Assembly (NCBI RefSeq): GCF_040822085.1
Contig: NZ_CP162006.1
Coordinates: 2,480,001 to 2,544,000 of the forward strand
From: Rhodoferax sp. WC2427
GTDB taxonomy: Bacteria; Pseudomonadota; Gammaproteobacteria; Burkholderiales; Burkholderiaceae_C
Direction: 5' to 3'
Length of the DNA stretch: 64,000 nucleotides
Shown: positions 1 through 64,000 of the stretch, piece by piece
How positions within the stretch are numbered: position 1 is the stretch's first letter
Layout of the letters: each line of letters begins with the position of its first letter
Program-made: the position numbers and the translations under genes
The notes under the pieces: generated by a model
Told to the model about the DNA's origin: nothing
The model's database searches: none
Seen by the model: only the letters and a program-made list of their open reading frames with translations

Positions 1-1
1 T

Positions 2-136
2 TGGCGCGCTGGCCCGCTGGGCAACCCCTACCAGGTGGGCGTGGGCGGTGCAAGGGCTCCCGATGTAGACACCGTGTGGCAGGCATGGCAAGCTGTGTGG
101 AGCGTGTTCCACAACCCCCAGGCGATTGCGGCATGA
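2..136 (+). CDS. C-terminal end of an unrecognised protein (partial)
   Basis: An open frame enters from the left edge and runs 44 codons to a TGA at 134-136. The visible tail reads roughly GPLGNPYQVGVGG followed by a Trp-rich segment. Its stop overlaps the waaC start in an ATGA arrangement, the usual sign of translational coupling, so it is probably the preceding gene of the lipopolysaccharide core operon. Too little is present to name a family. Confidence 0.55.
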   Translation, partial: WRAGPLGNPYQVGVGGARAPDVDTVWQAWQAVWSVFHNPQAIAA

Positions 137-1173
137 ACGTTCTGATTGTCAAACTCTCCACCTTGGGAGACGTGGTACATGCCATGCCGGCAGCGCAAGA
201 CATCTTGCACGCGTTTCCAGGTGCGTTGGTGGACTGGGTGGTGGAACCCGACTTTGCCCCGCTGGTGCGCCGCTGCGCCGGTTTGCACCGGGTGATCGAA
301 TGCGACCTGAAGCGCTGGCGCGAGACGGTGTTCACCGCCGACACCCGCAATGCCTGGCGGGCCTTTTCATCCGACTTGCAGTACGAATGCTACGACGCCG
401 TGCTGGACCTGCAGGGCATCAGCAAGTCGTCTCTGGTGGCCAAGATGGCGCGGCTGGGTGCGGACGGCCTGCGCTACACCCTGGCCAACCAGACCGAAGG
501 CGTGGCCTTCGAGGCCCCCACCCGCTGGATTGCCGATGTGGCCGTGCCGGTAGAGTCGCACCTGCACGCCGTGGACCAGTCGCGGGTCATGTGTGCCCGC
601 TCGCTGGTGTACGCCTTGCCAGAAAATGTATCTTTTGGGCTTCTAGCGCACGCCGATAAAGCACGACGCGCTACTAAAACAATAGTAAATCAGTTTTTTG
701 ACGTGGGCCATGTGGAAGCCAATCCCATCGTGGCATTTCTGCACGGCAGCACCCGCGCCGACAAAAGCTGGCCCGAGGCCCATTGGCTGGAATTGGGCCA
801 CCGCCTGAATGACCTGGGCTACACCGTGGCGTTTGCGCATGGCAACGACGACGAGCAGTGGCGCAGCGAAAGCATTGCCAACCGCCTGAACCAGGCCGTC
901 GTATGGCCCCGCATGGCCCTGGGCGCCCTGACCGATGCACTGGGTGAATGCGTGGGCGTGATCGGCGTCGACAACGGCACCAGCCAGATCGCCACCGCGC
1001 TGGACCTGCCCCTGGTGAAGATCTACAACTTCGACACCGTCTGGCGTACCGGCCCGCAGAACCGCGACCACCAGCTCAGCGTGTTTGCCGACCCCACGCC
1101 ATCCGTCAATGCCGTGTGGAACGCCTGGATGCAAGCCTCCGCGCTGGCTGCGTTGCGGGATTCTGCGCATTGA
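133..1173 (+). CDS. waaC: Lipopolysaccharide heptosyltransferase I
   Basis: Transfers the first L-glycero-D-manno-heptose from ADP-heptose to the Kdo2-lipid A acceptor at the cytoplasmic face of the inner membrane (family knowledge, GT9). The 346-residue protein opens with the typical MNVLIVKLSTLGDVVHAMPA segment, whose Asp13 matches the catalytic aspartate of WaaC, and ends with the conserved nucleotide-sugar region GVDNGTSQIATALDLP. The ATG at 133 is chosen because it overlaps the upstream stop (ATGA) and gives the family N-terminus; the open frame extends further upstream only through the preceding gene. Residues about 167-186 are encoded by a degenerate copy of the dispersed repeat described elsewhere in this annotation and look like an insertion relative to the family. 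Confidence 0.93.
   Translation: MNVLIVKLSTLGDVVHAMPAAQDILHAFPGALVDWVVEPDFAPLVRRCAGLHRVIECDLKRWRETVFTADTRNAWRAFSSDLQYECYDAVLDLQGISKSSLVAKMARLGADGLRYTLANQTEGVAFEAPTRWIADVAVPVESHLHAVDQSRVMCARSLVYALPENVSFGLLAHADKARRATKTIVNQFFDVGHVEANPIVAFLHGSTRADKSWPEAHWLELGHRLNDLGYTVAFAHGNDDEQWRSESIANRLNQAVVWPRMALGALTDALGECVGVIGVDNGTSQIATALDLPLVKIYNFDTVWRTGPQNRDHQLSVFADPTPSVNAVWNAWMQASALAALRDSAH
631..690 (+). repeat. Dispersed hairpin repeat, degenerate copy inside waaC
   Basis: A diverged copy of the dispersed repeat. TTTTGGGCTTCTAGCGC at its left and CTACTAAAACAATAGTAAAT at its right match the edges of intact copies, while the centre has decayed. It is read in frame by waaC without a stop, adding about 20 residues between the two Rossmann domains. 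Confidence 0.6.
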
Positions 1174-2459
1174 TTTTGCGTCTGTATTCCCTGCTGGTCT
1201 GGCTGGCGATCCCCTTGCTGCGCCGCAAGCTGCGCGCCCGCGCCCGGGCCGAGCCCGGCTATGCCGTGGCGGTGCCCGAGCGCTTTGGCCACTACCAGCA
1301 GCCGCCCGGCCAGGGCTTTGTGTGGGTGCACGCCGTCTCGCTGGGCGAAACCCGGGCCGCAGCGATTCTGCTGGCCGCCTTGCGCCGCGAGATGCCCGGC
1401 ATGCGGCTGTTACTGACACACGGCACCGCCACAGGCCGGGCCGAAGGCCAGGCGCTGCTGCAGCCGGGTGACGTGCAGGTCTGGCAACCCTGGGACAGCG
1501 CGGGCGCGGTGCGGCGCTTTGTGCGGCATTTCCAGCCCCGCATCGGCATCCTGATGGAGACCGAAATCTGGCCCAACTTGCTGGCGGCCTGCCGGGCCGC
1601 AGGCGTGCCGGTGGTGCTGGCCAACGCCCGGCTGAGTGCCAAATCGCTGCGCCAGGCGCAGCGGCTGTCGGCCTTATCGCGGCCAGCGTACGGCGTACTG
1701 GCCGCTGTGTGGGCGCAAACCACCGCCGATGCCCAGCGCCTGGCCGAGGCGGGCGCTGCGGCACCCGTGGTGCTGGGCAATCTGAAGTTCGATGCGACGC
1801 CCGACGCCGGGCAACTCGCTGCCGGACGGGCATGGCGCGGGGCAGGGCGCCCGGTGGTGCTGCTGGCCAGCGCCCGGGAAGGCGAAGAGCTGCTTTTACT
1901 GCAATATTTACAGTCTTTTCGGCCTCTAGCGCTTATTCCATCAGCGGGAGCAGCTCCTAAATTAGGAGTATTTGACGTGCAGTGGCTGATCGTGCCGCGC
2001 CACCCGCAGCGCTTTGATACCGTGGCGGACCTGGTGGTGGAGCACGGTTTCAGCCTGTCGCGGCGCAGCCAGTGGGCCGGGGAGCCCGAGCCTGCCGACG
2101 TGTGGCTGGGCGATTCGCTGGGCGAAATGGCCCGCTATTACGGCCTGGCCGACGTGGCTTTTCTGGGCGGCAGCTTCGCCCCGCTGGGCGGGCAGAACCT
2201 GATCGAGGCGGCGGCCTGCGGCTGCCCGGTGCTGATGGGACCGTCGACCTTCAATTTTGCCGAAGCCGCCGAGCTGGCCGAAGCCGCCGGGGCCGCCTGC
2301 CGCGTACCCGACATGCCCGCCGCCGTGGCCCAGGCCCTGGCCTGGCTGAATGCCCCCCAAACCCTGGCGCAGGCGGCGGCTGCCGGGCCGCAGTTTGCCA
2401 GTGCGCACCAGGGTGCGGCCCGGAAAACCGCTTTGGCGGTGAAAGAAGTTTTTAGATAA
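1170..2459 (+). CDS. waaA: 3-deoxy-D-manno-octulosonic acid (Kdo) transferase
   Basis: Adds Kdo from CMP-Kdo to lipid IVA, the step before heptose addition by WaaC (GT30 family). The 429-residue protein starts with one hydrophobic membrane anchor (LYSLLVWLAIPLL) and carries the family motif HAVSLGET, with the catalytic-base Glu at residue 60 exactly as in characterised WaaA. The C-terminal half has GDSLGEM and the FLGGSFAPLGGQNLIEAAA nucleotide-sugar site. A TTG start at 1170 is chosen because it overlaps the waaC stop (TTGA) with GCGGGA about 9 bases upstream; TTG at 1176 is an alternative. Residues about 242-267 are encoded by an inserted copy of the dispersed repeat, in frame and without stops. 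It forms an operon with waaC. Confidence 0.9.
   Translation: MILRLYSLLVWLAIPLLRRKLRARARAEPGYAVAVPERFGHYQQPPGQGFVWVHAVSLGETRAAAILLAALRREMPGMRLLLTHGTATGRAEGQALLQPGDVQVWQPWDSAGAVRRFVRHFQPRIGILMETEIWPNLLAACRAAGVPVVLANARLSAKSLRQAQRLSALSRPAYGVLAAVWAQTTADAQRLAEAGAAAPVVLGNLKFDATPDAGQLAAGRAWRGAGRPVVLLASAREGEELLLLQYLQSFRPLALIPSAGAAPKLGVFDVQWLIVPRHPQRFDTVADLVVEHGFSLSRRSQWAGEPEPADVWLGDSLGEMARYYGLADVAFLGGSFAPLGGQNLIEAAACGCPVLMGPSTFNFAEAAELAEAAGAACRVPDMPAAVAQALAWLNAPQTLAQAAAAGPQFASAHQGAARKTALAVKEVFR
1915..1971 (+). repeat. Dispersed hairpin repeat inside waaA
   Basis: A nearly intact copy, GGCCTCTAGCGCTTAT then TCC then ATCAGCGGGAGCAGCT, followed by CCTAAATTAGGAG. It lies wholly within waaA and is translated in frame as a segment rich in Leu, Ala and Pro. 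Confidence 0.85.
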
Positions 2460-2514
2460 AAAGTGCTGCCTGCGCTTATGGGATCAGCGTAAGCAGCTCA
2501 CTTATCCATAGCAA
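2460..2514 (+). repeat. Dispersed hairpin repeat between waaA and trhO
   Basis: Copy containing TGCGCTTATGGGATCAGCG and TAAGCAGCTCACTTATCCATAG. It fills the gap between the convergent waaA and trhO genes and runs into the trhO 3' end, so the last few TrhO residues (AMDK) and the stop derive from the repeat. GCTTATG pairs with CGTAAGC, so it may also serve as the transcript-end hairpin. Confidence 0.75.
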
Positions 2515-3250
2515 CCAGCGTGCTGGCGGATAAATCGGCCTCCAGCGTGCGGCGCTCGTCGAACACGAAGCAACTGCCCTGGTAGTGGGAGCCGTCGGTT
2601 TCCTCGAAGTATTTGAGGATGCCACCTTCGAGTTGGTAGACGTGGTCCAGCCCTTCTTCGCGCATCAGGATCGCGGCCTTTTCGCAGCGGATGCCGCCGG
2701 TGCAGAAGCTGACCACGGTTTTGCCCTGCAGCTCCGCCTTGTGTTCGCGCAATGCAGCGGGGAAATGGCTGAACTTGTCGATGCGCCAGTCGACGGCTCC
2801 GGTAAACGTACCGTGGTCTACCTCGAAGGCGTTGCGCGTGTCCAGCGTGACCACGGGGCGGCCCTGATCGTCCATGCCCTGGTCGAGCCAGCGCTTGACG
2901 GTGGCGGCATCCACCGCAGGGGCACGGCCCGCGCTGGGCTGGATGGCCGGGTGGTCCATGCGGATGATTTCATTTTTCACCTTCACCAGCATTTTCTTGA
3001 ACGGCTGGGTCGCCGACCAGCTTTCCTTGGGGGCGATGTCGGCAAAGCGCGGGTCGGCGTGCAAGCGGGCGATGAAGTTGCGCACGGCGGCCTCGGGTGC
3101 GGCCAGAAACAGGTTGATGCCCTCACTGGCCAGGAGGATGGTGCCTTTGAGCTCCAGCGCCGTGGCCCAGCCGTGCAGCAAATCGCGCAGGGCAGGGGCA
3201 TCGGGCAGGGAGACGAATTTGTAAGCGGAGATGTTGAGGATGGAGTTCAC
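2498..3250 (-). CDS. trhO: tRNA uridine(34) hydroxylase, rhodanese family
   Basis: Oxygen-dependent hydroxylase that makes 5-hydroxyuridine at the wobble position of tRNA (TrhO, formerly YceA). The 250-residue protein has the N-terminal ferredoxin-like domain ([16 protein letters not shown] around residues 36-50) and a rhodanese domain with [17 protein letters not shown] at about 136 and the active-site loop CTGGIRC at 183-189. It converges with waaA. The start is at the first Met ([13 protein letters not shown]), which matches the family. The extreme C-terminus is supplied by a dispersed repeat. Confidence 0.93.
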
Positions 3251-3263
3251 CCCCTGATTTTAG

Positions 3264-4817
3264 TTAGCCCGGCAGCGCTTCTGCAGCACCGGCTTCCAGG
3301 CGGAAGGCGCTGACCAGGCTGGTCAACCCCAGGGCCGAGCGCTTGAGGTTCTCGGCCGAAGCAGCGCTTTCTTCCACCAGCGCCGAGTTTTCTTGGGTCA
3401 TCTGGTCCAGCCGGGCCACGGCTTCGTTGATTTGGCCTATGCCCTGGCCCTGCTCGGAGGCGGCGGCAGTGATCTCGGCAATGATGTCGCTCACGCGCTG
3501 CACCTGGTGGACGATCTCGGTCATGGTGGTGCCAGCCTCCTGTACCAGTTTGCTGCCGGATTCGACCCGGCCTACGCTGGCATCGATCAGGGCCTTGATC
3601 TCTTTGGACGCCTCGGCGCTGCGTTGGGCCAGCAGACGTACTTCGCTGGCCACCACGGCAAAACCACGCCCCTGCTCACCGGCCCGGGCGGCTTCCACCG
3701 CCGCATTCAGCGCCAGGATATTGGTCTGGAACGCAATGCTGTTGATCACGCCGATGATGTCGACGATCTTGCGCGAGCTGTCGTCGATGCCCTGCATGGT
3801 GGTCACCACCTGGCCCACCAGTTGGCCGCCGCGCGCGGCCACGGTCGCAGCCGACGCGGCCAGCTGGTTGGCCTGGCGGGCGGATTCGGTGTTTTGCGCC
3901 ACGGTGGCGGTAAGCTGCTCCATGGCGGCGGCAGCTTCTTGCAGGCTGGCGGCGGTGCTCTCGGTCCGGGTACTCAGGTCCATACCGCCGTGGGCGATTT
4001 CGGCGCTGGAGTACTTGATCTCTTGCGACGATGTGCGCACTTCGCCCACCATCTGGCGCAAGGCCGTCTGCATGGCCATCAGCGCCTCCTGCAGGGTCCC
4101 AATTTCGTCGGTGCGGGTGCGCCGAATGTCGGCGAACAGGTTTCCCGCAGCCACTTCCTGGGCAATGCGGGTGCAATGGGCAATGGGTTGGCGGATGCTG
4201 GCCAGCACCGGACGAGACACCCCGACCAAGACCATCAGTGCTGCAGCCAGCACGACCCACGAGGTGCTTGCAACCTCTTTGCCTGTAGCAGTGAAGGCCG
4301 CAATCGTGCTGTCGGCCAGTTTGTTGCCTTCCTCCACGGTTTCATCCACCCCGGCCCGGTGTTCCAGGTACAGCGCTTGGGCCCGCACCAGTTGTTCATG
4401 GGCCGCTGCCGTATCGTTCTTGGCCAGTGCGGGCATTACCCCGTCACGCGCTGCGGCAATGAATTTCTGTGCTGCCTGGTGCTGGCGGCCAAGCAGTTGC
4501 TTCTCCAGACCATACGGTGGATTTTCCGTCCAGTAAGCGACCCGTTTCTCGTACCCACGTACCAGGTTGGCCACCTGTTTTTGCGCCTCGTCTAAGGGCA
4601 TGGTGCCTTCCACCGCTTGTGATAGCACCAGTCGCAATTCAATCAGATAAAGCGGTGGCGGCAAGATATCGCCCACCACGTCTTTGGTCACAAAGGTTTT
4701 TTTTGCCATGTCGTTGAGGCGGTTGAAGCCCACGTACGACTGTATGGCGATGACCAGGGCGGCCAAGATGCCAACGGCGGCTAGTAGAAGAGTGGAGCTG
4801 CGGATAGATCGGAACAT
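3264..4817 (-). CDS. Methyl-accepting chemotaxis protein
   Basis: Inner-membrane chemoreceptor of 517 residues that should signal through CheA/CheW. It has a short N-terminal membrane segment (about 9-28), a periplasmic helical sensor domain (about 35-180, four-helix-bundle style), a second membrane segment (about 185-207), a HAMP linker and a cytoplasmic signalling domain with the conserved hairpin tip [20 protein letters not shown]. The start at 4817 ([12 protein letters not shown]) is preferred because it puts the signal-anchor at the N-terminus with GGGG upstream; the open frame runs 46 codons further without support. The ligand is unknown. It is not next to che genes. Confidence 0.9.
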
Positions 4818-4996
4818 TGAGGTACCCCATAAAGGTTTGAAATCTTTGGATCGCGCTGCTTTGCGAAAAGCATATTTATGATTGTAAGCATTAATATCAT
4901 TTTTGCAAATGATATTAATCATTTTGACAATCCATGCTTCACGGACCCTGTCCATGCCGCTCCGGCCGAGCGGACCTCGCCACTTAAAATGGCCGG

Positions 4997-7900
4997 ATGT
5001 TTGTCCACCTCCGCCTCCATACCGAATTTTCTGTCGTTGACGGCACCAACCGCATCGACGACACCGTCAAGGTAGCCGCCAAAGACCAGCAACCCGCGCT
5101 GGCCATCACCGACCTGAGCAACCTGTTTGGTGCGCTCAAGTTTTACAAGGAAGCCCGGGGCAAAGGTGTCAAGCCGGTCATTGGGGCGGAGATTTTCCTG
5201 GAAGGGCAGGGCCTGGATGCCACGGCTCTGTCACGCGTCATCGTGCTGGTGCAAAACAAGCAGGGCTACCTGAACCTGTCGGAGCTGCTGGCCCGCGGCT
5301 TTACCCAGAATATTGTCAAAAACCAGGCGGTGATCAAATTCGCCTGGCTGCACGAGCTCAATGCGGGCCTGATCTGCCTGGCCGGTGCCCAGGCCGGGCC
5401 GGTGGGCCAGGCCCTGGTGCAGGGCGATACCGTACGGGCCGATGCCATGGCCAGCCAGCTGGCGGCCTTGTTCCCGCAACGCTTCTACATCGAGCTGCAG
5501 CGCGCTGGCCGCCCCGACGACGAAGCCCATGTGGTGGCCGCTGTACAACTGGCGGCCCGCCTGCAACTGCCCGTGGTGGCCACCCACCCGGTACAGTTCA
5601 CCGAAGAGTCCGACTACGAGGCGCACGAGGCCCGCGTCTGCATTTCGGACGGCGAAATCCTGGGCAACCAGCGCCGCGTGCGCCGCTTCACCCGCGAGCA
5701 GTATTTCAAGTCCAGTGCGCAGATGCTGGCGCTGTTTGCCGACATTCCCTCGGCCATAGCCAACACGCTGGAGATCGCCAAGCGCTGCAACCTGACCCTG
5801 GTGCTGGGCAAACCGCAGTTGCCTGACTTTCCCACGCCCCTGGTCGATGGCGTGCGCATGAGCCCCGAAGATTACTTCCGCTACGCCTCGCACGAGGGCC
5901 TGAAAGAGCGCTTGCTGCACCTGTACCCGGATGCGGCCAAGCGCGAAGAGGTGCGCCCCGGCTACATCGAGCGGCTGGAGTTCGAGATCAACACCATTTT
6001 GAAAATGGGGTTCCCCGGCTACTTTCTGATCGTGGGCGACTTCATCAACTGGGCCAAGAAAAACGGCTGCCCGGTGGGGCCGGGCCGGGGTTCCGGTGCA
6101 GGCTCTTTGGTGGCCTACGCGCTGAAGATCACCGACCTGGACCCGCTGCAGTACAAGCTGCTGTTCGAGCGGTTTTTGAACCCCGAACGGGTGTCCATGC
6201 CCGACTTTGACATCGACTTTTGCCAGGGCAACCGCGACCGGGTGATCGACTATGTGAAAGAAAAGTACGGCAAAAACGCCGTCAGCCAGATCGTCACCTT
6301 CGGCACCATGGCAGCCCGCGCGGCCATCCGCGACGTGGGCCGGGTGCTGGACCTGAGCTACTCGTTCTGCGACGGCATCAGCAAGCTGATTCCCAACAAG
6401 CCCGGCATGTCGGTCACGCTGCAGTACCCACCGGCCACCAAGAAGGAGGGCGACAAGAACAACTACGCCATCGAGATGGAGCCGGTGCTGGCCGCCCGCA
6501 TCGAGGCCGAGGAAGACGTGCGCACCCTGATCGAGATGGCGCAAAAGCTCGAAGGCATGACCCGCAACGTCGGCATGCACGCCGGGGGCGTGCTGATTGC
6601 GCCGGGCAAGCTGACCGACTTTTGCCCGCTCTACCAGCAACCCGGCAGCGAATCGGCGGTGAGCCAGTTTGACAAGGACGACGTGGAGGCCATCGGCCTG
6701 GTGAAGTTCGACTTCTTGGGCCTGGCCACGCTGACGATTCTGGAGATTGCCAAGGACTTCATCGTCGCCCGCCACAAGGGCCAGGAGAACTTTGCGTTCG
6801 AGAACATCCCGCTGGACGACGCCAAGACCTACCGCCTGTTCTCCGAGGGCAAGACCGAGGCAGTATTCCAGTTTGAAAGTACCGGCATGCAGCGCATGCT
6901 GAAAGACGCCAAACCCACCCGCCTGGAAGACCTGATCGCCCTGAACGCGCTGTACCGGCCTGGCCCGATGGACCTGATCCCCAGCTTTGTGGCACGCAAG
7001 CACGGCCGCGAAGTGGTGGAGTACCCGCACCCGCTGGTGGCCGAGATGCTGAGCGAGACCTACGGCATCATGGTCTACCAGGAGCAGGTGATGCAGACCG
7101 CGCAGATCCTGGGCGGCTACTCGCTGGGCGGTGCCGACATGCTGCGCCGCGCCATGGGTAAAAAGAAGGCCGAGGAAATGGCCGAGCACCGCGCCATCTT
7201 CCGCGCCGGTGCCGCCAAAAACGACATCAATGAAGCCAAGGCCGATGAAATCTTCGACCTGATGGAGAAGTTTGCGGGCTACGGCTTCAACAAGTCGCAC
7301 GCTGCCGCCTATTCGCTGCTGGCGTACCACACCGGCTGGCTCAAGGTGCATTACTGCGCTGAGTTTTTCTGCGCCAACTTGACGGTGGAAATGGACGACA
7401 CCGACAAGCTCAAACTGCTGTTTGAAGATGCCGGCAAGATGGGGCTGACGTTTGAGCCACCCAACGTCAACCTGGGCCGCCACCGCTTCGAGCCCGTCAC
7501 CGACAAAATCATCCGCTACGGCCTGGGTGCCGTCAAAGGCACGGGTCAGCAGGCGATTGAGGCCATCGTGGCAGCGCGCGAAGCGGGTGGGGCGTTTACC
7601 AGCCTGTTTGACTTCTGCGTGCGGGTGGACAAGTCCAAGCTGAACAAGCGCACCGTCGAGGCGCTGATCAAGGCCGGGGCGTTTGACGCGATCGAAATCA
7701 ACCGCGCGGCGCTGATCGCCTCGGTCGACCGTGCCTTCGCCTTTGCCGCCGCCACACTGGCCAACGCCAACCAGGGCGGCTTGTTCGACATGGACGACAG
7801 CCACGGCTCCAGCACCCAAGAGCCCGAGTTGGTCGAAACCCCGATGTGGGGTATCAAGGAACGCCTGACGCTGGAGAAGACCGCGGTGGGCTTTTATTTG

Positions 7901-8527
7901 TCGGGCCATTTGTTCGACGAAGTGCGCAAAGAGGTGCGCCGCTTTGCCAAACGCGACCTGGCCGACGCGGTGGACAGCCGCGACACGGTCATGTTTGCGG
8001 GCATCGTCAGCGATCTGCGCGTCATCAACGGCCAGCGCGGCAAGATGGGCCTGTTCCGGCTGGACGACGGCACCGGCATGGTCGATGCGCGGGTCAGCGA
8101 CGCGCTGATGCAGGCAAACAAGAATCTGTTCAAGGACGACGAACTCATCATCGCCATGGGCCGGGTGCAAACCGACCGGTTTGGCGGCGGCGGCCTGCAG
8201 ATGAACATCACCGAAGCCTGGGACTTGGCCACGGCGCGTTGCCGCTACGCCAAGTTCCTGCGCCTGCAACTGCCACCCAACGCGACGGGCTCCGGGCTCG
8301 ACATCGCCCAATTGGTACGGGATTTCCCGCCGCGGCCCGAAACCACCGAGCAAGGTGATGTGCGCCACGGCTTACCGGTACGCCTGTCGGTCCAGCGCCA
8401 AACCGCCCAAGGCAGCGCCGTGGCGGTGTTGCAACTGGGCGAACAGGCCCGTTTTTACCCGACCGATGCAGCCCTGGCGTACTGCCAGGCGCAGGCAGCA
8501 GAAGCCGTGGTGGCGTACGAAGACTGA
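4997..8527 (+). CDS. dnaE: DNA polymerase III subunit alpha
   Basis: Catalytic subunit of the replicative polymerase, 1176 residues, normal for the DnaE1 class. The order is: PHP domain from [10 protein letters not shown] (residues 4-13), the [14 protein letters not shown] motif near 363, the catalytic PDFDIDF near 401, the third catalytic Asp in KFDFLGL near 570, thumb/fingers, helix-hairpin-helix region ([17 protein letters not shown]), an OB domain near 995-1030 and a C-terminal tau/clamp-binding region. The start at 4997 gives [16 protein letters not shown], as in the family. The gene stands alone, divergent from the chemoreceptor gene, and is the last chromosomal gene before the dif-integrated element. 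Confidence 0.97.
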
Positions 8528-8612
8528 ACCATCCCATTCCCGTGTTGGCGTTTGCGCACGCCGCGGGGATGGAAAGCTGCGTGCCAACGGATCGGAAGCT
8601 GTTAGTGCAGGC

Positions 8613-8639
8613 GGTGTAGGGGGTGTAGGGGGTGTAGGG
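8613..8639. repeat. Three tandem copies of GGTGTAGGG
   Basis: Three uninterrupted 9-bp units, at 8613, 8622 and 8631, in the gap between dnaE and attL. No coding support. The remaining part of the gap (8528-8704) shows no other recognisable signal. Confidence 0.7.
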
Positions 8640-8704
8640 GCAAGAGGTGAGCGTATTGCGAGGATGCAGAAAGCGATGATAGTGATCACCGTGCAGTCTT
8701 TGTT

Positions 8705-8732
8705 ACTTAACATAATATACATCGTATCAAGT
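8705..8732. other. attL: dif-like XerCD site at the left end of the element
   Basis: A 28-bp site made of an 11-bp arm ACTTAACATAA, a central hexamer TATACA and an 11-bp arm TCGTATCAAGT. Read on the - strand, the hexamer is TGTATA followed by TTATGTTAAGT, matching the central region and XerD arm of Escherichia coli dif (TGTATA, TTATGTTAAAT) almost perfectly. The right 20 bp are repeated with one mismatch at 17644-17663. The outer (left) arm should be chromosomal and the inner arm from the element. Confidence 0.85.
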
Positions 8733-8767
8733 AGGGCGATGGCATGGTAACCGGCAACTAAGCGTCC

Positions 8768-8797
8768 CCGTCAGTGAGTTTTTTATCGCACTGACGG
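8768..8797. other. Perfect 9-bp hairpin inside the left end of the element
   Basis: CCGTCAGTG (8768-8776) and CACTGACGG (8789-8797) around a T-rich 12-base loop, about 50 bp inside attL. There is no T-run after the stem on either strand. It could be a fold-back signal of single-stranded phage DNA or a regulator site for the gene that starts about 20 bp later. Confidence 0.6.
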
Positions 8798-8819
8798 AAT
8801 TTATAGTTTGCAACTATGG

Positions 8820-9254
8820 ATGCGCCAAATGCCTAAAGAACGAACCCGCCCAACCGTGGACCTAAGCTATATTTTTTACAACCTGCGCACCGTTCGCGAT
8901 GCAAAGACCCGCCGATCTTGGCAGCGCCGGGCGCGCATAGCGCTGGACCTCCTTGACTTTCTTACCCCAGCAGAACGCCACGAAATTACCTGCGTGTGGA
9001 GTAAGCAGGACTGCGACAAATACGACTCACCAGCGATGAACAAGCTTCAAGCGCGCTTGCGCGGCAAGCCGACACCAACCCGTTCGCGGCATGACTGGGA
9101 ATACAAGCCAGCGTCCAGCGCCATCCGCGCCGGGTTCGATGCCCACGGCCAAAAAATCCCGCGCACAAAAAAGCCGGGCTTGGTTACCCGGCTCGACTTT
9201 GGCCCGGCTGCAAACGAGCCTTGGCCTGTATTGCAGCTTTCCCTTATCGGCTGA
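8820..9254 (+). CDS. Unrecognised basic protein of the prophage
   Basis: About 144 residues, rich in Arg and Lys, with the N-terminal part MPKERTRPTVDLSYIF and a helical segment (RARIALDLLDFLTPAERHEI). No family recognised. It is one of the few plus-strand frames in the element and runs divergently from the main operon, the position where small phages often keep a regulator; that role is only an inference. The start is uncertain: ATG at 8820 or 8829, or TTG at 8808 with GGAA about 8 bases upstream. Confidence 0.55.
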   Translation: MRQMPKERTRPTVDLSYIFYNLRTVRDAKTRRSWQRRARIALDLLDFLTPAERHEITCVWSKQDCDKYDSPAMNKLQARLRGKPTPTRSRHDWEYKPASSAIRAGFDAHGQKIPRTKKPGLVTRLDFGPAANEPWPVLQLSLIG

Positions 9255-9269
9255 CCGCTGCCCGACGGG

Positions 9270-9521
9270 CTACCGCGTGTAGCCTGCGCAGGCCCCAGCG
9301 TTCACACCGCCCTTGCACTCGCGCCGCAAGCGTGCATCCCGCTGCGTCTGCGTCTCTCCGCCCGGCAGTCGGTCCCGTGATACCGCCACTTTGGTGCAGT
9401 GCAAGCCGCCACGCGGCCCCGTCCAGCAACCCGACGCATCCACCGGATGCGCAGCCGCCCACGCCCCCGAAACTGCGAAATATGCCGCCACGACCACAAG
9501 GCGCTTTGTAAAGATAGTCAA
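9270..9521 (-). CDS. Small secreted protein, function unknown
   Basis: 83 residues starting at a TTG with an AAGGGG ribosome site 6 bases upstream. It has a clear signal peptide (FTKRLVVVAAYFAVSGAWA) with likely cleavage after residue 22 or so. The mature part is about 60 residues with four Cys in the pattern C-W-T-G, LHC, RREC and GAC, suggesting disulfides in the periplasm, and a DRLPGGETQTQRDARLRREC segment. It converges with the 8820 gene. It may be a lysogenic-conversion (moron) gene; no family is assigned. Confidence 0.55.
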   Translation of the reverse strand: MTIFTKRLVVVAAYFAVSGAWAAAHPVDASGCWTGPRGGLHCTKVAVSRDRLPGGETQTQRDARLRRECKGGVNAGACAGYTR

Positions 9522-9821
9522 TTTTCACCCCTTCGCCCCAGCAGGGCACACGAACACACCAAACACCCCCGCTACGTCCGCAGCAGGCCAAAGCCATAAA
9601 CGAAATATCCAGCCATCCGGTGCACAGGCTCGCAAAACTGGTTTTCCCAAAAGTCGTTTTCCTGCACCCCACCGCAAGCAGTCAATTTACAACTTTACAA
9701 AGCCCTGTTTTTCAATTTTGAAAAGCTTACCGCTGTCTAGTTCTACGTTTCAAAGGGCACCTTCAAGAACCATCCAACCTTCAATATATTGGCTTACCGC
9801 CTTGATTCCCGAAAAACCCGG

Positions 9822-9993
9822 CGTTAGCAATAATCACCGATATTTTTGGTTAGTTTTTAACAGCCGTTAGCAATATTTCGGCAAAAAATTTACCCGAAAA
9901 ATGGTTCCGTTAGCAATATTCCTGCACAAATTTACGGGCAAAAATGTCCACGTTAGCAATAAGCTGCCGTGAAAAAATTTCCAAGAGTTTCCG
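9822..9993. repeat. Four iterons CGTTAGCAATA with exact 43-bp period
   Basis: CGTTAGCAATA occurs at 9822, 9865, 9908 and 9951, each exactly 43 bp after the previous one (about four helical turns). The rest of each 43-bp unit is AT-rich, and units 2-4 share a loosely conserved AAAAATTTNCC-like block, so only the 11-mer is strictly fixed. The array sits in the element's only large non-coding region (9522-10058). Same-face phasing of a conserved 11-mer in AT-rich DNA is typical of initiator or repressor binding arrays. No other gene signal was seen in 9522-10058 apart from the hairpin at 10003. Confidence 0.85.
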
Positions 9994-10002
9994 GGATTGA
10001 AA

Positions 10003-10027
10003 GCCGTTCTGCGTCCGGCAGAACGGC
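10003..10027. terminator. Strong hairpin at the end of the prophage operon
   Basis: GCCGTTCTGC (10003-10012) and GCAGAACGGC (10018-10027) form a perfect 10-bp stem with loop GTCCG, 31 bp beyond the stop of the last operon gene. Only a short TTT follows on the - strand, so it may be a weak terminator, an mRNA 3'-end stabiliser or a packaging/replication hairpin next to the iterons. Confidence 0.55.
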
Positions 10028-10058
10028 ATAGACGCGCATTGCACGCGCCGCTGATGGG

Positions 10059-10631
10059 TCAGGTCCAAACCTGTTTATGAGTGCGCCGATAACGCGCCTG
10101 ATTAATTCGGTTCATCACTTTTTTCTGATCTATCTTTTGCTGATAGCCCGCCTGCGTGAACGCTGCGTTCTTGCGCACCCTGCGCATGAGGTACTTGCTT
10201 ATCAACGCCGCACCCCGGCCCGTTTCAATCTCGTGTTTGATGCCCGCCTCTATGGCCGACTTCAAACCCGCCGAAAGCACGGACCCCAGGTCTATCCCCA
10301 GGTCTAGGGACAGGTCCACCGACAGCTTTTTATCTATGGCCGACGTGATGCCGCTGGGGGTCAGGTGCTCGACTTCCAGCCCGGTGCGTTCGCTGATGAC
10401 TTGCGCCATGGTTTCGCTTGTCAGTGGTCCGTCTGGCAGCGGCACCCCGGCGCGCTCAAACATGTTCCTGATCTTTGGCTCGAAGCGTTCAAGCGCCCGC
10501 GTGGTTAGCCGTTCCTCCAGCACTGCCGACAGCCCGACCCAAGAGCCCGTATTCTGGTGATGGTCAAACGCCGCGTCTACCAGATCATTCAAGATGCCCG
10601 CCGTGGCGCGGGCCGTTGCGATCTTGTCCAT
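10059..10631 (-). CDS. Prophage protein with conserved basic C-terminal motif (A)
   Basis: 190 residues from an ATG that overlaps the previous stop by one base (TAATG). It is mostly helical, with a region alternating Leu/Ser/Asp (SVDLSLDLGIDLGSVLSAGL) and a strongly basic end finishing in NQARYRRTHKQVW. The same basic end, with the same spacing, closes the upstream neighbour. Last gene of the operon. No family recognised. A virion or DNA-associated role is an inference from the basic tail and late position. Confidence 0.75.
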   Translation of the reverse strand: MDKIATARATAGILNDLVDAAFDHHQNTGSWVGLSAVLEERLTTRALERFEPKIRNMFERAGVPLPDGPLTSETMAQVISERTGLEVEHLTPSGITSAIDKKLSVDLSLDLGIDLGSVLSAGLKSAIEAGIKHEIETGRGAALISKYLMRRVRKNAAFTQAGYQQKIDQKKVMNRINQARYRRTHKQVWT

Positions 10632-11275
10632 TATTTCAACTCCCAAACTCGTTTGTGCGATGCGCGGTAGCGCGCCTGCCGTTCCCGGTTGCTGATGGCC
10701 TTTTTGGTCCATATGTAGGGCTTGTCCCGGCCCGGCTGGTATCCCGGTGGCACGGGCGCGCCGGACTCCGCCGCTTTCTTGTTTGCCTCGCGGATTTTTT
10801 GCACCATCTTCACCAGCGGTAGCGCGCCGTCTATCAAGTCGCCGCCACCCTCCCCCACCTGTTCAATCACGCGGGCGCTTACGTAGTCCCGCAGCGCCTG
10901 TTTCATGCCGTCCACGTCCAGGGTCTTAATATCCAGCCCGGTTTTCTGCACGGCGGTCAGCAAGGCCACTTTGTGCAGGTCTTTTTTTACGGCATCGCGG
11001 TTGAAAATATCGGTCAACTGCACGCCGGTATTGGCAAGCGGCCCGGCATTGATGGCCGCTGTTATGGCTTCTTTATTGAATCCGTTTTCAGGGTCCAAGG
11101 CCAACCCCATTGTTTCAAAGGCCTTTTGAAGTGCCCACTTCTCAACATCTTTGCCGTAGGACTCGACCACACGATCAATGATGTGCCTGCCTACATCGGT
11201 CTGATTCGCCACAACGATTGCGGCAACGATGGGCGCGAGGATGGCGGCAGCGGCTGCAATTACAGGTACTGGCAT
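10631..11275 (-). CDS. Prophage membrane-anchored protein with conserved basic C-terminal motif (B)
   Basis: 214 residues. It begins with a hydrophobic segment (VIAAAAAILAPIVAAIVVAN, residues 4-23), consistent with insertion in the inner membrane or a virion membrane, followed by a helical body and a Pro-rich stretch, and ends in RQARYRASHKRVWELK, related to the tail of the next gene. It starts three bases after the collagen-like gene's stop and overlaps the next start. No family recognised; function unknown. Confidence 0.75.
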   Translation of the reverse strand: MPVPVIAAAAAILAPIVAAIVVANQTDVGRHIIDRVVESYGKDVEKWALQKAFETMGLALDPENGFNKEAITAAINAGPLANTGVQLTDIFNRDAVKKDLHKVALLTAVQKTGLDIKTLDVDGMKQALRDYVSARVIEQVGEGGGDLIDGALPLVKMVQKIREANKKAAESGAPVPPGYQPGRDKPYIWTKKAISNRERQARYRASHKRVWELK

Positions 11276-11278
11276 GGC

Positions 11279-11932
11279 TTACCCCATCTTGCGCAGGTAT
11301 GCGCCTCGGACATTTAGGGCTGTTCCGTGCCCATAAGTCAGGCCCAAGCCGATCATCGGATTTTCGCCCGACACCGCCAACGGTCCCGCCCTGGTGGTCC
11401 CTGTTTCCACACTCGACCAAGCCACCACCGCCCCGCCATCTTCCACCACGATGATGAACTTGGAGATGCAAAACCCTGCACCATCAAACACACAAGGCAC
11501 ATCGTTTTGCAGCAGCCCTACCGTGTTGTTTTCCCCACCACCCACGAGCCCCACGCGCACGTCCACAGAGGCGTAAGCCTGCATTACCATGGCTCCCTCG
11601 TACGTTCCCTGCGCCACTGGCGTGATCAAGGCGATAGGCACAATCTCCGTATAGTCGCCCTCCCTCACGGTGTGCAGGTTCATTACCGCACCCACCGCGT
11701 CGCCACCGCCACCGCCACCGCCACCGGCTCCCGCAGCGCCAGCAGGCCCTACCGGGCCAGCCGGGCCAGCTTGGCCAGCTGGCCCCGGCACTCCGCCACC
11801 AAGCGCCAGCACCTCCCCGGTTTCCGTTTTCACGGACGGCACTCCGTCCGCGTCGATGAACAGCATGCGCCGCCCCACGTCTGGCACAGGCACTGCACCA
11901 GCCGCCACCATCCCCATATCTAAAGCACTCAT
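11279..11932 (-). CDS. Collagen-like prophage protein, probable receptor-binding or spike protein
   Basis: 217 residues from ATG 11932, which overlaps the preceding 43-residue gene (ATGA) and has a G-rich ribosome site. The N-terminal part has MLFIDADGVPSVKTETGEV, a pattern seen in phage fibre proteins. It is followed by a short collagen-like tract (GPAGQAGPAGPVGPAGAAG, residues about 51-69), a run of eight glycines, and a beta-rich C-terminal domain of about 130 residues. Trimerising Gly-X-Y stalk plus beta-rich head suggests a fibre or spike; this is inference. No specific family recognised. Confidence 0.75.
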   Translation of the reverse strand: MSALDMGMVAAGAVPVPDVGRRMLFIDADGVPSVKTETGEVLALGGGVPGPAGQAGPAGPVGPAGAAGAGGGGGGGGDAVGAVMNLHTVREGDYTEIVPIALITPVAQGTYEGAMVMQAYASVDVRVGLVGGGENNTVGLLQNDVPCVFDGAGFCISKFIIVVEDGGAVVAWSSVETGTTRAGPLAVSGENPMIGLGLTYGHGTALNVRGAYLRKMG

Positions 11933-12060
11933 AGCGCCCCCAATCGAATCACACCGTTCAGAACCAGCAGCCCGCGCACCATAAAATTGCGCGTCACCAC
12001 CATGCAAAGGCCCTCGGCCACGACGACGCGCACGCCGCCGGGCACGCTGTAGCGGACCAT
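11929..12060 (-). CDS. 43-residue prophage protein
   Basis: Short frame from ATG 12060 with AAGGCGG about 5 bases upstream, ending in a TGA that overlaps the next gene's ATG. The peptide begins MVRYSVPGGVRVVVAEGL and ends LLVLNGVIRLGAL; it is beta-prone, with valines alternating. The coupling on its 3' side and lack of any other frame in this gap support it as a real gene. No function can be assigned. Confidence 0.6.
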   Translation of the reverse strand: MVRYSVPGGVRVVVAEGLCMVVTRNFMVRGLLVLNGVIRLGAL

Positions 12061-12085
12061 GTTTACCGCCTTGCGGTCCAACAGA

Positions 12086-12292
12086 CTAGCGTTCGCCACG
12101 GACCACCCCCACCGCCGCCGCGTGGTCGCGCAGCTTGTCGATCTGCACGCCCTGCGCTACGACAATTTCACGCACGCCGTTCACGCGCTCCGACAAGGCA
12201 GCGAAGTCCGACCGCATGCCCGCGTAAATCCCGGCCCCCGTTACCATGGTGGTAAGCAGCTGGAAGACGAAGCCCGGCGGCAGGCGACTCAC
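12086..12292 (-). CDS. Single-span coiled-coil protein, spanin-like
   Basis: 68 residues from a GTG that overlaps the holin-like gene's stop (GTGA). One membrane span near residues 8-25 (VFQLLTTMVTGAGIYAGM) is followed by a helical heptad-like region (residues 26-60). This topology and its place after endolysin and holin resemble an inner-membrane spanin or small phage membrane protein. No lipoprotein partner was found. A longer frame starting at 12349 exists but would overlap the holin gene. Confidence 0.6.
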   Translation of the reverse strand: MSRLPPGFVFQLLTTMVTGAGIYAGMRSDFAALSERVNGVREIVVAQGVQIDKLRDHAAAVGVVRGER

Positions 12293-12471
12293 GACGACAC
12301 CCCCGGCGCTGCCCCCGTTTCCCGTTTCGCCACAGCGACAGCCCCGCATACCGCAGTTAACAGGCTCAAGGCTGCGCTGTACTGCGGAACCACCAGCGCC
12401 GCCGCCTGCAAGACCGAAGCAAGCCCGGCCCAGCTCGACGGCTCAGCCGCCACCTTTTTGATTGAATCCAT
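12289..12471 (-). CDS. Holin-like small membrane protein
   Basis: 60 residues with an N-terminal amphipathic stretch and one or two hydrophobic segments (SWAGLASVLQAAALVVPQYSAALSLLTAVCGAVAVA broken at the Pro-Gln), ending in a short charged tail. Size, hydrophobicity and location directly after the endolysin (3 bases apart) fit a holin. Assignment is by context; no conserved holin family motif was recognised. Confidence 0.65.
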   Translation of the reverse strand: MDSIKKVAAEPSSWAGLASVLQAAALVVPQYSAALSLLTAVCGAVAVAKRETGAAPGVSS

Positions 12472-12474
12472 TTT

Positions 12475-12852
12475 TTACCCCTTGTCGTTTTGAAAATGCG
12501 GATAGTCCGGCGTGCGCCACCGCCCGCCCCAGGTCAGACCCGCCGCTTCGCCCAGCGCGCCCAGGCGCTGCCATAGCTCACCGTCCGGCCCGACGGTGCC
12601 CCACACGGGCACGCCGTGGCGCAGCGGCACCACGTCCAGCGCTTCGCCGCTCTCATGCATGCTGACCTTGGCCCAGGTCACCATCCGGCCCGGCGTGGTG
12701 CGGCCCTGCGCCCACAGCGCGGCCTGTTCTTCCCTGGTGCGCAGCGTGCACGTCACCAGCACATCAATCCCGTTTTGCTTTGCCGAATCTAAAAAGGCCT
12801 GCGCTTTTTGGGCGCAGGCCTTTGTTAAGTCGGACAGGTTCCGACTTGGCAT
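12475..12852 (-). CDS. Endolysin, M15-type L-alanyl-D-glutamate peptidase
   Basis: 125 residues, single catalytic domain of the VanY/M15 family used by phages to cut peptidoglycan peptides. Visible are TCTLRTREEQAALWAQGRT (early conserved Arg/Glu region), SMHESGEALDVV (zinc-binding His and Asp, H-x6-D) and the C-terminal TWGGRWRTPDYPHFQ (catalytic Asp and third zinc-binding His). All key residues of the family appear present. It begins one base after the 178-residue gene's stop. Codons about 10-21 contain an intrinsic-terminator-like hairpin. Confidence 0.9.
   Translation of the reverse strand: MPSRNLSDLTKACAQKAQAFLDSAKQNGIDVLVTCTLRTREEQAALWAQGRTTPGRMVTWAKVSMHESGEALDVVPLRHGVPVWGTVGPDGELWQRLGALGEAAGLTWGGRWRTPDYPHFQNDKG
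12791..12820 (-). terminator. Rho-independent terminator inside the endolysin 5' end
   Basis: On the - strand GGCCTGCGC (12820-12812) and GCGCAGGCC (12804-12796) form a perfect GC-rich 9-bp stem with a 7-base loop, followed at once by five T (12795-12791). It lies after the 178-residue gene but within endolysin codons about 10-21, so it would attenuate transcription into the lysis genes and everything downstream. Confidence 0.75.
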
Positions 12853-13389
12853 TTAGCCGCCCGCAGCTGCCAGGATGCCTTCGATGCGGGTCTTTTCGGC
12901 CACGAGCCAATCACTTTGCGCTTGCATGGATTCCAACTGCGCATTCTTCTCGGCCTTTACCGCAGCCTCGGCAGCGGTCAGATTCACGGGGAACAAGGCG
13001 ATTTGCGCTTGCATTTGTGAAATGTCCGTGCTGATGGCGGCGATCTGTTTCACCAGGGATGCCACATCGCTGACGGCTTTTTTGGTCAGGTCGCCGGTGT
13101 AGGCCTTTGGCTCCAACGCGATCACGTTGTCAAACATGTAGGCGATGGACGAGTCACCATTGATCACGCCAGCTTTGGCCGCAGCCTTGATGAAGTCATC
13201 CACGTCCTTGAAGACGCGCACTTTGCCCAGCGTGTCGGCAATGTAGTGCTGCGGCACGGTGGGATCTCCAAACGAGGCTTTCACCTTGACTGAGAAATCG
13301 CCGTTCTTGACGTTGGTTACTTCAAAGTTGAAGCCGATCACGGCAGCGCCCAGGGACACCACACGCGCAAGTTGAATACGAGCAGTCAT
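12853..13389 (-). CDS. 178-residue prophage protein, candidate virion protein
   Basis: Starts at ATG 13389 with GGAG 8 bases upstream (a TTG two codons earlier is less likely). The N-terminal half is beta-prone (VVSLGAAVIGFNFEVTNV, FSVKVKASFGDP), the middle contains a helical region and the last 55 residues form a heptad-like helix (residues about 120-175). It is the first gene after the only sizeable gap in the operon and is followed by a terminator-like hairpin, so it could be expressed at a high level. That makes it a candidate structural protein, but no capsid fold can be recognised. Confidence 0.75.
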   Translation of the reverse strand: MTARIQLARVVSLGAAVIGFNFEVTNVKNGDFSVKVKASFGDPTVPQHYIADTLGKVRVFKDVDDFIKAAAKAGVINGDSSIAYMFDNVIALEPKAYTGDLTKKAVSDVASLVKQIAAISTDISQMQAQIALFPVNLTAAEAAVKAEKNAQLESMQAQSDWLVAEKTRIEGILAAAGG

Positions 13390-13416
13390 TTCCAAAACTC
13401 CAATTGGTTTGTGTTG

Positions 13417-13437
13417 TCAATAGCGAAATACTATTGA
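13417..13437. promoter_or_regulatory. Inverted repeat in the rep to 178-residue gene gap
   Basis: TCAATAG (13417-13423) and CTATTGA (13431-13437) separated by CGAAATA, in the 93-bp gap downstream of rep. It could be an operator or part of a promoter for the 178-residue gene; no clear -35/-10 pair was identified. Confidence 0.4.
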
Positions 13438-13482
13438 TGGGCGGGATGGTGCCCACTGCAAAGCAAATTGCAAGAACTAATT

Positions 13483-15414
13483 TCAGCCAGCCCGCGCCAC
13501 GGCATCGCGCCGCCGGTCTGCCAGCACCCGCAGCCGCTCCAATGCCCTGAAATAGTCGAAGTCTGGCCCCGACTCCTCTACGGCTTGCACCTTGTGCACC
13601 ACCCGAACTCTGTTATGCGCGTTCCTGTCAACGCGGCCCGGTGTGCCCGGCGTACAGTTATTTACACGAGTCCTAGGCAGCGGCTGCGCCCCTGCTGGGA
13701 CGGGCTCCAATGCGGGAACGGATACCGAACCCCGCTCAACAAAGCGCCACGCCCGGCGCTCCGAGAACACGCAGCGCGTGCCCGGCCAATTCAGGCGTAC
13801 ACCCATCGGCACCTTTCGCACACACGACCCATAGCGCCCGGCAATTTCACGGGGCTCCGTAGCAATGCACAGTTTGTAGGCCCGGCCCACCATCACGCCG
13901 CCCTGCGCCCTGATGTAGTCCGCCCACGATGCCCGGCCCTCGGCTTCGATGCGCTGCGCCCGGCCCGCCGGGTCCAACGTTCCCGCGATGCCATCCACCC
14001 CCTGCGCAGCAACCCAGGCCCGGTGCACGATGCCGCCGCGCCCCGCAGCGTTCGCCCCGGCCTCGGATACGCGCCGCAGTTCCCGCCATACCGTTACCGG
14101 CGGTTGTCCCAGCGGCTGAAACTGCCGGATGCCCCAGGTGGACGCCCAGGCCTCGACGCGCATACTTGGAGTGATCTCCATGTCGCCGATCAAATCCCTA
14201 TTAATAGGACCGTCCGCGTAATCATCAATATGTGAATCTATCGCCACGTCATCGATATTTTTTGCGATGTACTTGGCGATGTAGCCCGCCGCGCCGCCGC
14301 CCTCCATGCGCTTGGAGTTGACCCGGTATTTCTTGGCCCCCGGTTCTTCTCCGTCATCGCTCAGCCAGTGGGCGCGCATCACCTCGACCACACTATCTAT
14401 GGCGGCATCGTCCCGCGCCCATATCAATAGGTGCCAGTGCGGGCACCCGTCGTGGTGCGGCTCTGCCACGCGAAAGCCGAACATGTCCACGCCGTCCCGT
14501 TTCAGCTTTGCCCTGGTGCGTGACCACATGAGCCGCAGCCACGCCTGCGCCTCGCGTGGGTTCGAACCATCGTGCTTTGGGTTGCGGTCGCCGTTGCGTA
14601 GCGTGCTGTGGTATCGGCTTGGACAGGTTCCGGTCAGGAACACGCCGGGCATGCCCATTTCATCGGCGATCACCTCGCAGCCGCGTATGCGCGTCATCAA
14701 CTCGCCGCGTCGAATGGACTTCTTCGCCGTGGACCTCGCGGCCAACTCGGCCAAGGTGGCCCGCTGGCCATCCTCATTTTCCATGACGGTGTTTTCCAGC
14801 GCCGCCGCATTCCGCTTGTTTTGGTCCAGCCGCCGGAATACGGCTTTGTTGCTGGCGTAGGGCTGGTTTGCGGGCTTGCTCACCAGCCCCAACGACATGG
14901 CCCCGCGCTCCGCTTTTTGGGCAACCATCTTGCGGATGGCCCGTCGCCACCAGTACCGGCACGACACGCGGGCGGCAATGCCGGGCAGCAGGTAGCCCGG
15001 ACCCGGTGCGCCTACCTCACGGTGGGCGCAAAAATCAAGAATGCGGGCGTACTCGGCCCACGGCCCGGCGCGCCCCACCGTGCCCAGGTCCAAATCCCGC
15101 GCATCCCGTTCGTAGGTTTCTGCAAGCCGCTTGATGTCACCGTCCGACATGTCCGCCGCCGCCGCGCCACCATACTCCCCTATCCAGCGCTCCCAAACGG
15201 CGCGGGCCTCTATGTCAGACGGCCAGCCCATGGCGGTACGCGCCGCCCTGGCTTCACGCTCTATGGGCCGCAGCCAGTCGCCCGGCAACTGCGCCGCCGC
15301 CCGCACACGCGCCGCCCGCAGCTTTTGCGCGTCCTCGTGCCAGCTCATGTTTGCCGGGTATTTGTGCTTTCGCGGTGCCCTCTTTGCGGCTCCCCTCCCC
15401 GCCCCGTCACGCAT
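13483..15414 (-). CDS. HUH replication initiator, phage gpA family
   Basis: 643 residues, the size of P2 gpA and PM2 P12. It should nick the replication origin and start rolling-circle synthesis. The HUH metal motif is CPHWHLLIW with His326 and His328, and the two catalytic tyrosines appear as GYIAKYIAKN (Tyr378, Tyr382) with the three-residue spacing of superfamily I initiators. AWASTWGIRQFQPLG after the active site is also typical of the family. The FLTGTCPSRYHS segment near 259 is the first conserved motif. The start overlaps the preceding gene by 8 bases. The N-terminal 200 residues are basic and probably bind DNA. The origin itself was not located. Confidence 0.93.
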   Translation of the reverse strand: MRDGAGRGAAKRAPRKHKYPANMSWHEDAQKLRAARVRAAAQLPGDWLRPIEREARAARTAMGWPSDIEARAVWERWIGEYGGAAAADMSDGDIKRLAETYERDARDLDLGTVGRAGPWAEYARILDFCAHREVGAPGPGYLLPGIAARVSCRYWWRRAIRKMVAQKAERGAMSLGLVSKPANQPYASNKAVFRRLDQNKRNAAALENTVMENEDGQRATLAELAARSTAKKSIRRGELMTRIRGCEVIADEMGMPGVFLTGTCPSRYHSTLRNGDRNPKHDGSNPREAQAWLRLMWSRTRAKLKRDGVDMFGFRVAEPHHDGCPHWHLLIWARDDAAIDSVVEVMRAHWLSDDGEEPGAKKYRVNSKRMEGGGAAGYIAKYIAKNIDDVAIDSHIDDYADGPINRDLIGDMEITPSMRVEAWASTWGIRQFQPLGQPPVTVWRELRRVSEAGANAAGRGGIVHRAWVAAQGVDGIAGTLDPAGRAQRIEAEGRASWADYIRAQGGVMVGRAYKLCIATEPREIAGRYGSCVRKVPMGVRLNWPGTRCVFSERRAWRFVERGSVSVPALEPVPAGAQPLPRTRVNNCTPGTPGRVDRNAHNRVRVVHKVQAVEESGPDFDYFRALERLRVLADRRRDAVARAG

Positions 15415-15673
15415 ATTTCATCGGCTCCAGCAGGCGCGCCCACTCCCGGGCATGGCGGGCCACCATATCCCGCGTTTTCTGCGACAACTGGCCCCAGCGG
15501 CGAACACAATTTGTATCGCTATCGTCGGCCCCGGCCATGGCGCACAGCAGCCGCCGCTGCTCCAGCGTGAGGCGCTGCCACCACTTGGCCCGCCAGTCCA
15601 TCGCCCCGTTTTGCAAACATTCCTCGCGCACGCGGGCCAAGCGCTCCCGGACGGCATCACGCGCCGCGCTCAT
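15407..15673 (-). CDS. 88-residue prophage protein
   Basis: Starts at ATG 15673 overlapping the stop of the collagen-like gene (ATGA) and overlaps the rep start. It is an Arg- and Trp-rich helical protein (MDWRAKWWQRLTLEQRRLL) with no membrane segment. The coupling to rep suggests a replication accessory role or simply shared translation. No family recognised. Confidence 0.7.
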   Translation of the reverse strand: MSAARDAVRERLARVREECLQNGAMDWRAKWWQRLTLEQRRLLCAMAGADDSDTNCVRRWGQLSQKTRDMVARHAREWARLLEPMKYA

Positions 15674-17124
15674 GCTCCAAACCCTTCGAATGAGAATCCT
15701 GCCGCCGTTACGTCCGCTACCGGCACCGACACCGTATCTATGACCACATCCCCATCCAGCCCGCGTGCATTTACCTGCACGTCTGACCCCTCCTGTCTGA
15801 AATTCCACGCCGTCGGCAGCACCGCCGCCAACTGCACGGGCGCATCTCCCCCAGCTACCGTGCCCCCGATCAATGCACCCCATGAGGTGCTCAAAATCCA
15901 GCCCACGTGCCCCGATACGCTGACGAGCCCCGACGACTCCGACCACCCCCGCAAGACCTCACGCGTGGCAATGTCTATGAGCAGTAGCGGCGCTTTTGGG
16001 TCTACCAGCCCCGCAAGCTGTTTCAGAAAATAGTCACCCCCGCCATATGGCCCAAGGTCAGGCGCTGCACCTTCAAACCACTGCACAGCACCCTCTCGGT
16101 TTCCCCCGTCCAGCTTCGCACGCAATGGCAAGAACCAATCCCCTGCCCCATGCCATTCGCCATCGTCCAGCAGCGCTTTTACAGGCATGACCACCGCCCA
16201 TGACGAAGACATGGCCGCGCCAGCCCACAGCGATACCGCAGGCTCCACCGGCTCCACGGCCCCGCCGCCACTGCCCGCCGGTCCACGCGGCCCGGCTGGC
16301 CCCATTGGCCCCACCTCCCCACGTTCGCCGCGCTCACCCGGCACACCTTGCGGCCCCTGCACACCCTGCGGCCCCTGCGCGCCGTTTTGCCCCGGCAGAC
16401 CATCAAAGCCACGCGGCCCCGGCACGTCCGATGGGTCACCCTTGTATCCACGCGGCCCCGGCACCCCCTCAATACTCGCCGGGTAGACGATCAACCGGGG
16501 ACTGTCAAAGCCCCAAAAATCCGGTTCCGGGTTGTCGGCCAGATCACCGATAACGGCCCAACCGTCAGCCGTTACCGGAACTTCGAAAGGGGCAAGCGTC
16601 CCTATCACTGTTTGGAGCGTCACCGCGTGCCTATCGTTGTTCAGGTAGTCGGCCCGCCCGCTCAGCGGCAACACCTCACGCAGCACGCGCACGTACCACT
16701 CACTTTTCATGGTGTAGAACCAGTCCAGCGCCGCCCCGTCTGCGTAGCCGTAGCTGTTTACGCCCATGAGCACCTCATATACCGCTTTGGTTTGCCACTC
16801 CCCATCGACGGGCCGAATCTGCACGCGCAGAAACATTGCCTCACCGGTGCCCAGCGGGCGCGCCGCCGTCTCGCCGTCAATCGTCCCAGCGATCACCAGC
16901 GCCGCCCGCAGGCCCGCCCACAAGGTCTTCACCTCAAGGTCAAACATGGCCGGGTTTTGCAGCCGCCCGGCGTTGGGCTCTGTGCTGAATTGCGTGAGAC
17001 CGTCGCCATCGGCCCAGGTGTACAGGTCCAGCAGCAGCGCAGCGGCCCGGCATGCGTCATCCAGGCGGCTGGCATTCGCACGGTACTTTTTCAGGCTCAG
17101 GGTTTCAGTTGGGCTTGTTGCCAT
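15670..17124 (-). CDS. Large collagen-like prophage protein
   Basis: 484 residues from ATG 17124, which shares one base with the previous stop (TGATG). An N-terminal globular domain of about 220 residues (with YGYADGAALDWFYTMKSEW) is followed by a collagen-like tract of about 75 residues starting GVPGPRGYKGDPSDVPGPRG and ending GPAGPRGPAGSGGG, then a C-terminal domain of about 170 residues. Head, trimeric stalk and tip architecture suits a spike or receptor-binding protein. The longer frame to 17178 would overlap the small upstream gene. No named family recognised. Confidence 0.8.
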   Translation of the reverse strand: MATSPTETLSLKKYRANASRLDDACRAAALLLDLYTWADGDGLTQFSTEPNAGRLQNPAMFDLEVKTLWAGLRAALVIAGTIDGETAARPLGTGEAMFLRVQIRPVDGEWQTKAVYEVLMGVNSYGYADGAALDWFYTMKSEWYVRVLREVLPLSGRADYLNNDRHAVTLQTVIGTLAPFEVPVTADGWAVIGDLADNPEPDFWGFDSPRLIVYPASIEGVPGPRGYKGDPSDVPGPRGFDGLPGQNGAQGPQGVQGPQGVPGERGERGEVGPMGPAGPRGPAGSGGGAVEPVEPAVSLWAGAAMSSSWAVVMPVKALLDDGEWHGAGDWFLPLRAKLDGGNREGAVQWFEGAAPDLGPYGGGDYFLKQLAGLVDPKAPLLLIDIATREVLRGWSESSGLVSVSGHVGWILSTSWGALIGGTVAGGDAPVQLAAVLPTAWNFRQEGSDVQVNARGLDGDVVIDTVSVPVADVTAAGFSFEGFGA

Positions 17125-17261
17125 CACGCCCCCCGCTGCGCACGGTGCTTGATTGATGCAGCCCAGCAATAGGACCAAGCCCCAGTCTTAGCCCCGGCCA
17201 CTGGTGCGCAGATATGGCCCCAATGCCCCATAGCCATGGAAAAGAAGGTGTACAGCGGCAT
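17124..17261 (-). CDS. 45-residue prophage protein
   Basis: ATG at 17261 lies two bases after the preceding stop, and its TGA overlaps the next start. The peptide begins MPLYTFFSMAMGHWGHICAP; it is moderately hydrophobic with a basic end (IKHRAQRGA). Tight coupling on both sides supports it. No function assigned. Confidence 0.55.
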   Translation of the reverse strand: MPLYTFFSMAMGHWGHICAPVAGAKTGAWSYCWAASIKHRAQRGA

Positions 17262-17263
17262 CA

Positions 17264-17506
17264 CTACACCCCCATCGCTTCTTTGTGCACGCCGCTGCCC
17301 ATGCGCGCCGCCACCAACTCCCACGCCGCCGCGCCCGCCGTCTCAAATGCCGCAGGCACTACGCCGATTGTTTCCGCGTCGATGGTCAGCGATGCCTGAA
17401 TCTGCCGGTCAGCACCCAGTATCTGCACCAGCACGCAGCCCGGAGACGTGGGGCTAGGCTTAATTTCCAGGCGCTTGCCCGCAAGGCAGCAAATTGTGTG
17501 TTTCAT
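17264..17506 (-). CDS. First gene of the prophage operon, 80-residue unknown protein
   Basis: ATG at 17506 has GGGA 8 bases upstream; a longer start at 17515 is possible. The protein is beta-prone (VLVQILGADRQIQASLTIDAETIGVV) with Cys at residues 6 and 7 and ends in a Met/Gly-rich tail. It is the promoter-proximal gene of the minus-strand operon. No family recognised. Confidence 0.6.
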   Translation of the reverse strand: MKHTICCLAGKRLEIKPSPTSPGCVLVQILGADRQIQASLTIDAETIGVVPAAFETAGAAAWELVAARMGSGVHKEAMGV

Positions 17507-17635
17507 GTTGAGCATCCCAAATATTTACGGAATGCCCTACTAGCTACGATGCCGCGTCAACCGGCCAATGTGTTGCACGTTATCGAGCAAACTTAGCCCG
17601 GAAACCCGCGCCAACGCTAGAGATTGTGCACAATT
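17507..17635 (-). promoter_or_regulatory. Leader region of the prophage operon with palindrome
   Basis: About 130 bp between attR and the first gene, expected to hold the operon promoter. A perfect palindrome ATTGTGCACAAT lies at 17623-17634, touching attR, and could bind a dimeric regulator. A TTGACG is present on the - strand near 17558, but no convincing -10 box at the right spacing was found. Confidence 0.4.
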
Positions 17636-17663
17636 CTGGTGCGTAATATACATCGTATGAAGT
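17636..17663. other. attR: dif-like XerCD site at the right end of the element
   Basis: Arms CTGGTGCGTAA and TCGTATGAAGT around the same central TATACA as attL. The right arm and hexamer match attL with one mismatch, while the left arm is diverged, as expected if it comes from the phage site. Joining the outer halves of the two sites recreates a dif with arms ACTTAACATAA and TCGTATGAAGT. Confidence 0.85.
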
Positions 17664-17797
17664 ACAATCTCCACCACAGACGCCGCACAGCCACGGCACG
17701 TCCAGCGGCAGGTCCCACAGCAGCGAGGCCACAGGCTTTATAGTCAGGCTGAACTACAAATTGACGCATTCAGAGACGCAATGAGCCCCCACCTACG

Positions 17798-20700
17798 ATG
17801 ACGACCCCGCATTCCAGACGCCATCACGGCGCCGTCCATGCATGGCTGGTGGCAGGGATTGTTTTTGTGTTCACCGCCTGCGCGGCGGCATTGCTGGTGT
17901 GGAACATGGAGCAGCGCCGACTGCAAAATGAGCGCGCTCGGGTGGACAGCATCGTGGCAGACCGCGCCCACGCCATTCAGAGCATGGTCGAGCGGGCACT
18001 CTCCAGTACCTATGCACTGTCGGCCATGGTCCACCAGGCCGGAGGGCAATTCTCAAATTTTGAAGGGGTTGCCAGCGAAATGCTGCCTATGTACCCGGGG
18101 GTCACCATTTTGGGCCTGTCGCCGGGTGGCGTCGTCCGCCAATTGGTGCCGCTGGCGGGCAACGAGGCCAGCCTGGGTTTCAACCAGCTCAAGGACCCGG
18201 TCCAAGGCAAGGAAGCCAACCGCGCCTTGGAAACCGGCAAACTGACCTTGGCGGGCCCGTTGAATTTGGTACAGGGCGGCCTGGGCGTGGTTGGCCGTTT
18301 GCCGGTGTATTTGCCCGAACTGGTGCAATCAGAGGCATCGGCGCCAACCGCGCAGTTTTGGGGTTTTGTGTATGTGGTCATTCGCTTGCCGGAAGCGCTG
18401 GCGAGCAGTGGCGTGGCGCAACTGGCGGAACACGGCATCGCCTACGAGCTTTGGCGCATGCACCCCGACACCCAGCGGCGGCAGACCATTGCCAAATCCG
18501 GTACGGATCCGCTGGTGGACACCGTGGACCGGGAATTACTGGTGCCCAATGGGCGCTGGGTATTGAGCGCCGCACCCGTGCAGGGATGGGGTGACCCGGC
18601 CGGACTGGCGTTCAAAGTGACGTTGGCCCTGCTGTTCAGCACCTTGCTGGGCTGGGCGGCCCACTTGCTGATGCAACTCAAGCGACATGAACAAAATCTG
18701 GAATCCCAGGTGGCCGAGCGCACCTACGAAATTTCCGCTACCCAAAACAAGCTGCAGGCCACGCTGGATGCGATTCCCGACCTGATGTTCGAACTCGGCC
18801 TGGACGGCACGGTGTACGACTGCCGCATTCCCCCTGCCCTGTTACTAGACATCCGGCCGGAACAGTACCTGGGACGCAAAGCCGCAGACCTGCTGCCAGC
18901 CAAGGCAGCCCGCGTTGTGGGCACCGCTTTGGATGCTGCGCAACGGACCGGGCGATCGGAAGGCGGCCAGGTGGAGCTACCGTTCGCCCAGGGGCTGCAG
19001 TGGTTTGAAATCTCGGTGGCGCGCAAGACCGCCTTGGAGGGGCCGGACCAGGATGCGCCGCGCTTGATCTTGCTGGCCCGCAACATCACCCAGCGGGTAC
19101 AAGCGGATCTGGATCTGCGCATTGCCGCCACCGCGTTCAATGCCCAAAGCGGCATGGCGGTCACCGACGCGCAACGCCGCATCCTGCGTTGCAACTCGGC
19201 CTTTACCCACATCACAGGGTATGCCGAGGCCGATGTGCAGGGCCAGAGTCTGAACATCCTCAACTCGGGGCGCCACCCGCGCGAGTTCTACCAGGCCATG
19301 TGGGACAGCGTGGATGCCACCGGCACCTGGCGCGGCGAAGTGTGGAACCGGCGCAAAAACGGTGACATTTACCCCGACTCGCGCAGCACAACCGCCGTCA
19401 AGGATGTCCACGGCCAGATCACCCATTACGTCAACACCTTCAACGACATCACCCAGCGCAAGGCCGCCGAAGAAGAAATCAACCAACTGGCCTTCTATGA
19501 TCCGTTGACCCACTTGCCGAACCGCCGCTTGTTGGTGGACCGGCTGCGCCAGGCCTTGGGGCTGAGTGTGCGCAGCCACCATTTTGGTGCCCTGCAGTTC
19601 ATTGACCTGGATAACTTCAAGGCACTGAACGACAGCCTGGGCCACGACATGGGCGACTTGCTTCTAAAGCAGGTGGCCACACGCCTGGCCGAGTGCGTGC
19701 GCGCCACCGACACCGTGGCGCGTTTGGGCGGCGATGAATTTGTGGTGCTGCTGACGCAGCTCAGCACCGACCGCGATGAGGCCGCCGCCCAGGCCGAGAC
19801 GGTGGGTGAAAAAATGCGCGATGCCATCACCCAGCCGTATCTGCTGGAAACCCACGAACACCAGTTGTCGTCCAGCCTGGGGATTGCTCTGTTCCAGGGC
19901 GCGGGGGCCAGCATCGACGAACTGCTAAAGCAAGCCGACCTGGCCATGTACCAGGCCAAAGCGGCCGGGCGTAACACGCTGCGCTTCTACGACCCGCAGA
20001 TGCAGGCAGTAGTCAACACCCGTGTGGCCCTGGAGGCTGACATCCGCCGCGCCTTGCTGGTGCAGCAGTTCCAGCTGTACTACCAGTTGCAGGTGGACGC
20101 CCTGGGTCGGCCCGTCGGGGCAGAGGCCTTGCTGCGTTGGCCCCACTCCCAGCGCGGCATGGTGCCTCCTAACGAATTCATTCCATTGGCAGAAGACACC
20201 GGGCTGATCTTGCCGCTGGGCCACTGGGTGCTGGAGCAAGCCTGTACCCAGCTCCATGCCTGGAGCCTGCAAAGCCATACCCGGCACCTGACCTTGGCGG
20301 TGAACGTCAGCGCCCGGCAGTTCCGCCAGCCTGACTTTGTGGCCTCCGTGCTGAAGCTGCTGGACACCACCGGAGCCCCGGCACGCCTGTTGAAGCTGGA
20401 ACTGACCGAGAGCCTGCTGGTCAATGATGTCGAGGAAACCATCGCTAAAATGCGGGCGCTCAAGGCCCTGGGCGTAGGTTTCTCGCTGGACGACTTCGGT
20501 ACTGGTTACTCCTCACTGTCCTATCTCAAACGCCTGCCTTTGGAGCAATTGAAAATCGACCAGTCTTTCGTGCGTGACCTCCTGACCGACCCCAACGACG
20601 CCGCCATTGCCCGCACCGTCATCGCGCTAGGCCACAGCCTGGGGCTGGCGGTGATTGCCGAAGGCGTGGAGACCGAAGCGCAGCGCGGCTTTCTGGCGGC

Positions 20701-20827
20701 CCAGGGCTGCGACGCCTACCAGGGTTACCTATTCAGCCGCCCTCTGCCGGTGCAAGACTTCGAGGCCGGGCTCCAGTTGCGCGTGCAAGCTCTTTCGACG
20801 GAGTCGGCGGTATTTCCTGACATCTGA
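17798..20827 (+). CDS. Membrane-bound CHASE-PAS-PAS-GGDEF-EAL signalling protein
   Basis: 1009-residue cyclic-di-GMP enzyme. It has a membrane span near 17-36, a periplasmic CHASE domain (about 50-250), a second span near 272-292, two PAS domains (TLDAIPDLMFELGLDG near 326; AFNAQSGMAVTDAQRRI near 445), a GGDEF domain opening YDPLTHLPNRRLL with the signature RLGGDEFVVLL near 642, and an EAL domain with GAEALLRWP near 775 and DDFGTGYSSLSYLKRLP. Both catalytic signatures are intact, so it could make and degrade c-di-GMP. The start at 17798 gives a basic N-terminus ahead of the signal anchor. It ends 6 bp before the TAXI gene, so the two are probably co-transcribed. Confidence 0.93.
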   Translation: MTTPHSRRHHGAVHAWLVAGIVFVFTACAAALLVWNMEQRRLQNERARVDSIVADRAHAIQSMVERALSSTYALSAMVHQAGGQFSNFEGVASEMLPMYPGVTILGLSPGGVVRQLVPLAGNEASLGFNQLKDPVQGKEANRALETGKLTLAGPLNLVQGGLGVVGRLPVYLPELVQSEASAPTAQFWGFVYVVIRLPEALASSGVAQLAEHGIAYELWRMHPDTQRRQTIAKSGTDPLVDTVDRELLVPNGRWVLSAAPVQGWGDPAGLAFKVTLALLFSTLLGWAAHLLMQLKRHEQNLESQVAERTYEISATQNKLQATLDAIPDLMFELGLDGTVYDCRIPPALLLDIRPEQYLGRKAADLLPAKAARVVGTALDAAQRTGRSEGGQVELPFAQGLQWFEISVARKTALEGPDQDAPRLILLARNITQRVQADLDLRIAATAFNAQSGMAVTDAQRRILRCNSAFTHITGYAEADVQGQSLNILNSGRHPREFYQAMWDSVDATGTWRGEVWNRRKNGDIYPDSRSTTAVKDVHGQITHYVNTFNDITQRKAAEEEINQLAFYDPLTHLPNRRLLVDRLRQALGLSVRSHHFGALQFIDLDNFKALNDSLGHDMGDLLLKQVATRLAECVRATDTVARLGGDEFVVLLTQLSTDRDEAAAQAETVGEKMRDAITQPYLLETHEHQLSSSLGIALFQGAGASIDELLKQADLAMYQAKAAGRNTLRFYDPQMQAVVNTRVALEADIRRALLVQQFQLYYQLQVDALGRPVGAEALLRWPHSQRGMVPPNEFIPLAEDTGLILPLGHWVLEQACTQLHAWSLQSHTRHLTLAVNVSARQFRQPDFVASVLKLLDTTGAPARLLKLELTESLLVNDVEETIAKMRALKALGVGFSLDDFGTGYSSLSYLKRLPLEQLKIDQSFVRDLLTDPNDAAIARTVIALGHSLGLAVIAEGVETEAQRGFLAAQGCDAYQGYLFSRPLPVQDFEAGLQLRVQALSTESAVFPDI

Positions 20828-20833
20828 TTCTCC

Positions 20834-22180
20834 ATGCCCAAGACACTCAAGCTGATTCTGCTGTCCCTGCGCGACCTGGTCGTCTCCGCCGGACCGGTGG
20901 TGTTCGTCGTGATCGGTGCGCTAGCCGCGGCCTACTGGTATCTCGACCCGCAGCCCCCCAAAACCGTCACCCTGGCCACCGGCCCGGATGGCAGCGCCTA
21001 CGCCGAGTTCGGCAAACGCTACGCCAGCGCGCTCAAGGCCAGCGGCATCGAGGTGGTGCTCAAGCCCACCGACGGCGCGGCCGACAACCTGCAGATGCTG
21101 CGCAGCGGCGAGGCCGACGTAGCCTTTGTGCGCGGCGGCAGCGCCGACCCGGTAGCCGATGACGAGGTCGGCCTGATGTCCCTGGGCAGTCTGTTCTATG
21201 AACCCCTGTGGCTGTTCTACCGCAGCGACGTGGCCCGCAAGATAGATCCCGCCACCGGTACGCTGACCGCCCTGCCCCAGCTGAAATCTCTGCGCATCAA
21301 TATCGATAAACAAGGTAGTGGCGTGCCCGACATCGTGGAAAAGATGTTCAAGGCCAACCGCATCGAGGTCCGGACCCTGCGCCTGTCGAACCTGGAGCCC
21401 GCGCCCGCTGTAGAGGCGTTGCTGGCGGGGAGGCTGGATGTGGTGGTACTGGCCTCGGCCCCCCAGTCGCCGCTGGTACAGCGCCTGCTGCGCGCCCGGG
21501 GCATCCAGCTGATGGACTTTGGCCAAAGCGACGCCTACGCCCGGCGGTTCGCTTTTCTCTCGGCCGTCACGCTGCCGCGCGGCGTGGTCGATCTGGCGGC
21601 CGACATGCCGCCGCACGACGTGTCCCTGCTGGCAGCCACCACCTCGCTGATATCCAGCGACCAGACCCACCCTGCCCTGCGCCAGCTCTTCGCCCAGAGC
21701 GCGCAAACCGTGCACAGCGGCGCGGGCTGGTTCAACCGGGCCCGCGACTTTCCCAACACCCGCACCAGCGAGCTGCCGGTTAGCCCCGAAGGCGACCGCG
21801 CCATCAATGGCACGCCGCCGTTTTGGCAACGCTACCTGCCCTTCTGGGCCAGCAACCTGATCGAGCGCATGTGGCTGGTGCTGGGCGGCTTGGTGGTGCT
21901 GATGCTGCCCTTGAGCAAGATCGTGCCGCCGCTGTACCAGTTCCGGGTGCGCAGCCGCGTGTTCCGCTGGTATGCCCGCCTGCGCGAGATCGAAACCAGG
22001 GTCGATGCCCGCACTGGCGAGCGCGATGTGCTGCTCGACGAGCTCGACGAACTCGACCGCGTGACCCACCGCATCACCGTGCCTTTGTCGTACACCGACG
22101 AGCTCTACGCCCTGCGCAACAACATCGAAGCGGTGCGCAGGCGGCTGCTGGCAAGCTGGCCTAAAGAACCACCTCCCTGA
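20834..22180 (+). CDS. TAXI-family solute-binding protein with extra C-terminal membrane span
   Basis: 448 residues. An N-terminal anchor (residues 12-35) precedes a TAXI-type binding domain (TVTLATGPDGSAYAEFGKRYA near 46; SGEADVAFVRGG near 95). Unlike classic periplasmic TRAP binding proteins it has a second membrane span near residues 345-362 and a cytoplasmic helical tail of about 85 residues with charged repeats (LLDELDELDRVTH). No TRAP permease genes are nearby, so it may be a sensor-like protein rather than a transporter component. It directly follows the c-di-GMP protein gene. Confidence 0.8.
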   Translation: MPKTLKLILLSLRDLVVSAGPVVFVVIGALAAAYWYLDPQPPKTVTLATGPDGSAYAEFGKRYASALKASGIEVVLKPTDGAADNLQMLRSGEADVAFVRGGSADPVADDEVGLMSLGSLFYEPLWLFYRSDVARKIDPATGTLTALPQLKSLRINIDKQGSGVPDIVEKMFKANRIEVRTLRLSNLEPAPAVEALLAGRLDVVVLASAPQSPLVQRLLRARGIQLMDFGQSDAYARRFAFLSAVTLPRGVVDLAADMPPHDVSLLAATTSLISSDQTHPALRQLFAQSAQTVHSGAGWFNRARDFPNTRTSELPVSPEGDRAINGTPPFWQRYLPFWASNLIERMWLVLGGLVVLMLPLSKIVPPLYQFRVRSRVFRWYARLREIETRVDARTGERDVLLDELDELDRVTHRITVPLSYTDELYALRNNIEAVRRRLLASWPKEPPP

Positions 22181-22184
22181 AAGC

Positions 22185-22212
22185 AAAACGGCCCGTTTCC
22201 ACGGGCCGTTTT
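22185..22212. terminator. Bidirectional terminator between convergent genes
   Basis: AAAACGGCCCGT and ACGGGCCGTTTT form a perfect 12-bp stem with loop TTCC, giving T-runs on both strands. It serves the TAXI gene on + and ettA on -. Confidence 0.9.
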
Positions 22213-22266
22213 GATTCCAGCGATCCCGCCGCACTGGCTGTGCCAATTCTGCGGGAATCGCCCTGG

Positions 22267-23928
22267 TTACTTCAACGCTTTGTAGCGCATGCGCTTGGGC
22301 TTGGCACCCTCTTCACCCAGGCGCTTCTTCTTGTCGGCTTCGTACTCTTGGTAGTTGCCGTCAAAGAAGGTCCACTGGCTGTCGCCTTCGGCGGCCAGGA
22401 TGTGGGTGGCGATACGGTCCAGGAACCAGCGGTCATGGCTGATGACCAGCATGGTGCCCGCGAATTCCAGCAGCGCGTCTTCCAGGGCGCGCAGGGTTTC
22501 TACGTCCAGATCGTTGGACGGCTCATCGAGCATCAGCACGTTGCCACCCGCAATCAGGGTCTTGGCCAAATGCAGGCGGCCCCGTTCACCACCGGAGAGC
22601 ATGCCCACCTTCTTCTGCTGGTCGGCACCGTTGAAGTTGAAGCGGCCACAGTAGGCGCGGCTGGCCATCTGGAACTTGCCCACGTTCAAGATGTCCAGGC
22701 CGCCCGACACGTCTTCCCAGACGGTCTTTTCGTTCGACAAGTCGTCACGGTGCTGGTCCACAAAGGCCATCTTGACGGTGGAGCCGATCTTCACTTCACC
22801 CGAATCGGCCTTTTCCTTGCCTGCGATCAGCTTGAACAGCGTGGATTTACCGGCACCGTTGGGGCCGATGATGCCGACGATGGCACCGGCAGGGATCTTG
22901 AAGCTCAGGTTGTCGATCAGCACGCGGTCGCCAAAGGACTTGGTAACGTTGACGAACTCGATCACTTCATGGCCCAGGCGGTCGGCCACAGGGATGAAGA
23001 TTTCGTTGGTTTCGTTGCGCTTTTGGTATTCGAAGTCGCTCAGTTCCTCAAAGCGGGCCAGACGGGCCTTGCTCTTGGCCTGGCGGGCCTTGGGGTTCTG
23101 ACGCGACCATTCCAATTCCTTTTTCAGGGCCTTGGCACGGGCTTCTTCGCCCTTTTGCTCGGCTTCCAGGCGCGCGCCCTTTTGCGTCAGCCAGTCAGAA
23201 TAATTGCCCTTGTACGGAATGCCGGAGCCCCGGTCCAGTTCCAGAATCCACTCGGCTGCGTTGTCCAGGAAGTAGCGGTCATGGGTGATGGCCACCACGG
23301 TGCCGGAATAGCGCTGCAGGAATTGCTCCAGCCAGTCCACCGACTCGGCGTCCAAGTGGTTGGTTGGCTCGTCGAGCAGCAGCATGTCGGGCTTGCTCAG
23401 CAGCAGGCGGCACAGCGCCACGCGGCGCTTTTCACCACCAGACAACACGCCCACCACGGCATCCCACGGGGGCAAGCGCAGCGCGTCGGCGGCGATTTCC
23501 AGCTGGTGCTCGGAGTCGGTGCCGGCAGTGGCGATGATGGCTTCCAGTTCGGCCTGTTCGGCGGCCAGGGCGTCGAAGTCGGCGTCTTCTTCACCGTAGG
23601 CGGTGTAGACCTCTTCCAGGCGGGCCTTGGCAGAGAACACCTTGCCCATGGCCGCTTCCACGCTTTCGCGCACCGTCTGGGTCGGGTCCAGTTGGGGTTC
23701 CTGCGGCAGGTAGCCAATATTCAGGCCCGCCATGGGCTGGGCTTCGCCTTCAATGTCCTTGTCCAGCCCGGCCATGATCTTGAGCAGGGTGGACTTGCCC
23801 GAGCCGTTGGTACCCAGCACGCCGATCTTGGCGCCGGGGAAGAAGCTGAGCGAAATGTCTTTGAGAATGTGGCGCTTGGGCGGCACGATCTTGCCGACGC
23901 GGTTCATGGTAAATACGTACTGGGCCAT
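22267..23928 (-). CDS. ettA: Energy-dependent translational throttle protein EttA (ABC-F)
   Basis: Cytosolic ABC-F ATPase that binds the ribosomal E site and gates the first elongation steps according to ATP/ADP level. 553 residues, matching the roughly 555 of the family. Two ABC cassettes have Walker A GTNGSGKST and GPNGAGKST, signatures LSGGEKRR and LSGGERGR and Walker B LLLDEPTNHLD and LMLDEPSNDLD. The start MAQYVFTMNRVGKIVPPKR at 23928 is the family N-terminus; the open frame upstream is unsupported. Divergent from the helicase gene with a 257-bp gap. Confidence 0.95.
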   Translation of the reverse strand: MAQYVFTMNRVGKIVPPKRHILKDISLSFFPGAKIGVLGTNGSGKSTLLKIMAGLDKDIEGEAQPMAGLNIGYLPQEPQLDPTQTVRESVEAAMGKVFSAKARLEEVYTAYGEEDADFDALAAEQAELEAIIATAGTDSEHQLEIAADALRLPPWDAVVGVLSGGEKRRVALCRLLLSKPDMLLLDEPTNHLDAESVDWLEQFLQRYSGTVVAITHDRYFLDNAAEWILELDRGSGIPYKGNYSDWLTQKGARLEAEQKGEEARAKALKKELEWSRQNPKARQAKSKARLARFEELSDFEYQKRNETNEIFIPVADRLGHEVIEFVNVTKSFGDRVLIDNLSFKIPAGAIVGIIGPNGAGKSTLFKLIAGKEKADSGEVKIGSTVKMAFVDQHRDDLSNEKTVWEDVSGGLDILNVGKFQMASRAYCGRFNFNGADQQKKVGMLSGGERGRLHLAKTLIAGGNVLMLDEPSNDLDVETLRALEDALLEFAGTMLVISHDRWFLDRIATHILAAEGDSQWTFFDGNYQEYEADKKKRLGEEGAKPKRMRYKALK

Positions 23929-24185
23929 CTTTTTGAGGGTGAAGTTGCTGACGAAAAATCTGCCGAAACAAGTCGGGCGAACGCCGATTATCCCAGCATG
24001 CGACAATCCACAGGTTGCGGCATTCCAATTGGCTGCAACGCCAGCACTTCGCTGGGGGCCAAAACTAAGATAAACCCTCTTGTTTTGCGTCCATTTTTTA
24101 AAAAATGTCTGCCTTTGATTGGTGCCCCAGTACACAACTTGGGCGAAAAGGCCAGCTTCCAAGCGCCCAGGACGGGCGCAACAAA

Positions 24186-26042
24186 ATGAACTTTGAAGAA
24201 CTGAATCTGGCCCCGGCCATTCTGAAGGCCGTGCAAGAGCAAGGCTATACCGAGCCTACCCCCATCCAGGCACAAGCCATTCCGGTCGTGCTGGCCGGGC
24301 ATGATCTGCTCGGCGGTGCGCAAACCGGCACCGGCAAAACGGCAGCGTTCACCCTGCCCCTGCTGCAGCGCCTGACCGAGAGCGCTGCGGCAACCAACAA
24401 ATTTGGTGGCAAGGGCATCCGTGCCCTGGTGCTCACCCCCACCCGCGAACTCGCCGCCCAGGTGGAAGAGTCGGTGCAAACCTACGGCAAATACCTGGAG
24501 TTGAGCTCCACCGTGATCTTTGGCGGCGTGGGCATGAACCCGCAAATCACCAAGGTCAAAAAGGGTGTGGACATTTTGGTGGCGACCCCGGGCCGCCTGC
24601 TGGACTTGATGCAACAAGGCGTGCTGGACCTGGGCCAGGTGCAGATCCTGGTGCTGGACGAAGCCGACCGCATGCTCGACATGGGCTTCATCCATGACGT
24701 GAAAAAAGTGCTGGCCGCAGTGCCCAAAGACAAGCAAAGCCTGCTGTTCTCGGCCACTTTCAGCGATGAAATCCGGGACCTGGCCGCTACGCTGCTGAAG
24801 AACCCGCAAAGCGTGCAGGTCACGCCGCGCAACACCACCGTGCAGCGCATCACCCAGGTGATCCACCCGGTGGGCCGCGGCAAGAAAAAGGCCTTGCTGG
24901 CCCACATCATCCAGGAACACAACTGGAGCCAGGTGCTGGTGTTCACCCGTACCAAATTCGGTGCCAACAACGTGGCCGAATTCCTGACCAAGAACGGCAT
25001 CGAATCGATGGCCCTGCACGGCAACAAGAGCCAGTCGGCCCGCACCCAGGCCCTGCAAGGCTTCAAGAGCGGCGACATCCGCGCCCTGGTGGCCACCGAC
25101 ATCGCTGCCCGCGGTATCGACATCGACGACCTGCCACACGTGGTCAACTACGAAATCCCGAACGTCTGCGAAGACTATGTGCACCGCATTGGCCGTACCG
25201 GTCGCGCCGGTGCCGAAGGCGCTGCCGTCAATCTGGTGTGCCTGGACGAAGAAGGCTTCATGCAGGACATCGAACGCTTCACCAAGCAGGAAATTGCGGT
25301 GCAAGTGATCGAAGGCTTCATGCCCGAACCCAATGAGCGCGCCGAACCCATCGCCATGGGTCGCCAGACGATCTGGGGCGGTGCTGGCAAGCCACCCAGC
25401 CGCGATGTGATGCAGGCGGCTGCCAAAGCCGCCCGCACCGAAATGCTGCAGCGCGTGCGTGACAGCAAGGGTGCCAACGGCGGCGACGGCGCTGGCCGTG
25501 GTGGCAATGGCGGCCCGCGCAGCAATGCACCCCGCAGTGGCCCCCGTCCCCCGCAAGGCGATGGCATGGCGCCGCGCCCCCAAGGCGCACGTCCACCCCA
25601 GGGTGGCCGTGGTGGCCGTCCAGCCGGTCCTGGCGGTGCACGCACCGGTGGTGGCGGCTACGGCGGCGGCAATGGTGGTGGCAGCGGCGGCTATGGCGGC
25701 GGCAACAGCTACGGTGGTGGCGGTAACGGCAATGGCGGCGGCTATGGCGGCGGTGCCCAGCCTGACCACACGCGCTCTGCTTCGATGGGTGGCCAGGGCC
25801 CTGCGCCCCGCCCTGCCCAAGGCGGCCAGCCTGACCCCATGCGTACCAGCGTAGACAGCATGCTCGACCGCGGTCGCCGTGGTGGCTTCGGCGGCGGCAA
25901 CCGCAATGGCGGTGGTGGTGGCGGCGGCTACGGTGGCGGCAATGGCGGTGGGAACGGTGGCGGCGGCTTCGGCGGCGGCCGCAGTGGTGGTGGCGGCGGA
26001 TCCCGCGGCCCCGGTGGCCCCCGTGGTTCGTTCGGACGCTGA
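24186..26042 (+). CDS. rhlE: DEAD-box RNA helicase, RhlE-like, with long Gly-rich tail
   Basis: 618 residues. The helicase core carries the Q motif (GYTEPTPIQ), [42 protein letters not shown] and [10 protein letters not shown]. After about residue 430 it continues as a low-complexity tail of almost 190 residues: basic, then rich in GGYGGGN, RPPQG and RGG-like units, typical of RNA-binding, condensation-prone tails. The start [16 protein letters not shown] at 24186 is chosen by homology; the frame extends upstream without support. RNA remodelling or cold-response roles are known for the family; the exact role here is unknown. Confidence 0.92.
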
Positions 26043-26046
26043 TTTA

Positions 26047-26104
26047 AGCGTTTTAGGCCGCCTGCGCTTATTAAATAAGCGTGAGCAGCTACTAAATCAG
26101 GAGT
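26047..26104 (+). repeat. Dispersed hairpin repeat after the helicase gene
   Basis: Copy containing CCTGCGCTTATTAAATAAGC then GTGAGCAGCTACTAAATCA. In this copy the inner bases form a perfect GCTTATT/AATAAGC hairpin. Confidence 0.8.
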
Positions 26105-26122
26105 AAATCAATCTCCTTACCA

Positions 26123-26152
26123 GGCGCATGGCATTCGGCATGCGCCTTTTTT
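26123..26152 (+). terminator. Rho-independent terminator of the helicase gene
   Basis: GGCGCATG and CATGCGCC form an 8-bp stem around GCATTCGG, followed by six T. Confidence 0.88.
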
Positions 26153-26206
26153 GTGGGCGTTTATTTTTACAATCAATGCCCTCCCCTACCACCTTAAAAA
26201 AACACC

Positions 26207-26614
26207 ATGCGACTTCTCCACACCATGCTGCGCGTTGGCAACCTGCAGCGCTCCATCGACTTCTACACCCAGGTTCTGGGCATGCAGCTGCTGCGCATGT
26301 CAGAAAATGCCGAATACAAGTACACCCTGGCCTTCGTGGGCTATGGCAGCAACCCCGACCATGCCGAGCTGGAGCTGACCTACAACCACGGCGTGGACAG
26401 CTACGAGCTGGGCACGGCCTACGGCCACATTGCCCTGGCTGTGCCCGATGCCTACGCCGCCTGCGAAAAAATCAAATCCGCTGGTGGCCAGGTCACGCGC
26501 GAGGCGGGTCCGGTCAAGGGCGGCACCACGGTGATCGCATTCGTAACGGACCCGGACGGCTACAAGATCGAGCTGATCCAGCGTGCCGAACACGCGGGCG
26601 GCGCCGGCATCTAG
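26207..26614 (+). CDS. gloA: Lactoylglutathione lyase (glyoxalase I)
   Basis: Converts the methylglyoxal-glutathione hemithioacetal to S-lactoylglutathione. The 135-residue protein has all four metal ligands at the same numbers as the E. coli nickel enzyme: His5, Glu56, His74 and Glu122 (in [24 protein letters not shown] and YKIELIQ). Single gene between two hairpins. Start at 26207, [13 protein letters not shown], as in the family. Confidence 0.95.
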
Positions 26615-26621
26615 GACCCCA

Positions 26622-26649
26622 GCTTCGTCCTCTATTTAGGGGACGAAGC
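26622..26649 (+). terminator. Hairpin between gloA and the metacaspase gene
   Basis: GCTTCGTCC and GGACGAAGC form a perfect 9-bp stem with a 10-base loop just after gloA. No T-run follows, so termination efficiency is uncertain. Confidence 0.5.
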
Positions 26650-26715
26650 ACCGGCCCGGTGCCTTGACACCAGCAGAGCGCCGGGCGGAACATGGTTTCT
26701 TTTTGAGGAGACACC

Positions 26716-27606
26716 ATGGCCACCAAAAAAGCCAGCACCACCGTCGCCAAGACCAAGGCCCTGTCGCTGCACATGGGGCTGAACGCGGTCAGCGCAGCGG
26801 CCTATTCGGGCTGGACCGGGCCCCTGGCGGCCTGTGAGTTCGATGCCAATGACATGGCAGCGCTGGCCAAGGCGCAGGGCATGCAGCCCACCGTGCTGCT
26901 CACCAAACAGGCCACCCGCACCAAGTTTTTGAGCGCCTTGCGCAGCGCCGCCAAAGCGCTGGTGGCGGGCGATCTGTTCTTCCTGACCTACTCTGGCCAC
27001 GGTGGGCAGGTAACCGACATCAACGCCGATGAACCCGACGGCAAGGACGAAACCTGGTGCCTGTTTGATGGCCAGATCCTGGACGACGAGCTGTACTTTG
27101 AGTACAGCAAGTTTGCCGCCGGGGTGCGCATCCTGGTGCTGTCGGACAGCTGCCACAGCGGCTCGGTCGTCAAGGCCCTGCCCAATGAACCGGGTTCACG
27201 GGCCATGCCCCTGGGTGTCGCCATGCGCGTCTACCGCGACCACCAGGCGTTTTACGACAAGCTGCAGATGGATGTGGCCAAGGCCGCAGGCGGCCAGGTC
27301 GCCGACCCCGATACCGCTTTGACTCAGGTGTCGGTGAGCAATCGCCTGACCGCGGTGGTCAGCCAGTTCAAACCCTCGCTGGTGCTGGTGTCGGGCTGCC
27401 AGGACAACCAGACCTCGATGGACGGCGACCACAACGGTGCATTTACCGAGCAGGTGCTCAAGGTATGGGCCAACGGCACGTTCAAAGGCACCTACCGCCA
27501 CTTCCACGCCAAGGTGCGCGCAGGCCTGCCCCCGACCCAGTCCCCCAACCTTTTTTCGCTGGGCAAGGCCGGTAAATTTTTAGCGCAATCACCGTTCAAG
27601 GTTTAA
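26716..27606 (+). CDS. Metacaspase-like cysteine peptidase (C14 family)
   Basis: 296 residues, cytosolic by sequence (no signal peptide or membrane span). The caspase-fold dyad is visible: His95 in [10 protein letters not shown] and Cys146 in [10 protein letters not shown], with the acidic substrate-pocket region DETWCLFDG between them. There is no prodomain or extra repeat domain, so it is a minimal stand-alone p20-type enzyme (orthocaspase/metacaspase). A strong ribosome site GAGGAG precedes the ATG and a terminator follows, so it is monocistronic. Arg/Lys-directed cleavage is expected from the family; its physiological target is unknown. Confidence 0.88.
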
Positions 27607-27607
27607 A

Positions 27608-27633
27608 AAAAAGCGCCTTGGAAGGCGCTTTTT
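27608..27633. terminator. Bidirectional terminator between metacaspase gene and eda
   Basis: AAAAAGCGCCTT and AAGGCGCTTTTT form a hairpin with T-runs on both strands, between two convergent genes. Confidence 0.9.
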
Positions 27634-27636
27634 GTT

Positions 27637-28293
27637 TTAGGCCTTCTTCTTCAAGGCCGCTGTGTCCAGACACAACTGGGTGATGCGGCCCCAGTCGCCC
27701 GACTGCATGGCATCGGTCGGCACGATCCACGAGCCGCCCACGCACACCACGTTGGGCAGCGCCAGGAATTCAGGCGCGTTTTGCAGCGTCACGCCGCCGG
27801 TAGGGCAAAACTTCACGTCGAAGAATGGGCCGCTCCAGGCCTTCAGCATGGCCGGGCCACCGGCTTGCATGGCGGGGAAGAACTTGAGTTCGGTGAAGCC
27901 GTCTTCCTGGGCCATCATGATCTCGCTACCGGTAGCCACACCGGGCAACAGGGCCAGACCGGCATCGCGGCAGGCCATGCCCACCGTGCGGGTGTAGCCG
28001 GGGCTTACGCCAAACAGCGCACCGGCTTTGGCAGCGGCTTGCGCATCGGCGGCGCTGCGGATGGTGCCTGCGCCGATGACGGCATCGGGCACTTCCTTGG
28101 CGATGCGCTCAATGCATTCCAGTGCCTGCGGGGTGCGCAACGTGACCTCCAGCATGCGGATGCCGCCAGCCACCAGCGCGCGCGCCAAGGGAACGGCGTG
28201 GGCGACGTCGTTGAGCACGATGACCGGAATCACCGGCGCGTCTTGCATGACTTGCAAGGCCGTCCAGCGGCCAGTGTGGTTGCTTAGACCCAT
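27637..28293 (-). CDS. eda: 2-keto-3-deoxy-6-phosphogluconate aldolase
   Basis: Splits KDPG into pyruvate and glyceraldehyde-3-phosphate, the last specific step of the Entner-Doudoroff pathway. 218 residues with the catalytic Glu49 in [13 protein letters not shown], the Schiff-base Lys137 in FTELKFFPA and the phosphate site FCPTGGVT. The start overlaps the end of edd by 10 bases, so the two genes are one operon. Confidence 0.95.
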
Positions 28294-30101
28294 GTGAGAG
28301 CTCCTTGTTCAGCAGTGAGGGCATTGCGGCGCATGCCGGAGAAAAGTTCGCGGCCCATGCCGAAGGCGTTCGAGACACGCAGGGCTTCGGGCATGGTGGC
28401 CAGGGGGCGGGCCTCCCATTCGGCATCGGGCACCAGAGCCTGCAGCGTACCGGCCACGGCGTCCAGGCGCACCACGTCACCATCCAGCAACTTGGCCAGC
28501 GGGCCGCCAGCCAGGGCTTCAGGTGATACATGGATGGCGGCGGGCACCTTGCCGGAGGCACCGCTCATACGGCCATCGGTGACCAGGGCCACGCGGTAGC
28601 CCTTGCCTTGCAAGACGGCCAAGGGCGGGGTGAGCTTGTGCAGTTCGGGCATGCCGTTGGCCTGCGGGCCTTGCCAGCGCACCACGCACACCACGTCGCG
28701 GTTGAGTTCGCCCGCGTTGAAGGCCACGTGCAGGGCTTCCTGCGAGTCGAACAGGCGGATGGGCGCTTCGATGATGTGGCGGTCGTCCGGCACGGCGGAG
28801 GCCTTGATCACGCTGCGACCCAGGTTGCCCTGCAACAGCTTCAGGCCGCCGGTGGGGCTGAATGGGCTGGAAGCGGGGCGCACGATGGTGTCGTCCTTTG
28901 ACTCGCCCACGGTAGTCCAGGTGAGCGCATCGCCCGCCATCGAGGGCACAGCGGTGAACTCACGCAGGCCACCCGGGCGCACGGTCAGCACGTCGGCATG
29001 CATGAAGCCTGCATCCAACAGCTCGCGGATCACGAAGCCGGGGCCACCTGCCGCCTGGAATTCGTTGACATCGGCCTGGCCATTGGGGTAGACATGCGAC
29101 AGCGTGGGCACCACGTCCGACAAGGCGCTGAAGTCGTCCCAGTCGATCACGATGCCCGCAGCGGCGGCCACGGCGACCCAATGGATCAGGTGGTTGGTGG
29201 AGCCGCCGGTAGCCAGCAGGGCAACCATGGCGTTGACGATGCAGCGCTCGTCCACCACGTGGCCGATGGGCGCGTAGCGCTTGGCTTTCACGTCGGCCAG
29301 CACGGTACGGGTGGCTTCGCGGGTGAGTTCGTCGCGCAGCGCGCCGCCGGGGGCCACAAAGGCGGTGCCGGGTACGTGCAAGCCCATGGCTTCGAGCAGC
29401 ATCTGGTTGCTGTTGGCGGTGCCGTAGAAGGTGCAGGTGCCGGGGGCATGGTAGGCGGCGGATTCGGCCTTGAGCAGCTCGTCGCGGCCCACCAGCCCCT
29501 GGGCGGCCTGCTCGCGCACCTTGGATTTGGCGCTGTTCGACAGGCCCGACGGCATCGGGCCCGCGGGCACAAACACGGTGGGCAAATGGCCGAACTGCAG
29601 CGCACCGATCAGCAGGCCGGGCACGATCTTGTCGCACACGCCCAGCATCAAGGCCGCATCGAACATGTCGTGGCTGAGCGACACGGCGGTGGCCATGGCG
29701 ATCACGTCGCGGCTGAAAAGGCTGAGCTCCATGCCGGGCGTGCCCTGGGTTACGCCGTCGCACATGGCCGGCACGCCGCCAGCCACCTGGGCCGTGGCGC
29801 CGTGCAGGCGGGCCTCGGCCTTGACGATGTCGGGGTAAGTTTGCAGCGGCGCGTGGGCCGAGAGCATGTCGTTGTAGGCGGTGACGATGCCGATGTTGAG
29901 GGCCTTTTCGGTTACGACCTTGAGCTTGTCGTTCACCGGCATGCCGGCAAATGCGTGGGCCACGTTGGCGCAACCCATGCGTTCCGCCCCCGGTTTGCGC
30001 TGGGCGGCTGCCGTCAGGCGTTCTAGATAAGCGCTGCGGCTGGGGCCGCTACGCGCACGAATGCGGTCTGTGACCGCCGCTACCGTGGGGTGGAGTGTCA
30101 T
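28284..30101 (-). CDS. edd: Phosphogluconate dehydratase
   Basis: Iron-sulfur dehydratase (IlvD/Edd family) that makes KDPG from 6-phosphogluconate. 605 residues, full length. Conserved segments include [40 protein letters not shown] (cluster Cys in CDGVTQG), [10 protein letters not shown] and the C-terminal [23 protein letters not shown]. First gene of edd-eda. A HexR-like operator lies about 10 bp upstream of its start. Confidence 0.96.
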
Positions 30102-30109
30102 GGTCTTTT

Positions 30110-30124
30110 GGTAACAAAATTACA
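30110..30124. promoter_or_regulatory. HexR-like operator upstream of edd
   Basis: GGTAACAAAATTACA matches the HexR consensus TGTAATAAAATTACA at 13 of 15 positions, with a perfect right half-site ATTACA and symmetric GTAA/TTAC. HexR is the known KDPG-responsive regulator of edd-eda in several proteobacteria. No hexR gene is in the window, so this is a prediction. Confidence 0.5.
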
Positions 30125-30189
30125 GCCGTAATAGTACTCCCGAACCGCACGCCTGGGCAGCTTAGGAGTTACCAGTAGGGTACGAAAGA

Positions 30190-30250
30190 GCGCTACAAAA
30201 TAAATAGCTTCTCACGCTGATGAAATAAGCACAAGAGCCCGTTTTTATAG
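30190..30250 (-). repeat. Dispersed hairpin repeat in the edd-pdxH gap
   Basis: Reverse-orientation copy: on the - strand CTCTTGTGCTTAT, loop TTC, ATCAGCGTGAGAAGC. Both halves pair over 11 positions with one mismatch and several G-T pairs. Apart from this copy and the HexR-like site, the 381-bp gap between edd and pdxH shows no recognisable gene. Confidence 0.8.
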
Positions 30251-30482
30251 ATAAGTCTGCCCGCACCCACCCACGGTTTGAAACCGAACGCTGGCCGTCC
30301 AGAAATGCAGCCGAGCGGTTGCCCGCGGAACCCGGCCGTCCACAGTGTCCCAGCCACCAGGCACTTTCCGGCTGACGGTGGCGTGCGGTCGTGTAGTTTG
30401 CTGCGCCAGGACGGCAGGGGCTGCACAACCAGATCAATGGCCGCGCCACCAGTGGGCCTTTGTTCGGCGGCACAATCAGGGG

Positions 30483-31133
30483 ATGAGCCTATCCAATACC
30501 GCCCTTGCCGACCTGCGCAAAAGCTACGAACGCGCCGAACTCAACGAAGAGGCCTCCCATCGCGACCCGCTGCAGCAGTTTGGCCAATGGCTAGACGAAG
30601 CCATTGCGGCCCAGGTGCCCGAACCGAACGCCATGACTTTGGCCACCGTGGGCCACGATCTGCGCCCCTCTACCCGCATCGTGCTGGTCAAAGGCTTTGA
30701 TGCGCGCGGCATTGTCTGGTACACCAACTTCGATAGCCGCAAAGGCCAGGAGCTGGCGGGAAACCCGTTTGCAGCCCTCCAGTTCCACTGGGTGGAACTG
30801 GAGCGGGTGGTGCGTATCGAAGGCCGGGTGAGCAAGGTCAGCGACGAGGAAAGCGATGCCTACTTCCACAGCCGCCCGCTGGATTCGCGCATTGGGGCCT
30901 GGGCCTCGCCGCAGTCGCAGGTGATCTCGGGGCGCGGCGTGCTGGTGGCCAACGCGGCAAAATTCGGCGCCAAATTCCTGCTCAACCCGCCCCGCCCGCC
31001 ACATTGGGGCGGCTACCGGTTAGAGCCCGACAACTGGCAATTCTGGCAAGGCCGCAAAAGCCGTCTGCATGACCGGCTACGCTACACTTTGAATAGCGAT
31101 TCAACCTGGCTGCGTGAGCGCTTGGCTCCATAA
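30483..31133 (+). CDS. pdxH: Pyridoxamine 5'-phosphate oxidase
   Basis: FMN-dependent oxidase making pyridoxal 5'-phosphate from PNP or PMP. The 216-residue protein has the substrate/FMN motifs [28 protein letters not shown]-like [20 protein letters not shown] [15 protein letters not shown] and the C-terminal [17 protein letters not shown] and RLHDRLRY. The start at 30483 ([15 protein letters not shown]) fits the family; the open frame upstream is unsupported. Confidence 0.95.
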
Positions 31134-31153
31134 ACATACTAAGAAATTGCCGT

Positions 31154-31930
31154 ATGTGCTCCGCCCGGTCTACCGCCCACAAGCCTGTACCTTGGCTGGT
31201 CCCCGGGGAGGCGTTTCCGCCGGTGAGCCAGGCTTGGGGCGAGGCAGACGCGGCGCCAGGCTTGCTGGCCGCGGGTGGTGCGCTGGACGTGGACAGCCTG
31301 CTGCTGGCCTACCGGCATGGCATTTTCCCGTGGTTCAGTGCGGGCCAGCCCATTCTGTGGTGGAGCACCAGCCCGCGCATGGTGCTGCAAGTCGACGCCT
31401 TCCGGCTGCACCGCTCATTACGCAAAACCATAGCTAACTTTGTAGGTAATAAAAGCGCAGAGGTCCGATTTGACACCCAATTTTATGACGTGATAAGGGG
31501 CTGCTCGGGCAGCCCGCGTCCGGGCCAGTCCGGCACCTGGATCGTGTCCGATATGGTGCAGGCCTACGAGGCCCTGCACCAAGCCGGCTATGCGCACAGT
31601 GTAGAAACCTGGATCGACGGTCAACTGGTGGGGGGGTTGTACTGCGTGGCCATCGGCAATGCCGTTTTTGGTGAGTCGATGTTTACCCGTGTGCCAGATG
31701 CTTCCAAAATTGCGTTGGCGGCCCTGGTGTGCTTTTGCCGCGTCAACGGTATTCCGTTGGTCGATTGCCAGCAGAATACGGCCCATTTGGCATCGCTGGG
31801 TGCGCGAGAAATGCCCCGCTCGGTGTTTTGCGAGCAGGTGGCTGTGAATGCCAGGCTGCCAGGCCCCACCTGGCAATTTGATCGCCACTACTGGAACGCT
31901 TTACAACCCCAACCGCTGGCTTCCCCGTGA
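31154..31930 (+). CDS. aat: Leucyl/phenylalanyl-tRNA-protein transferase
   Basis: Adds Leu or Phe from aminoacyl-tRNA to proteins with N-terminal Lys/Arg, creating N-degrons. 258 residues with GILAAGGDL-like [59 protein letters not shown] and [17 protein letters not shown]. Its TGA overlaps the bpt GTG start (GTGA), so the two are translationally coupled. 20 bp downstream of pdxH, so perhaps the same transcript. Confidence 0.95.
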
Positions 31931-32661
31931 CACACCTCACCGACCTGCCCCTGCAAACCCTGCAGTTTTATGCAACGGCACCCTACCCTTGCAGTTACCT
32001 GCCCGAGCGGCACGCGCGCTCGCAAGTGGCCACGCCCAGCCACCTGATACAAACCGACACCTACTCTGAGTTGGTGCGCGGCGGTTTCCGGCGCAGCGGC
32101 CTGTTTACCTACCGCCCCTACTGCGACGGTTGCCAGGCCTGCATGCCATTGCGGGTGCTGGTGGCCCGCTTCAAGCCCGACCGCAGCCAGCGGCGCGCCA
32201 AGGTACAACACCGCAGTTTGCAGGCCCGCGTGTTGCACTTGGGTTTCATGCCCGAACACTACCAGCTCTACCTGCGCTACCAGAATGGTCGACACGCTGG
32301 CGGCGGCATGGACCAGGACAGCGTCGACCAGTACACCCAGTTTCTACTGCAAAGCCGGGTCGATTCCCGCCTGGTGGAATTCCGTGAAACACGGGAAGAC
32401 GGCTCGCCCGGCGCACTCAAGATGGTGTCGATTCTGGATGTGCTGGACGACGGGCTGTCCGCCGTGTACACCTTCTATGAACCGGATGAGCGCGCCAGTT
32501 ACGGCACTTACAACGTACTGTGGCAGATCGAGCAGGCGCAACAACTGGGTCTGCCGTATGTGTACCTGGGCTACTGGATCGCCCAAAGCCCAAAGATGCT
32601 GTACAAAGCCCGCTTCCTTCCCCACGAGGTGCTGCGCGACGGTATTTGGACAGCAGGTTAA
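31927..32661 (+). CDS. bpt: Aspartate/glutamate leucyltransferase
   Basis: Adds Leu to N-terminal Asp or Glu, the second bacterial N-degron-making transferase (Bpt, related to eukaryotic Ate1). 244 residues with PCSYLP, the N-terminal Cys motif YCDGCQAC (residues about 66-72), GFRRSG, and the C-terminal catalytic region [10 protein letters not shown] and [17 protein letters not shown] start overlapping aat. Together with clpS-clpA about 5 kb away this gives the complete bacterial N-degron pathway in one neighbourhood. Confidence 0.95.
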
Positions 32662-32734
32662 TCCTGGCCATTTCACATCATGCAATTTGGTATTTCACAA
32701 GGTAAGATGCACCCATACATTGTGAGAACTGCCC

Positions 32735-33526
32735 ATGAAAGCGACCGACCCCAGTATTCCCGCCACACCGACCGTCCAGGTGATCGAGCGCATGTTTGCC
32801 CTGATCGACGTGCTGGCCTCGCGTGAAGAGGCCATGTCGCTCAAGGAAATCAGCGAAAAGACCGGCCTGCATCCGTCTACCACCCACCGCATCTTGAACG
32901 ATCTGGCCACCGGCCGCTTCGTGGACCGGCCCGAACCCGGCAGCTACCGTCTGGGAATGCGCTTGCTGGAGCTGGGCAATCTGGTCAAGGGGCGCTTGAG
33001 CGTGCGCGATGCCGCCCTGATCCCGATGCGCGAACTGCACCGCCTGACCCAGCAGCCGGTAAACCTGAGCCTGCGCCAGGGCGATGAAATTGTGTACGTG
33101 GAGCGCGCGTTCAGCGAGCGCTCTGGCATGCAGGTGGTGCGGGCCATTGGCGGGCGGGCGCCCTTGCACCTTACGTCGGTGGGCAAGCTGTTTCTAGCCA
33201 TCGACGACCCCCAGCGCGTGCGGGCCTACGCGACCCGCACCGGCCTGAGCGGCCAGACCAAGAACAGCCTGACCGACCTGGGCCAGCTGGAGCGCGAACT
33301 GGCGCGCGTGCGCCAATACGGCATAGCCCGCGACAACGAGGAGCTGGAGTTGGGCGTACGCTGCATGGCCGTCGGTGTGTACGACGACCAGAACCGGCTG
33401 GTGGCAGGGCTTTCCATCTCCGCCCCGGCAGACCGGCTGGATGAAAACTGGTTACCCAAGTTACAGACAACCGCCAACGCCATCTCGTCTGCCCTGGGCT
33501 ATAAAACGACCCCGGGCGGCCGCTAG
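32735..33526 (+). CDS. IclR-family transcriptional regulator
   Basis: 263 residues. An N-terminal winged helix-turn-helix (VIERMFALIDVLASREEAMSLKEISEKTGLHPSTTHRIL, given here in two overlapping parts: first VIERMFALIDVL, then SLKEISEKTGLHPSTTHRIL) is followed by a GAF-like IclR effector domain (GRAPLHLTSVGKLFLA, the family hallmark, near residue 143). It stands alone between bpt and a convergent peptidase gene, so its target pathway cannot be read from context. Confidence 0.9.
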   Translation: MKATDPSIPATPTVQVIERMFALIDVLASREEAMSLKEISEKTGLHPSTTHRILNDLATGRFVDRPEPGSYRLGMRLLELGNLVKGRLSVRDAALIPMRELHRLTQQPVNLSLRQGDEIVYVERAFSERSGMQVVRAIGGRAPLHLTSVGKLFLAIDDPQRVRAYATRTGLSGQTKNSLTDLGQLERELARVRQYGIARDNEELELGVRCMAVGVYDDQNRLVAGLSISAPADRLDENWLPKLQTTANAISSALGYKTTPGGR

Positions 33527-33547
33527 CCGCTGTGGGGAAGCGCCGCT

Positions 33548-34624
33548 TCAGCCGGCGATCTTGACCGCAGTGCGTGCGGTCATCATGTGGTTGGCTTCCA
33601 CCCAGTGGCGCACGCGCTCGGCATCGGCGATGCGGCTGAGTTTGCCTGCAGAGTCCAGAAAAACCATGATCAGCTTGCGGCCTGCCACCTTGGCTTGCAG
33701 CACCAGGCACTGGCCTGCTTCGTTGATAAAGCCCGTCTTTTGCAGGCCAATATCCCAATCGGGGTTTTTCACCAAACGGTTGGTATTGTTGAATTGCATC
33801 ATGCGGCTGCCGATTTCGACCTGGTAGCCCTGCGAAGTGGTGAGCTCACGCAAAGTGGGCTCGTTGTAGGCGGCATTCACCAAGGTAGCCAGATCGCGTG
33901 CGCTGGACTGGTTGTCGCTGGACAAGCCGGTGGGCTCGACATAGCGGGTGTCTTTCATGCCCAGGCCTTTGGCCTTGGCGTTCATCAAAGCTACAAAAGC
34001 GGGCAAACCGCCAGGATAGGTGCGTCCCAGGGCGTGGGCCGCACGGTTTTCGCTGGACATCAGCGCCAGGTGCAGCAACTCGCCACGGCTCAGGGTGGAG
34101 CCGACGGTCAACCGCGAACGGCTGCGTTTTTCGGTGTCGACGTCGTCCTGGGTAATGGTGATCTCTTCGTCCATCGGCAGACGGGCTTCGTTGATCACCA
34201 CGCCGGTCATCAGCTTGGTGATGGAAGCAATCGGCAGGATTGCCTGGTCGTTCTTGCTGAACAGCACTTCACGGGTGTCCTGGTCGATCACCAGGGCCAC
34301 GCTGGACTTGAGTGCCAGCGCGTCCGGTGCGCCGTGCAAACCGGCCAATTCACCAAACGACGGTTTGGCAGGGATGATGACCGCAACCGGGCGCATGGCT
34401 GCGCGGGACTTGGCGGTAATTTGCATCTTGGCCGCGCGGGAACTGACCCGCACGGCTTTCGAACTGCTGCGCTTGGCCGCTGCGCCGCTGCTGGAGGTCT
34501 TCTGGATCTCGACCTTCTTGCGCTGCGCCGCTTGCGCTGGTGCCGCCATCAGGGTGACGGAGCAGGTAAAAATAGCAACAATTTGTAGCAAGCGATTCAA
34601 AGCAGGACTTTCAGAGGAGGGCAT
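33548..34624 (-). CDS. D-alanyl-D-alanine endopeptidase (S11 family)
   Basis: 358-residue periplasmic penicillin-binding-protein-type peptidase, PbpG/PBP7-like. A signal peptide (residues about 10-33) is followed by a Ser/Lys/Arg-rich spacer (35-80) and the S11 domain with SITK (Ser134, Lys137), SEN (191-193) and KTG (near 299). PBP5-type C-terminal anchor domain is absent, favouring the endopeptidase class. The start at 34624 is preferred over one six codons earlier. Confidence 0.9.
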   Translation of the reverse strand: MPSSESPALNRLLQIVAIFTCSVTLMAAPAQAAQRKKVEIQKTSSSGAAAKRSSSKAVRVSSRAAKMQITAKSRAAMRPVAVIIPAKPSFGELAGLHGAPDALALKSSVALVIDQDTREVLFSKNDQAILPIASITKLMTGVVINEARLPMDEEITITQDDVDTEKRSRSRLTVGSTLSRGELLHLALMSSENRAAHALGRTYPGGLPAFVALMNAKAKGLGMKDTRYVEPTGLSSDNQSSARDLATLVNAAYNEPTLRELTTSQGYQVEIGSRMMQFNNTNRLVKNPDWDIGLQKTGFINEAGQCLVLQAKVAGRKLIMVFLDSAGKLSRIADAERVRHWVEANHMMTARTAVKIAG

Positions 34625-34970
34625 GGGATGAACTCCGGACATAAACGTATGTGAGTAAGTGTATCTAGATCGAAAACTTCACACAAGATCAAAGACTTAG
34701 ATAAGCTTTTTAAAGTGCTATTATTTTAGAGGCGATTTTGCGGTGAAACCGGTGGCAACCCGCCGATTCAGCGCCAATCTCTGAGCCTTTACACGTACAT
34801 AACGTGTCTGCTTGGCTGCAAGCTTGCTTTGATTACATTGATTGCGCATGGTTCTTGCTTAATTTTAGCCAACCACCCATCGGCAGAAGCCAAAGGCAGA
34901 AGCCGACCCCGTAGAATCTGCGACGCGGCTTACGTTCGTAAGTCCATGCCTAACATTGCAGGGAAAACCC
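34625..34970. other. 346-bp intergenic region with divergent promoters
   Basis: Separates the divergent peptidase and ParA-like genes. It contains an AT-rich block near 34700-34730 and a small inverted repeat ACACGT/ACGTGT at 34791-34807. No gene was recognised. Confidence 0.4.
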
Positions 34971-35663
34971 ATGAGTTCAATCAATTTCATTGGCGGCGAA
35001 AAGGGCGGCGTAGGCAAGTCCGTCACCGCCCGCGTACTGGCACAGTACTTTTTGGACACCGGCAAGGCCTTTACCGGCTTTGACACCGACCGGTCGCACA
35101 ACTCCTTCACCCGCTTCTATCCCGACTTCGCTTCGCCGGTGGTGGTGGACAGCTTTGAAGGGCTGGACGTGATCGCCGAAGCGTTCGAAGCCAACCCCGA
35201 GCAAAACGTCATCGTGGACCTGGCCGCCCAAACCGCCGCCCCGCTGGCCCGCTGGATCCACGACTCCGACCTGTTCGAAGTGCTGGGCGACCTGCATGTG
35301 GCAGTGAATTTCTGGCACGTCATCGACGAAGGCAAAGATTCTGTGAATCTGCTGGCTGACCTGATGGCCAGCGTAGGCAACACGCCCAACTACATCATTG
35401 TGCTCAACCATGGTCGGGGCTCGGACTTCTCCCTGATGCAGTCCTCCGCCCCCATGCAGCAGGCCCTGGCCTACGGCGCGCGGGTGATTGAATTGCCCCA
35501 GTTGCAGGATGCCGCCATGCGCAAGATCGACCGCCAAAGCGCCAGCTTCTGGAGCGCGGTGCACGAGCGCAGCGAAACCGACGGCCTGGGCATGCTGGAG
35601 CGCCAGCGCGTCAAGACCTGGCTGCGTAAGGCTTATGCAGGTTTTGACACCCTGCCGCTCTAG
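34971..35663 (+). CDS. ParA/MinD-like P-loop ATPase, stand-alone
   Basis: 230 residues from ATG 34971 (AGGGA upstream). It has a deviant Walker A motif GGEKGGVGKSVTARVLAQYF (residues 7-26) typical of the ParA/MinD/CobQ class, and DLAAQTAAPLARWI as the Walker B region. No ParB gene or parS is next to it. Related chromosomal proteins are often labelled mobilization proteins, but nothing nearby supports conjugation. Function unknown; a strong terminator follows. Confidence 0.75.
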   Translation: MSSINFIGGEKGGVGKSVTARVLAQYFLDTGKAFTGFDTDRSHNSFTRFYPDFASPVVVDSFEGLDVIAEAFEANPEQNVIVDLAAQTAAPLARWIHDSDLFEVLGDLHVAVNFWHVIDEGKDSVNLLADLMASVGNTPNYIIVLNHGRGSDFSLMQSSAPMQQALAYGARVIELPQLQDAAMRKIDRQSASFWSAVHERSETDGLGMLERQRVKTWLRKAYAGFDTLPL

Positions 35664-35690
35664 CCTGCTCAATAGTTTGCTATAAAAAAA

Positions 35691-35715
35691 GGGCAGTACC
35701 GAAGTGGTACTGCCC
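35691..35715. terminator. Bidirectional terminator
   Basis: GGGCAGTACC and GGTACTGCCC form a perfect 10-bp stem with loop GAAGT. A-run before and T-run after make it work for the ParA-like gene (+) and clpA (-). Confidence 0.93.
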
Positions 35716-35741
35716 CTTTTTTGTGGGGAGGCAGACGGGAT

Positions 35742-38081
35742 TTAGCCTGCGGTGGCTTCTTCCGACTCGGGCTTGGCCCGGCCTTCTCGCTTGGGCAGCG
35801 GCTGGATGTCGAGCTCGACTTCGCCGTTTTCCACGCCCTTCTCGTCAGTGGTGATCTTCATGTCCACCGTCAGGCGGCCACCGTCGATCAGGCGACCGAA
35901 CAGCAATTCGTCGGCCAGGGCGCGGCGGATCGTGTCCTGGATCAGGCGTTGCATTGGGCGTGCACCCATCAGCGGGTCAAAGCCCTTCTTGCCCAGGTAC
36001 TTGCGCAAGTTGTCGGTAAACGTAACGTCCACTTTCTTCTCGGCCAGCTGGGTTTCCAGCTGCAGCAGGAACTTGTCCACCACCCGCAGGATGATGGTTT
36101 CATCCAGCGCCTTGAAGCTCACGGTCGCATCCAGGCGGTTGCGGAACTCGGGGGTGAACAGGCGTTTGATGTCCGCCATTTCGTCGCCCGCCTGGCGTGG
36201 ATTGGTAAAGCCAATCGTGGCCTTGTTCATGGTCTCGGCACCCGCATTCGTCGTCATGATGATGATGACGTTGCGGAAGTCGGCCTTGCGCCCGTTGTTA
36301 TCGGTCAGCGTACCGTGGTCCATCACCTGCAGCAGCACGTTGAAAATGTCCGGGTGGGCTTTTTCAATTTCGTCCAGCAGCAGCACGCAATGCGGCTTCT
36401 TGGTGACAGCCTCGGTCAGCAGACCGCCCTGGTCAAAGCCCACGTAGCCCGGGGGCGCACCGATCAAACGGCTCACCGCATGGCGCTCCATGTACTCGGA
36501 CATGTCAAAGCGGATCAGCTCGATGCCCATGATGTAGGCCAGTTGCTTGGCCGCCTCGGTCTTGCCGACGCCGGTGGGGCCGCTGAACAGGAAGGAGCCA
36601 ATCGGCTTGTCGCCCTTGCCCAGGCCGGAGCGCGCCATCTTCACGGCAGAAGCCAGCACGTCGAGGGCCTTGTCCTGGCCGAACACCACGCTTTTCAGGT
36701 CGCGTTCCAGCGTCTTGAGTTTGCCGCGGTCGTCGTTGGACACATTGGCGGGCGGGATGCGGGCGATTTTGGCCACGATCTCTTCCACCTCGGTCTTGGT
36801 GATGGTTTTCTTGCGCTTGCTGGGCGCCAAGATGCGCTGGGCCGCACCCGCTTCGTCGATCACGTCGATCGCCTTGTCGGGCAAATGGCGGTCGTTGATG
36901 TACTTGGCACTGAGCTCGGCGGCGGCCTGCAGTGCGGCCAGGGCGTATTTCACGCCATGGTGCTCTTCGAAGCGCGACTTCAGGCCCTTGAGGATTTCCA
37001 CGGTTTCCTGCACGGTGGGCTCCACCACATCGACCTTCTGGAAGCGGCGTGACAGGGCGGCGTCTTTTTCGAAGATGCCGCGGTATTCGGTAAACGTGGT
37101 GGCACCAATGCACTTGAGCTGGCCGCTGGAGAGCGCGGGTTTGAGCAAGTTGGACGCATCCAGCGTGCCGCCCGAGGCCGCACCCGCACCGATCAGGGTG
37201 TGGATTTCATCGATGAACAAGATCGCGTTGGGTTTGTCCTTGAGGGACTTGAGTACGCCTTTGAGGCGCTGCTCGAAGTCACCGCGGTACTTGGTGCCCG
37301 CCAGCAGCGCGCCCATGTCCAGCGAATACACCACGGCTTCGGCCAGAATTTCGGGCACTTCCTTTTGTGTGATGCGCCAGGCCAGGCCCTCGGCGATGGC
37401 GGTTTTGCCCACGCCGGCTTCACCCACCAGCAGCGGGTTGTTTTTACGGCGGCGGCACAGGATCTGGATGGTGCGCTCGACCTCGTACTCGCGGCCGATC
37501 AGCGGATCGATCTTGCCGTCCTTGGCCATCTGGTTCAGGTTCTGGGTGAACTGCTCCAGGGGCGAGGCTTTCTCGTTCTTCTCGCCACCGCCCTCTTCGC
37601 CTTCGGCCTGGTTTTCAGCGGCCTTGACGGGCTCGGGCGGGTCGCTTTTCTTGATGCCGTGGGCAATGAAGTTGACCACGTCCAGGCGTGTCACGCCCTG
37701 CTGGTGCAGGTAGTACACGGCGTGCGAGTCTTTTTCACCAAAAATGGCGACCAGCACGTTGGCGCCGGTGACTTCCTTCTTGCCGCTGCCGGTGGACTGC
37801 ACGTGCATGATGGCGCGCTGGATCACCCGCTGGAACCCGAGCGTGGGCTGGGTATCCACATCGTCAGAGCCTGCGACCTGGGGCGTGTTGTCCTTGATGA
37901 AATTGCTCAAGGACTTGCGCAAATCGTCAATGTTGGCCGAGCACGCGCGCAGCACTTCGGCGGCGCTGGGGTTGTCCAGCAACGCCAGCAGCAGGTGCTC
38001 GACGGTAATAAATTCGTGGCGTTGCTGGCGCGCTTCCACAAATGCCATGTGCAAACTGACTTCCAATTCTTGGGCAATCAT
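35742..38081 (-). CDS. clpA: ATP-dependent Clp protease ATP-binding subunit ClpA
   Basis: Hexameric unfoldase that feeds ClpP. 779 residues: N-domain (1-145) that binds ClpS, an acidic linker ([13 protein letters not shown]), AAA+ module 1 with Walker [10 protein letters not shown] near 222, and AAA+ module 2 with GPTGVGKTE near 503. The ClpP loop is in the second module. clpS lies just upstream in the same direction. Confidence 0.96.
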
Positions 38082-38187
38082 GTGAATTCCTTTTTTGCCT
38101 TGCTAATTTCGACACCTAACAACTCTTTGTGACTTCTTGCTACGCACTCTACATGGGTTGCGGTTCGGCTTATTCAAGCCTACTGCA

Positions 38188-38547
38188 TCAACCCACCGGT
38201 TCGCTGATGCATTGCAAGGGGTGGCCATTCTGTTTGGCGGCTTCCAGCACCTGATCGACCTTGGTGGCGGCCACGTCTTTGGAGTACACCCCGCACACGG
38301 CTTTGCCGTCCAGATGGATCTTGAGCATGATCTGGGTGGCCGTTTCGCGGTCCTTGCTGAAAAACTCCTGGATCACCACCACCACGAATTCCATCGGGGT
38401 GTAGTCGTCATTGAGCATCAGCACCTGGTGCATTTGCGGGGGCTTGATCTTTTCAGTGCGCCGCTCCAGCACGACCGAACCCCCATCATCCGGTGTGGAG
38501 GACGGGACTACGGGTTGCGGCGGCTTTTTGGGGGTTTTGGTGGCCAT
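38188..38547 (-). CDS. clpS: ClpS adaptor protein
   Basis: 119 residues. Delivers N-degron substrates (N-terminal Leu, Phe, Tyr, Trp) to ClpAP. Visible are the core [21 protein letters not shown] with the Asn-Asp-Asp that binds the alpha-amino group, [21 protein letters not shown] and an unusually long N-terminal extension of about 40 residues ([20 protein letters not shown]). Located 106 bp upstream of clpA. Confidence 0.95.
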
Positions 38548-38602
38548 GCCGCCATTTTATAGAGCAGTTTGTACCCCTGCCCGGGGCCGTGCATTCCAAC
38601 GC

Positions 38603-40435
38603 TTACGCCAGTGCCGCGCCGACGGATTCCCGGATGAACAAACCCGCGCCATGCACCTTGGCATCGTGTTTGGCCAAGGCGGCGGCATTGGCCACCTCCT
38701 CTGCATGCCCATACTGGCCACGTTGGATACGCACCGCGCCGATCGACAACGTGGTGAACGGAAAAAACCGCGGCACGCCCTGCCGGTCTTCGGCGTGGAT
38801 GCCGCCGTCCAGCCGCGCCGGGGCATCGAACAGGGCCAGGGCCCGCTCGGCAAACTCCTGCACGATGGCCTCGCAGCGCTGCACCCAGTCGCTGCTTTGG
38901 AACAGAAAGATAAAGTCGTCACCGCCCACGTGGCCCACAAAATCCCGTTTGGCATCGCAATGGACCAGCGCCAGCTTGGCCACCAGGCGGATCATCTCAT
39001 CCCCACGCCAGTAGCCGTAATGGTCGTTGAACGGTTTGAAGTGGTTCAAATCGGCATAACAGGCGACAAAGTCGGCTCCGGCGTCCATCAGGCGCTCTAT
39101 GTGCTGGCTGATGGGAATATTGCCCGGCAAAAAGGTCAGTGGATTGGCGTGGCGGGCGGCCTCCAGCCGCACCTCGGTTACCGAGCGCACCAGCTGGTCG
39201 CCAGTGCCCAGGCCGATGTAGCGCCCGTTTTCCGTCACGATGAAGCCCTCGGTCAGGTAGCGCTGGTCTTGCGAAGTCAGGATGCCCACCAGTTCGTCCA
39301 CGTTATGGTCCCGCTCCACCAGGCGCGGCGCGTGGTTGGCGTTGGCCAGGCAGGGTTTGCGGCCATGCACCTCCCGGTAGTACGGGGTGGCATAGTGGGT
39401 CATGAACTGGTGCCGGTTCACCAGCGCCAGCGGGCGGCCGTTGTCCACGATCGCAATCGCGTGCAGCTCGGCGTGCTGCAAAAATAGCGCCGACAACTGG
39501 TCGTTGGTGGTGTGCAGATCGGCGCAAGGCGCCTGTTGTACGGCCAGGCCACGCAATACGCCGGAGCGTGACACCCGCCCCGAGGCGGGAAATATCGACA
39601 CCAGCGTGTCGTTCAGCACCTCTGTGGCCGCTTCATGCACCTTGATCCGGGGCGCCAGCGCGGGTCGGCCCAGCAGATAGCCCTGCCCGTAGGCCAGATC
39701 CAGGTCGCGCAGCACCCGCAGGTCGTCCGGCGTCTCGATGCCTTCGGCCACCAGTTGGGTGCCAAAAATGGTGGCAATCTGCTTCAAGGCCTGCAGGGTT
39801 TGCAGGTTGTCGGCGTGGTGGGCGATGTCTTTGGTGAAGTATTTGTCGATCTTGACGATCTCCGGCTTCACCTGGGACCACAGCCGCAGGCTGGAGCGGC
39901 CATCGCCAAAGTCGTCCAGTGCCAGCGACAGGCCAGCGGCGCGCACCTCGCGGGCTACCTCGGTCAACTGGTCCATGTTGTTCACGCGCTCGTGCTCGGT
40001 CAGCTCCAGCACCAGCATGCGCGGCAAGACCCCGAAGCTGCGCACCCACTGCACCAGGGTGGCGCAGCCTTCGCACTGCACCACGTCCACCAGGGCATCG
40101 GCGCTGATGTTGACAAACAGCCGCCCGGGTTCCTGCAGGCGGCCCCAGCCGTCCAGCGCCACGCCTACGCAGTGCAGCTCAAACTCAAACACCAGCCGCT
40201 CGCTGCGGGCTGCGCTGAACAAGGCATCGGCCCCAAACAGGGCCGAGCCCTCGATACCCCGAATCAGTGCTTCGTGCGCGTAGATGCCGCCGTTGCGCAA
40301 ATCCACGATGGGCTGGAAAACCGACTGCAGCGCGTTTTTACGCATCAAGGCGGCCAGCGGCCCCACCCCATGGCGCACCTTGCCCGGAAAGTAGTCGCGG
40401 GCCAGACTCGGCATGTCTACAGCGAATGTATCCAA
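38603..40435 (-). CDS. EAL-CBS-GGDEF cyclic-di-GMP protein
   Basis: About 610 residues, cytosolic. EAL domain first (FQPIVDLRNGGIYAHEALIRG near residue 50, LDDFGDGRSSL), then a CBS pair (about 290-420), then a GGDEF domain whose signature reads GGDDF in HVGGDDFIFLF. The EAL motif looks intact; the GGDEF signature is altered (D for E), though such variants can be active. This order matches known EAL-CBS-GGDEF proteins. Start uncertain: TTG at 40435 has GGAG 7 bases upstream; ATG at 40414 has no ribosome site; TTG at 40459 is the longest. Confidence 0.85.
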   Translation of the reverse strand: MDTFAVDMPSLARDYFPGKVRHGVGPLAALMRKNALQSVFQPIVDLRNGGIYAHEALIRGIEGSALFGADALFSAARSERLVFEFELHCVGVALDGWGRLQEPGRLFVNISADALVDVVQCEGCATLVQWVRSFGVLPRMLVLELTEHERVNNMDQLTEVAREVRAAGLSLALDDFGDGRSSLRLWSQVKPEIVKIDKYFTKDIAHHADNLQTLQALKQIATIFGTQLVAEGIETPDDLRVLRDLDLAYGQGYLLGRPALAPRIKVHEAATEVLNDTLVSIFPASGRVSRSGVLRGLAVQQAPCADLHTTNDQLSALFLQHAELHAIAIVDNGRPLALVNRHQFMTHYATPYYREVHGRKPCLANANHAPRLVERDHNVDELVGILTSQDQRYLTEGFIVTENGRYIGLGTGDQLVRSVTEVRLEAARHANPLTFLPGNIPISQHIERLMDAGADFVACYADLNHFKPFNDHYGYWRGDEMIRLVAKLALVHCDAKRDFVGHVGGDDFIFLFQSSDWVQRCEAIVQEFAERALALFDAPARLDGGIHAEDRQGVPRFFPFTTLSIGAVRIQRGQYGHAEEVANAAALAKHDAKVHGAGLFIRESVGAALA

Positions 40436-40583
40436 GGCATCACTCCATGTGAACGGCAAAAGCCTGGACCCTAAGCGACGACCATGACAGCATGGTGAAA
40501 ACGCTGCAGATGCACGCCATGGACTTTGAAAGCCCGCATAAAACCATATAAACTATATAAACCGTTTAATTGGAGTTTTATTG

Positions 40584-41063
40584 ATGAGCACTGCCCCCAA
40601 AGTCACCACTGCACCCACCCCTGCCGCCGATGCCGCTGCGCCCGCTGTCGCGGTGAGCAAGCCGGTTGCACCGAAGAAAGTGGCGGTCCGTGCCAAAGCG
40701 GTAAAAGTCGCCAAGCCCGTCGCAGTGAAAGCCAAGCCACCCGTGGTCAAGGCCAAGCCGGTCGCCGTTGCCAAACCCGCCAAGGTCAAAAAACCCAAGC
40801 TGGTGCGCGACAGCTTCACCATCCCCAAGGCCGAGTACACCGTGCTGGAAGACCTGAAGCTGCGCGCCATGGCCCTGGCCCAGCCCGCGAAGAAGAGCGA
40901 GCTGCTGCGTGCCGGGATCAAGGCCCTGGCCGCCATGTCCGATGCGGCGTTGAAGGCTGCCTTGCAGGCCGTGCCGACCATCAAGACCGGCCGTCCGGCA
41001 GCGGTTGCGGTAACCAAGCCCGCTGCCAAAAAGGCCGTCAAGAAGATTGTGAAGAAGGCCTGA
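40584..41063 (+). CDS. Histone-H1-like Lys/Ala/Pro-rich protein
   Basis: 159 residues from ATG 40584 with TGGAG 9 bases upstream. The N-terminal 75 residues are low-complexity Ala/Lys/Val/Pro with PAKK- and KAKP-type repeats. A compact helical domain follows (RDSFTIPKAEYTVLEDLKLR, then AKKSELLRAGIKALAAMS) and a second basic tail ends it. The layout suggests DNA binding by the tails around a small folded domain; nucleoid-associated role is an inference. Confidence 0.75.
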   Translation: MSTAPKVTTAPTPAADAAAPAVAVSKPVAPKKVAVRAKAVKVAKPVAVKAKPPVVKAKPVAVAKPAKVKKPKLVRDSFTIPKAEYTVLEDLKLRAMALAQPAKKSELLRAGIKALAAMSDAALKAALQAVPTIKTGRPAAVAVTKPAAKKAVKKIVKKA

Positions 41064-41114
41064 CTGTGAGGGACCGGGGTGCCGCGCGCCCCGAACCATG
41101 AAAGCTGTTTCAGG

Positions 41115-41588
41115 TTAGACCAGGTCCGGGGCCTGCACGGACACCAGCACCGTCTGCCCCACGCCGTCGCGCTCGCGGTGGCGCAACCACCACACAGCAC
41201 CCTTTCGCACCGAGAGCTGCACTGCCAGTTCGCCCTCGGCCATACCCAGCAACTGGGCAATGGTTTCCCCCAGCACCGGCTGGTGCCCCACCACCAACAC
41301 GTGTACCTTGCTGTCGGGCCACTGGGCGGCTGCCAGCAACTGCGCGGGGGTACAGCCGGGGGCCAGCTCGGGGCGCAGTTTGAATTTGCGCCCCAGCGCC
41401 TGCACGGTCTGTTCGGTACGCCGCGCCGGGCTGGCCAGCACCCGGGTGCTGTCGGGCAGATGCCGGTCCAGCCACTGGGCCATGCGCTGCGCCTGCTTGG
41501 TACCGCGCGGGGTCAGGCTGCGGTCCAGATCGGCCAGGGTGTCGCTACCCTCTTCGGCCTCCGCATGGCGCCACAGAATCAAATCCAT
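41115..41588 (-). CDS. sixA: Phosphohistidine phosphatase SixA
   Basis: 157 residues of the histidine-phosphatase superfamily with the RHG-type motif LILWRHAEAEEG at the N-terminus, ASPARRTEQTVQ and the second catalytic His in LVVGHQPVLGE. It begins 1 bp after the ppk stop, so it is co-transcribed with polyphosphate kinase. SixA in E. coli dephosphorylates the phosphohistidine of the nitrogen PTS protein; here the link with ppk is by position only. Confidence 0.92.
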   Translation of the reverse strand: MDLILWRHAEAEEGSDTLADLDRSLTPRGTKQAQRMAQWLDRHLPDSTRVLASPARRTEQTVQALGRKFKLRPELAPGCTPAQLLAAAQWPDSKVHVLVVGHQPVLGETIAQLLGMAEGELAVQLSVRKGAVWWLRHRERDGVGQTVLVSVQAPDLV

Positions 41589-41589
41589 A

Positions 41590-43680
41590 TCAGCCCTGTT
41601 GCCTGCGGCGACGCTGGCTGTAGCGATGCATCAAGGCGGTTTGCGCGCTGTGGCCGTCGGTCTGGGTGCGGGTGTAGCGGCCATCCGCGCCCAGGTCCCA
41701 GGCATCGCGCCCATCCAGCAGGTAAGGCACCAGGCATTCGTCGATGACGCGCTGGCGCAGCACAGGGTCGGTCACCGGCCAGGCCAGCTCGATGCGGCGC
41801 AGCATGTTGCGGTTCATCCAGTCGGCGCTCGACAGGTACAACTCTTCGTGTTCGCCGCTGCCAAAGTAAAAAATGCGCGAATGCTCCAGAAACCGCCCCA
41901 CCACCGACCGCACCCGGATGTTGTCGGTCCAGCCCGGCACCTGGGCGGGCAGCATGCAGGCACCACGCACCACCAGGTCGATACGCACACCTTGCTGCCC
42001 GGCGTGCACCAGGGCGTCGATCATGGCCTCGTCGGTCAAGGCGTTCATTTTGGCAACGATGCGCCCCGGCACGCCCTGCGCGGCGGCCTTGCCCACGGCG
42101 TTGATCTTGGCGATCAGCTTGCGGTGCAGATGGAAAGGCGCCAGCAGCAGGCTGCGCAGGCGCGGCAGCTTGCTTTGCCCGGCGATGTGCAGAAACACCT
42201 GGTCCATGTCGCCAGTCAACGCCGTGTCGCTGGTGAGGTAACTGATGTCGGTATACAGCCGGGCCGTGCGCGGGTTGTAGTTGCCGGTGGACAAATGGCC
42301 ATAGCGGCGCAGCTGCTTGCCTTCGCGGCGGGTCACCAGCAGCATCTTGGCGTGGGTTTTCAGGCCCACCACGCCATACACCACCTGTGCACCGATGGAT
42401 TCCAGCATCTCGGCCCAGTTGATATTGGTTTCTTCGTCGAAACGGGCCTTCAACTCCACCACCACCGTGACCTCTTTTCCTCGGCGTACCGCTTCGCGCA
42501 GCAAGTCCATGAGTTCGGAGTCGGGCCCGGTGCGGTAGATGGTTTGCTTGATCGCGAGCACGGTGGGGTCGCGCACCGCCTCGCGCAGGAAGGCCAGCAC
42601 CGCGTCAAAGCTCTCGAAAGGCTGGTGCACCAGCACATCGCCCTGCTTGAGACGCTCGAAAAACGATTGGCCCTGCGTCAACTGCAAAGGCCAGCTTGCG
42701 TGGAAGCTCGGAAACAACAACGCTGGGCGGTCCACCAGATCGATCAGCTGCGTCAACCGCGCCAGGTTCACCGGGCCGTGCACCCGGTACAGCGACTGCT
42801 CTGGCAGCTCGAACTGTTTAAGCAAGAATTTGGACAAATGCTCTGAGCAGTCGGCCGACACCTCCAGCCGCACCGCCTGGCCAAAATGGCGCACTTCCAA
42901 CCCCTGGCGCAGGGCAGTGCGCAGATTGCGCACGTCATCTTCGTCCACCGCCAAATCAGAGTGGCGCGTAACCCGAAACTGCGAGAACTGCCCCACCTGC
43001 CGGCCCGCAAACATCTCCTGCAAATGGGCCCGGATCACGCTGGACAGCGACACGAACAGCATGCGCTCCCCCGCCACCGCATTGGGCAGGCGGATGAAGC
43101 GTGGCAATACCCGGGGCACTTTGACGATGGTGATGTCGTTCTCGCGGCCAAAAGCATCCTGCCCGCTCAGGCGCACGATGAAGTTCAGCGATTTGTTGGC
43201 CACCTGGGGAAACGGGTGCGATGGGTCCAGCCCCACCGGCACCAGCAGGGGCCGCACTTCGCGCTCGAAATAGCTCTTGACCCAGCGCCGCTGCACCGCA
43301 TTGCGCTCGCCGTGCGAGATGATTTGAAAGCCCTGCTCGGCAAACGCAGGCTGCAGTTGGTCGTTGTACAGCGCGTATTGGCGCTCCACCAGCGCGTGCG
43401 CCGCCGTGGCCAGCGCCTTGAAGGAATCGACGGTGTAGACCCCCCGGTAGTCGTTGGTGTGCGCGGCGATCAGGTGTGGCGCGCCACGCACTTCGAAAAA
43501 TTCGTCCAGATTGGCGGACACGATGCACAGGTAACGCAAGCGCTCCAGCAGCGGTACATCCGTGCGCACCGCCCAGTCCAGCACCCGCTCATTGAAGGCC
43601 AGGATGCTGTGGTCGCGGTCCAGCAGGGCGACGGGCGGGGTAGAACCGGGGGAAGATCGTTGTTTTTCAGGGTGGGACAT
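41590..43680 (-). CDS. ppk: Polyphosphate kinase 1
   Basis: Reversible synthesis of polyphosphate from ATP. 696 residues, full length. N-terminal domain with LLERLRYLCIVSANLDEFFEVR, middle FVSLSSVIRAHL, C-terminal domain with the autophosphorylated His near residue 460 in RYGHLSTGNYN and the second conserved His region. Start at 43680. Followed directly by sixA. Confidence 0.96.
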   Translation of the reverse strand: MSHPEKQRSSPGSTPPVALLDRDHSILAFNERVLDWAVRTDVPLLERLRYLCIVSANLDEFFEVRGAPHLIAAHTNDYRGVYTVDSFKALATAAHALVERQYALYNDQLQPAFAEQGFQIISHGERNAVQRRWVKSYFEREVRPLLVPVGLDPSHPFPQVANKSLNFIVRLSGQDAFGRENDITIVKVPRVLPRFIRLPNAVAGERMLFVSLSSVIRAHLQEMFAGRQVGQFSQFRVTRHSDLAVDEDDVRNLRTALRQGLEVRHFGQAVRLEVSADCSEHLSKFLLKQFELPEQSLYRVHGPVNLARLTQLIDLVDRPALLFPSFHASWPLQLTQGQSFFERLKQGDVLVHQPFESFDAVLAFLREAVRDPTVLAIKQTIYRTGPDSELMDLLREAVRRGKEVTVVVELKARFDEETNINWAEMLESIGAQVVYGVVGLKTHAKMLLVTRREGKQLRRYGHLSTGNYNPRTARLYTDISYLTSDTALTGDMDQVFLHIAGQSKLPRLRSLLLAPFHLHRKLIAKINAVGKAAAQGVPGRIVAKMNALTDEAMIDALVHAGQQGVRIDLVVRGACMLPAQVPGWTDNIRVRSVVGRFLEHSRIFYFGSGEHEELYLSSADWMNRNMLRRIELAWPVTDPVLRQRVIDECLVPYLLDGRDAWDLGADGRYTRTQTDGHSAQTALMHRYSQRRRRQQG

Positions 43681-43795
43681 CAGGTGGGTACAGGCGAACG
43701 GGCGCGAAGGGTAGCAGCCAGTGTGCGTTGTTTTGATGTCAAATTGGTGACAACCGCGTGACGGTTTGCAGACATGAAAAAGGGGCCTAAAAATA

Positions 43796-43857
43796 CATGA
43801 CTTTTAGGCCCCCTGCGCTTATGCCATCAGCATGAGCAGCTACTGAATCAATAGCTT
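43796..43857 (+). repeat. Dispersed hairpin repeat between ppk and the PilZ gene
   Basis: Copy with TTTTAGGCCCCCTGCGCTTAT, here broken as TTTTAGGCC plus CCCTGCGCTTAT, then GCC and ATCAGCATGAGCAGCTACTG. It lies immediately after the PilZ gene stop and may shape its 3' end. Confidence 0.85.
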
Positions 43858-44543
43858 CAGGTACGGTGGATCAGCAGCGTCTCGTAAACAAAGTTTTGCA
43901 GGATCACCTGGTCGGCTGCGTCGATGTCGTGGAAGTTGATGCCGTGCGAGTACACGGTATGGAAGGTGGCACCGTCGGCCGTGCTGCCCGCCGATTGCTG
44001 CACACTGCGGATGGAGGCGGTGGTGTTGATAGTCACGTCGCGGTCCGAGGCCTGGTCGCGCAGGGTGAACTCGATGTCGATCAGGTCGCCCGAGGTGCCC
44101 AGCGGCCGGGCGGTCGACACCAGCGCGCCACTCAGACTGATGTCCGACAGCGTGGCCATCTTGAAATTCTTGGGATCGGTGCCGCTTTTGATCTTGACCG
44201 GCAGGTTGGCTTTGACACGCACCGCCTTGCGCAGGCCCACCTTCTGGATAGCACCTGGGAACGACAGCAGCAGGAAAGCACGCGGCGTAGTGACCACCGA
44301 CTCGATCTTGCTGCTGAAGGTGAACACCGACACGCCGGAGAACACCCGGATGATCACGCCTTCGCCTTCGGCCATGGCGCTGCTGTCTTGTGGCACGTTC
44401 AGGAGCAGGTATTCGCCGGGCACAAATCCGATCAGCGTGGTGTAGTGCACAGTGGGGTTGGCCGACTGGCTGGACATGATCTGCAGGCGCACGCCGACTT
44501 GCAGGTTCATGTCTTCAAACTCGATATTGGATTTTTTGGTCAT
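43857..44543 (-). CDS. PilZ-domain flagellar brake-type protein
   Basis: 228 residues with the YcgR-type two-domain layout. The N-terminal barrel covers about 1-100. The PilZ domain has the c-di-GMP motif RKAVRVK (R-x3-R) near 105 and DISLSGAL (D-x-S-x2-G) near 133. Probably reads cyclic-di-GMP made by the GGDEF proteins of the cell and acts on flagella or another motility target. No flagellar genes are nearby. Confidence 0.88.
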   Translation of the reverse strand: MTKKSNIEFEDMNLQVGVRLQIMSSQSANPTVHYTTLIGFVPGEYLLLNVPQDSSAMAEGEGVIIRVFSGVSVFTFSSKIESVVTTPRAFLLLSFPGAIQKVGLRKAVRVKANLPVKIKSGTDPKNFKMATLSDISLSGALVSTARPLGTSGDLIDIEFTLRDQASDRDVTINTTASIRSVQQSAGSTADGATFHTVYSHGINFHDIDAADQVILQNFVYETLLIHRT

Positions 44544-44641
44544 GGCAATAGAGGCCGGTGTATTAAGGGACTACCTGGAAACCCATGGTTTCTGGCGTTG
44601 TATGCAAATTTTAGCCCCCGTGGCCCGCTCCGGGAAGCCAG

Positions 44642-45583
44642 CTAGGCTGCAGATCCGTAAAACGAAGGGGTCTGCTGCGAAAAACTGAAGTGCACGGTGG
44701 GGGCGCTGATGTCGTTGAAGGGCATGCCCAGCGCGATTTCCCCGGTGCCATGCAGTTGGCAGTCGTCGCGGCGCAGGGGCACGTCGGTATCGCTGCCGGT
44801 AAACCGCACCCAGGTGCCAAAGCTGCTCAGGTCGGTGATGAAAAACGCGCCGTTGCGCCAATCAATCCGGGCATGCAAACGCGACACGCGGGGGTCGTTG
44901 ATGAAAAACTCGGCCTGGTCGGTGCGGCCCAGGTGCACCGGCATCTCCTTGGACGAAAAGCTGCGGTTGATGTCCAGATAGGCGAGGTGGATACGCCCTC
45001 CGGGCGTAACACCGGGGCGTTGGATCTCGGCCAGGCTGGCCTGCATGGTGACAAATTCGGTGCGGACATCTTCCTGCCACTCGATCTTGTACAGCGGCAC
45101 CGCCTCCTGGCGGCCCCGTAAATTGACCGGCCCCAGACTCAGGATGCGCAGGCCCTGGGTGTCGTCCATTTCGGACACCACCGATTCGGTCACCCAGATC
45201 TGGTTACCACCGGACAGATCGCTCAGGCGCGAGGCGACATTCACCGCGTCACCAAAGCAGTCGCCGTCGACTTCCACCACCTCGCCGCGGGCAATGCCGG
45301 CCTTGATTTCCATGCGGATGGCATCCGGCCACTTCTGCAGACGCTGCTGGTGGCCGCGCTGGATGGAGATCACCGCGTTGGCGGCATCGCCCGCATCGGC
45401 GAACACCGCCAGCACGCCATCGCCCAGCTTTTTCACCACGCGGCCCTCGTGCGCTTCGCAGACCTCGCCGATCCACTGGGTGATGCGGGTTACCGCACGC
45501 GTGGCTTTTTCATTGCCCAGGGCCACATAGAAGGCGGTGCTCCCGGTGAGATCGGCAAATACGACGGTGGCCTGTACGCCCAT
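44642..45583 (-). CDS. Class III nucleotidyl cyclase domain fused to FHA domain
   Basis: 313 residues. The cyclase domain (1-165) has the two metal Asp, Asp11 in FADLTGS and Asp55 in KLGDGVLAVF, and FGDAVNVASRL. The C-terminal FHA domain (about 215-300) has the phosphothreonine-binding pattern GRTDQAEF, SRLHARI and SSFGTWV. FHA suggests docking to a phosphorylated partner; no kinase gene is adjacent. Whether it makes cAMP, cGMP or nothing cannot be decided by eye. Confidence 0.88.
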   Translation of the reverse strand: MGVQATVVFADLTGSTAFYVALGNEKATRAVTRITQWIGEVCEAHEGRVVKKLGDGVLAVFADAGDAANAVISIQRGHQQRLQKWPDAIRMEIKAGIARGEVVEVDGDCFGDAVNVASRLSDLSGGNQIWVTESVVSEMDDTQGLRILSLGPVNLRGRQEAVPLYKIEWQEDVRTEFVTMQASLAEIQRPGVTPGGRIHLAYLDINRSFSSKEMPVHLGRTDQAEFFINDPRVSRLHARIDWRNGAFFITDLSSFGTWVRFTGSDTDVPLRRDDCQLHGTGEIALGMPFNDISAPTVHFSFSQQTPSFYGSAA

Positions 45584-45907
45584 GCTGGAGACTTTGTGAA
45601 GGGTCAGAAAAGTGGTGAACGCAGTTTAGTACAGTAGAAAAAAAGCCTTTCCATTGCGTACGTTCCGTAAGGCAAATTATGAAATGGAAACGCTCAATTG
45701 CTGCAACCGTCCAACGGCTGGGGCTGGTGGCGGCCCGGAAAATATCCGCTGGCCGCGCATTCCGCCCCACGTCTTACAGCCCGTTACCAAAACCACGCAT
45801 TAGCACGGCTTTGGAGACGAAGCTGTGCTACTGTAGTGTGTAATTTGTCACATATTTGCTATTTAATACATTTTTCTACACAGACCGGTACATCCCTGCA
45901 TCTTCTT
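45584..45907. other. 324-bp intergenic region
   Basis: Lies between the divergent cyclase-FHA gene and a small plus-strand gene. The last 70 bp are strongly AT-rich (ATTTGCTATTTAATACATTT), likely a promoter. No repeat copy or gene was seen. Confidence 0.4.
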
Positions 45908-46249
45908 ATGGCTTGGGACTCTACTTCTATCAAAAACAGCTTCTACAGCATCCTGGGAATGGATTCTGCGCGGGCGGACGCCGGGCGTGCGCAGCAGCTG
46001 GAGCAGGTCCGCACCGCGATGCTGGAGTGTCTGGGCGATGTCGGGGGCTTTGAAGGCCCGATTCTGCGGCAGCGCGTGGCCTATGCCAAAGACGTGCAAA
46101 CCCTGTGGTTTCTGCGGGCCGACCTGATGGGCGTGTTGGCCAGCCGCGATGGCGAAGGTGCCGCCCGCAACCGGATGGACCAGATTGCTCCGCTGTTCCA
46201 GGGCCTCTTACCCAAGGGCCTGGTGTCGCGTTCCAGCAGGTTGCGCTAA
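45908..46249 (+). CDS. Conserved small helical protein, function unknown
   Basis: 113 residues from ATG 45908, beginning MAWDSTSIKNSFYSILGMDS. Entirely helical with no signal peptide. It contains an RQRVAYAKDVQTLWFLRADLM segment, quoted here only in part as AYAKDVQTLWFLRADLM. Codon use is like its neighbours. No family is recognised; it converges with ldcA, whose stop is 3 bp away. Confidence 0.65.
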   Translation: MAWDSTSIKNSFYSILGMDSARADAGRAQQLEQVRTAMLECLGDVGGFEGPILRQRVAYAKDVQTLWFLRADLMGVLASRDGEGAARNRMDQIAPLFQGLLPKGLVSRSSRLR

Positions 46250-46252
46250 TGC

Positions 46253-47284
46253 TCAGTGGTGGTGGTGGCCGCCATGGTCGTGGTGGCCATGGTCATGTCC
46301 GTGGTGGTGGTGACCTGCGCCGTGGTGCGACACATGGCCCCAGACCACCAGCGCTTCGCGGCCCTGTAGCGCCAGTTCCACCGTTGCGCCCACGGGCAGC
46401 AGCACCTTGGTTTGCACATGGCCGAACGGCAAATTGGTCAGCACCGGCACCTTGAGCTGGCTGCGCAGCCAGGCGACCACGGTGGCCAGGCGGAATGTGC
46501 CGTCGTGCGGCACCTTGGTGAACTCGGTAAATTGGCCCAGCACAATGGCTTTTTGCCGCGCCAGCACGCCGCTGTAGAGCAGCTGGGTGAGCATGCGCTC
46601 GATGCGGTAGGGGTGCTCGCCCACATCTTCCAGGAACAGAATGCCCCCCTGGATCTGCGGAAAATACGGCGTGCCGATTTGCGACACCAGCACCGACAGG
46701 TTACCGCCCCACAAAATCGCATCTTTCATATAAAAGTCGCCCTCAGCGCTTATTCCATCAGCGTGAGAAGCTACTGAATCCATAGCAAGCTGGGCATCAT
46801 CACGGCCTAGCCGCCAGCCCGTGCCCTCGCCCTGCCCACCCACCAGGTCGTCAAAGCAGGCTTCCATGATGTCGTCGGGGGTGCCTTCCACGCCAAAACC
46901 CTCGCCCAGTGCCGGGCCCGCCCAGGTGATGGCCCCGGTGTGCGCGAGCAAGGCGTTTTGCAAAGCTGTGAAGTCGCTGTAGCCCACAAACTGGGTGCCG
47001 TTTTCAATCGCCTTGGTGACCGCACGGTAGTCGATGCCGCCCAGGATGCGCGTTAGGCCGTAGCCACCGCGGGTGGTGAGTGCAATATCGGCACCGCTGG
47101 CTGCAGCCCGGTGGATGGCCGCCACGCGGGTGGCATCGTCACCGGCAAAGCGCATATGGCTTTTGAGGGCATCGGGGTCGATTTCGACCGCATAACCCAG
47201 GGTTTTGAGCCGGGCCACGCCGCGCTTGAAGGCGGCCTTGTCGCGCACCGCGCCAGAGGGGGAGTAGATGTAGATATGTTTCAC
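46253..47284 (-). CDS. ldcA: Muramoyltetrapeptide carboxypeptidase (LD-carboxypeptidase)
   Basis: 343 residues, S66 family, trims the D-Ala from murein tetrapeptides during recycling. The nucleophile Ser103 is in FVGYSDFTAL, and the GWG/RGGYG region is at 73-76. GTG start overlapping the tadA-fusion stop (GTGA). Two oddities: residues about 166-184 (AMDSVASHADGISAEGD) are the translation of an inserted dispersed repeat, and the C-terminus is a His/Gly/Asp tail with about 13 His in the last 24 residues (starting HHGAGHHHHGHDHG), a possible metal-binding or storage tail. Confidence 0.92.
   Translation of the reverse strand: MKHIYIYSPSGAVRDKAAFKRGVARLKTLGYAVEIDPDALKSHMRFAGDDATRVAAIHRAAASGADIALTTRGGYGLTRILGGIDYRAVTKAIENGTQFVGYSDFTALQNALLAHTGAITWAGPALGEGFGVEGTPDDIMEACFDDLVGGQGEGTGWRLGRDDAQLAMDSVASHADGISAEGDFYMKDAILWGGNLSVLVSQIGTPYFPQIQGGILFLEDVGEHPYRIERMLTQLLYSGVLARQKAIVLGQFTEFTKVPHDGTFRLATVVAWLRSQLKVPVLTNLPFGHVQTKVLLPVGATVELALQGREALVVWGHVSHHGAGHHHHGHDHGHHDHGGHHHH
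46731..46790 (+). repeat. Dispersed hairpin repeat inside ldcA
   Basis: Near-consensus copy on the + strand: CCCTCAGCGCTTAT, TCC, ATCAGCGTGAGAAGC, TACTGAATCCATAGCA. It is antisense to the ldcA reading direction and is translated there without a stop. Confidence 0.88.
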
Positions 47285-48324
47285 GGGGCCAAGTATCCCA
47301 TCGCCTGGGCCGCTTCTGCGCTGGGCGGGCCGTCGAGGTGCAACGTGGGGCCCGGGAATGCTTCCTGCGGGTCCCAGCCCTTGGCCGCAAAGGCCCGTAG
47401 CGCGGCGCGGTGCCCGCCATCGGGGAACGGGGCGGGGTCCAGGGGCGCGGTGTCGGCCCCCAGCCGCACCAGGGCCCGGATACGCTCGGCGGGCAGCAGA
47501 GGTGTGCCCTCGCCCTGCAGCACCAGCACCACCTGGTCCACGCCCAGCCGGTCCAGCCACGTACACAGCACCTGGCGGTGCCAGTCCCAGTGGTGGACCG
47601 CTTCTTTCTTGGGTTTGTCACTGCGGCCAAAGCCCAGCAGATCGGGGGCCAGCACGCGGTGGCCAGCCGCCGCCAGGGCCCAGGCCATGGGCTGGAACGC
47701 CAGGCTGCTGCCAGTGCGGCTGTGCAGGCAAAGGACCGTGCTGGTGGCAGGGCCGGTGTCGCGGTAGTGCATGCGCCAGCCATCTATATCGGTGTACTGC
47801 TGCGCCGCGTCGGAAAAACAGGCTTCGGGCGTACGCAGTGCGTCTTCGCGCAGGGGGATGTGGGCCTGTCGCTGCAGGGCGCGGCGCTGCTGAAAGAACG
47901 TTTGCAGCACCCCCGCACAGGCTTCGGCCAGCACCCCACCCTGCACCTCGGTCTGGTGGTTCAGGTGCGCGTTGGCAAATACATTGATCACCGAGCCCGC
48001 CGCGCCGGTTTTGGCGTCCGGCGCGCCAAACACCACCCGGCGCAACCGGGCATGCAGCATGGCTCCGCTGCACATGGTGCAGGGCTCCAGCGTGACAAAC
48101 AGCTCGCAGCCGTCCAGCCGATAGTTGCCCAGCACCCGGGCCGCAGCGCGCAAGGCGTTGATTTCGGCATGCGCGGTGGGGTCGTGCCCGTCAATGGGCG
48201 CGTTGCGGCCGGTGGCAATGACCACACCGTCTTTCATGACCACGGCCCCCACCGGCACCTCGCCCGCCTCGGCGGCCAGGCGGGCCTGGTCCAGGGCGAG
48301 TTGCATGGCTTCCAGATCGGTCAT
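47281..48324 (-). CDS. tadA: tRNA adenosine(34) deaminase fused to an alpha/beta-hydrolase-like domain
   Basis: 347 residues, about twice the usual TadA. The deaminase part (1-150) is complete: HAEINAL with catalytic Glu, and PCTMC zinc site; it makes inosine at the tRNA-Arg wobble position. A linker leads to a hydrolase-like part (about 175-347, TVLCLHSRTGSSLAFQPMAW, DLLGFGRSDKP). At the nucleophile elbow the sequence is VLQGEGTPL, without the expected Ser, and the domain ends early, so the second half is probably not a working hydrolase. It overlaps ldcA by 4 bases. Confidence 0.9.
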   Translation of the reverse strand: MTDLEAMQLALDQARLAAEAGEVPVGAVVMKDGVVIATGRNAPIDGHDPTAHAEINALRAAARVLGNYRLDGCELFVTLEPCTMCSGAMLHARLRRVVFGAPDAKTGAAGSVINVFANAHLNHQTEVQGGVLAEACAGVLQTFFQQRRALQRQAHIPLREDALRTPEACFSDAAQQYTDIDGWRMHYRDTGPATSTVLCLHSRTGSSLAFQPMAWALAAAGHRVLAPDLLGFGRSDKPKKEAVHHWDWHRQVLCTWLDRLGVDQVVLVLQGEGTPLLPAERIRALVRLGADTAPLDPAPFPDGGHRAALRAFAAKGWDPQEAFPGPTLHLDGPPSAEAAQAMGYLAP

Positions 48325-48333
48325 CGGGTGTTT

Positions 48334-48388
48334 ACTATATTTTTGATAGCTTCTTGCGCTGATGGAATAAGCACAAGAGGCCTCAATG
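48334..48388 (-). repeat. Dispersed hairpin repeat between tadA and the next small gene
   Basis: Reverse-orientation copy: on the - strand CTCTTGTGCTTAT, TCC, ATCAGCGCAAGAAGC. The stem extends to CTTG/CAAG, with changes on both sides relative to other copies. Confidence 0.85.
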
Positions 48389-48390
48389 GC

Positions 48391-48588
48391 TTAAGGTTTT
48401 TCATCCGGCATGGAGCGTGGTGTTTGCAGCGCGGCATCCAGCGATTGCTTCACTTGCTGCTGCATCTGCTGGGCCGATGCCGGGCCTTGCGGCGTAGCCA
48501 CCACGGGAGCGGTCTGTTTTTTGGCCAGCAGGCTGATAGCCACCACCACGACGAGTAAACCCACAACGCTGAAGACGGCGCGCATCAC
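48391..48588 (-). CDS. Small single-span membrane protein
   Basis: 65 residues beginning MMRAVFSVVGLLVVVVAISL, an N-terminal membrane anchor (3-21), then a Gln/Ala-rich periplasmic or cytoplasmic tail. Codon use is native. No family is recognised. The repeat copy lies directly downstream. Confidence 0.6.
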   Translation of the reverse strand: MMRAVFSVVGLLVVVVAISLLAKKQTAPVVATPQGPASAQQMQQQVKQSLDAALQTPRSMPDEKP

Positions 48589-48753
48589 AAACCCCGGTGA
48601 AGAACAAGGGCGGATTTTACGGTCCGGCCAGTCTATTTTGGGCTGTCGCCATGGCTACCAGCACCACGTTCGGCGCCACCGCCCTGCTGGGTATCGGTGC
48701 CTGCCTGCCCATTTCCGCCACCGCGGCCCCGGGTCTGGTTGAGAATAGCGGCC

Positions 48754-49308
48754 ATGAACACACCCACCTGCCGCTGCACCTGGGCCGACAGCAGCCCGCT
48801 GATGGCCGCCTACCACGACGACGAATGGGGCGTACCCGAGCGCGACAGCCGCAAGCTGTGGGAGAAACTGGTGCTCGACAGCTTCCAGGCCGGGTTGTCG
48901 TGGAGCATCATCTTGCGCAAGCGCGAGGGCTTTCGGGCCGCCTTCGCCCAGTTCGACCCCGAGGCCGTGGCCCGCTTCACGCCTGCCGACGTCGACCGCC
49001 TGATGCAGGACCCCGGCATCGTGCGCTCCCGCGCCAAGATCGAGGCCACCATCGGCAACGCCCAGGCCTACCTGGCGATGCAGGCGGCGGGCGTGGACTT
49101 CTCCACCTGGCTGTGGGGCCTGGTGGGGGGCACGCCCATCAAGGGCAACGGCGTGGTGCTGACCCAGTCGCCGCTATCGGCCGACATCTCCAAAGCCCTT
49201 AAAAAACGCGGCTTCAAGTTTGTCGGTGCAGTGACCATCTACGCCTGGATGCAGGCCGTGGGCATGGTCGACGACCACAGCCAGCAGTGTTTCAAATACC
49301 AAAGCTAG
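48754..49308 (+). CDS. tag: DNA-3-methyladenine glycosylase I
   Basis: Removes 3-methyladenine from alkylated DNA. 184 residues with the N-terminal zinc-binding and substrate region CRCTWADSSPLMAAYHDDEWGVP, given partly here as WADSSPLMAAYHDDEWG, the FQAGLSWSIILRKREGFR helix and the C-terminal zinc ligands in DDHSQQCF. The start at 48754 fits the family; the upstream extension is unsupported. Confidence 0.93.
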   Translation: MNTPTCRCTWADSSPLMAAYHDDEWGVPERDSRKLWEKLVLDSFQAGLSWSIILRKREGFRAAFAQFDPEAVARFTPADVDRLMQDPGIVRSRAKIEATIGNAQAYLAMQAAGVDFSTWLWGLVGGTPIKGNGVVLTQSPLSADISKALKKRGFKFVGAVTIYAWMQAVGMVDDHSQQCFKYQS

Positions 49309-49390
49309 CCACACAGCGCCCGAGAGGGGCGTGGGACAGGATTGCGGATGCGGATTCGGCCGCACATGTCCCTGCCGGTGCACTGTATGC

Positions 49391-49443
49391 CTTTTAGGCC
49401 TCTAGCGCTTATTTGGTGGTCGTAAGCAGCTATTGATTAGGTA
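49391..49443 (+). repeat. Dispersed hairpin repeat downstream of tag
   Basis: Copy with TTTTAGGCCTCTAGCGCTTA and CGTAAGCAGCTATTGATTAG. The loop region is diverged, but GCTTA still pairs with TAAGC. Confidence 0.8.
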
Positions 49444-49550
49444 GCACTCCAGCCCACGCCTTTCCCCTACAATCAGGGCACTTGAAGGCCAGGCCTGTAG
49501 TGGCGTGCGATGCGCCTCACCGGCTTCGCACCGTGAAAGGTCTCTGTCCC

Positions 49551-51275
49551 ATGACGTCGATTGCTAGCACGAAGCCTTGGACCCGCAGTACCGCCCGCCC
49601 GTTCATGCGCAAGGCAACCCTGGTAGCCTTGCTGCTCACCGCGCCGGCCTGGGTGCTTGGACCGATCTTTGGCGACGACTTTTTCTACCACCTGCTCTAC
49701 AACACGTTCTTCAACGAGCAGCTGCGCGCGGGCGATCTCTATCCGCGCTGGCTTTTCAACGGCAATGCCGGACTCGGCGGCCCGGTTTTCTTTTTCTACG
49801 GCGCGGTCCCGTCGTTCGCCACCTGCTTCTTCTCGGTCTTTGGCCTGAGCGTTGCGCACCAGATGGGGGCGGCCGTGTTTGTGGCCACCCTGGGCAGCGG
49901 GGTTGCCGCCTACCTATGGGCCCAGATGGTGGTTTCCCGTGCGGCGGCGGTGGCGGCAGCCTTGCTGTACATGGCACACCCCTACCACCTCAACGTCGAT
50001 CTGTACCTGCGTTTTGCCTTTGCGGAGTTCTGGTCCTTTGTCTGGATGCCGCTGGTCCTCGCCGCCATGGTGGCGATCGCCCGAGGGCGCCCCCATTTCT
50101 GGCTGTTGGGCGCGGTCTCGTATGCCTTGCTGATCGCCACCCATCCGCCCAGCGTACTGATCTTCACATGCCTGCTGGTGCCCTATGGGCTATGCCTGCT
50201 GGTCGCTGCGCCCGCCCACCGGCGGCTGGCCATTGCAGTGCGCATGGCCGGGTCGTTGGCGCTGGGGGTCGCGCTGGCCGGCATCTACCTGGTGCCTGCG
50301 CTGACCACGCAGCAATTCGCCAGCTATGCCGAAATTTTGAAACGTTGGGATGCCAGCTTTTTTGTCGACCATACGGCCCTGTGGCGCGATGGTCTGCTGT
50401 TGTCGCATGTGTGGCGCTACGGTGCCGATCCGGCCATGATGGTCTATGCCAATGTGGTGGCGTTCTCGCTGCTGGTGGCTGCGGTGTCGGCAGGCGTTGC
50501 CTGTATGCGTGCCAGCACGCCCCGCCAGCGGCTGTGGCCGCTTTTTTGGGCCTTGATCGTCGCGGCCACGCTGTGGGCAATGAGCAGTTACGCCCTGCCC
50601 TTTTGGGAGTTCGCCCACTATTTGCAGCGCATCCAGACGCCTACGCGGCTCAACATGGTACTGGCGCTCGCGCTGGTGCCCCTGGTCGGGTACGCGGTGG
50701 ACCGCTGGCCACCCCGCAGAGGGCTCGCGGTGGTGGCGTGGTCCGCAGTGGTGCTGTATGCCGCCACATTTTGGGTGCCTTCGGCGAAACAGATCTATTG
50801 GGGATGGACCAAGTACGCCGATGTGCACATAGGCGCTGCCGTCCTGCCGCCAGAAACGCGGCCGGTGGAAGTGCCCCGCGCGTGGGCCAGCAATGCCTCG
50901 ATTGCCACCCTGAGCGAAGCGACACCGCGCGCGGCATTCCTTTCCGGTGGCGGCAGCGTTTCGGCCCCCGCGTGGGGTCCGGAGGGCATCCTGCTGGAAA
51001 CCCGCAACACGCAGGCCGATGCACTCGTCGTACACCAGTTCAACTACCCGGGCTGGCGCATCGTGAGCACACCACCCACTTCTTTTACCGTGGGTGCCAC
51101 GCCAGAAGGCCTGCTGGCGATCCAGTTGCCAGCGGGTGCCTACCGCTTGTCGATCACCCGGGCCAAATTGCCTGCCGAATGGATCGGGCTCTCGATCACG
51201 GGGAGCGCGGTGGTGGTTGCGCTCGCCGTGCTGCTGGCCACGCGCCGCAGGAATACGGCTCTGTCCGCCCCTTAG
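49551..51275 (+). CDS. Polytopic membrane protein, GT-C glycosyltransferase-like
   Basis: 574 residues with about 11-12 membrane spans and a C-terminal soluble beta-rich domain (residues about 420-540) before the last span. The first extracytoplasmic loop carries GDDFFYHLLYNTFF, an acidic motif of the GT-C kind. Proteins like this transfer sugars from polyprenyl-phosphate donors. It converges with a gene for a polyprenyl-phosphate glycosyltransferase, which would supply such a donor. The start at 49551 is tentative; ATG at 49605 would also keep the first span. Confidence 0.7.
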   Translation: MTSIASTKPWTRSTARPFMRKATLVALLLTAPAWVLGPIFGDDFFYHLLYNTFFNEQLRAGDLYPRWLFNGNAGLGGPVFFFYGAVPSFATCFFSVFGLSVAHQMGAAVFVATLGSGVAAYLWAQMVVSRAAAVAAALLYMAHPYHLNVDLYLRFAFAEFWSFVWMPLVLAAMVAIARGRPHFWLLGAVSYALLIATHPPSVLIFTCLLVPYGLCLLVAAPAHRRLAIAVRMAGSLALGVALAGIYLVPALTTQQFASYAEILKRWDASFFVDHTALWRDGLLLSHVWRYGADPAMMVYANVVAFSLLVAAVSAGVACMRASTPRQRLWPLFWALIVAATLWAMSSYALPFWEFAHYLQRIQTPTRLNMVLALALVPLVGYAVDRWPPRRGLAVVAWSAVVLYAATFWVPSAKQIYWGWTKYADVHIGAAVLPPETRPVEVPRAWASNASIATLSEATPRAAFLSGGGSVSAPAWGPEGILLETRNTQADALVVHQFNYPGWRIVSTPPTSFTVGATPEGLLAIQLPAGAYRLSITRAKLPAEWIGLSITGSAVVVALAVLLATRRRNTALSAP

Positions 51276-51311
51276 CCAGGAACGGCCGGTGTACGGACAA
51301 GGTTCAGGCGA

Positions 51312-52391
51312 CTACTTCTTCCAGGTGAACATCGCCGACGCCACGTAGTTCCATACGGTGCCTACGACCACGCCAGCCAACCCGGCCACCCACCACTCCT
51401 GCTGGCGGTTGAAGATCATGTTGGCCACGCCGACATTGCCCACCGCACCGACACCGCAGACCAGATAGAACGACAGCAAGCCCGTGAAGAAGCGCATGCC
51501 ACGCAGGCGGCGGTCGCGGTAGGTCAGGAAGTTGTTCAGAACATAGTTAGATGTCATGGCGGCCAGCGTGGCCACAATCTGCCCCACCGCAAACGGCACG
51601 TTTGCGACGCGGAACGCCAGGAAGAGGACCAGAAAGTGGACGAACAGACCACTTCCGCCCACCAGTGAAAACAAAATCAGGCGCGGCGGCAGAATGTGGC
51701 CGAAGCGCTTGTCGAGAATCAGCATGATGTACTGCCACAGCACCGCCGAATCCAGCTTGCTTTCACCCGCGAAGCGCTCGCGGAAGACGAATGGCACTTC
51801 CGCATAGCGCGGCGGCGTCGGCGAAGACGCGAACAGGTCCAGAAGAATCTTGTACCCCTCGCCAGACAGCCGCCGGACCGCGCGGTCGAACGCTTCGCGC
51901 TGGACCAGAAAGAACCCGCTCATTGGATCGGTCAGCGGCGACGCCACGACCAGCTTGGCCAGATAGGTGGCAAAACGGCTCATGGCCGCGCGCTTGTTGT
52001 CCCATTCGCCGACCGAGCCGCCTTCGCAGTAACGGCTGGCAACCACGAAATCCAGCTTTTCTTCCCGTACCTTGGCCAGCATGCGCGGCAGCAGGGTCTC
52101 ATCGTGCTGCAGGTCGGCATCCATAACCACGACGGAGGCGGCAGACGATGCCAGAACGCCCTCCACCACCGCCCGCGACAGGCCGCGTCGGCCGATTCTG
52201 TGCAGACAACGCACCCGCAGGTCTTCTCGTGCGATGCTGCGGACCAGGTCGGAGGTTCCGTCCGGCGAGTCGTCATCGACATAGATCACCTCCCAACTGA
52301 TACCTATCAGCACGGCATCCAGTCGGGAAATCAACTCACGGATATTGTCGCGTTCGTTAAACGACGGCACTACGATCGAGAGCTCAAGCAT
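51312..52391 (-). CDS. GT2 polyprenyl-phosphate glycosyltransferase with GtrA domain
   Basis: 359 residues. The N-terminal DPM-type GT2 domain has VVPSFNERDN, VIYVDDDSPDGT and the metal-binding VVMDADLQHD. The C-terminal GtrA-like domain (about 235-355) has four membrane spans. Together they should make and flip an undecaprenyl-phosphate sugar for surface glycosylation. The start at 52391 is chosen because it gives MLELSIVVPSFNERDN, the usual N-terminus. Confidence 0.92.
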   Translation of the reverse strand: MLELSIVVPSFNERDNIRELISRLDAVLIGISWEVIYVDDDSPDGTSDLVRSIAREDLRVRCLHRIGRRGLSRAVVEGVLASSAASVVVMDADLQHDETLLPRMLAKVREEKLDFVVASRYCEGGSVGEWDNKRAAMSRFATYLAKLVVASPLTDPMSGFFLVQREAFDRAVRRLSGEGYKILLDLFASSPTPPRYAEVPFVFRERFAGESKLDSAVLWQYIMLILDKRFGHILPPRLILFSLVGGSGLFVHFLVLFLAFRVANVPFAVGQIVATLAAMTSNYVLNNFLTYRDRRLRGMRFFTGLLSFYLVCGVGAVGNVGVANMIFNRQQEWWVAGLAGVVVGTVWNYVASAMFTWKK

Positions 52392-52588
52392 GACTTTGCT
52401 TTCTAAGGATGGTCCTGGGACGGCCCCTAAAAAACATTTTGGCACATGAGTTACCGACGCTGCCAAGTTTAGTCGCTCTGTTACATTCCCCCGCCATGTC
52501 CTTGCGAGGGCTGCCCGCAGGCCCTACAGGGAATGCGGCGGGATGCCCGTCAGATCGCCCTCGGATCTAACCCGAAAGCGGCCTGCCC

Positions 52589-54202
52589 TCACTCCCACTC
52601 GATGGTGGCAGGCGGCTTGCTGGAGACGTCGTAGGTCACGCGGTTGATGCCACGCACTTCGTTGATGATGCGGCCCGACACCTTTTTAAGCAGGGCATAG
52701 GGCAGCTCGGCCCAGTCGGCGGTCATGAAGTCGCTGGTTTGCACCGCGCGCAGGGCCACCACGTAGTCGTAGGTACGTCCGTCGCCCATCACGCCCACGC
52801 TTTTCACCGGCAGGAACACGGTAAAGGCCTGGCTGGTCAGCTGGTACCAGGTCTTGCCGGTGGCCTCGTCCTTGAAGTTGTGCAGCTCTTCGATGAAGAT
52901 CGCGTCGGCGCGGCGCAACAGGTCGGCGTATTCCTTTTTGACTTCGCCCAGAATGCGCACGCCCAGGCCGGGGCCGGGGAAAGGGTGGCGGTACACCATC
53001 TCAACCGGCAGACCCAGAGCCACGCCCAGTTCGCGCACTTCGTCCTTGAACAGTTCACGCAGGGGTTCCAACAGCTTCAGGCCCAGCTCGGCAGGCAGCC
53101 CACCGACGTTGTGGTGGCTTTTGATGGTGACGGCTTTTTTGCTTTTGGCACCACCGGACTCGATCACGTCGGGGTAAATCGTGCCTTGGGCCAGCCATTT
53201 GGCACCCTTGGCGCCGTCGCCCTTGAGCTTGGCGGCTTCTTGCTTGAACACGGTGACGAACTCGCCACCGATGATCTTGCGTTTGGCTTCGGGGTCGGTC
53301 ACACCCGCCAGCTTGCCCAGAAACAGGTCGCTGGCATCGGCGCGGATCACCTTGGCGTGCAGCTTGCCGACGAACATGTCCATCACCATGTCGCCTTCGT
53401 TCAGTCGCAGCAGGCCGTGGTCCACAAACACGCAGGTCAGCTGGTCGCCAATCGCGCGGTGGATCAGGGCCGCAGCCACGCTGGAGTCCACGCCACCCGA
53501 CAGGCCCAGAATCACCTCCTCGTCGCCTACCTGGGCGCGGATGCGGGCGACCGCTTCGCTGATGTAGTCGCCCATGATCCAGTCGGGCCGGGTGCCGCAG
53601 ATGCCGAGCACAAAGCGGTTCAGCAGCGCCTGGCCTTGCACGGTATGGGTCACTTCGGGGTGGAACTGCACGGCGTAGAAATGGCGGGATTCGTCGGCCA
53701 TGCCGGCGATGGGGCAGCTGTCGGTGCTGGCCATCAGCTTGAAGCCGGGGGGCAGCTCGGTGACCTTGTCGCCATGGCTCATCCACACATTCAGCATGCC
53801 CTCGCCCTCGGGCGTGGTGAAATCGGCGATGTCCTTGAGCAGCGCGGTGTGGCCACGGGCACGCACCGACGCAAAGCCAAATTCACGGGTGTGGCCGGTT
53901 TCCACCTTGCCGCCCAGCTGCTGCGCCATGGTTTGCATGCCGTAGCAAATGCCCAGTACCGGCACGCCCAGATCGAACACGGCCTGGGGCGCGCGGTCGG
54001 TGGTGTCCTCGGTCACGCTGGCGTGGCTGCCCGACAGGATGATGCCCTTCAGGTTGCCATCGGCGGCGTAAGCACGCATCCATTCGTCGGTCACATCGCA
54101 AGGATGGACTTCGCAAAACACGTGGGCATCGCGCACACGGCGGGCGATGAGCTGGGTGACTTGTGAACCGAAATCGAGGATGAGGATTTTTTGGTGGGAC
54201 AT
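52589..54202 (-). CDS. guaA: GMP synthase (glutamine-hydrolysing)
   Basis: Converts XMP to GMP. 537 residues: class I amidotransferase with Cys86 in VLGICYGMQ and the His/Glu pair in [10 protein letters not shown], the PP-loop ATP pyrophosphatase GLSGGVDSS, and the C-terminal dimerisation domain ending PPATIEWE. The start [15 protein letters not shown] at 54202 matches the family. Same direction as guaB, separated by kbp. Confidence 0.97.
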
Positions 54203-54264
54203 GGCTAAAAATGAAAAACGGGCAGCACGTAGGCTGCCCGGATCTATCGACAAAAAAATGCGCT

Positions 54265-54759
54265 TCAGGCTTGCGCAGGGATCCGCAGAACTTGGCCAGG
54301 GTAAATTTTGTCCGGGCTGCTCAGCATGGGCTTGTTGGCTTCAAAAATCTGCGGGTACAGATTGGCGTTGCCATAGACTTTTTTGGCCACGGCGCTCAGG
54401 GTGTCGCCACTGACGACCGTGTGGTAGGTGCACTCGGGCACCTCGGGACAGGTCATTTCATCGGCCACACCGGCAACGCCATGGACGTTACCGCAGCAGA
54501 CGACGATTTTTTCCCGGGTTTCCATATCGGCCACGGCACCGGCCACAGTGACGATCTGGTCGGCCCCATTGAAGCTGATGGTCAGGCCATCGGTGGACAA
54601 ACCTTGCGCCTGGATGTAGGTGCCAATGGCATCCGCCGCCGCGGTGTTTGCCGCAGCCGCCTTTTCCTGGTTGCTCGGTTCAGCCACTGCCGCAGCGATT
54701 TCAGGCTTGTTGCCAAACAATTTCTGACCAGCCTCTTTGATGAACGAAATCATGCCCAT
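54265..54759 (-). CDS. kbp: BON-LysM protein, potassium-binding Kbp type
   Basis: 164 residues, cytosolic. The BON domain (about 40-95, [20 protein letters not shown]) is followed by a LysM domain ([19 protein letters not shown] to the end [14 protein letters not shown]). It resembles E. coli Kbp (YgaU), which binds K+ ions. Compared with that protein it has a 14-residue Cys-containing insert ([16 protein letters not shown]). It lies between guaB and guaA in the same direction. Confidence 0.9.
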
Positions 54760-54811
54760 GGAATTTCTCCTTTAAACGGTATACAACCCAACAGCAAAAA
54801 TACTGCCGAGG

Positions 54812-56281
54812 CTATTCTGACCGGTAGTTAGGTGCTTCTTTGGTGATTTGCACGTCGTGTACATGGCTTTCGCGGATACCGGCTGAGGTAATTTCCACAA
54901 ATTCGGCTTTATTTTTCATATCGTCGATGGTGGCGCAACCGCAGTAGCCCATGCTGGCACGGATGCCGCCCGCCATTTGGAAAATGATGGAGACCATGGA
55001 TCCCTTGTACGGAACCCGGCCTTCGATGCCTTCGGGCACCAGCTTGTCGGCGTTGGGGTTCTCGGTGCTGACTTCCTGGAAGTAACGGTCGGCACTGCCT
55101 TGCTGCATGGCACCAATGCTGCCCATGCCCCGGTAGCTCTTGTAGCTACGGCCCTGGAACAGCACCACTTCGCCCGGTGCTTCTTCGGTACCGGCAAACA
55201 TGCCGCCCATCATCACGGTGCTGGCACCGGCTGCGATGGCCTTGGCAATGTCGCCGCTGTAGCGGATACCGCCATCGGCAATCAGGGGAATGCCGCTGCC
55301 CAGCAAGGCAGTGGCCACATTGTCAATGGCCATGATTTGCGGCACGCCCACGCCCGCCACGATGCGGGTGGTGCAAATGCTGCCCGGGCCGATGCCGACC
55401 TTGACCGCATCCGCACCGGCTTCGGCCAGCGCCAAAGCGGCAGCGCCGGTGGCGATGTTGCCGCCGATCACGTCAATGTGCGGGTAGTTTTGTTTGATCC
55501 AGCGCACGCGGTCGATCACGCCCTTGCTATGGCCATGGGCCGTGTCCACCACGATGGCATCCACACCGGCACGCACCAGGGCTTCGACACGTTCTTCGGT
55601 GCCCTCGCCCACGCCGACCGCCGCGCCCACGCGCAATTGGCCTTGGGCATCGCGCGCGGCGTTGGGGAAGCTGGTTTGCTTGGTGATGTCCTTGACGGTG
55701 ATCAGGCCCTTGAGCTCGAACGCGTCGTTGATGACCAGCAGGCGCTCCAGCTTGGATTTGTTCAGCAGCGCCTTGGCCTCGGCCAGCGATGCACCTTCCA
55801 TGACCGTGACCAGCTTTTCGCGCGGGGTCATGATCTGGCTGACGGGCACGTCGTAGCGGGTTTCAAAGCGCAGGTCGCGGCTGGTGACGATACCGACCAC
55901 CTTGCCGCCGTCGCACACCGGAAAACCGGAGATGCCGAGCTGGGCCGACATATCGATCACCTGGCGCACGGTGTGGCTGGGAGTGATGATGACGGGATCG
56001 CGCAGCACACCGGACTCGTAGCGTTTGACCTTGAGCACTTCAGCAGCTTGCTGCTTGGGTGTGAAGTTTTTGTGCACGATACCCATGCCGCCTTCCTGGG
56101 CCATGGCGATGGCCAGACGGGCTTCGGTGACGGTGTCCATGGCGGCAGACACCAGGGGCAGGTTCAGGGTGATGTTGCGGGAGAGGCGGGTCGCAAGAGA
56201 CGTGTCCTTGGGCAGGACTTGGGAGAACGCTGGCACCAACAACACATCGTCGAAAGTGAGCGCTTTTCCTAGCAGACGCAT
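54812..56281 (-). CDS. guaB: IMP dehydrogenase
   Basis: Rate-limiting NAD-dependent step from IMP to XMP. 489 residues with a CBS pair (about 95-205), the catalytic Cys in [15 protein letters not shown] near 305, the flap [19 protein letters not shown] and the C-terminal [11 protein letters not shown]. Start at 56281. Confidence 0.97.
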
Positions 56282-56410
56282 ATAGAAAGCTCCAAAAGAC
56301 GGATTGTACTAGCCCGCGAGACCCAGCTTTTGTGTCACAGGCCCTCCGCAATTGCGTGCAGACCGGTCCAAAGCGTGCGAATCCGCACGTCCCACAGCTA
56401 AACTGCGGGC

Positions 56411-56899
56411 ATGAAACTGCACAAATTGCTTGTTATCGCCCTCGGGTGCGCGTGGTCATTGGGGGCACTGGCCCAGTGGCAGTGGATGGACAACAGCGGC
56501 AGAAAAGTATTCAGCGACCGCGGTCCGCCGCCCGACATTCCGGCAAAAAATATTTTGCGCCAGCCCGGTGGCGCGGCCAAAGCTGCGCCAGTGCCCGCGC
56601 CTGCCGCACCGGCTTCGGCGGCCTCTGCGCCCAAGGTCAGCGGCGTGGACAAGGCTTTGGAAGAAAAGAAAAAGCAGGCCGAAGCCACCGAAGCAGCCCA
56701 ACGCAAGGCCGAAGTGGACAAAAACGCCGCTGCCCAGGCCGAAAACTGCACCCGCGCCAAGCAGTCCAAGGCCAATTTCGATTCGGGCGTGCGCATTGCC
56801 CGCACCAATGACAAGGGCGAGCGCGAAATCCTCGACGATGCCGCCCGGGCCAGTGAATTGAAGCGCCTGCAGGACGTAATAAGCGCCGACTGCAAATAG
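56411..56899 (+). CDS. Exported DUF4124-type protein
   Basis: 162 residues. A signal peptide (1-21, LLVIALGCAWSLGALA) is followed by the short DUF4124 motif QWQWMDNSGRKVFSDRGPPPDIP, here seen as WQWMDNSGRKVFSDRGPP, then a Pro/Ala linker and a charged helix with two Cys. Function of the domain is not established. Convergent with rnfH. Confidence 0.8.
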   Translation: MKLHKLLVIALGCAWSLGALAQWQWMDNSGRKVFSDRGPPPDIPAKNILRQPGGAAKAAPVPAPAAPASAASAPKVSGVDKALEEKKKQAEATEAAQRKAEVDKNAAAQAENCTRAKQSKANFDSGVRIARTNDKGEREILDDAARASELKRLQDVISADCK

Positions 56900-56908
56900 C
56901 CGCAGCCT

Positions 56909-57253
56909 TCAGTAACCCGCCTTCGCCCCGGCCCGCTTCTTGGTGAACAGGCCGGCGCGGCCGGCGCCCTGGCGGGTAAAACGCGTGCGGCGGGCAACCT
57001 TGGGGTCAACGGTGAGGGGCCGGTACAGCTCCAACCGGTCACCATCGGCCAAAAGCTGGGTGTGCGGTGCCAATGCGCCCCACACCCCCGAGTCCAGTGC
57101 CAGCAGATCCGCCCCGGCAAAACTGGGCATCGCGCTGCAGGCCCGCAGGGCGTCTGCCACGCATGCCCCCTGGGACACGTCCACCTGCGCTTCGACCACC
57201 TGACCCGGTGCTAGCGCGCACACCACGGTGATGTGCAACGCCGTATCAACCAT
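56909..57253 (-). CDS. rnfH: RnfH-family ubiquitin-like protein
   Basis: 114 residues with the beta-grasp pattern of UPF0125/RnfH and the conserved DGDRLELYRPLTVDPK near residue 70. The C-terminus is a basic extension (RRTRFTRQGAGRAGLF). Overlaps ratA by 8 bases, the standard ratA-rnfH pair next to smpB. Confidence 0.92.
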   Translation of the reverse strand: MVDTALHITVVCALAPGQVVEAQVDVSQGACVADALRACSAMPSFAGADLLALDSGVWGALAPHTQLLADGDRLELYRPLTVDPKVARRTRFTRQGAGRAGLFTKKRAGAKAGY

Positions 57254-57695
57254 AGACCTGCTCGGCGCGCTTCACAAAGGCATCGACCAGGCTGCCCGCA
57301 ATGCGGTCGAACACCGGGCCCACCAACGCCGACAGCGCGATGTTGTCAAAGCCGTAGTTCAGCTGCAGATCGACCCGGCAGGCCCGCTGGCTGCCGTCAC
57401 CCACGGGGGTAAAGCCCCAGGTGCCGTCCAAATTGGAAAACGGGCCCTTGATGAGTTTCATCAGCACCTGGCGGCCTTCCGCACTGACCACATGGGTGTT
57501 GTGGGTAACAAACTTCTGGTGGATGCCGCCAAACGCAATGCCCACTTCGGCTGTCATGCCGTCGGATTCTTCGCTGAGCACGGCGGCGTGGTCGCACCAG
57601 GGCAGAAACTGCGGATACAGCGCGACTTGGGTGACCAGGGCGAACATTTCTTCGGCGCTGTACCAGATGAGGACGGACTTGTGGACGTTTTTCAT
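57246..57695 (-). CDS. ratA: RatA/Coq10-type START-domain protein
   Basis: 149 residues of the polyketide cyclase/START family. Visible are SVLIWYSAEEMFALV, YPQFLPWCDHAAVL and the C-terminal helix DRIAGSLVDAFVKRAEQVYG. E. coli RatA blocks 70S formation, while the related Coq10 proteins bind ubiquinone; which applies is not settled by sequence. The start at 57695 (MKNVHKSVL) is preferred over the longer frame. Confidence 0.92.
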   Translation of the reverse strand: MKNVHKSVLIWYSAEEMFALVTQVALYPQFLPWCDHAAVLSEESDGMTAEVGIAFGGIHQKFVTHNTHVVSAEGRQVLMKLIKGPFSNLDGTWGFTPVGDGSQRACRVDLQLNYGFDNIALSALVGPVFDRIAGSLVDAFVKRAEQVYG

Positions 57696-57811
57696 AGAAT
57701 GGAGGGCTGCGCGGGATTGTAGAACCTGCTCCCGCCCTCTTCTTCCACTTTCATGGACTCGGGCGCAGAGCACCCCGAGCCATGACAGTTGTCTCACGTT
57801 CATAGTACCTA

Positions 57812-58285
57812 ATGGCCAAAAAACCCGATCCCACCGCCCGCATTGCCGACAACAAAAAGGCCGCTTTCAACTACTTCTTCGAGGAGCGCATTGAGTGCGG
57901 CCTGGTGCTGGAAGGCTGGGAGGTCAAGTCACTGCGCGAAGGCAAGGTGCAGCTCACCGACGGCTACGTGGTGGTGCGCGCGGGCGAGCTGTTCCTGATC
58001 GGCTGCCAGATCCACCCGCTGAATTCGGCCTCCACCCACATCAGCCCGGACAAGGTCCGCACCAAGAAGCTGCTGCTGCACAAGGAGCAGATCAAGAAAA
58101 TGATCGTCAAGGTGGAGCAAAAAGGCTACACCCTGGTGCCGTTGAACCTGCACTGGAAGGCTGGCAAGATCAAATGCGAGATCGCCCTGGCCAAGGGCAA
58201 GGCCGAGCACGACAAGCGCGACACCATCAAGGACCGCGAAGGCAAACGCGAAGTGGAACGCGCCATGAAGTCACGCCAAAGATAG
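57812..58285 (+). CDS. smpB: SsrA-binding protein SmpB
   Basis: tmRNA partner in trans-translation. 157 residues with [36 protein letters not shown], and the basic C-terminal tail ([14 protein letters not shown]) that enters the decoding centre. Divergent from ratA. No ssrA gene was seen in the window. Confidence 0.96.
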
Positions 58286-58431
58286 GCGTTTGGGCACAGT
58301 CCATACACACTGGACCATAGCACCTACCGGTCGGCAAATTTTGCCTACAAATTTACATACAAAATCGCATACTGATGCGTTGCGAGGCTCACAATAAGTT
58401 ACATTGCGCTGCAATCTAACTTGGAGACTCC

Positions 58432-60024
58432 ATGCCATCCTTCCTCTCCAACCTCTCCGTCGCCAAGCGACTGGGCCTCGGTTTTGCCCTCGTTCTGGCT
58501 CTTTCCATCGCCATCATTGCAGTCGGCATCGCACGGCTGAATGCGGTGGAGGAGGCTGCGCAGTACATGGTGGCCAGCCCCATCAAAACCGAGCGCATCG
58601 TCAGCGACTGGTACCGCAACATCCACACCGGCGTGCGCCGGACCGGCGCCATTGCCAAGAGCAACGACCCCGCATTGACCGGCTTTTTTGCCGAAGACCA
58701 GGCCGCCTCGTCCAAGTCGTCCAGCGAATTCCAAAAGATGGTGGAAGCGTTGATGGATAGCGAGCAAGAAATGACCCTCTTCAAGCAGATATCGGACGAG
58801 CGCAAGGCCTATATCGTGGTGAGAGACAAGATTCTGGAGCTCAAAAAAGAAGGCAAGGGAGACGAAGCCAGCAATTTGCTCGACCAGCAATTCACGCCCG
58901 CCGCCAAACGCTACATGGGCAAGATGGAAGAGCTGCTGGCCTACGAGCGCCAAGACATCGACAGCCAAGCCAAGGGCATCCAGGACATCTTCACCACCAG
59001 CCGCAACCTGATGCTGCTGCTGGGCGGAGCCAGCCTGGTACTGAGCATCGTGATCGCCTGGCTGCTGTCGGGCTCCATCACCGGACCGTTGGCCCAGGCC
59101 AGCGCGGTGGCCCGCCAGGTGGCCTCGGGCGACCTGAGCGCCCGCATTGACAACCAGCGCACCGACGAACTTGGCGAACTCCTGTCCAGCCTGCAGAGCA
59201 TGCAGACCAGCCTGGTGCAGGTGGTGTCGAATGTGCGTTCCGGCTCGGAAAGCGTCTCCACCGCCAGTGCCGAAATTGCCGAAGGCAACAACGACCTGAG
59301 CGCCCGCACCGAAAGCCAGGCCAGTGCCCTGGAGCAAACCGCCGCCTCCATGGAAGAGCTCAGCTCCACCGTCACGCAAAACGCCGACAACGCCCGCCAG
59401 GCCAACCAGCTGGCCCTGAGCGCCTCCAGCGTCGCCGTCCAGGGCGGCCAGGTCGTGGGCCAGGTGGTCGAAACCATGAAGGGCATCAACGAATCCTCGC
59501 GCAAGATCTCGGACATCATCCAGGTGATCGACGGCATTGCCTTCCAAACCAACATCCTGGCGCTGAACGCCGCCGTGGAAGCCGCCCGTGCGGGCGAACA
59601 AGGCCGCGGATTCGCCGTGGTGGCCAGCGAAGTACGCAGCCTGGCCGGACGCTCGGCCCAGGCCGCCAAGGAAATCAAGAGCCTGATCGGTGCCAGCGTG
59701 GAGCGGGTTGAACAGGGCAGCGTGCTGGTGGACCAGGCTGGCGTAACCATGACCGAAGTGGTCAACTCCATCCGCCGGGTGACCGACATCATGGGCGAGA
59801 TCAGCGCCGCCAGCAACGAGCAGTCGCTGGGCGTGGCCCAGATAGGCGAAGCCGTGACCCAAATGGACCAGGCCACCCAGCAAAATGCCGCCCTGGTCGA
59901 GGAAATGGCCGCAGCCGCCAGCAGCCTGCGCAACCAGGCCCATGACCTGGTGCAGGTTGTCGCCGTGTTCAACCTGGGCGCCCAGGGGGGCCCGCAAAAT
60001 GTGCCACTGGGCATGCGCCGCTGA
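58432..60024 (+). CDS. Methyl-accepting chemotaxis protein
   Basis: 530-residue chemoreceptor with N-terminal span (about 11-33), a four-helix-bundle periplasmic domain (35-190), a second span (about 192-213), HAMP, and the signalling domain with [19 protein letters not shown] and [15 protein letters not shown]. Its signalling domain is close to that of the receptor at 3264-4817. Single gene, ligand unknown. Confidence 0.93.
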
Positions 60025-60060
60025 GCGGGAACCTTTCCACGCGCCCGGTATCATCGTCCT

Positions 60061-60450
60061 ATGCGCCGCTTTTTCCTCATCCTCATGATTGCCCTGCTGC
60101 CCTTGCGCGGCTGGGCGGGCGAGGTGATGGCGATGGACATATTGGCGCAACATGCGCCTGCTATACAAAAAGTAGCTGCTCACGCTCACCACACGGTCGA
60201 AAGCAGCACTTTTGATATGGAAATGCAGGCCGACTGCCACGGCGCTGCGGAAGCGGCGCATTCGGATGCCGATGCCAGTACCTCCCACTGCGGCACCTGC
60301 CCGCTGTGCCAGATGTGCCACACCGTGGCGGCCCCCGCGCCTTTCTTCGCGATACCCACCCCCTGGCTGCCCCATGCGCAGCCCACCACCGGCCCCGCCC
60401 GGTTTGCCAGCGCGCCTGCCGCGTTTGCGCTGAAACCACCGATTTCCTGA
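60061..60450 (+). CDS. Exported His/Cys-rich protein, DUF2946-like
   Basis: 129 residues with a signal peptide (1-19). The mature part has His-rich stretches and a Cys cluster (SHCGTCPLCQMCHT) that could bind copper. It heads a copper-handling cluster. Residues 30-44 come from a degenerate dispersed repeat. Metal binding is an inference from composition and neighbours. Confidence 0.65.
   Translation: MRRFFLILMIALLPLRGWAGEVMAMDILAQHAPAIQKVAAHAHHTVESSTFDMEMQADCHGAAEAAHSDADASTSHCGTCPLCQMCHTVAAPAPFFAIPTPWLPHAQPTTGPARFASAPAAFALKPPIS
60148..60193 (-). repeat. Degenerate dispersed repeat inside the DUF2946-like gene
   Basis: On the - strand GAGCGTGAGCAGCTACTTT matches the right half of the repeat; the left half is eroded. 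It is translated in frame. Confidence 0.5.
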
Positions 60451-60530
60451 ACGCCCTAGCCGTAGTCCGTCTGCAATCTGCCTGAACCGGCGGTATTGCG
60501 GATACCGCTTGCACCGTTCAGGAGAGCATT

Positions 60531-61418
60531 TTGAAAACCATTCTTGTCAGCGCCAGTGTGCTGCTGTGCTTCGCTGCGTGCGCGCAGAGTCCCGCCTGGC
60601 CTTACCGCTCGGTATTTGCCGACCCCCCTGCCGGGGTGGAAAACCAGCCGCTGGACTGGAAACGCGCCAACGCCGACGTAGGCCAGTTCCCCCGCGGCCA
60701 TGCGGATGTCCTCAAGTGGGAGCAGGCCCATCCACCCTCTGTGCCCATCGGGGCCGCCACCCTCCCCGTCTTAGGCCGCGAGGATGCCGTCGCCACTGCC
60801 CGCCAAAACTATCCCACCCAGCCCGCGGCAGAGGTGCGCAAAGCCTGGATCCAGGCCGTTGGCGCCCAGCAAAGCGCCGTGTACCTGCGCGACGTGCAAC
60901 AGGCTGCCGAAGCCGGGGCCGAGCTGGCCCGGCGCATGGCACAAGTGGGCAATTGGAGCCGCATGGAGCAGGCCCGCGAGCAGCTGCTGCTGGCCGATGC
61001 CTCGGCGCAACTTGCCCGCGCGCACAACGCCGCCTTCAGCGCCCGCGAAAAGCTCATCCGCCTGGTGCGCCCGGAAGGCGGGCCCACCGGCTTTGCGCTG
61101 CCAGACCGCCTGCCCGACCTGCCCCGCGCCACCGATCTGCACGAGCTGCCCGCCCAGGCCCGGTCCGAGGCGCGCGAGGCCTACTTTGCCTACCGCACGG
61201 CGTTGGATCTGGCCGTGCACTACCGCGACGAGATCGTGCCGCTGCGCAAGTTCATTCTGGATGAGCTGGTGCTGCGCTACAGCGGCATGCTGGCCAGCGT
61301 GTGGGAACTGCTGGCCGAAACCCGCCAGCACAGTGAAAGCATCAACAGCGCTATGGAAGCCCAGCGCGACTTCTGGCTGGCCGACGCCGATTTGCAAACC
61401 GCTCTTCAAGGAAATTGA
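60531..61418 (+). CDS. TolC-like outer-membrane factor fragment or short paralogue
   Basis: 295 residues. A signal peptide with a Cys at 16 (VLLCFAACAQ) suggests a lipoprotein. The helical body resembles the coiled-coil hairpins of TolC-family proteins (WSRMEQAREQLLLADASAQLARA, seen here in part as QLLLADASAQLARA), but it is about 130 residues shorter than usual and lacks one repeat. No stop or frameshift indicates recent damage. It ends one base before the multicopper oxidase gene, so the two are one operon. Confidence 0.7.
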   Translation: MKTILVSASVLLCFAACAQSPAWPYRSVFADPPAGVENQPLDWKRANADVGQFPRGHADVLKWEQAHPPSVPIGAATLPVLGREDAVATARQNYPTQPAAEVRKAWIQAVGAQQSAVYLRDVQQAAEAGAELARRMAQVGNWSRMEQAREQLLLADASAQLARAHNAAFSAREKLIRLVRPEGGPTGFALPDRLPDLPRATDLHELPAQARSEAREAYFAYRTALDLAVHYRDEIVPLRKFILDELVLRYSGMLASVWELLAETRQHSESINSAMEAQRDFWLADADLQTALQGN

Positions 61419-61419
61419 T

Positions 61420-62796
61420 ATGGACCGCAGAACCTTTTTCGGCGGCGCGGCCCTCTCCGCCGTAGCGGCCGCCAGCGTCAGCAAAGTCGCCCTGGCCGCC
61501 CTGCCCGAGCCGGTGATCGCCACCACCCCCGCCACCGCCCCGCCGCTGGTGCCGCCCAGCGGCCGCCCCTACAACCCAGTGGTCACCCTCAACGGCTGGA
61601 CCTGCCCCTGGCGGATGAACGCCGGGGTGAAAGAGTTCCACCTGGTGGCCGAGCCGGTGGTGCGCGAAATCGCCCCCGGCATGCAGGCCACCTTGTGGGG
61701 CTACAACGGCCAGTCGCCCGGCCCCACCATCGAGGTGGTGGAAGGCGACCGCGTGCGCATCTTCGTCACCAACCGCCTGCCGGAGCACACCACCATCCAC
61801 TGGCACGGCCAGCGCCTGCCCAATGGCATGGACGGTGTGGGCGGGCTCACGCAGCCACAGATCCCGGTGGGCAAGACTTTCGTCTATGAATTCGTGGCGC
61901 GCCGCCCCGGCACCTTCATGTACCACCCGCACGCCGATGAAATGGTGCAAATGGCCATGGGCATGATGGGCTTCTGGGTGACGCACCCCAGGCTTAAAAC
62001 CCCCGCCATTGCCGAAGTCCAGCGCGACTTCTGCTTTTTGCTCAATGCCTACGACATCAGCCCCGGCAGCACCACGCCCCGGCCCAACACCATGCTGGAC
62101 CAGAACCTGTGGACCTGGAACAGCCGGGCCTTCCCCGGCATTGACACGCTCAACGTGCGCCAGGGCGACCGGGTGCGCATCCGCGTGGGCAACCTCACCA
62201 TTACCAACCACCCGATCCACCTGCATGGGCACGAATTCGTGGTCACCGGCACCGACGGCGGCCCGGTCCCCATCAGCGCCCGCTGGCCCGAGGTCACCAC
62301 CGACATCGCGGTGGGCCAGATGCGGCAGATCGAATTTGTGGCCGATGAACCCGGCGACTGGGCCCTGCACTGCCACAAAAGCCACCACACCATGAACCCC
62401 ATGGGCCACAGCGTGCCCAACATGGTCGGCGTGGACCACCGCGGCCTGGTGCAAAAAATCCAGAAACTGGTGCCCGACTACATGCTGATGGGTGAGCGCG
62501 GCATGGCCGACATGGGCGAGATGCAAATGCCCATCCCCGACCAGACCCTGCCCATGATGACCGGCACCGGCCCCTATGGCCCGGTCGAGATGGGCGGCAT
62601 GTTCACCACCCTGAAGGTACGCAGGGACCAGCAGCCGGGCGACTACCGCGACCCCGGCGCCTACCCGCAACCACCGGGCACACGGGCGTTTGAATGGACC
62701 GGCAGCCTGACCGAGCCCGAACGCCCCGCCGCCGCGGTGCCCGCCGAGGCCCTGCAAGTGCGCAAGCCGGGCGCTGACCCACACCATGGCCACTAA
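61420..62796 (+). CDS. Multicopper oxidase, exported by Tat
   Basis: 458 residues. The N-terminus MDRRTFFGGAALSAVAAASV is a twin-arginine signal. Copper motifs are present: TIHWHG, MYHPHADE, NHPIHLHGHEF and the type 1/type 3 block LHCHKSHHTMNPM with its Cys. The region after the last motif is Met-rich (GMADMGEMQMPIPDQTLPMM), as in copper-tolerance oxidases. Probably oxidises Cu(I) in the periplasm. Start at 61420. Confidence 0.93.
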   Translation: MDRRTFFGGAALSAVAAASVSKVALAALPEPVIATTPATAPPLVPPSGRPYNPVVTLNGWTCPWRMNAGVKEFHLVAEPVVREIAPGMQATLWGYNGQSPGPTIEVVEGDRVRIFVTNRLPEHTTIHWHGQRLPNGMDGVGGLTQPQIPVGKTFVYEFVARRPGTFMYHPHADEMVQMAMGMMGFWVTHPRLKTPAIAEVQRDFCFLLNAYDISPGSTTPRPNTMLDQNLWTWNSRAFPGIDTLNVRQGDRVRIRVGNLTITNHPIHLHGHEFVVTGTDGGPVPISARWPEVTTDIAVGQMRQIEFVADEPGDWALHCHKSHHTMNPMGHSVPNMVGVDHRGLVQKIQKLVPDYMLMGERGMADMGEMQMPIPDQTLPMMTGTGPYGPVEMGGMFTTLKVRRDQQPGDYRDPGAYPQPPGTRAFEWTGSLTEPERPAAAVPAEALQVRKPGADPHHGH

Positions 62797-62824
62797 GGCC
62801 ACTAAGGCCATCGAGGCCTATTAC

Positions 62825-62878
62825 TCTCAAATTTATAGCTGCTCACGCCCATGGAATGGGCACGAGAGCCCGATTTTC
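62825..62878 (-). repeat. Dispersed hairpin repeat in the copper cluster
   Basis: Reverse copy: on the - strand CTCTCGTGCCCAT, TCC, ATGGGCGTGAGCAGC. The inner stem is GCCCAT/ATGGGC, changed on both sides relative to the usual GCTTAT/ATCAGC yet still paired. Confidence 0.85.
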
Positions 62879-62906
62879 TTTAAATCTTGAACCCTGAACA
62901 AACACC

Positions 62907-63401
62907 ATGCAAAAAACCACCCTGTCCCTGATCGCCGCCCTCCTTGCCACCACCAGCGCCCTGGCCTGGGCCCACGGAGATGCCACCCACGCCAAAGCCA
63001 GCGGGCCCGTCAAACTGGAACAAAAAGCCTGGGGCATCGCGGGCAACCCGAAAAAGGTCAACCGCACCATCACCTTCACCATGACCGATGCCATGCGCTT
63101 CGACCCCAGCCAGATCACGGTCAAGCAAGGCGAAACCATCCGCTTCGTCATCCAAAACGGCGGCGGCATGCTGCACGAAATGGTCATCGGCACCCCCCAG
63201 GACCTGGACGCGCACGCCGCGCTGATGCTCCAGTTTCCCACCATGGAGCACGACGAGCCCTACATGGCCCACGTGGGCGCAGGCAAAACCAGCGAGATCG
63301 TCTGGAACTTCAACCAGGCCGGCAGCTTTGACTATGCCTGCCTGATCGCCGGGCATTACCAGGCCGGCATGCGCGGCAAGATCACCGTCGCGGCCCAATA
63401 A
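62907..63401 (+). CDS. Periplasmic cupredoxin
   Basis: 164 residues with signal peptide (1-22, cleavage AWA-HG). A type 1 copper site is complete: His90 in MLHEMVIG, Cys145, His150 and Met155 in YACLIAGHYQAGM. The mature N-terminus HGDATHAK may be an extra metal site. Likely a periplasmic copper carrier or electron partner of the oxidase upstream. Confidence 0.9.
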   Translation: MQKTTLSLIAALLATTSALAWAHGDATHAKASGPVKLEQKAWGIAGNPKKVNRTITFTMTDAMRFDPSQITVKQGETIRFVIQNGGGMLHEMVIGTPQDLDAHAALMLQFPTMEHDEPYMAHVGAGKTSEIVWNFNQAGSFDYACLIAGHYQAGMRGKITVAAQ

Positions 63402-63416
63402 ACCCCAGGAACCACC

Positions 63417-63716
63417 ATGCGCACCATCACCACCGCTCTCACAGCCCTCGCCATCGCCGCCATTGGCACAGCCGCCCTGGCCCAGGCCACCCTGCCCTAC
63501 ACCGACGGCGAAGTCCGCAAAGTCGACCTGTCGGCCCAGAAAATCACCCTGAAACACGGCGAAATCAAGAACCTGGACATGCCGCCCATGAGCATGGTGT
63601 TCCAGGTCAAAAGCCCGGCTCTGCTGGAGAAAGTCAAAGCCGGAGACAAGGTGAAGTTCACCGCCGAGCAGATCAACGGCGCGCTGGTCGTCACCGATCT
63701 GCTACCCGCGCCCTAG
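63417..63716 (+). CDS. CusF-like periplasmic copper-binding protein
   Basis: 99 residues with signal peptide (1-22). The CusF pattern is present: KITLKHGEI (His) and LDMPPMSMVF with two Met ligands; the Trp that stacks on copper in E. coli CusF is Met here. 15 bp after the cupredoxin stop. Acts as a copper chaperone in the family. Confidence 0.9.
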   Translation: MRTITTALTALAIAAIGTAALAQATLPYTDGEVRKVDLSAQKITLKHGEIKNLDMPPMSMVFQVKSPALLEKVKAGDKVKFTAEQINGALVVTDLLPAP

Positions 63717-64000
63717 TGCACATCCGCTGCCAGCGTCTCGATGATCGGGCACGGCAGCTCCTTGCCCGTGTGTTCGCAGCTGTCGATCAGATGCGACAGC
63801 GCCTGCTGCATGCGCTGCAGGTCGGCCAGCCGGGTGCGGATCTCTTCCAGCCGCTGGCTGGCGATCTGGCGGATCGACGGGCGGTCCAGACCGTCCTCCA
63901 GCGACAGCAGCTCGGCCACCTCGCCCAGCGAAAAGCCCAGCTCTTGCGCGCGCTTGATGAAGCGGATGCGCTGGCCCAGCGCCACCGGGTAGTACCGGTA
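63713..64000 (-). CDS. MerR-family metal-responsive regulator (partial)
   Basis: The last 95 residues of a gene that continues past the right edge. Visible are the end of the winged helix and linker (QRIRFIKRAQELGFSLGEVAELL), quoted here as RIRFIKRAQELGFSLGEV, the dimerisation helix, and a metal-binding loop CEHTGKELPCPIIETL with two Cys. It overlaps the CusF-like gene's end by 4 bases and is convergent to it. A copper- or other soft-metal-responsive role is likely. Confidence 0.85.
   Translation of the reverse strand, partial: YRYYPVALGQRIRFIKRAQELGFSLGEVAELLSLEDGLDRPSIRQIASQRLEEIRTRLADLQRMQQALSHLIDSCEHTGKELPCPIIETLAADVH

What the first reader, a model, noticed from the sequence alone, without database searches (positions are those of the whole stretch)
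8716..17646. Complete small-genome phage of unassigned type integrated at dif
An 8,931-bp segment between two dif-like sites has an HUH gpA-type initiator, a lysis cassette and about a dozen overlapping genes, most of which I cannot place in any family. There is no integrase, terminase, portal, tail, Zot or other recognisable ATPase, and no recognisable capsid protein. The size and initiator resemble PM2 (corticovirus) and other small circular-genome phages, but the lack of a P9-like ATPase and the two collagen-like proteins do not fit PM2. An active, undescribed phage lineage is a reasonable hypothesis.
Basis: partly seen in the sequence, partly recalled or inferred. Interest (0 to 1): 0.92.

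Follow-up and report, generated by a model that had tools for sequence, protein, structure and literature searches.

The report
Small dif-integrated prophage, unknown capsid
An 8.9-kb prophage sits at the chromosome's dimer-resolution site and belongs to a small, unnamed phage-like lineage that carries its own replication starter and lysis genes, but in which no capsid or packaging protein of a known family could be recognised.

Summary
8716-17646 is one 8,931-bp unit between the host's own dif (8705-8732) and a hybrid dif (17636-17663); a same-genus genome has the empty site. It encodes a gpA-type HUH initiator, M15 endolysin, holin-like protein and two collagen-like proteins; 0 of 113 ORFs has a Walker A motif.

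It is not a one-off. A core (178-aa protein 'g178', 214-aa helical protein with basic tail and its paralogue, endolysin, holin-like protein) recurs in a Glaciimonas soli prophage of about 8.0 kb between dif-like sites of the same polarity, and partly in a third genome. Homologues lie on metagenome contigs of 9.06-9.27 kb. No relative of g178 or the 214-aa protein was found in INPHARED or IMG/VR. The initiator's relatives include PM2-like phages; their capsid and ATPase are recognised there by the same libraries, not here.

Best reading: an intact temperate phage of an undescribed lineage. g178, with the highest host codon adaptation in each of three elements (z=5.2 here), is my candidate coat protein; its model is a small beta domain plus long helical hairpin, not a jelly roll. 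No virion is shown; a helper-dependent satellite is the main rival.

The parts
8705..8732 (.). host dif (left junction), hexamer core 8716-8721
   Evidence: single dif in 7 of 8 same-genus genomes; empty site in L021
17636..17663 (.). hybrid dif-like right junction: same hexamer and one arm, the other arm diverged
   Evidence: same polarity in L004
13483..15414 (-). gpA-type HUH replication initiator, 643 aa
   Evidence: PF05840 E 2.3e-69; phrog_91 E 6e-143
12853..13389 (-). g178: candidate major coat protein; small beta domain plus long helical hairpin (model)
   Evidence: 18 homologues; model pLDDT 92, pTM 0.57; codon adaptation 0.655, z 5.2
12475..12852 (-). M15 peptidase endolysin, 125 aa
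   Evidence: PF13539 E 1.4e-13; phrog_6523 E 1e-27
12289..12471 (-). holin-like protein, 60 aa, one hydrophobic segment
   Evidence: weak matches to a 56-aa ORF of PM2-like L042 (E 7e-4) and a 62-aa ORF of L015 (E 0.008)
12086..12349 (-). small ORF overlapping the holin-like gene; possible lysis partner (guess from position)
   Evidence: no family match
11279..11932 (-). short collagen-like protein, 217 aa, candidate spike
   Evidence: Gly-X-Y stretch; weak collagen-type PHROG matches
10631..11275 (-). 214-aa helical protein: N-terminal hydrophobic helix, basic C-terminal helix; candidate membrane and genome-binding virion protein
   Evidence: 40 homologues; model pLDDT 84
10059..10631 (-). 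paralogue-like partner of the 214-aa protein, about 190 aa, same basic C-terminal motif
   Evidence: second match of the 214-aa profile in the own genome, E 4e-4; 26% to L004 203-aa protein
15670..17124 (-). long collagen-like protein, 484 aa, candidate spike or fibre
   Evidence: PF01391 E 2.9e-7
15407..15673 (-). 88-aa ORF overlapping the initiator start
   Evidence: open frame only; no family match
17264..17515 (-). 83-aa ORF, first of the minus-strand genes
   Evidence: open frame only
9822..9964 (.). four 14-nt repeats (CGTTAGCAATA...) at exactly 43-bp spacing in the non-coding stretch; candidate operator or origin array
   Evidence: 0 of 2000 mononucleotide shuffles held two copies of the 10-mer
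8808..9254 (+). only long opposite-strand ORF, basic, candidate regulator by position
   Evidence: charge +13; no family match

Best explanation
An intact temperate phage of an undescribed lineage. The circular genome carries one dif-like site and enters the chromosome at dif through host XerC/XerD, so no phage integrase is needed (junctions shown, enzymes inferred). After excision the gpA-type initiator nicks its origin and copies the genome by rolling circle (inferred from the family). The strongly codon-adapted g178 forms the particle shell; the 214-aa helical protein and its paralogue sit at a membrane or inner face and bind the genome through their basic tails, so that assembly needs no packaging ATPase; collagen-like proteins are host-binding spikes (all inferred). 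Holin-like protein and M15 endolysin then lyse the cell (family shown, act inferred). The lineage claim carries the stated confidence; that g178 is the coat I hold at about 0.45.
For: Exact dif-to-hybrid-dif unit and empty site in a relative. Core shared with Glaciimonas soli L004: initiator 41%, endolysin 49%, 214-aa protein 27% (E 9e-18), paralogue 26% (E 7e-11), g178 position (profile 10.8 bits against at most 4.4 in 300 shuffles; hhalign 72% against at most 1% in 30 shuffles), between dif-like sites 7,974 bp apart with the same polarity. L015 of genome G429: initiator 34%, g178 homologue E 5e-7, lysozyme, holin-like protein, basic-tail protein, unit of 7,866 bp between direct repeats. Homologues on 9,061-9,272-bp contigs; lengths 9,200 and 9,162 occur for both g178 and the 214-aa protein. 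Own endolysin and holin-like genes speak for lytic release. g178 has the highest codon adaptation of the genes measured in 3 of 3 elements, z 5.2, 2.4 and 3.7. The L015 325-aa protein begins with a g178-like domain (27.9% over 172 aa, E 5e-4), as capsid-like domains head spike proteins in phiCjT23 (PMC9719478, passages).
Against: No virion, induction, circular junction or expression data. No recognised capsid in any protein tested. In L004 and L015 the initiator's z is about the same as that of the g178-type gene (2.3 against 2.4; 3.7 against 3.7), and the filamentous Zot-like gene of L004 has as high an index (0.62). The L015 325-aa protein reaches 13.7 bits but only 5.9% hhalign probability against the g178 profile. 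Second g178-like candidate of L004 (219 aa) does not exceed shuffles. The three initiators do not group in the tree. No dif-like site in L015. Integrated copies are rare: 4 of 399 order genomes, own included, one of them a remnant and one weak, and 1 of 369 class genomes, the own.
Confidence: 0.6

Rival explanations
1. A satellite: it replicates with its own initiator and lyses with its own genes, but is packaged in particles of a helper phage.
For: No recognised capsid or motor. A filamentous prophage with Zot and secretin lies elsewhere in the genome, and in Glaciimonas a Zot-like ORF and a second HUH Rep lie directly next to the element.
Against: Own endolysin and holin-like genes fit badly with extrusion of filamentous particles (recalled biology). 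Conserved core of several proteins without satellite-type hijacking families; collagen-like proteins look like the element's own spikes. The adjacency in Glaciimonas is expected anyway, as both use dif.
Confidence: 0.2
2. A double-jelly-roll phage (FLiP-, Odin- or PM2-type) whose capsid protein has diverged beyond recognition, for example within a collagen-like protein.
For: Initiator relatives include PM2-like phages; dif integration as in phiCjT23 and Jorvik (PMC9719478, PMC10589892, passages); FLiP and the Odin group also lack an ATPase (PMC5894146, passages).
Against: PF18628/PF25513 and phrog_8536 find the capsid in 3 of 3 PM2-like contigs tested and nothing here. Models of g178 and the 214-aa protein are not jelly rolls. 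The N-terminal domain of the long and the C-terminal domain of the short collagen-like protein have no phage match at E 0.1, but their folds were not predicted.
Confidence: 0.12
3. Same phage, but g178 is an abundant single-stranded-DNA-binding protein and the coat is another protein (214-aa pair or a collagen-like protein).
For: It follows the initiator, as gene V follows gene II in filamentous phages (recalled). Best BFVD fold match is an unnamed 89-aa protein (E 4.6e-4).
Against: Net charge of the 19 family members is near zero (-3 to +6). g178-like domain heads a longer protein in L015.
Confidence: 0.2
4. A decayed fragment of a larger tailed prophage.
For: gpA-type initiators are common in P2-like tailed phages; nearest isolated-phage matches are Acidovorax phages of 37-40 kb (45-49% over 56-64%).
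Against: Exact unit with empty site; core recurs at the same size class in other hosts; no tail, terminase or portal family (tail-fibre PHROGs match only the collagen stretch).
Confidence: 0.02

Closest known systems
PM2-like phages (Vinavirales / Corticoviridae), incl. Jorvik and IMG/VR contigs L040, L042, L043
   Same: About 9-11 kb, gpA-family initiator, dif-like integration in some (Jorvik: passages), small lysis genes
   Different: Double-jelly-roll capsid and packaging ATPase not found here; g178 and the 214-aa family not found in the 80 IMG/VR loci searched
Finnlakeviridae and phiCjT23
   Same: 7.6-9.2 kb (FLiP size recalled), rolling-circle initiator, no packaging ATPase, dif integration for phiCjT23 (passages)
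   Different: Their double-jelly-roll capsid not recognised here; other host phylum; no shared protein seen
Odin group of ATPase-less double-jelly-roll genomes (PMC5894146, passages)
   Same: Small genome, no packaging ATPase
   Different: Known by its double-jelly-roll capsid, not found here; not compared sequence by sequence
Filamentous phages (Inoviridae) at dif
   Same: XerCD/dif integration without integrase; HUH initiator
   Different: No Zot-type ATPase; endolysin and holin-like genes present
P2-like tailed phages
   Same: Initiator family (phrog_91, E 6e-143)
   Different: No head, tail, terminase or integrase family found; about a quarter of the size

Membership tests
[quoted passage not shown]
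   No PF18628/PF25513 or phrog_8536 match while 3 of 3 PM2-like controls match; folds of the collagen-like proteins not predicted
Vinavirales / Corticoviridae (PM2-like) | FtsK/HerA-type packaging ATPase | tested here: not met
   0 of 113 ORFs with Walker A; controls L040, L042, L043 each show it in the ATPase ORF, phrog_2666 in 3 of 3
Finnlakeviridae / phiCjT23-like | Double-jelly-roll capsid with rolling-circle initiator and no ATPase | tested here: inconclusive
   Initiator present, ATPase absent; capsid not recognised; models of g178 and 214-aa protein not jelly rolls
Inoviridae (filamentous) | Zot-type morphogenesis ATPase | tested here: not met
   The only Zot match of the genome is at 0.648 Mb, outside the element; no Walker A
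Microviridae | Single-jelly-roll capsid protein F / VP1 | tested here: not met
   No Pfam or PHROG capsid match; sequence level only
Caudoviricetes (P2-like) | Terminase, portal, HK97-type capsid, tail | tested here: not met
   No such family-7 other than tail-fibre PHROGs on the collagen stretches
Caudoviricetes (P2-like) | gpA initiator | tested here: met
   PF05840 E 2.3e-69, phrog_91 E 6e-143
Phage satellite | Depends on a helper's virion proteins | not testable with these tools
   Candidate helper in the genome; own lysis genes argue against
XerCD-dif integrating elements (IMEX type) | Insertion at dif with a hybrid second site and no own integrase | tested here: met
   Junctions and empty site; same polarity in L004

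The most novel reading that the evidence does not exclude
A lineage of small temperate DNA phages with its own, so far unknown virion architecture: the coat is built from g178, a short beta domain carrying a long antiparallel helical hairpin unrelated to the jelly-roll, HK97 or filamentous coat folds, and genome packaging relies on paired helical, membrane-anchored proteins with basic tails instead of a motor. The virion module is kept while initiators and endolysins are exchanged with PM2-like and tailed phages.
Probability: 0.3. Interest if true: 0.9.

Novelty: new variant of a known kind. Interest (0 to 1): 0.7.

Why it matters
Capsid folds define the deep branches of the virus world, and few are known for DNA viruses of bacteria. 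Here a bounded, recurring prophage unit gives a short list of proteins within which a new coat protein would have to lie. Pipelines that look for known capsid or packaging genes would pass such elements by: nothing related to g178 or the 214-aa protein turned up in IMG/VR or INPHARED with the scans made, although contigs of about 9 kb with these genes exist in metagenomes.
Full report
What is there. The segment between the two dif-like sites is one unit: hexamers TATACA at 8716 and 17647, 8,931 bp apart. The left site is the host's dif: the pattern ATAATATACATNRTAT occurs once in 7 of 8 same-genus genomes, the own included, and in L021 dnaE (97.9% over 424 aa), dif and the GGDEF gene (86% over 337 aa) follow each other in one 3-kb locus without the element. 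The right site keeps the centre and the arm that corresponds to XerC's in E. coli (arm names recalled), while the other arm differs. That is what recombination between dif and a circle with one dif-like site should leave. The core stretch is single-copy. GC skew on the + strand is -0.164 in the element; 54 one-kb windows outside have mean -0.016, s.d. 0.053, minimum -0.168.

Genes. All listed genes but one run on the minus strand: 83 aa, a long collagen-like protein (484 aa from 17124), 88 aa, the gpA-type initiator (PF05840 E 2.3e-69), g178, M15 endolysin, a holin-like 60-aa protein, an overlapping small ORF, 56 aa, a short collagen-like protein (217 aa), the 214-aa protein and its paralogue. 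Then follows a non-coding stretch with four CGTTAGCAATA repeats at exactly 43-bp spacing and an 83-aa ORF (9270-9521). One basic ORF (8808-9254) runs the other way. Of 10 proteins given to Pfam and 16 ORFs given to PHROGs, only the initiator, the endolysin and the collagen stretches match below E 1e-3; NCBIfam gave nothing above its cut-offs for 10 proteins.

It is a lineage. The 214-aa protein has 40 homologues besides itself at E 0.001 or better among about 5.8 billion proteins. g178 has 6 by single-sequence search and 12 more by profile, 18 in all, one of them the L015 protein. Longest contigs of several are 9,061, 9,162, 9,200 and 9,272 bp; 9,200 and 9,162 occur for both proteins, which I read as the same contigs; I could not fetch them. 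In Glaciimonas soli (L004) initiator (41% over 516 aa), endolysin (49%), 222-aa protein (27%, E 9e-18) and 203-aa protein (26%, E 7e-11) match. A 201-aa protein in the g178 position scores 10.8 bits with the g178 profile, against at most 4.4 in 300 shuffles, and 72% in hhalign against at most 1% in 30 shuffles. A dif-like site at 12405-12432 and a partial one at 4431-4458 (21 of 28 like the first; next best place 18) bound 7,974 bp, with the diverged arm at the initiator end as in the window. In G429 (L015) there are an initiator (34% over 482 aa), a g178 homologue (27%, E 5e-7), a 325-aa protein whose first part resembles it (27.9% over 172 aa, E 5e-4; 13.7 bits, but only 5.9% in hhalign), a fibre-like protein, GH24 lysozyme, a holin-like protein and a 74-aa protein with the basic motif (profile E 2e-5), within direct repeats offset by 7,866 bp; no dif-like site was found there. 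G616 (L013) keeps a remnant beside a dif-like site. The 214-aa profile rang in 4 of 399 order genomes, own included, and in 1 of 369 class genomes, the own; the single protein in 2 of 299 family genomes, own and one chance hit. Integrated copies are rare.

Not in known phage sets. g178 and the 214-aa protein have no match at E 0.1 in 50,697 phage records and gave no relative in five IMG/VR scans, which look for short exact peptides first and can miss distant ones. In the best 80 IMG/VR loci neither profile found a homologue at E 1. I read the ORFs of seven of those 80. L040 and L043 have terminal repeats of 127 and 94 bp, so look like complete circles of about 11 kb. L040, L042 and L043 carry the PM2-type capsid (PF18628 and PF25513, 3 of 3) and packaging ATPase (phrog_2666, 3 of 3). 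They served as positive control: the same libraries and the same Walker A scan find capsid and motor there and not here (0 of 113 ORFs; 0 of 86 and 0 of 95 in the two sister elements). In an 81-row tree the three elements' initiators do not form one group, with long-branch warnings. Exchange of replication genes is reported for Vinavirales (PMC9502842, passages).

Which protein is the coat? g178 stands out by codon adaptation to the host's ribosomal genes: 0.655 against 0.38-0.51 for the nine other genes measured; long window ORFs outside have median 0.593 (33 ORFs). Against 1,000 synonymous re-draws from the rest of the element it has z 5.2, 0 of 1,000 as high. The corresponding genes have the highest index of those measured in L004 (0.615, z 2.4) and L015 (0.661, z 3.7), but the initiators there have about the same z (2.3 and 3.7), and a Zot-like gene in L004 reaches 0.62. 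Its model (pLDDT 92; pTM 0.57, so the relation of its halves is unsure) has two long strands, a small sheet with a helix, and a hairpin of two helices of 31 and 38 residues: not a jelly roll. A capsid-like domain heading a longer, perhaps spike, protein in L015 recalls phiCjT23, whose spike has an N-terminal penton domain (PMC9719478, passages). That g178 is an abundant single-strand DNA-binding protein remains open; the net charge of 19 family members is near zero, -3 to +6.

The 214-aa family has a hydrophobic N-terminal segment in 33 of 41 members and a net positive tail in 41 of 41 (+1 to +8), with a body that is acidic in 35 of 41. The model is all-helical (pLDDT 84). A membrane anchor plus a nucleic-acid-binding tail is the simplest reading. 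With no packaging motor found I propose co-assembly of genome and shell, in line with the view that FLiP and the Odin group, which lack the ATPase, use another mechanism (PMC5894146, passages). Integration at dif by small non-filamentous phages has precedents: phiCjT23, Jorvik and Vibrio NO16 (passages).

Verdict. Shown: bounds, empty site, the gene families named, the recurring core, no recognised capsid or motor under positive controls. Inferred: activity, virion, coat protein, DNA type. A satellite of a filamentous phage is the main rival: the genome has one at 0.648 Mb with Zot and secretin, and in Glaciimonas a Zot-like ORF and HUH Rep lie next to the element (named by eye).

Noticed in passing
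L114 (G000:C1:641000-656000), ORFs 6614-7726 +, 7723-8958 +, 9953-10897 -: A filamentous prophage elsewhere in the genome (Zot, secretin) with a reverse transcriptase gene (PF00078 E 2e-22) and an unnamed 318-aa partner beside it, possibly a retron-like cargo.
   Followed up: partly
L004 1-4430: In Glaciimonas soli a second element with a Zot-like ORF, an HUH Rep-like ORF and a regulator-like ORF lies directly upstream of the core-bearing element, i.e. two phages in tandem at dif (names by eye).
   Followed up: partly
L040, L043 (whole): Two IMG/VR contigs with terminal repeats, about 10.6 and 11.2 kb, with a gpA-type initiator, PM2-type capsid and ATPase: PM2-like phages related in their initiator to the window's element.
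   Followed up: partly
L015 1991-2135 and 9857-10043: The third element is bounded by a long direct repeat holding the palindrome CTTAATATTATTAAG rather than by a recognisable dif; its recombination system is unknown.
   Followed up: no
window 9822-9964: Four 14-nt repeats at exactly 43-bp spacing, about four helical turns, in the element's non-coding stretch; not seen in the matching stretches of L004, L013 or L015.
   Followed up: partly
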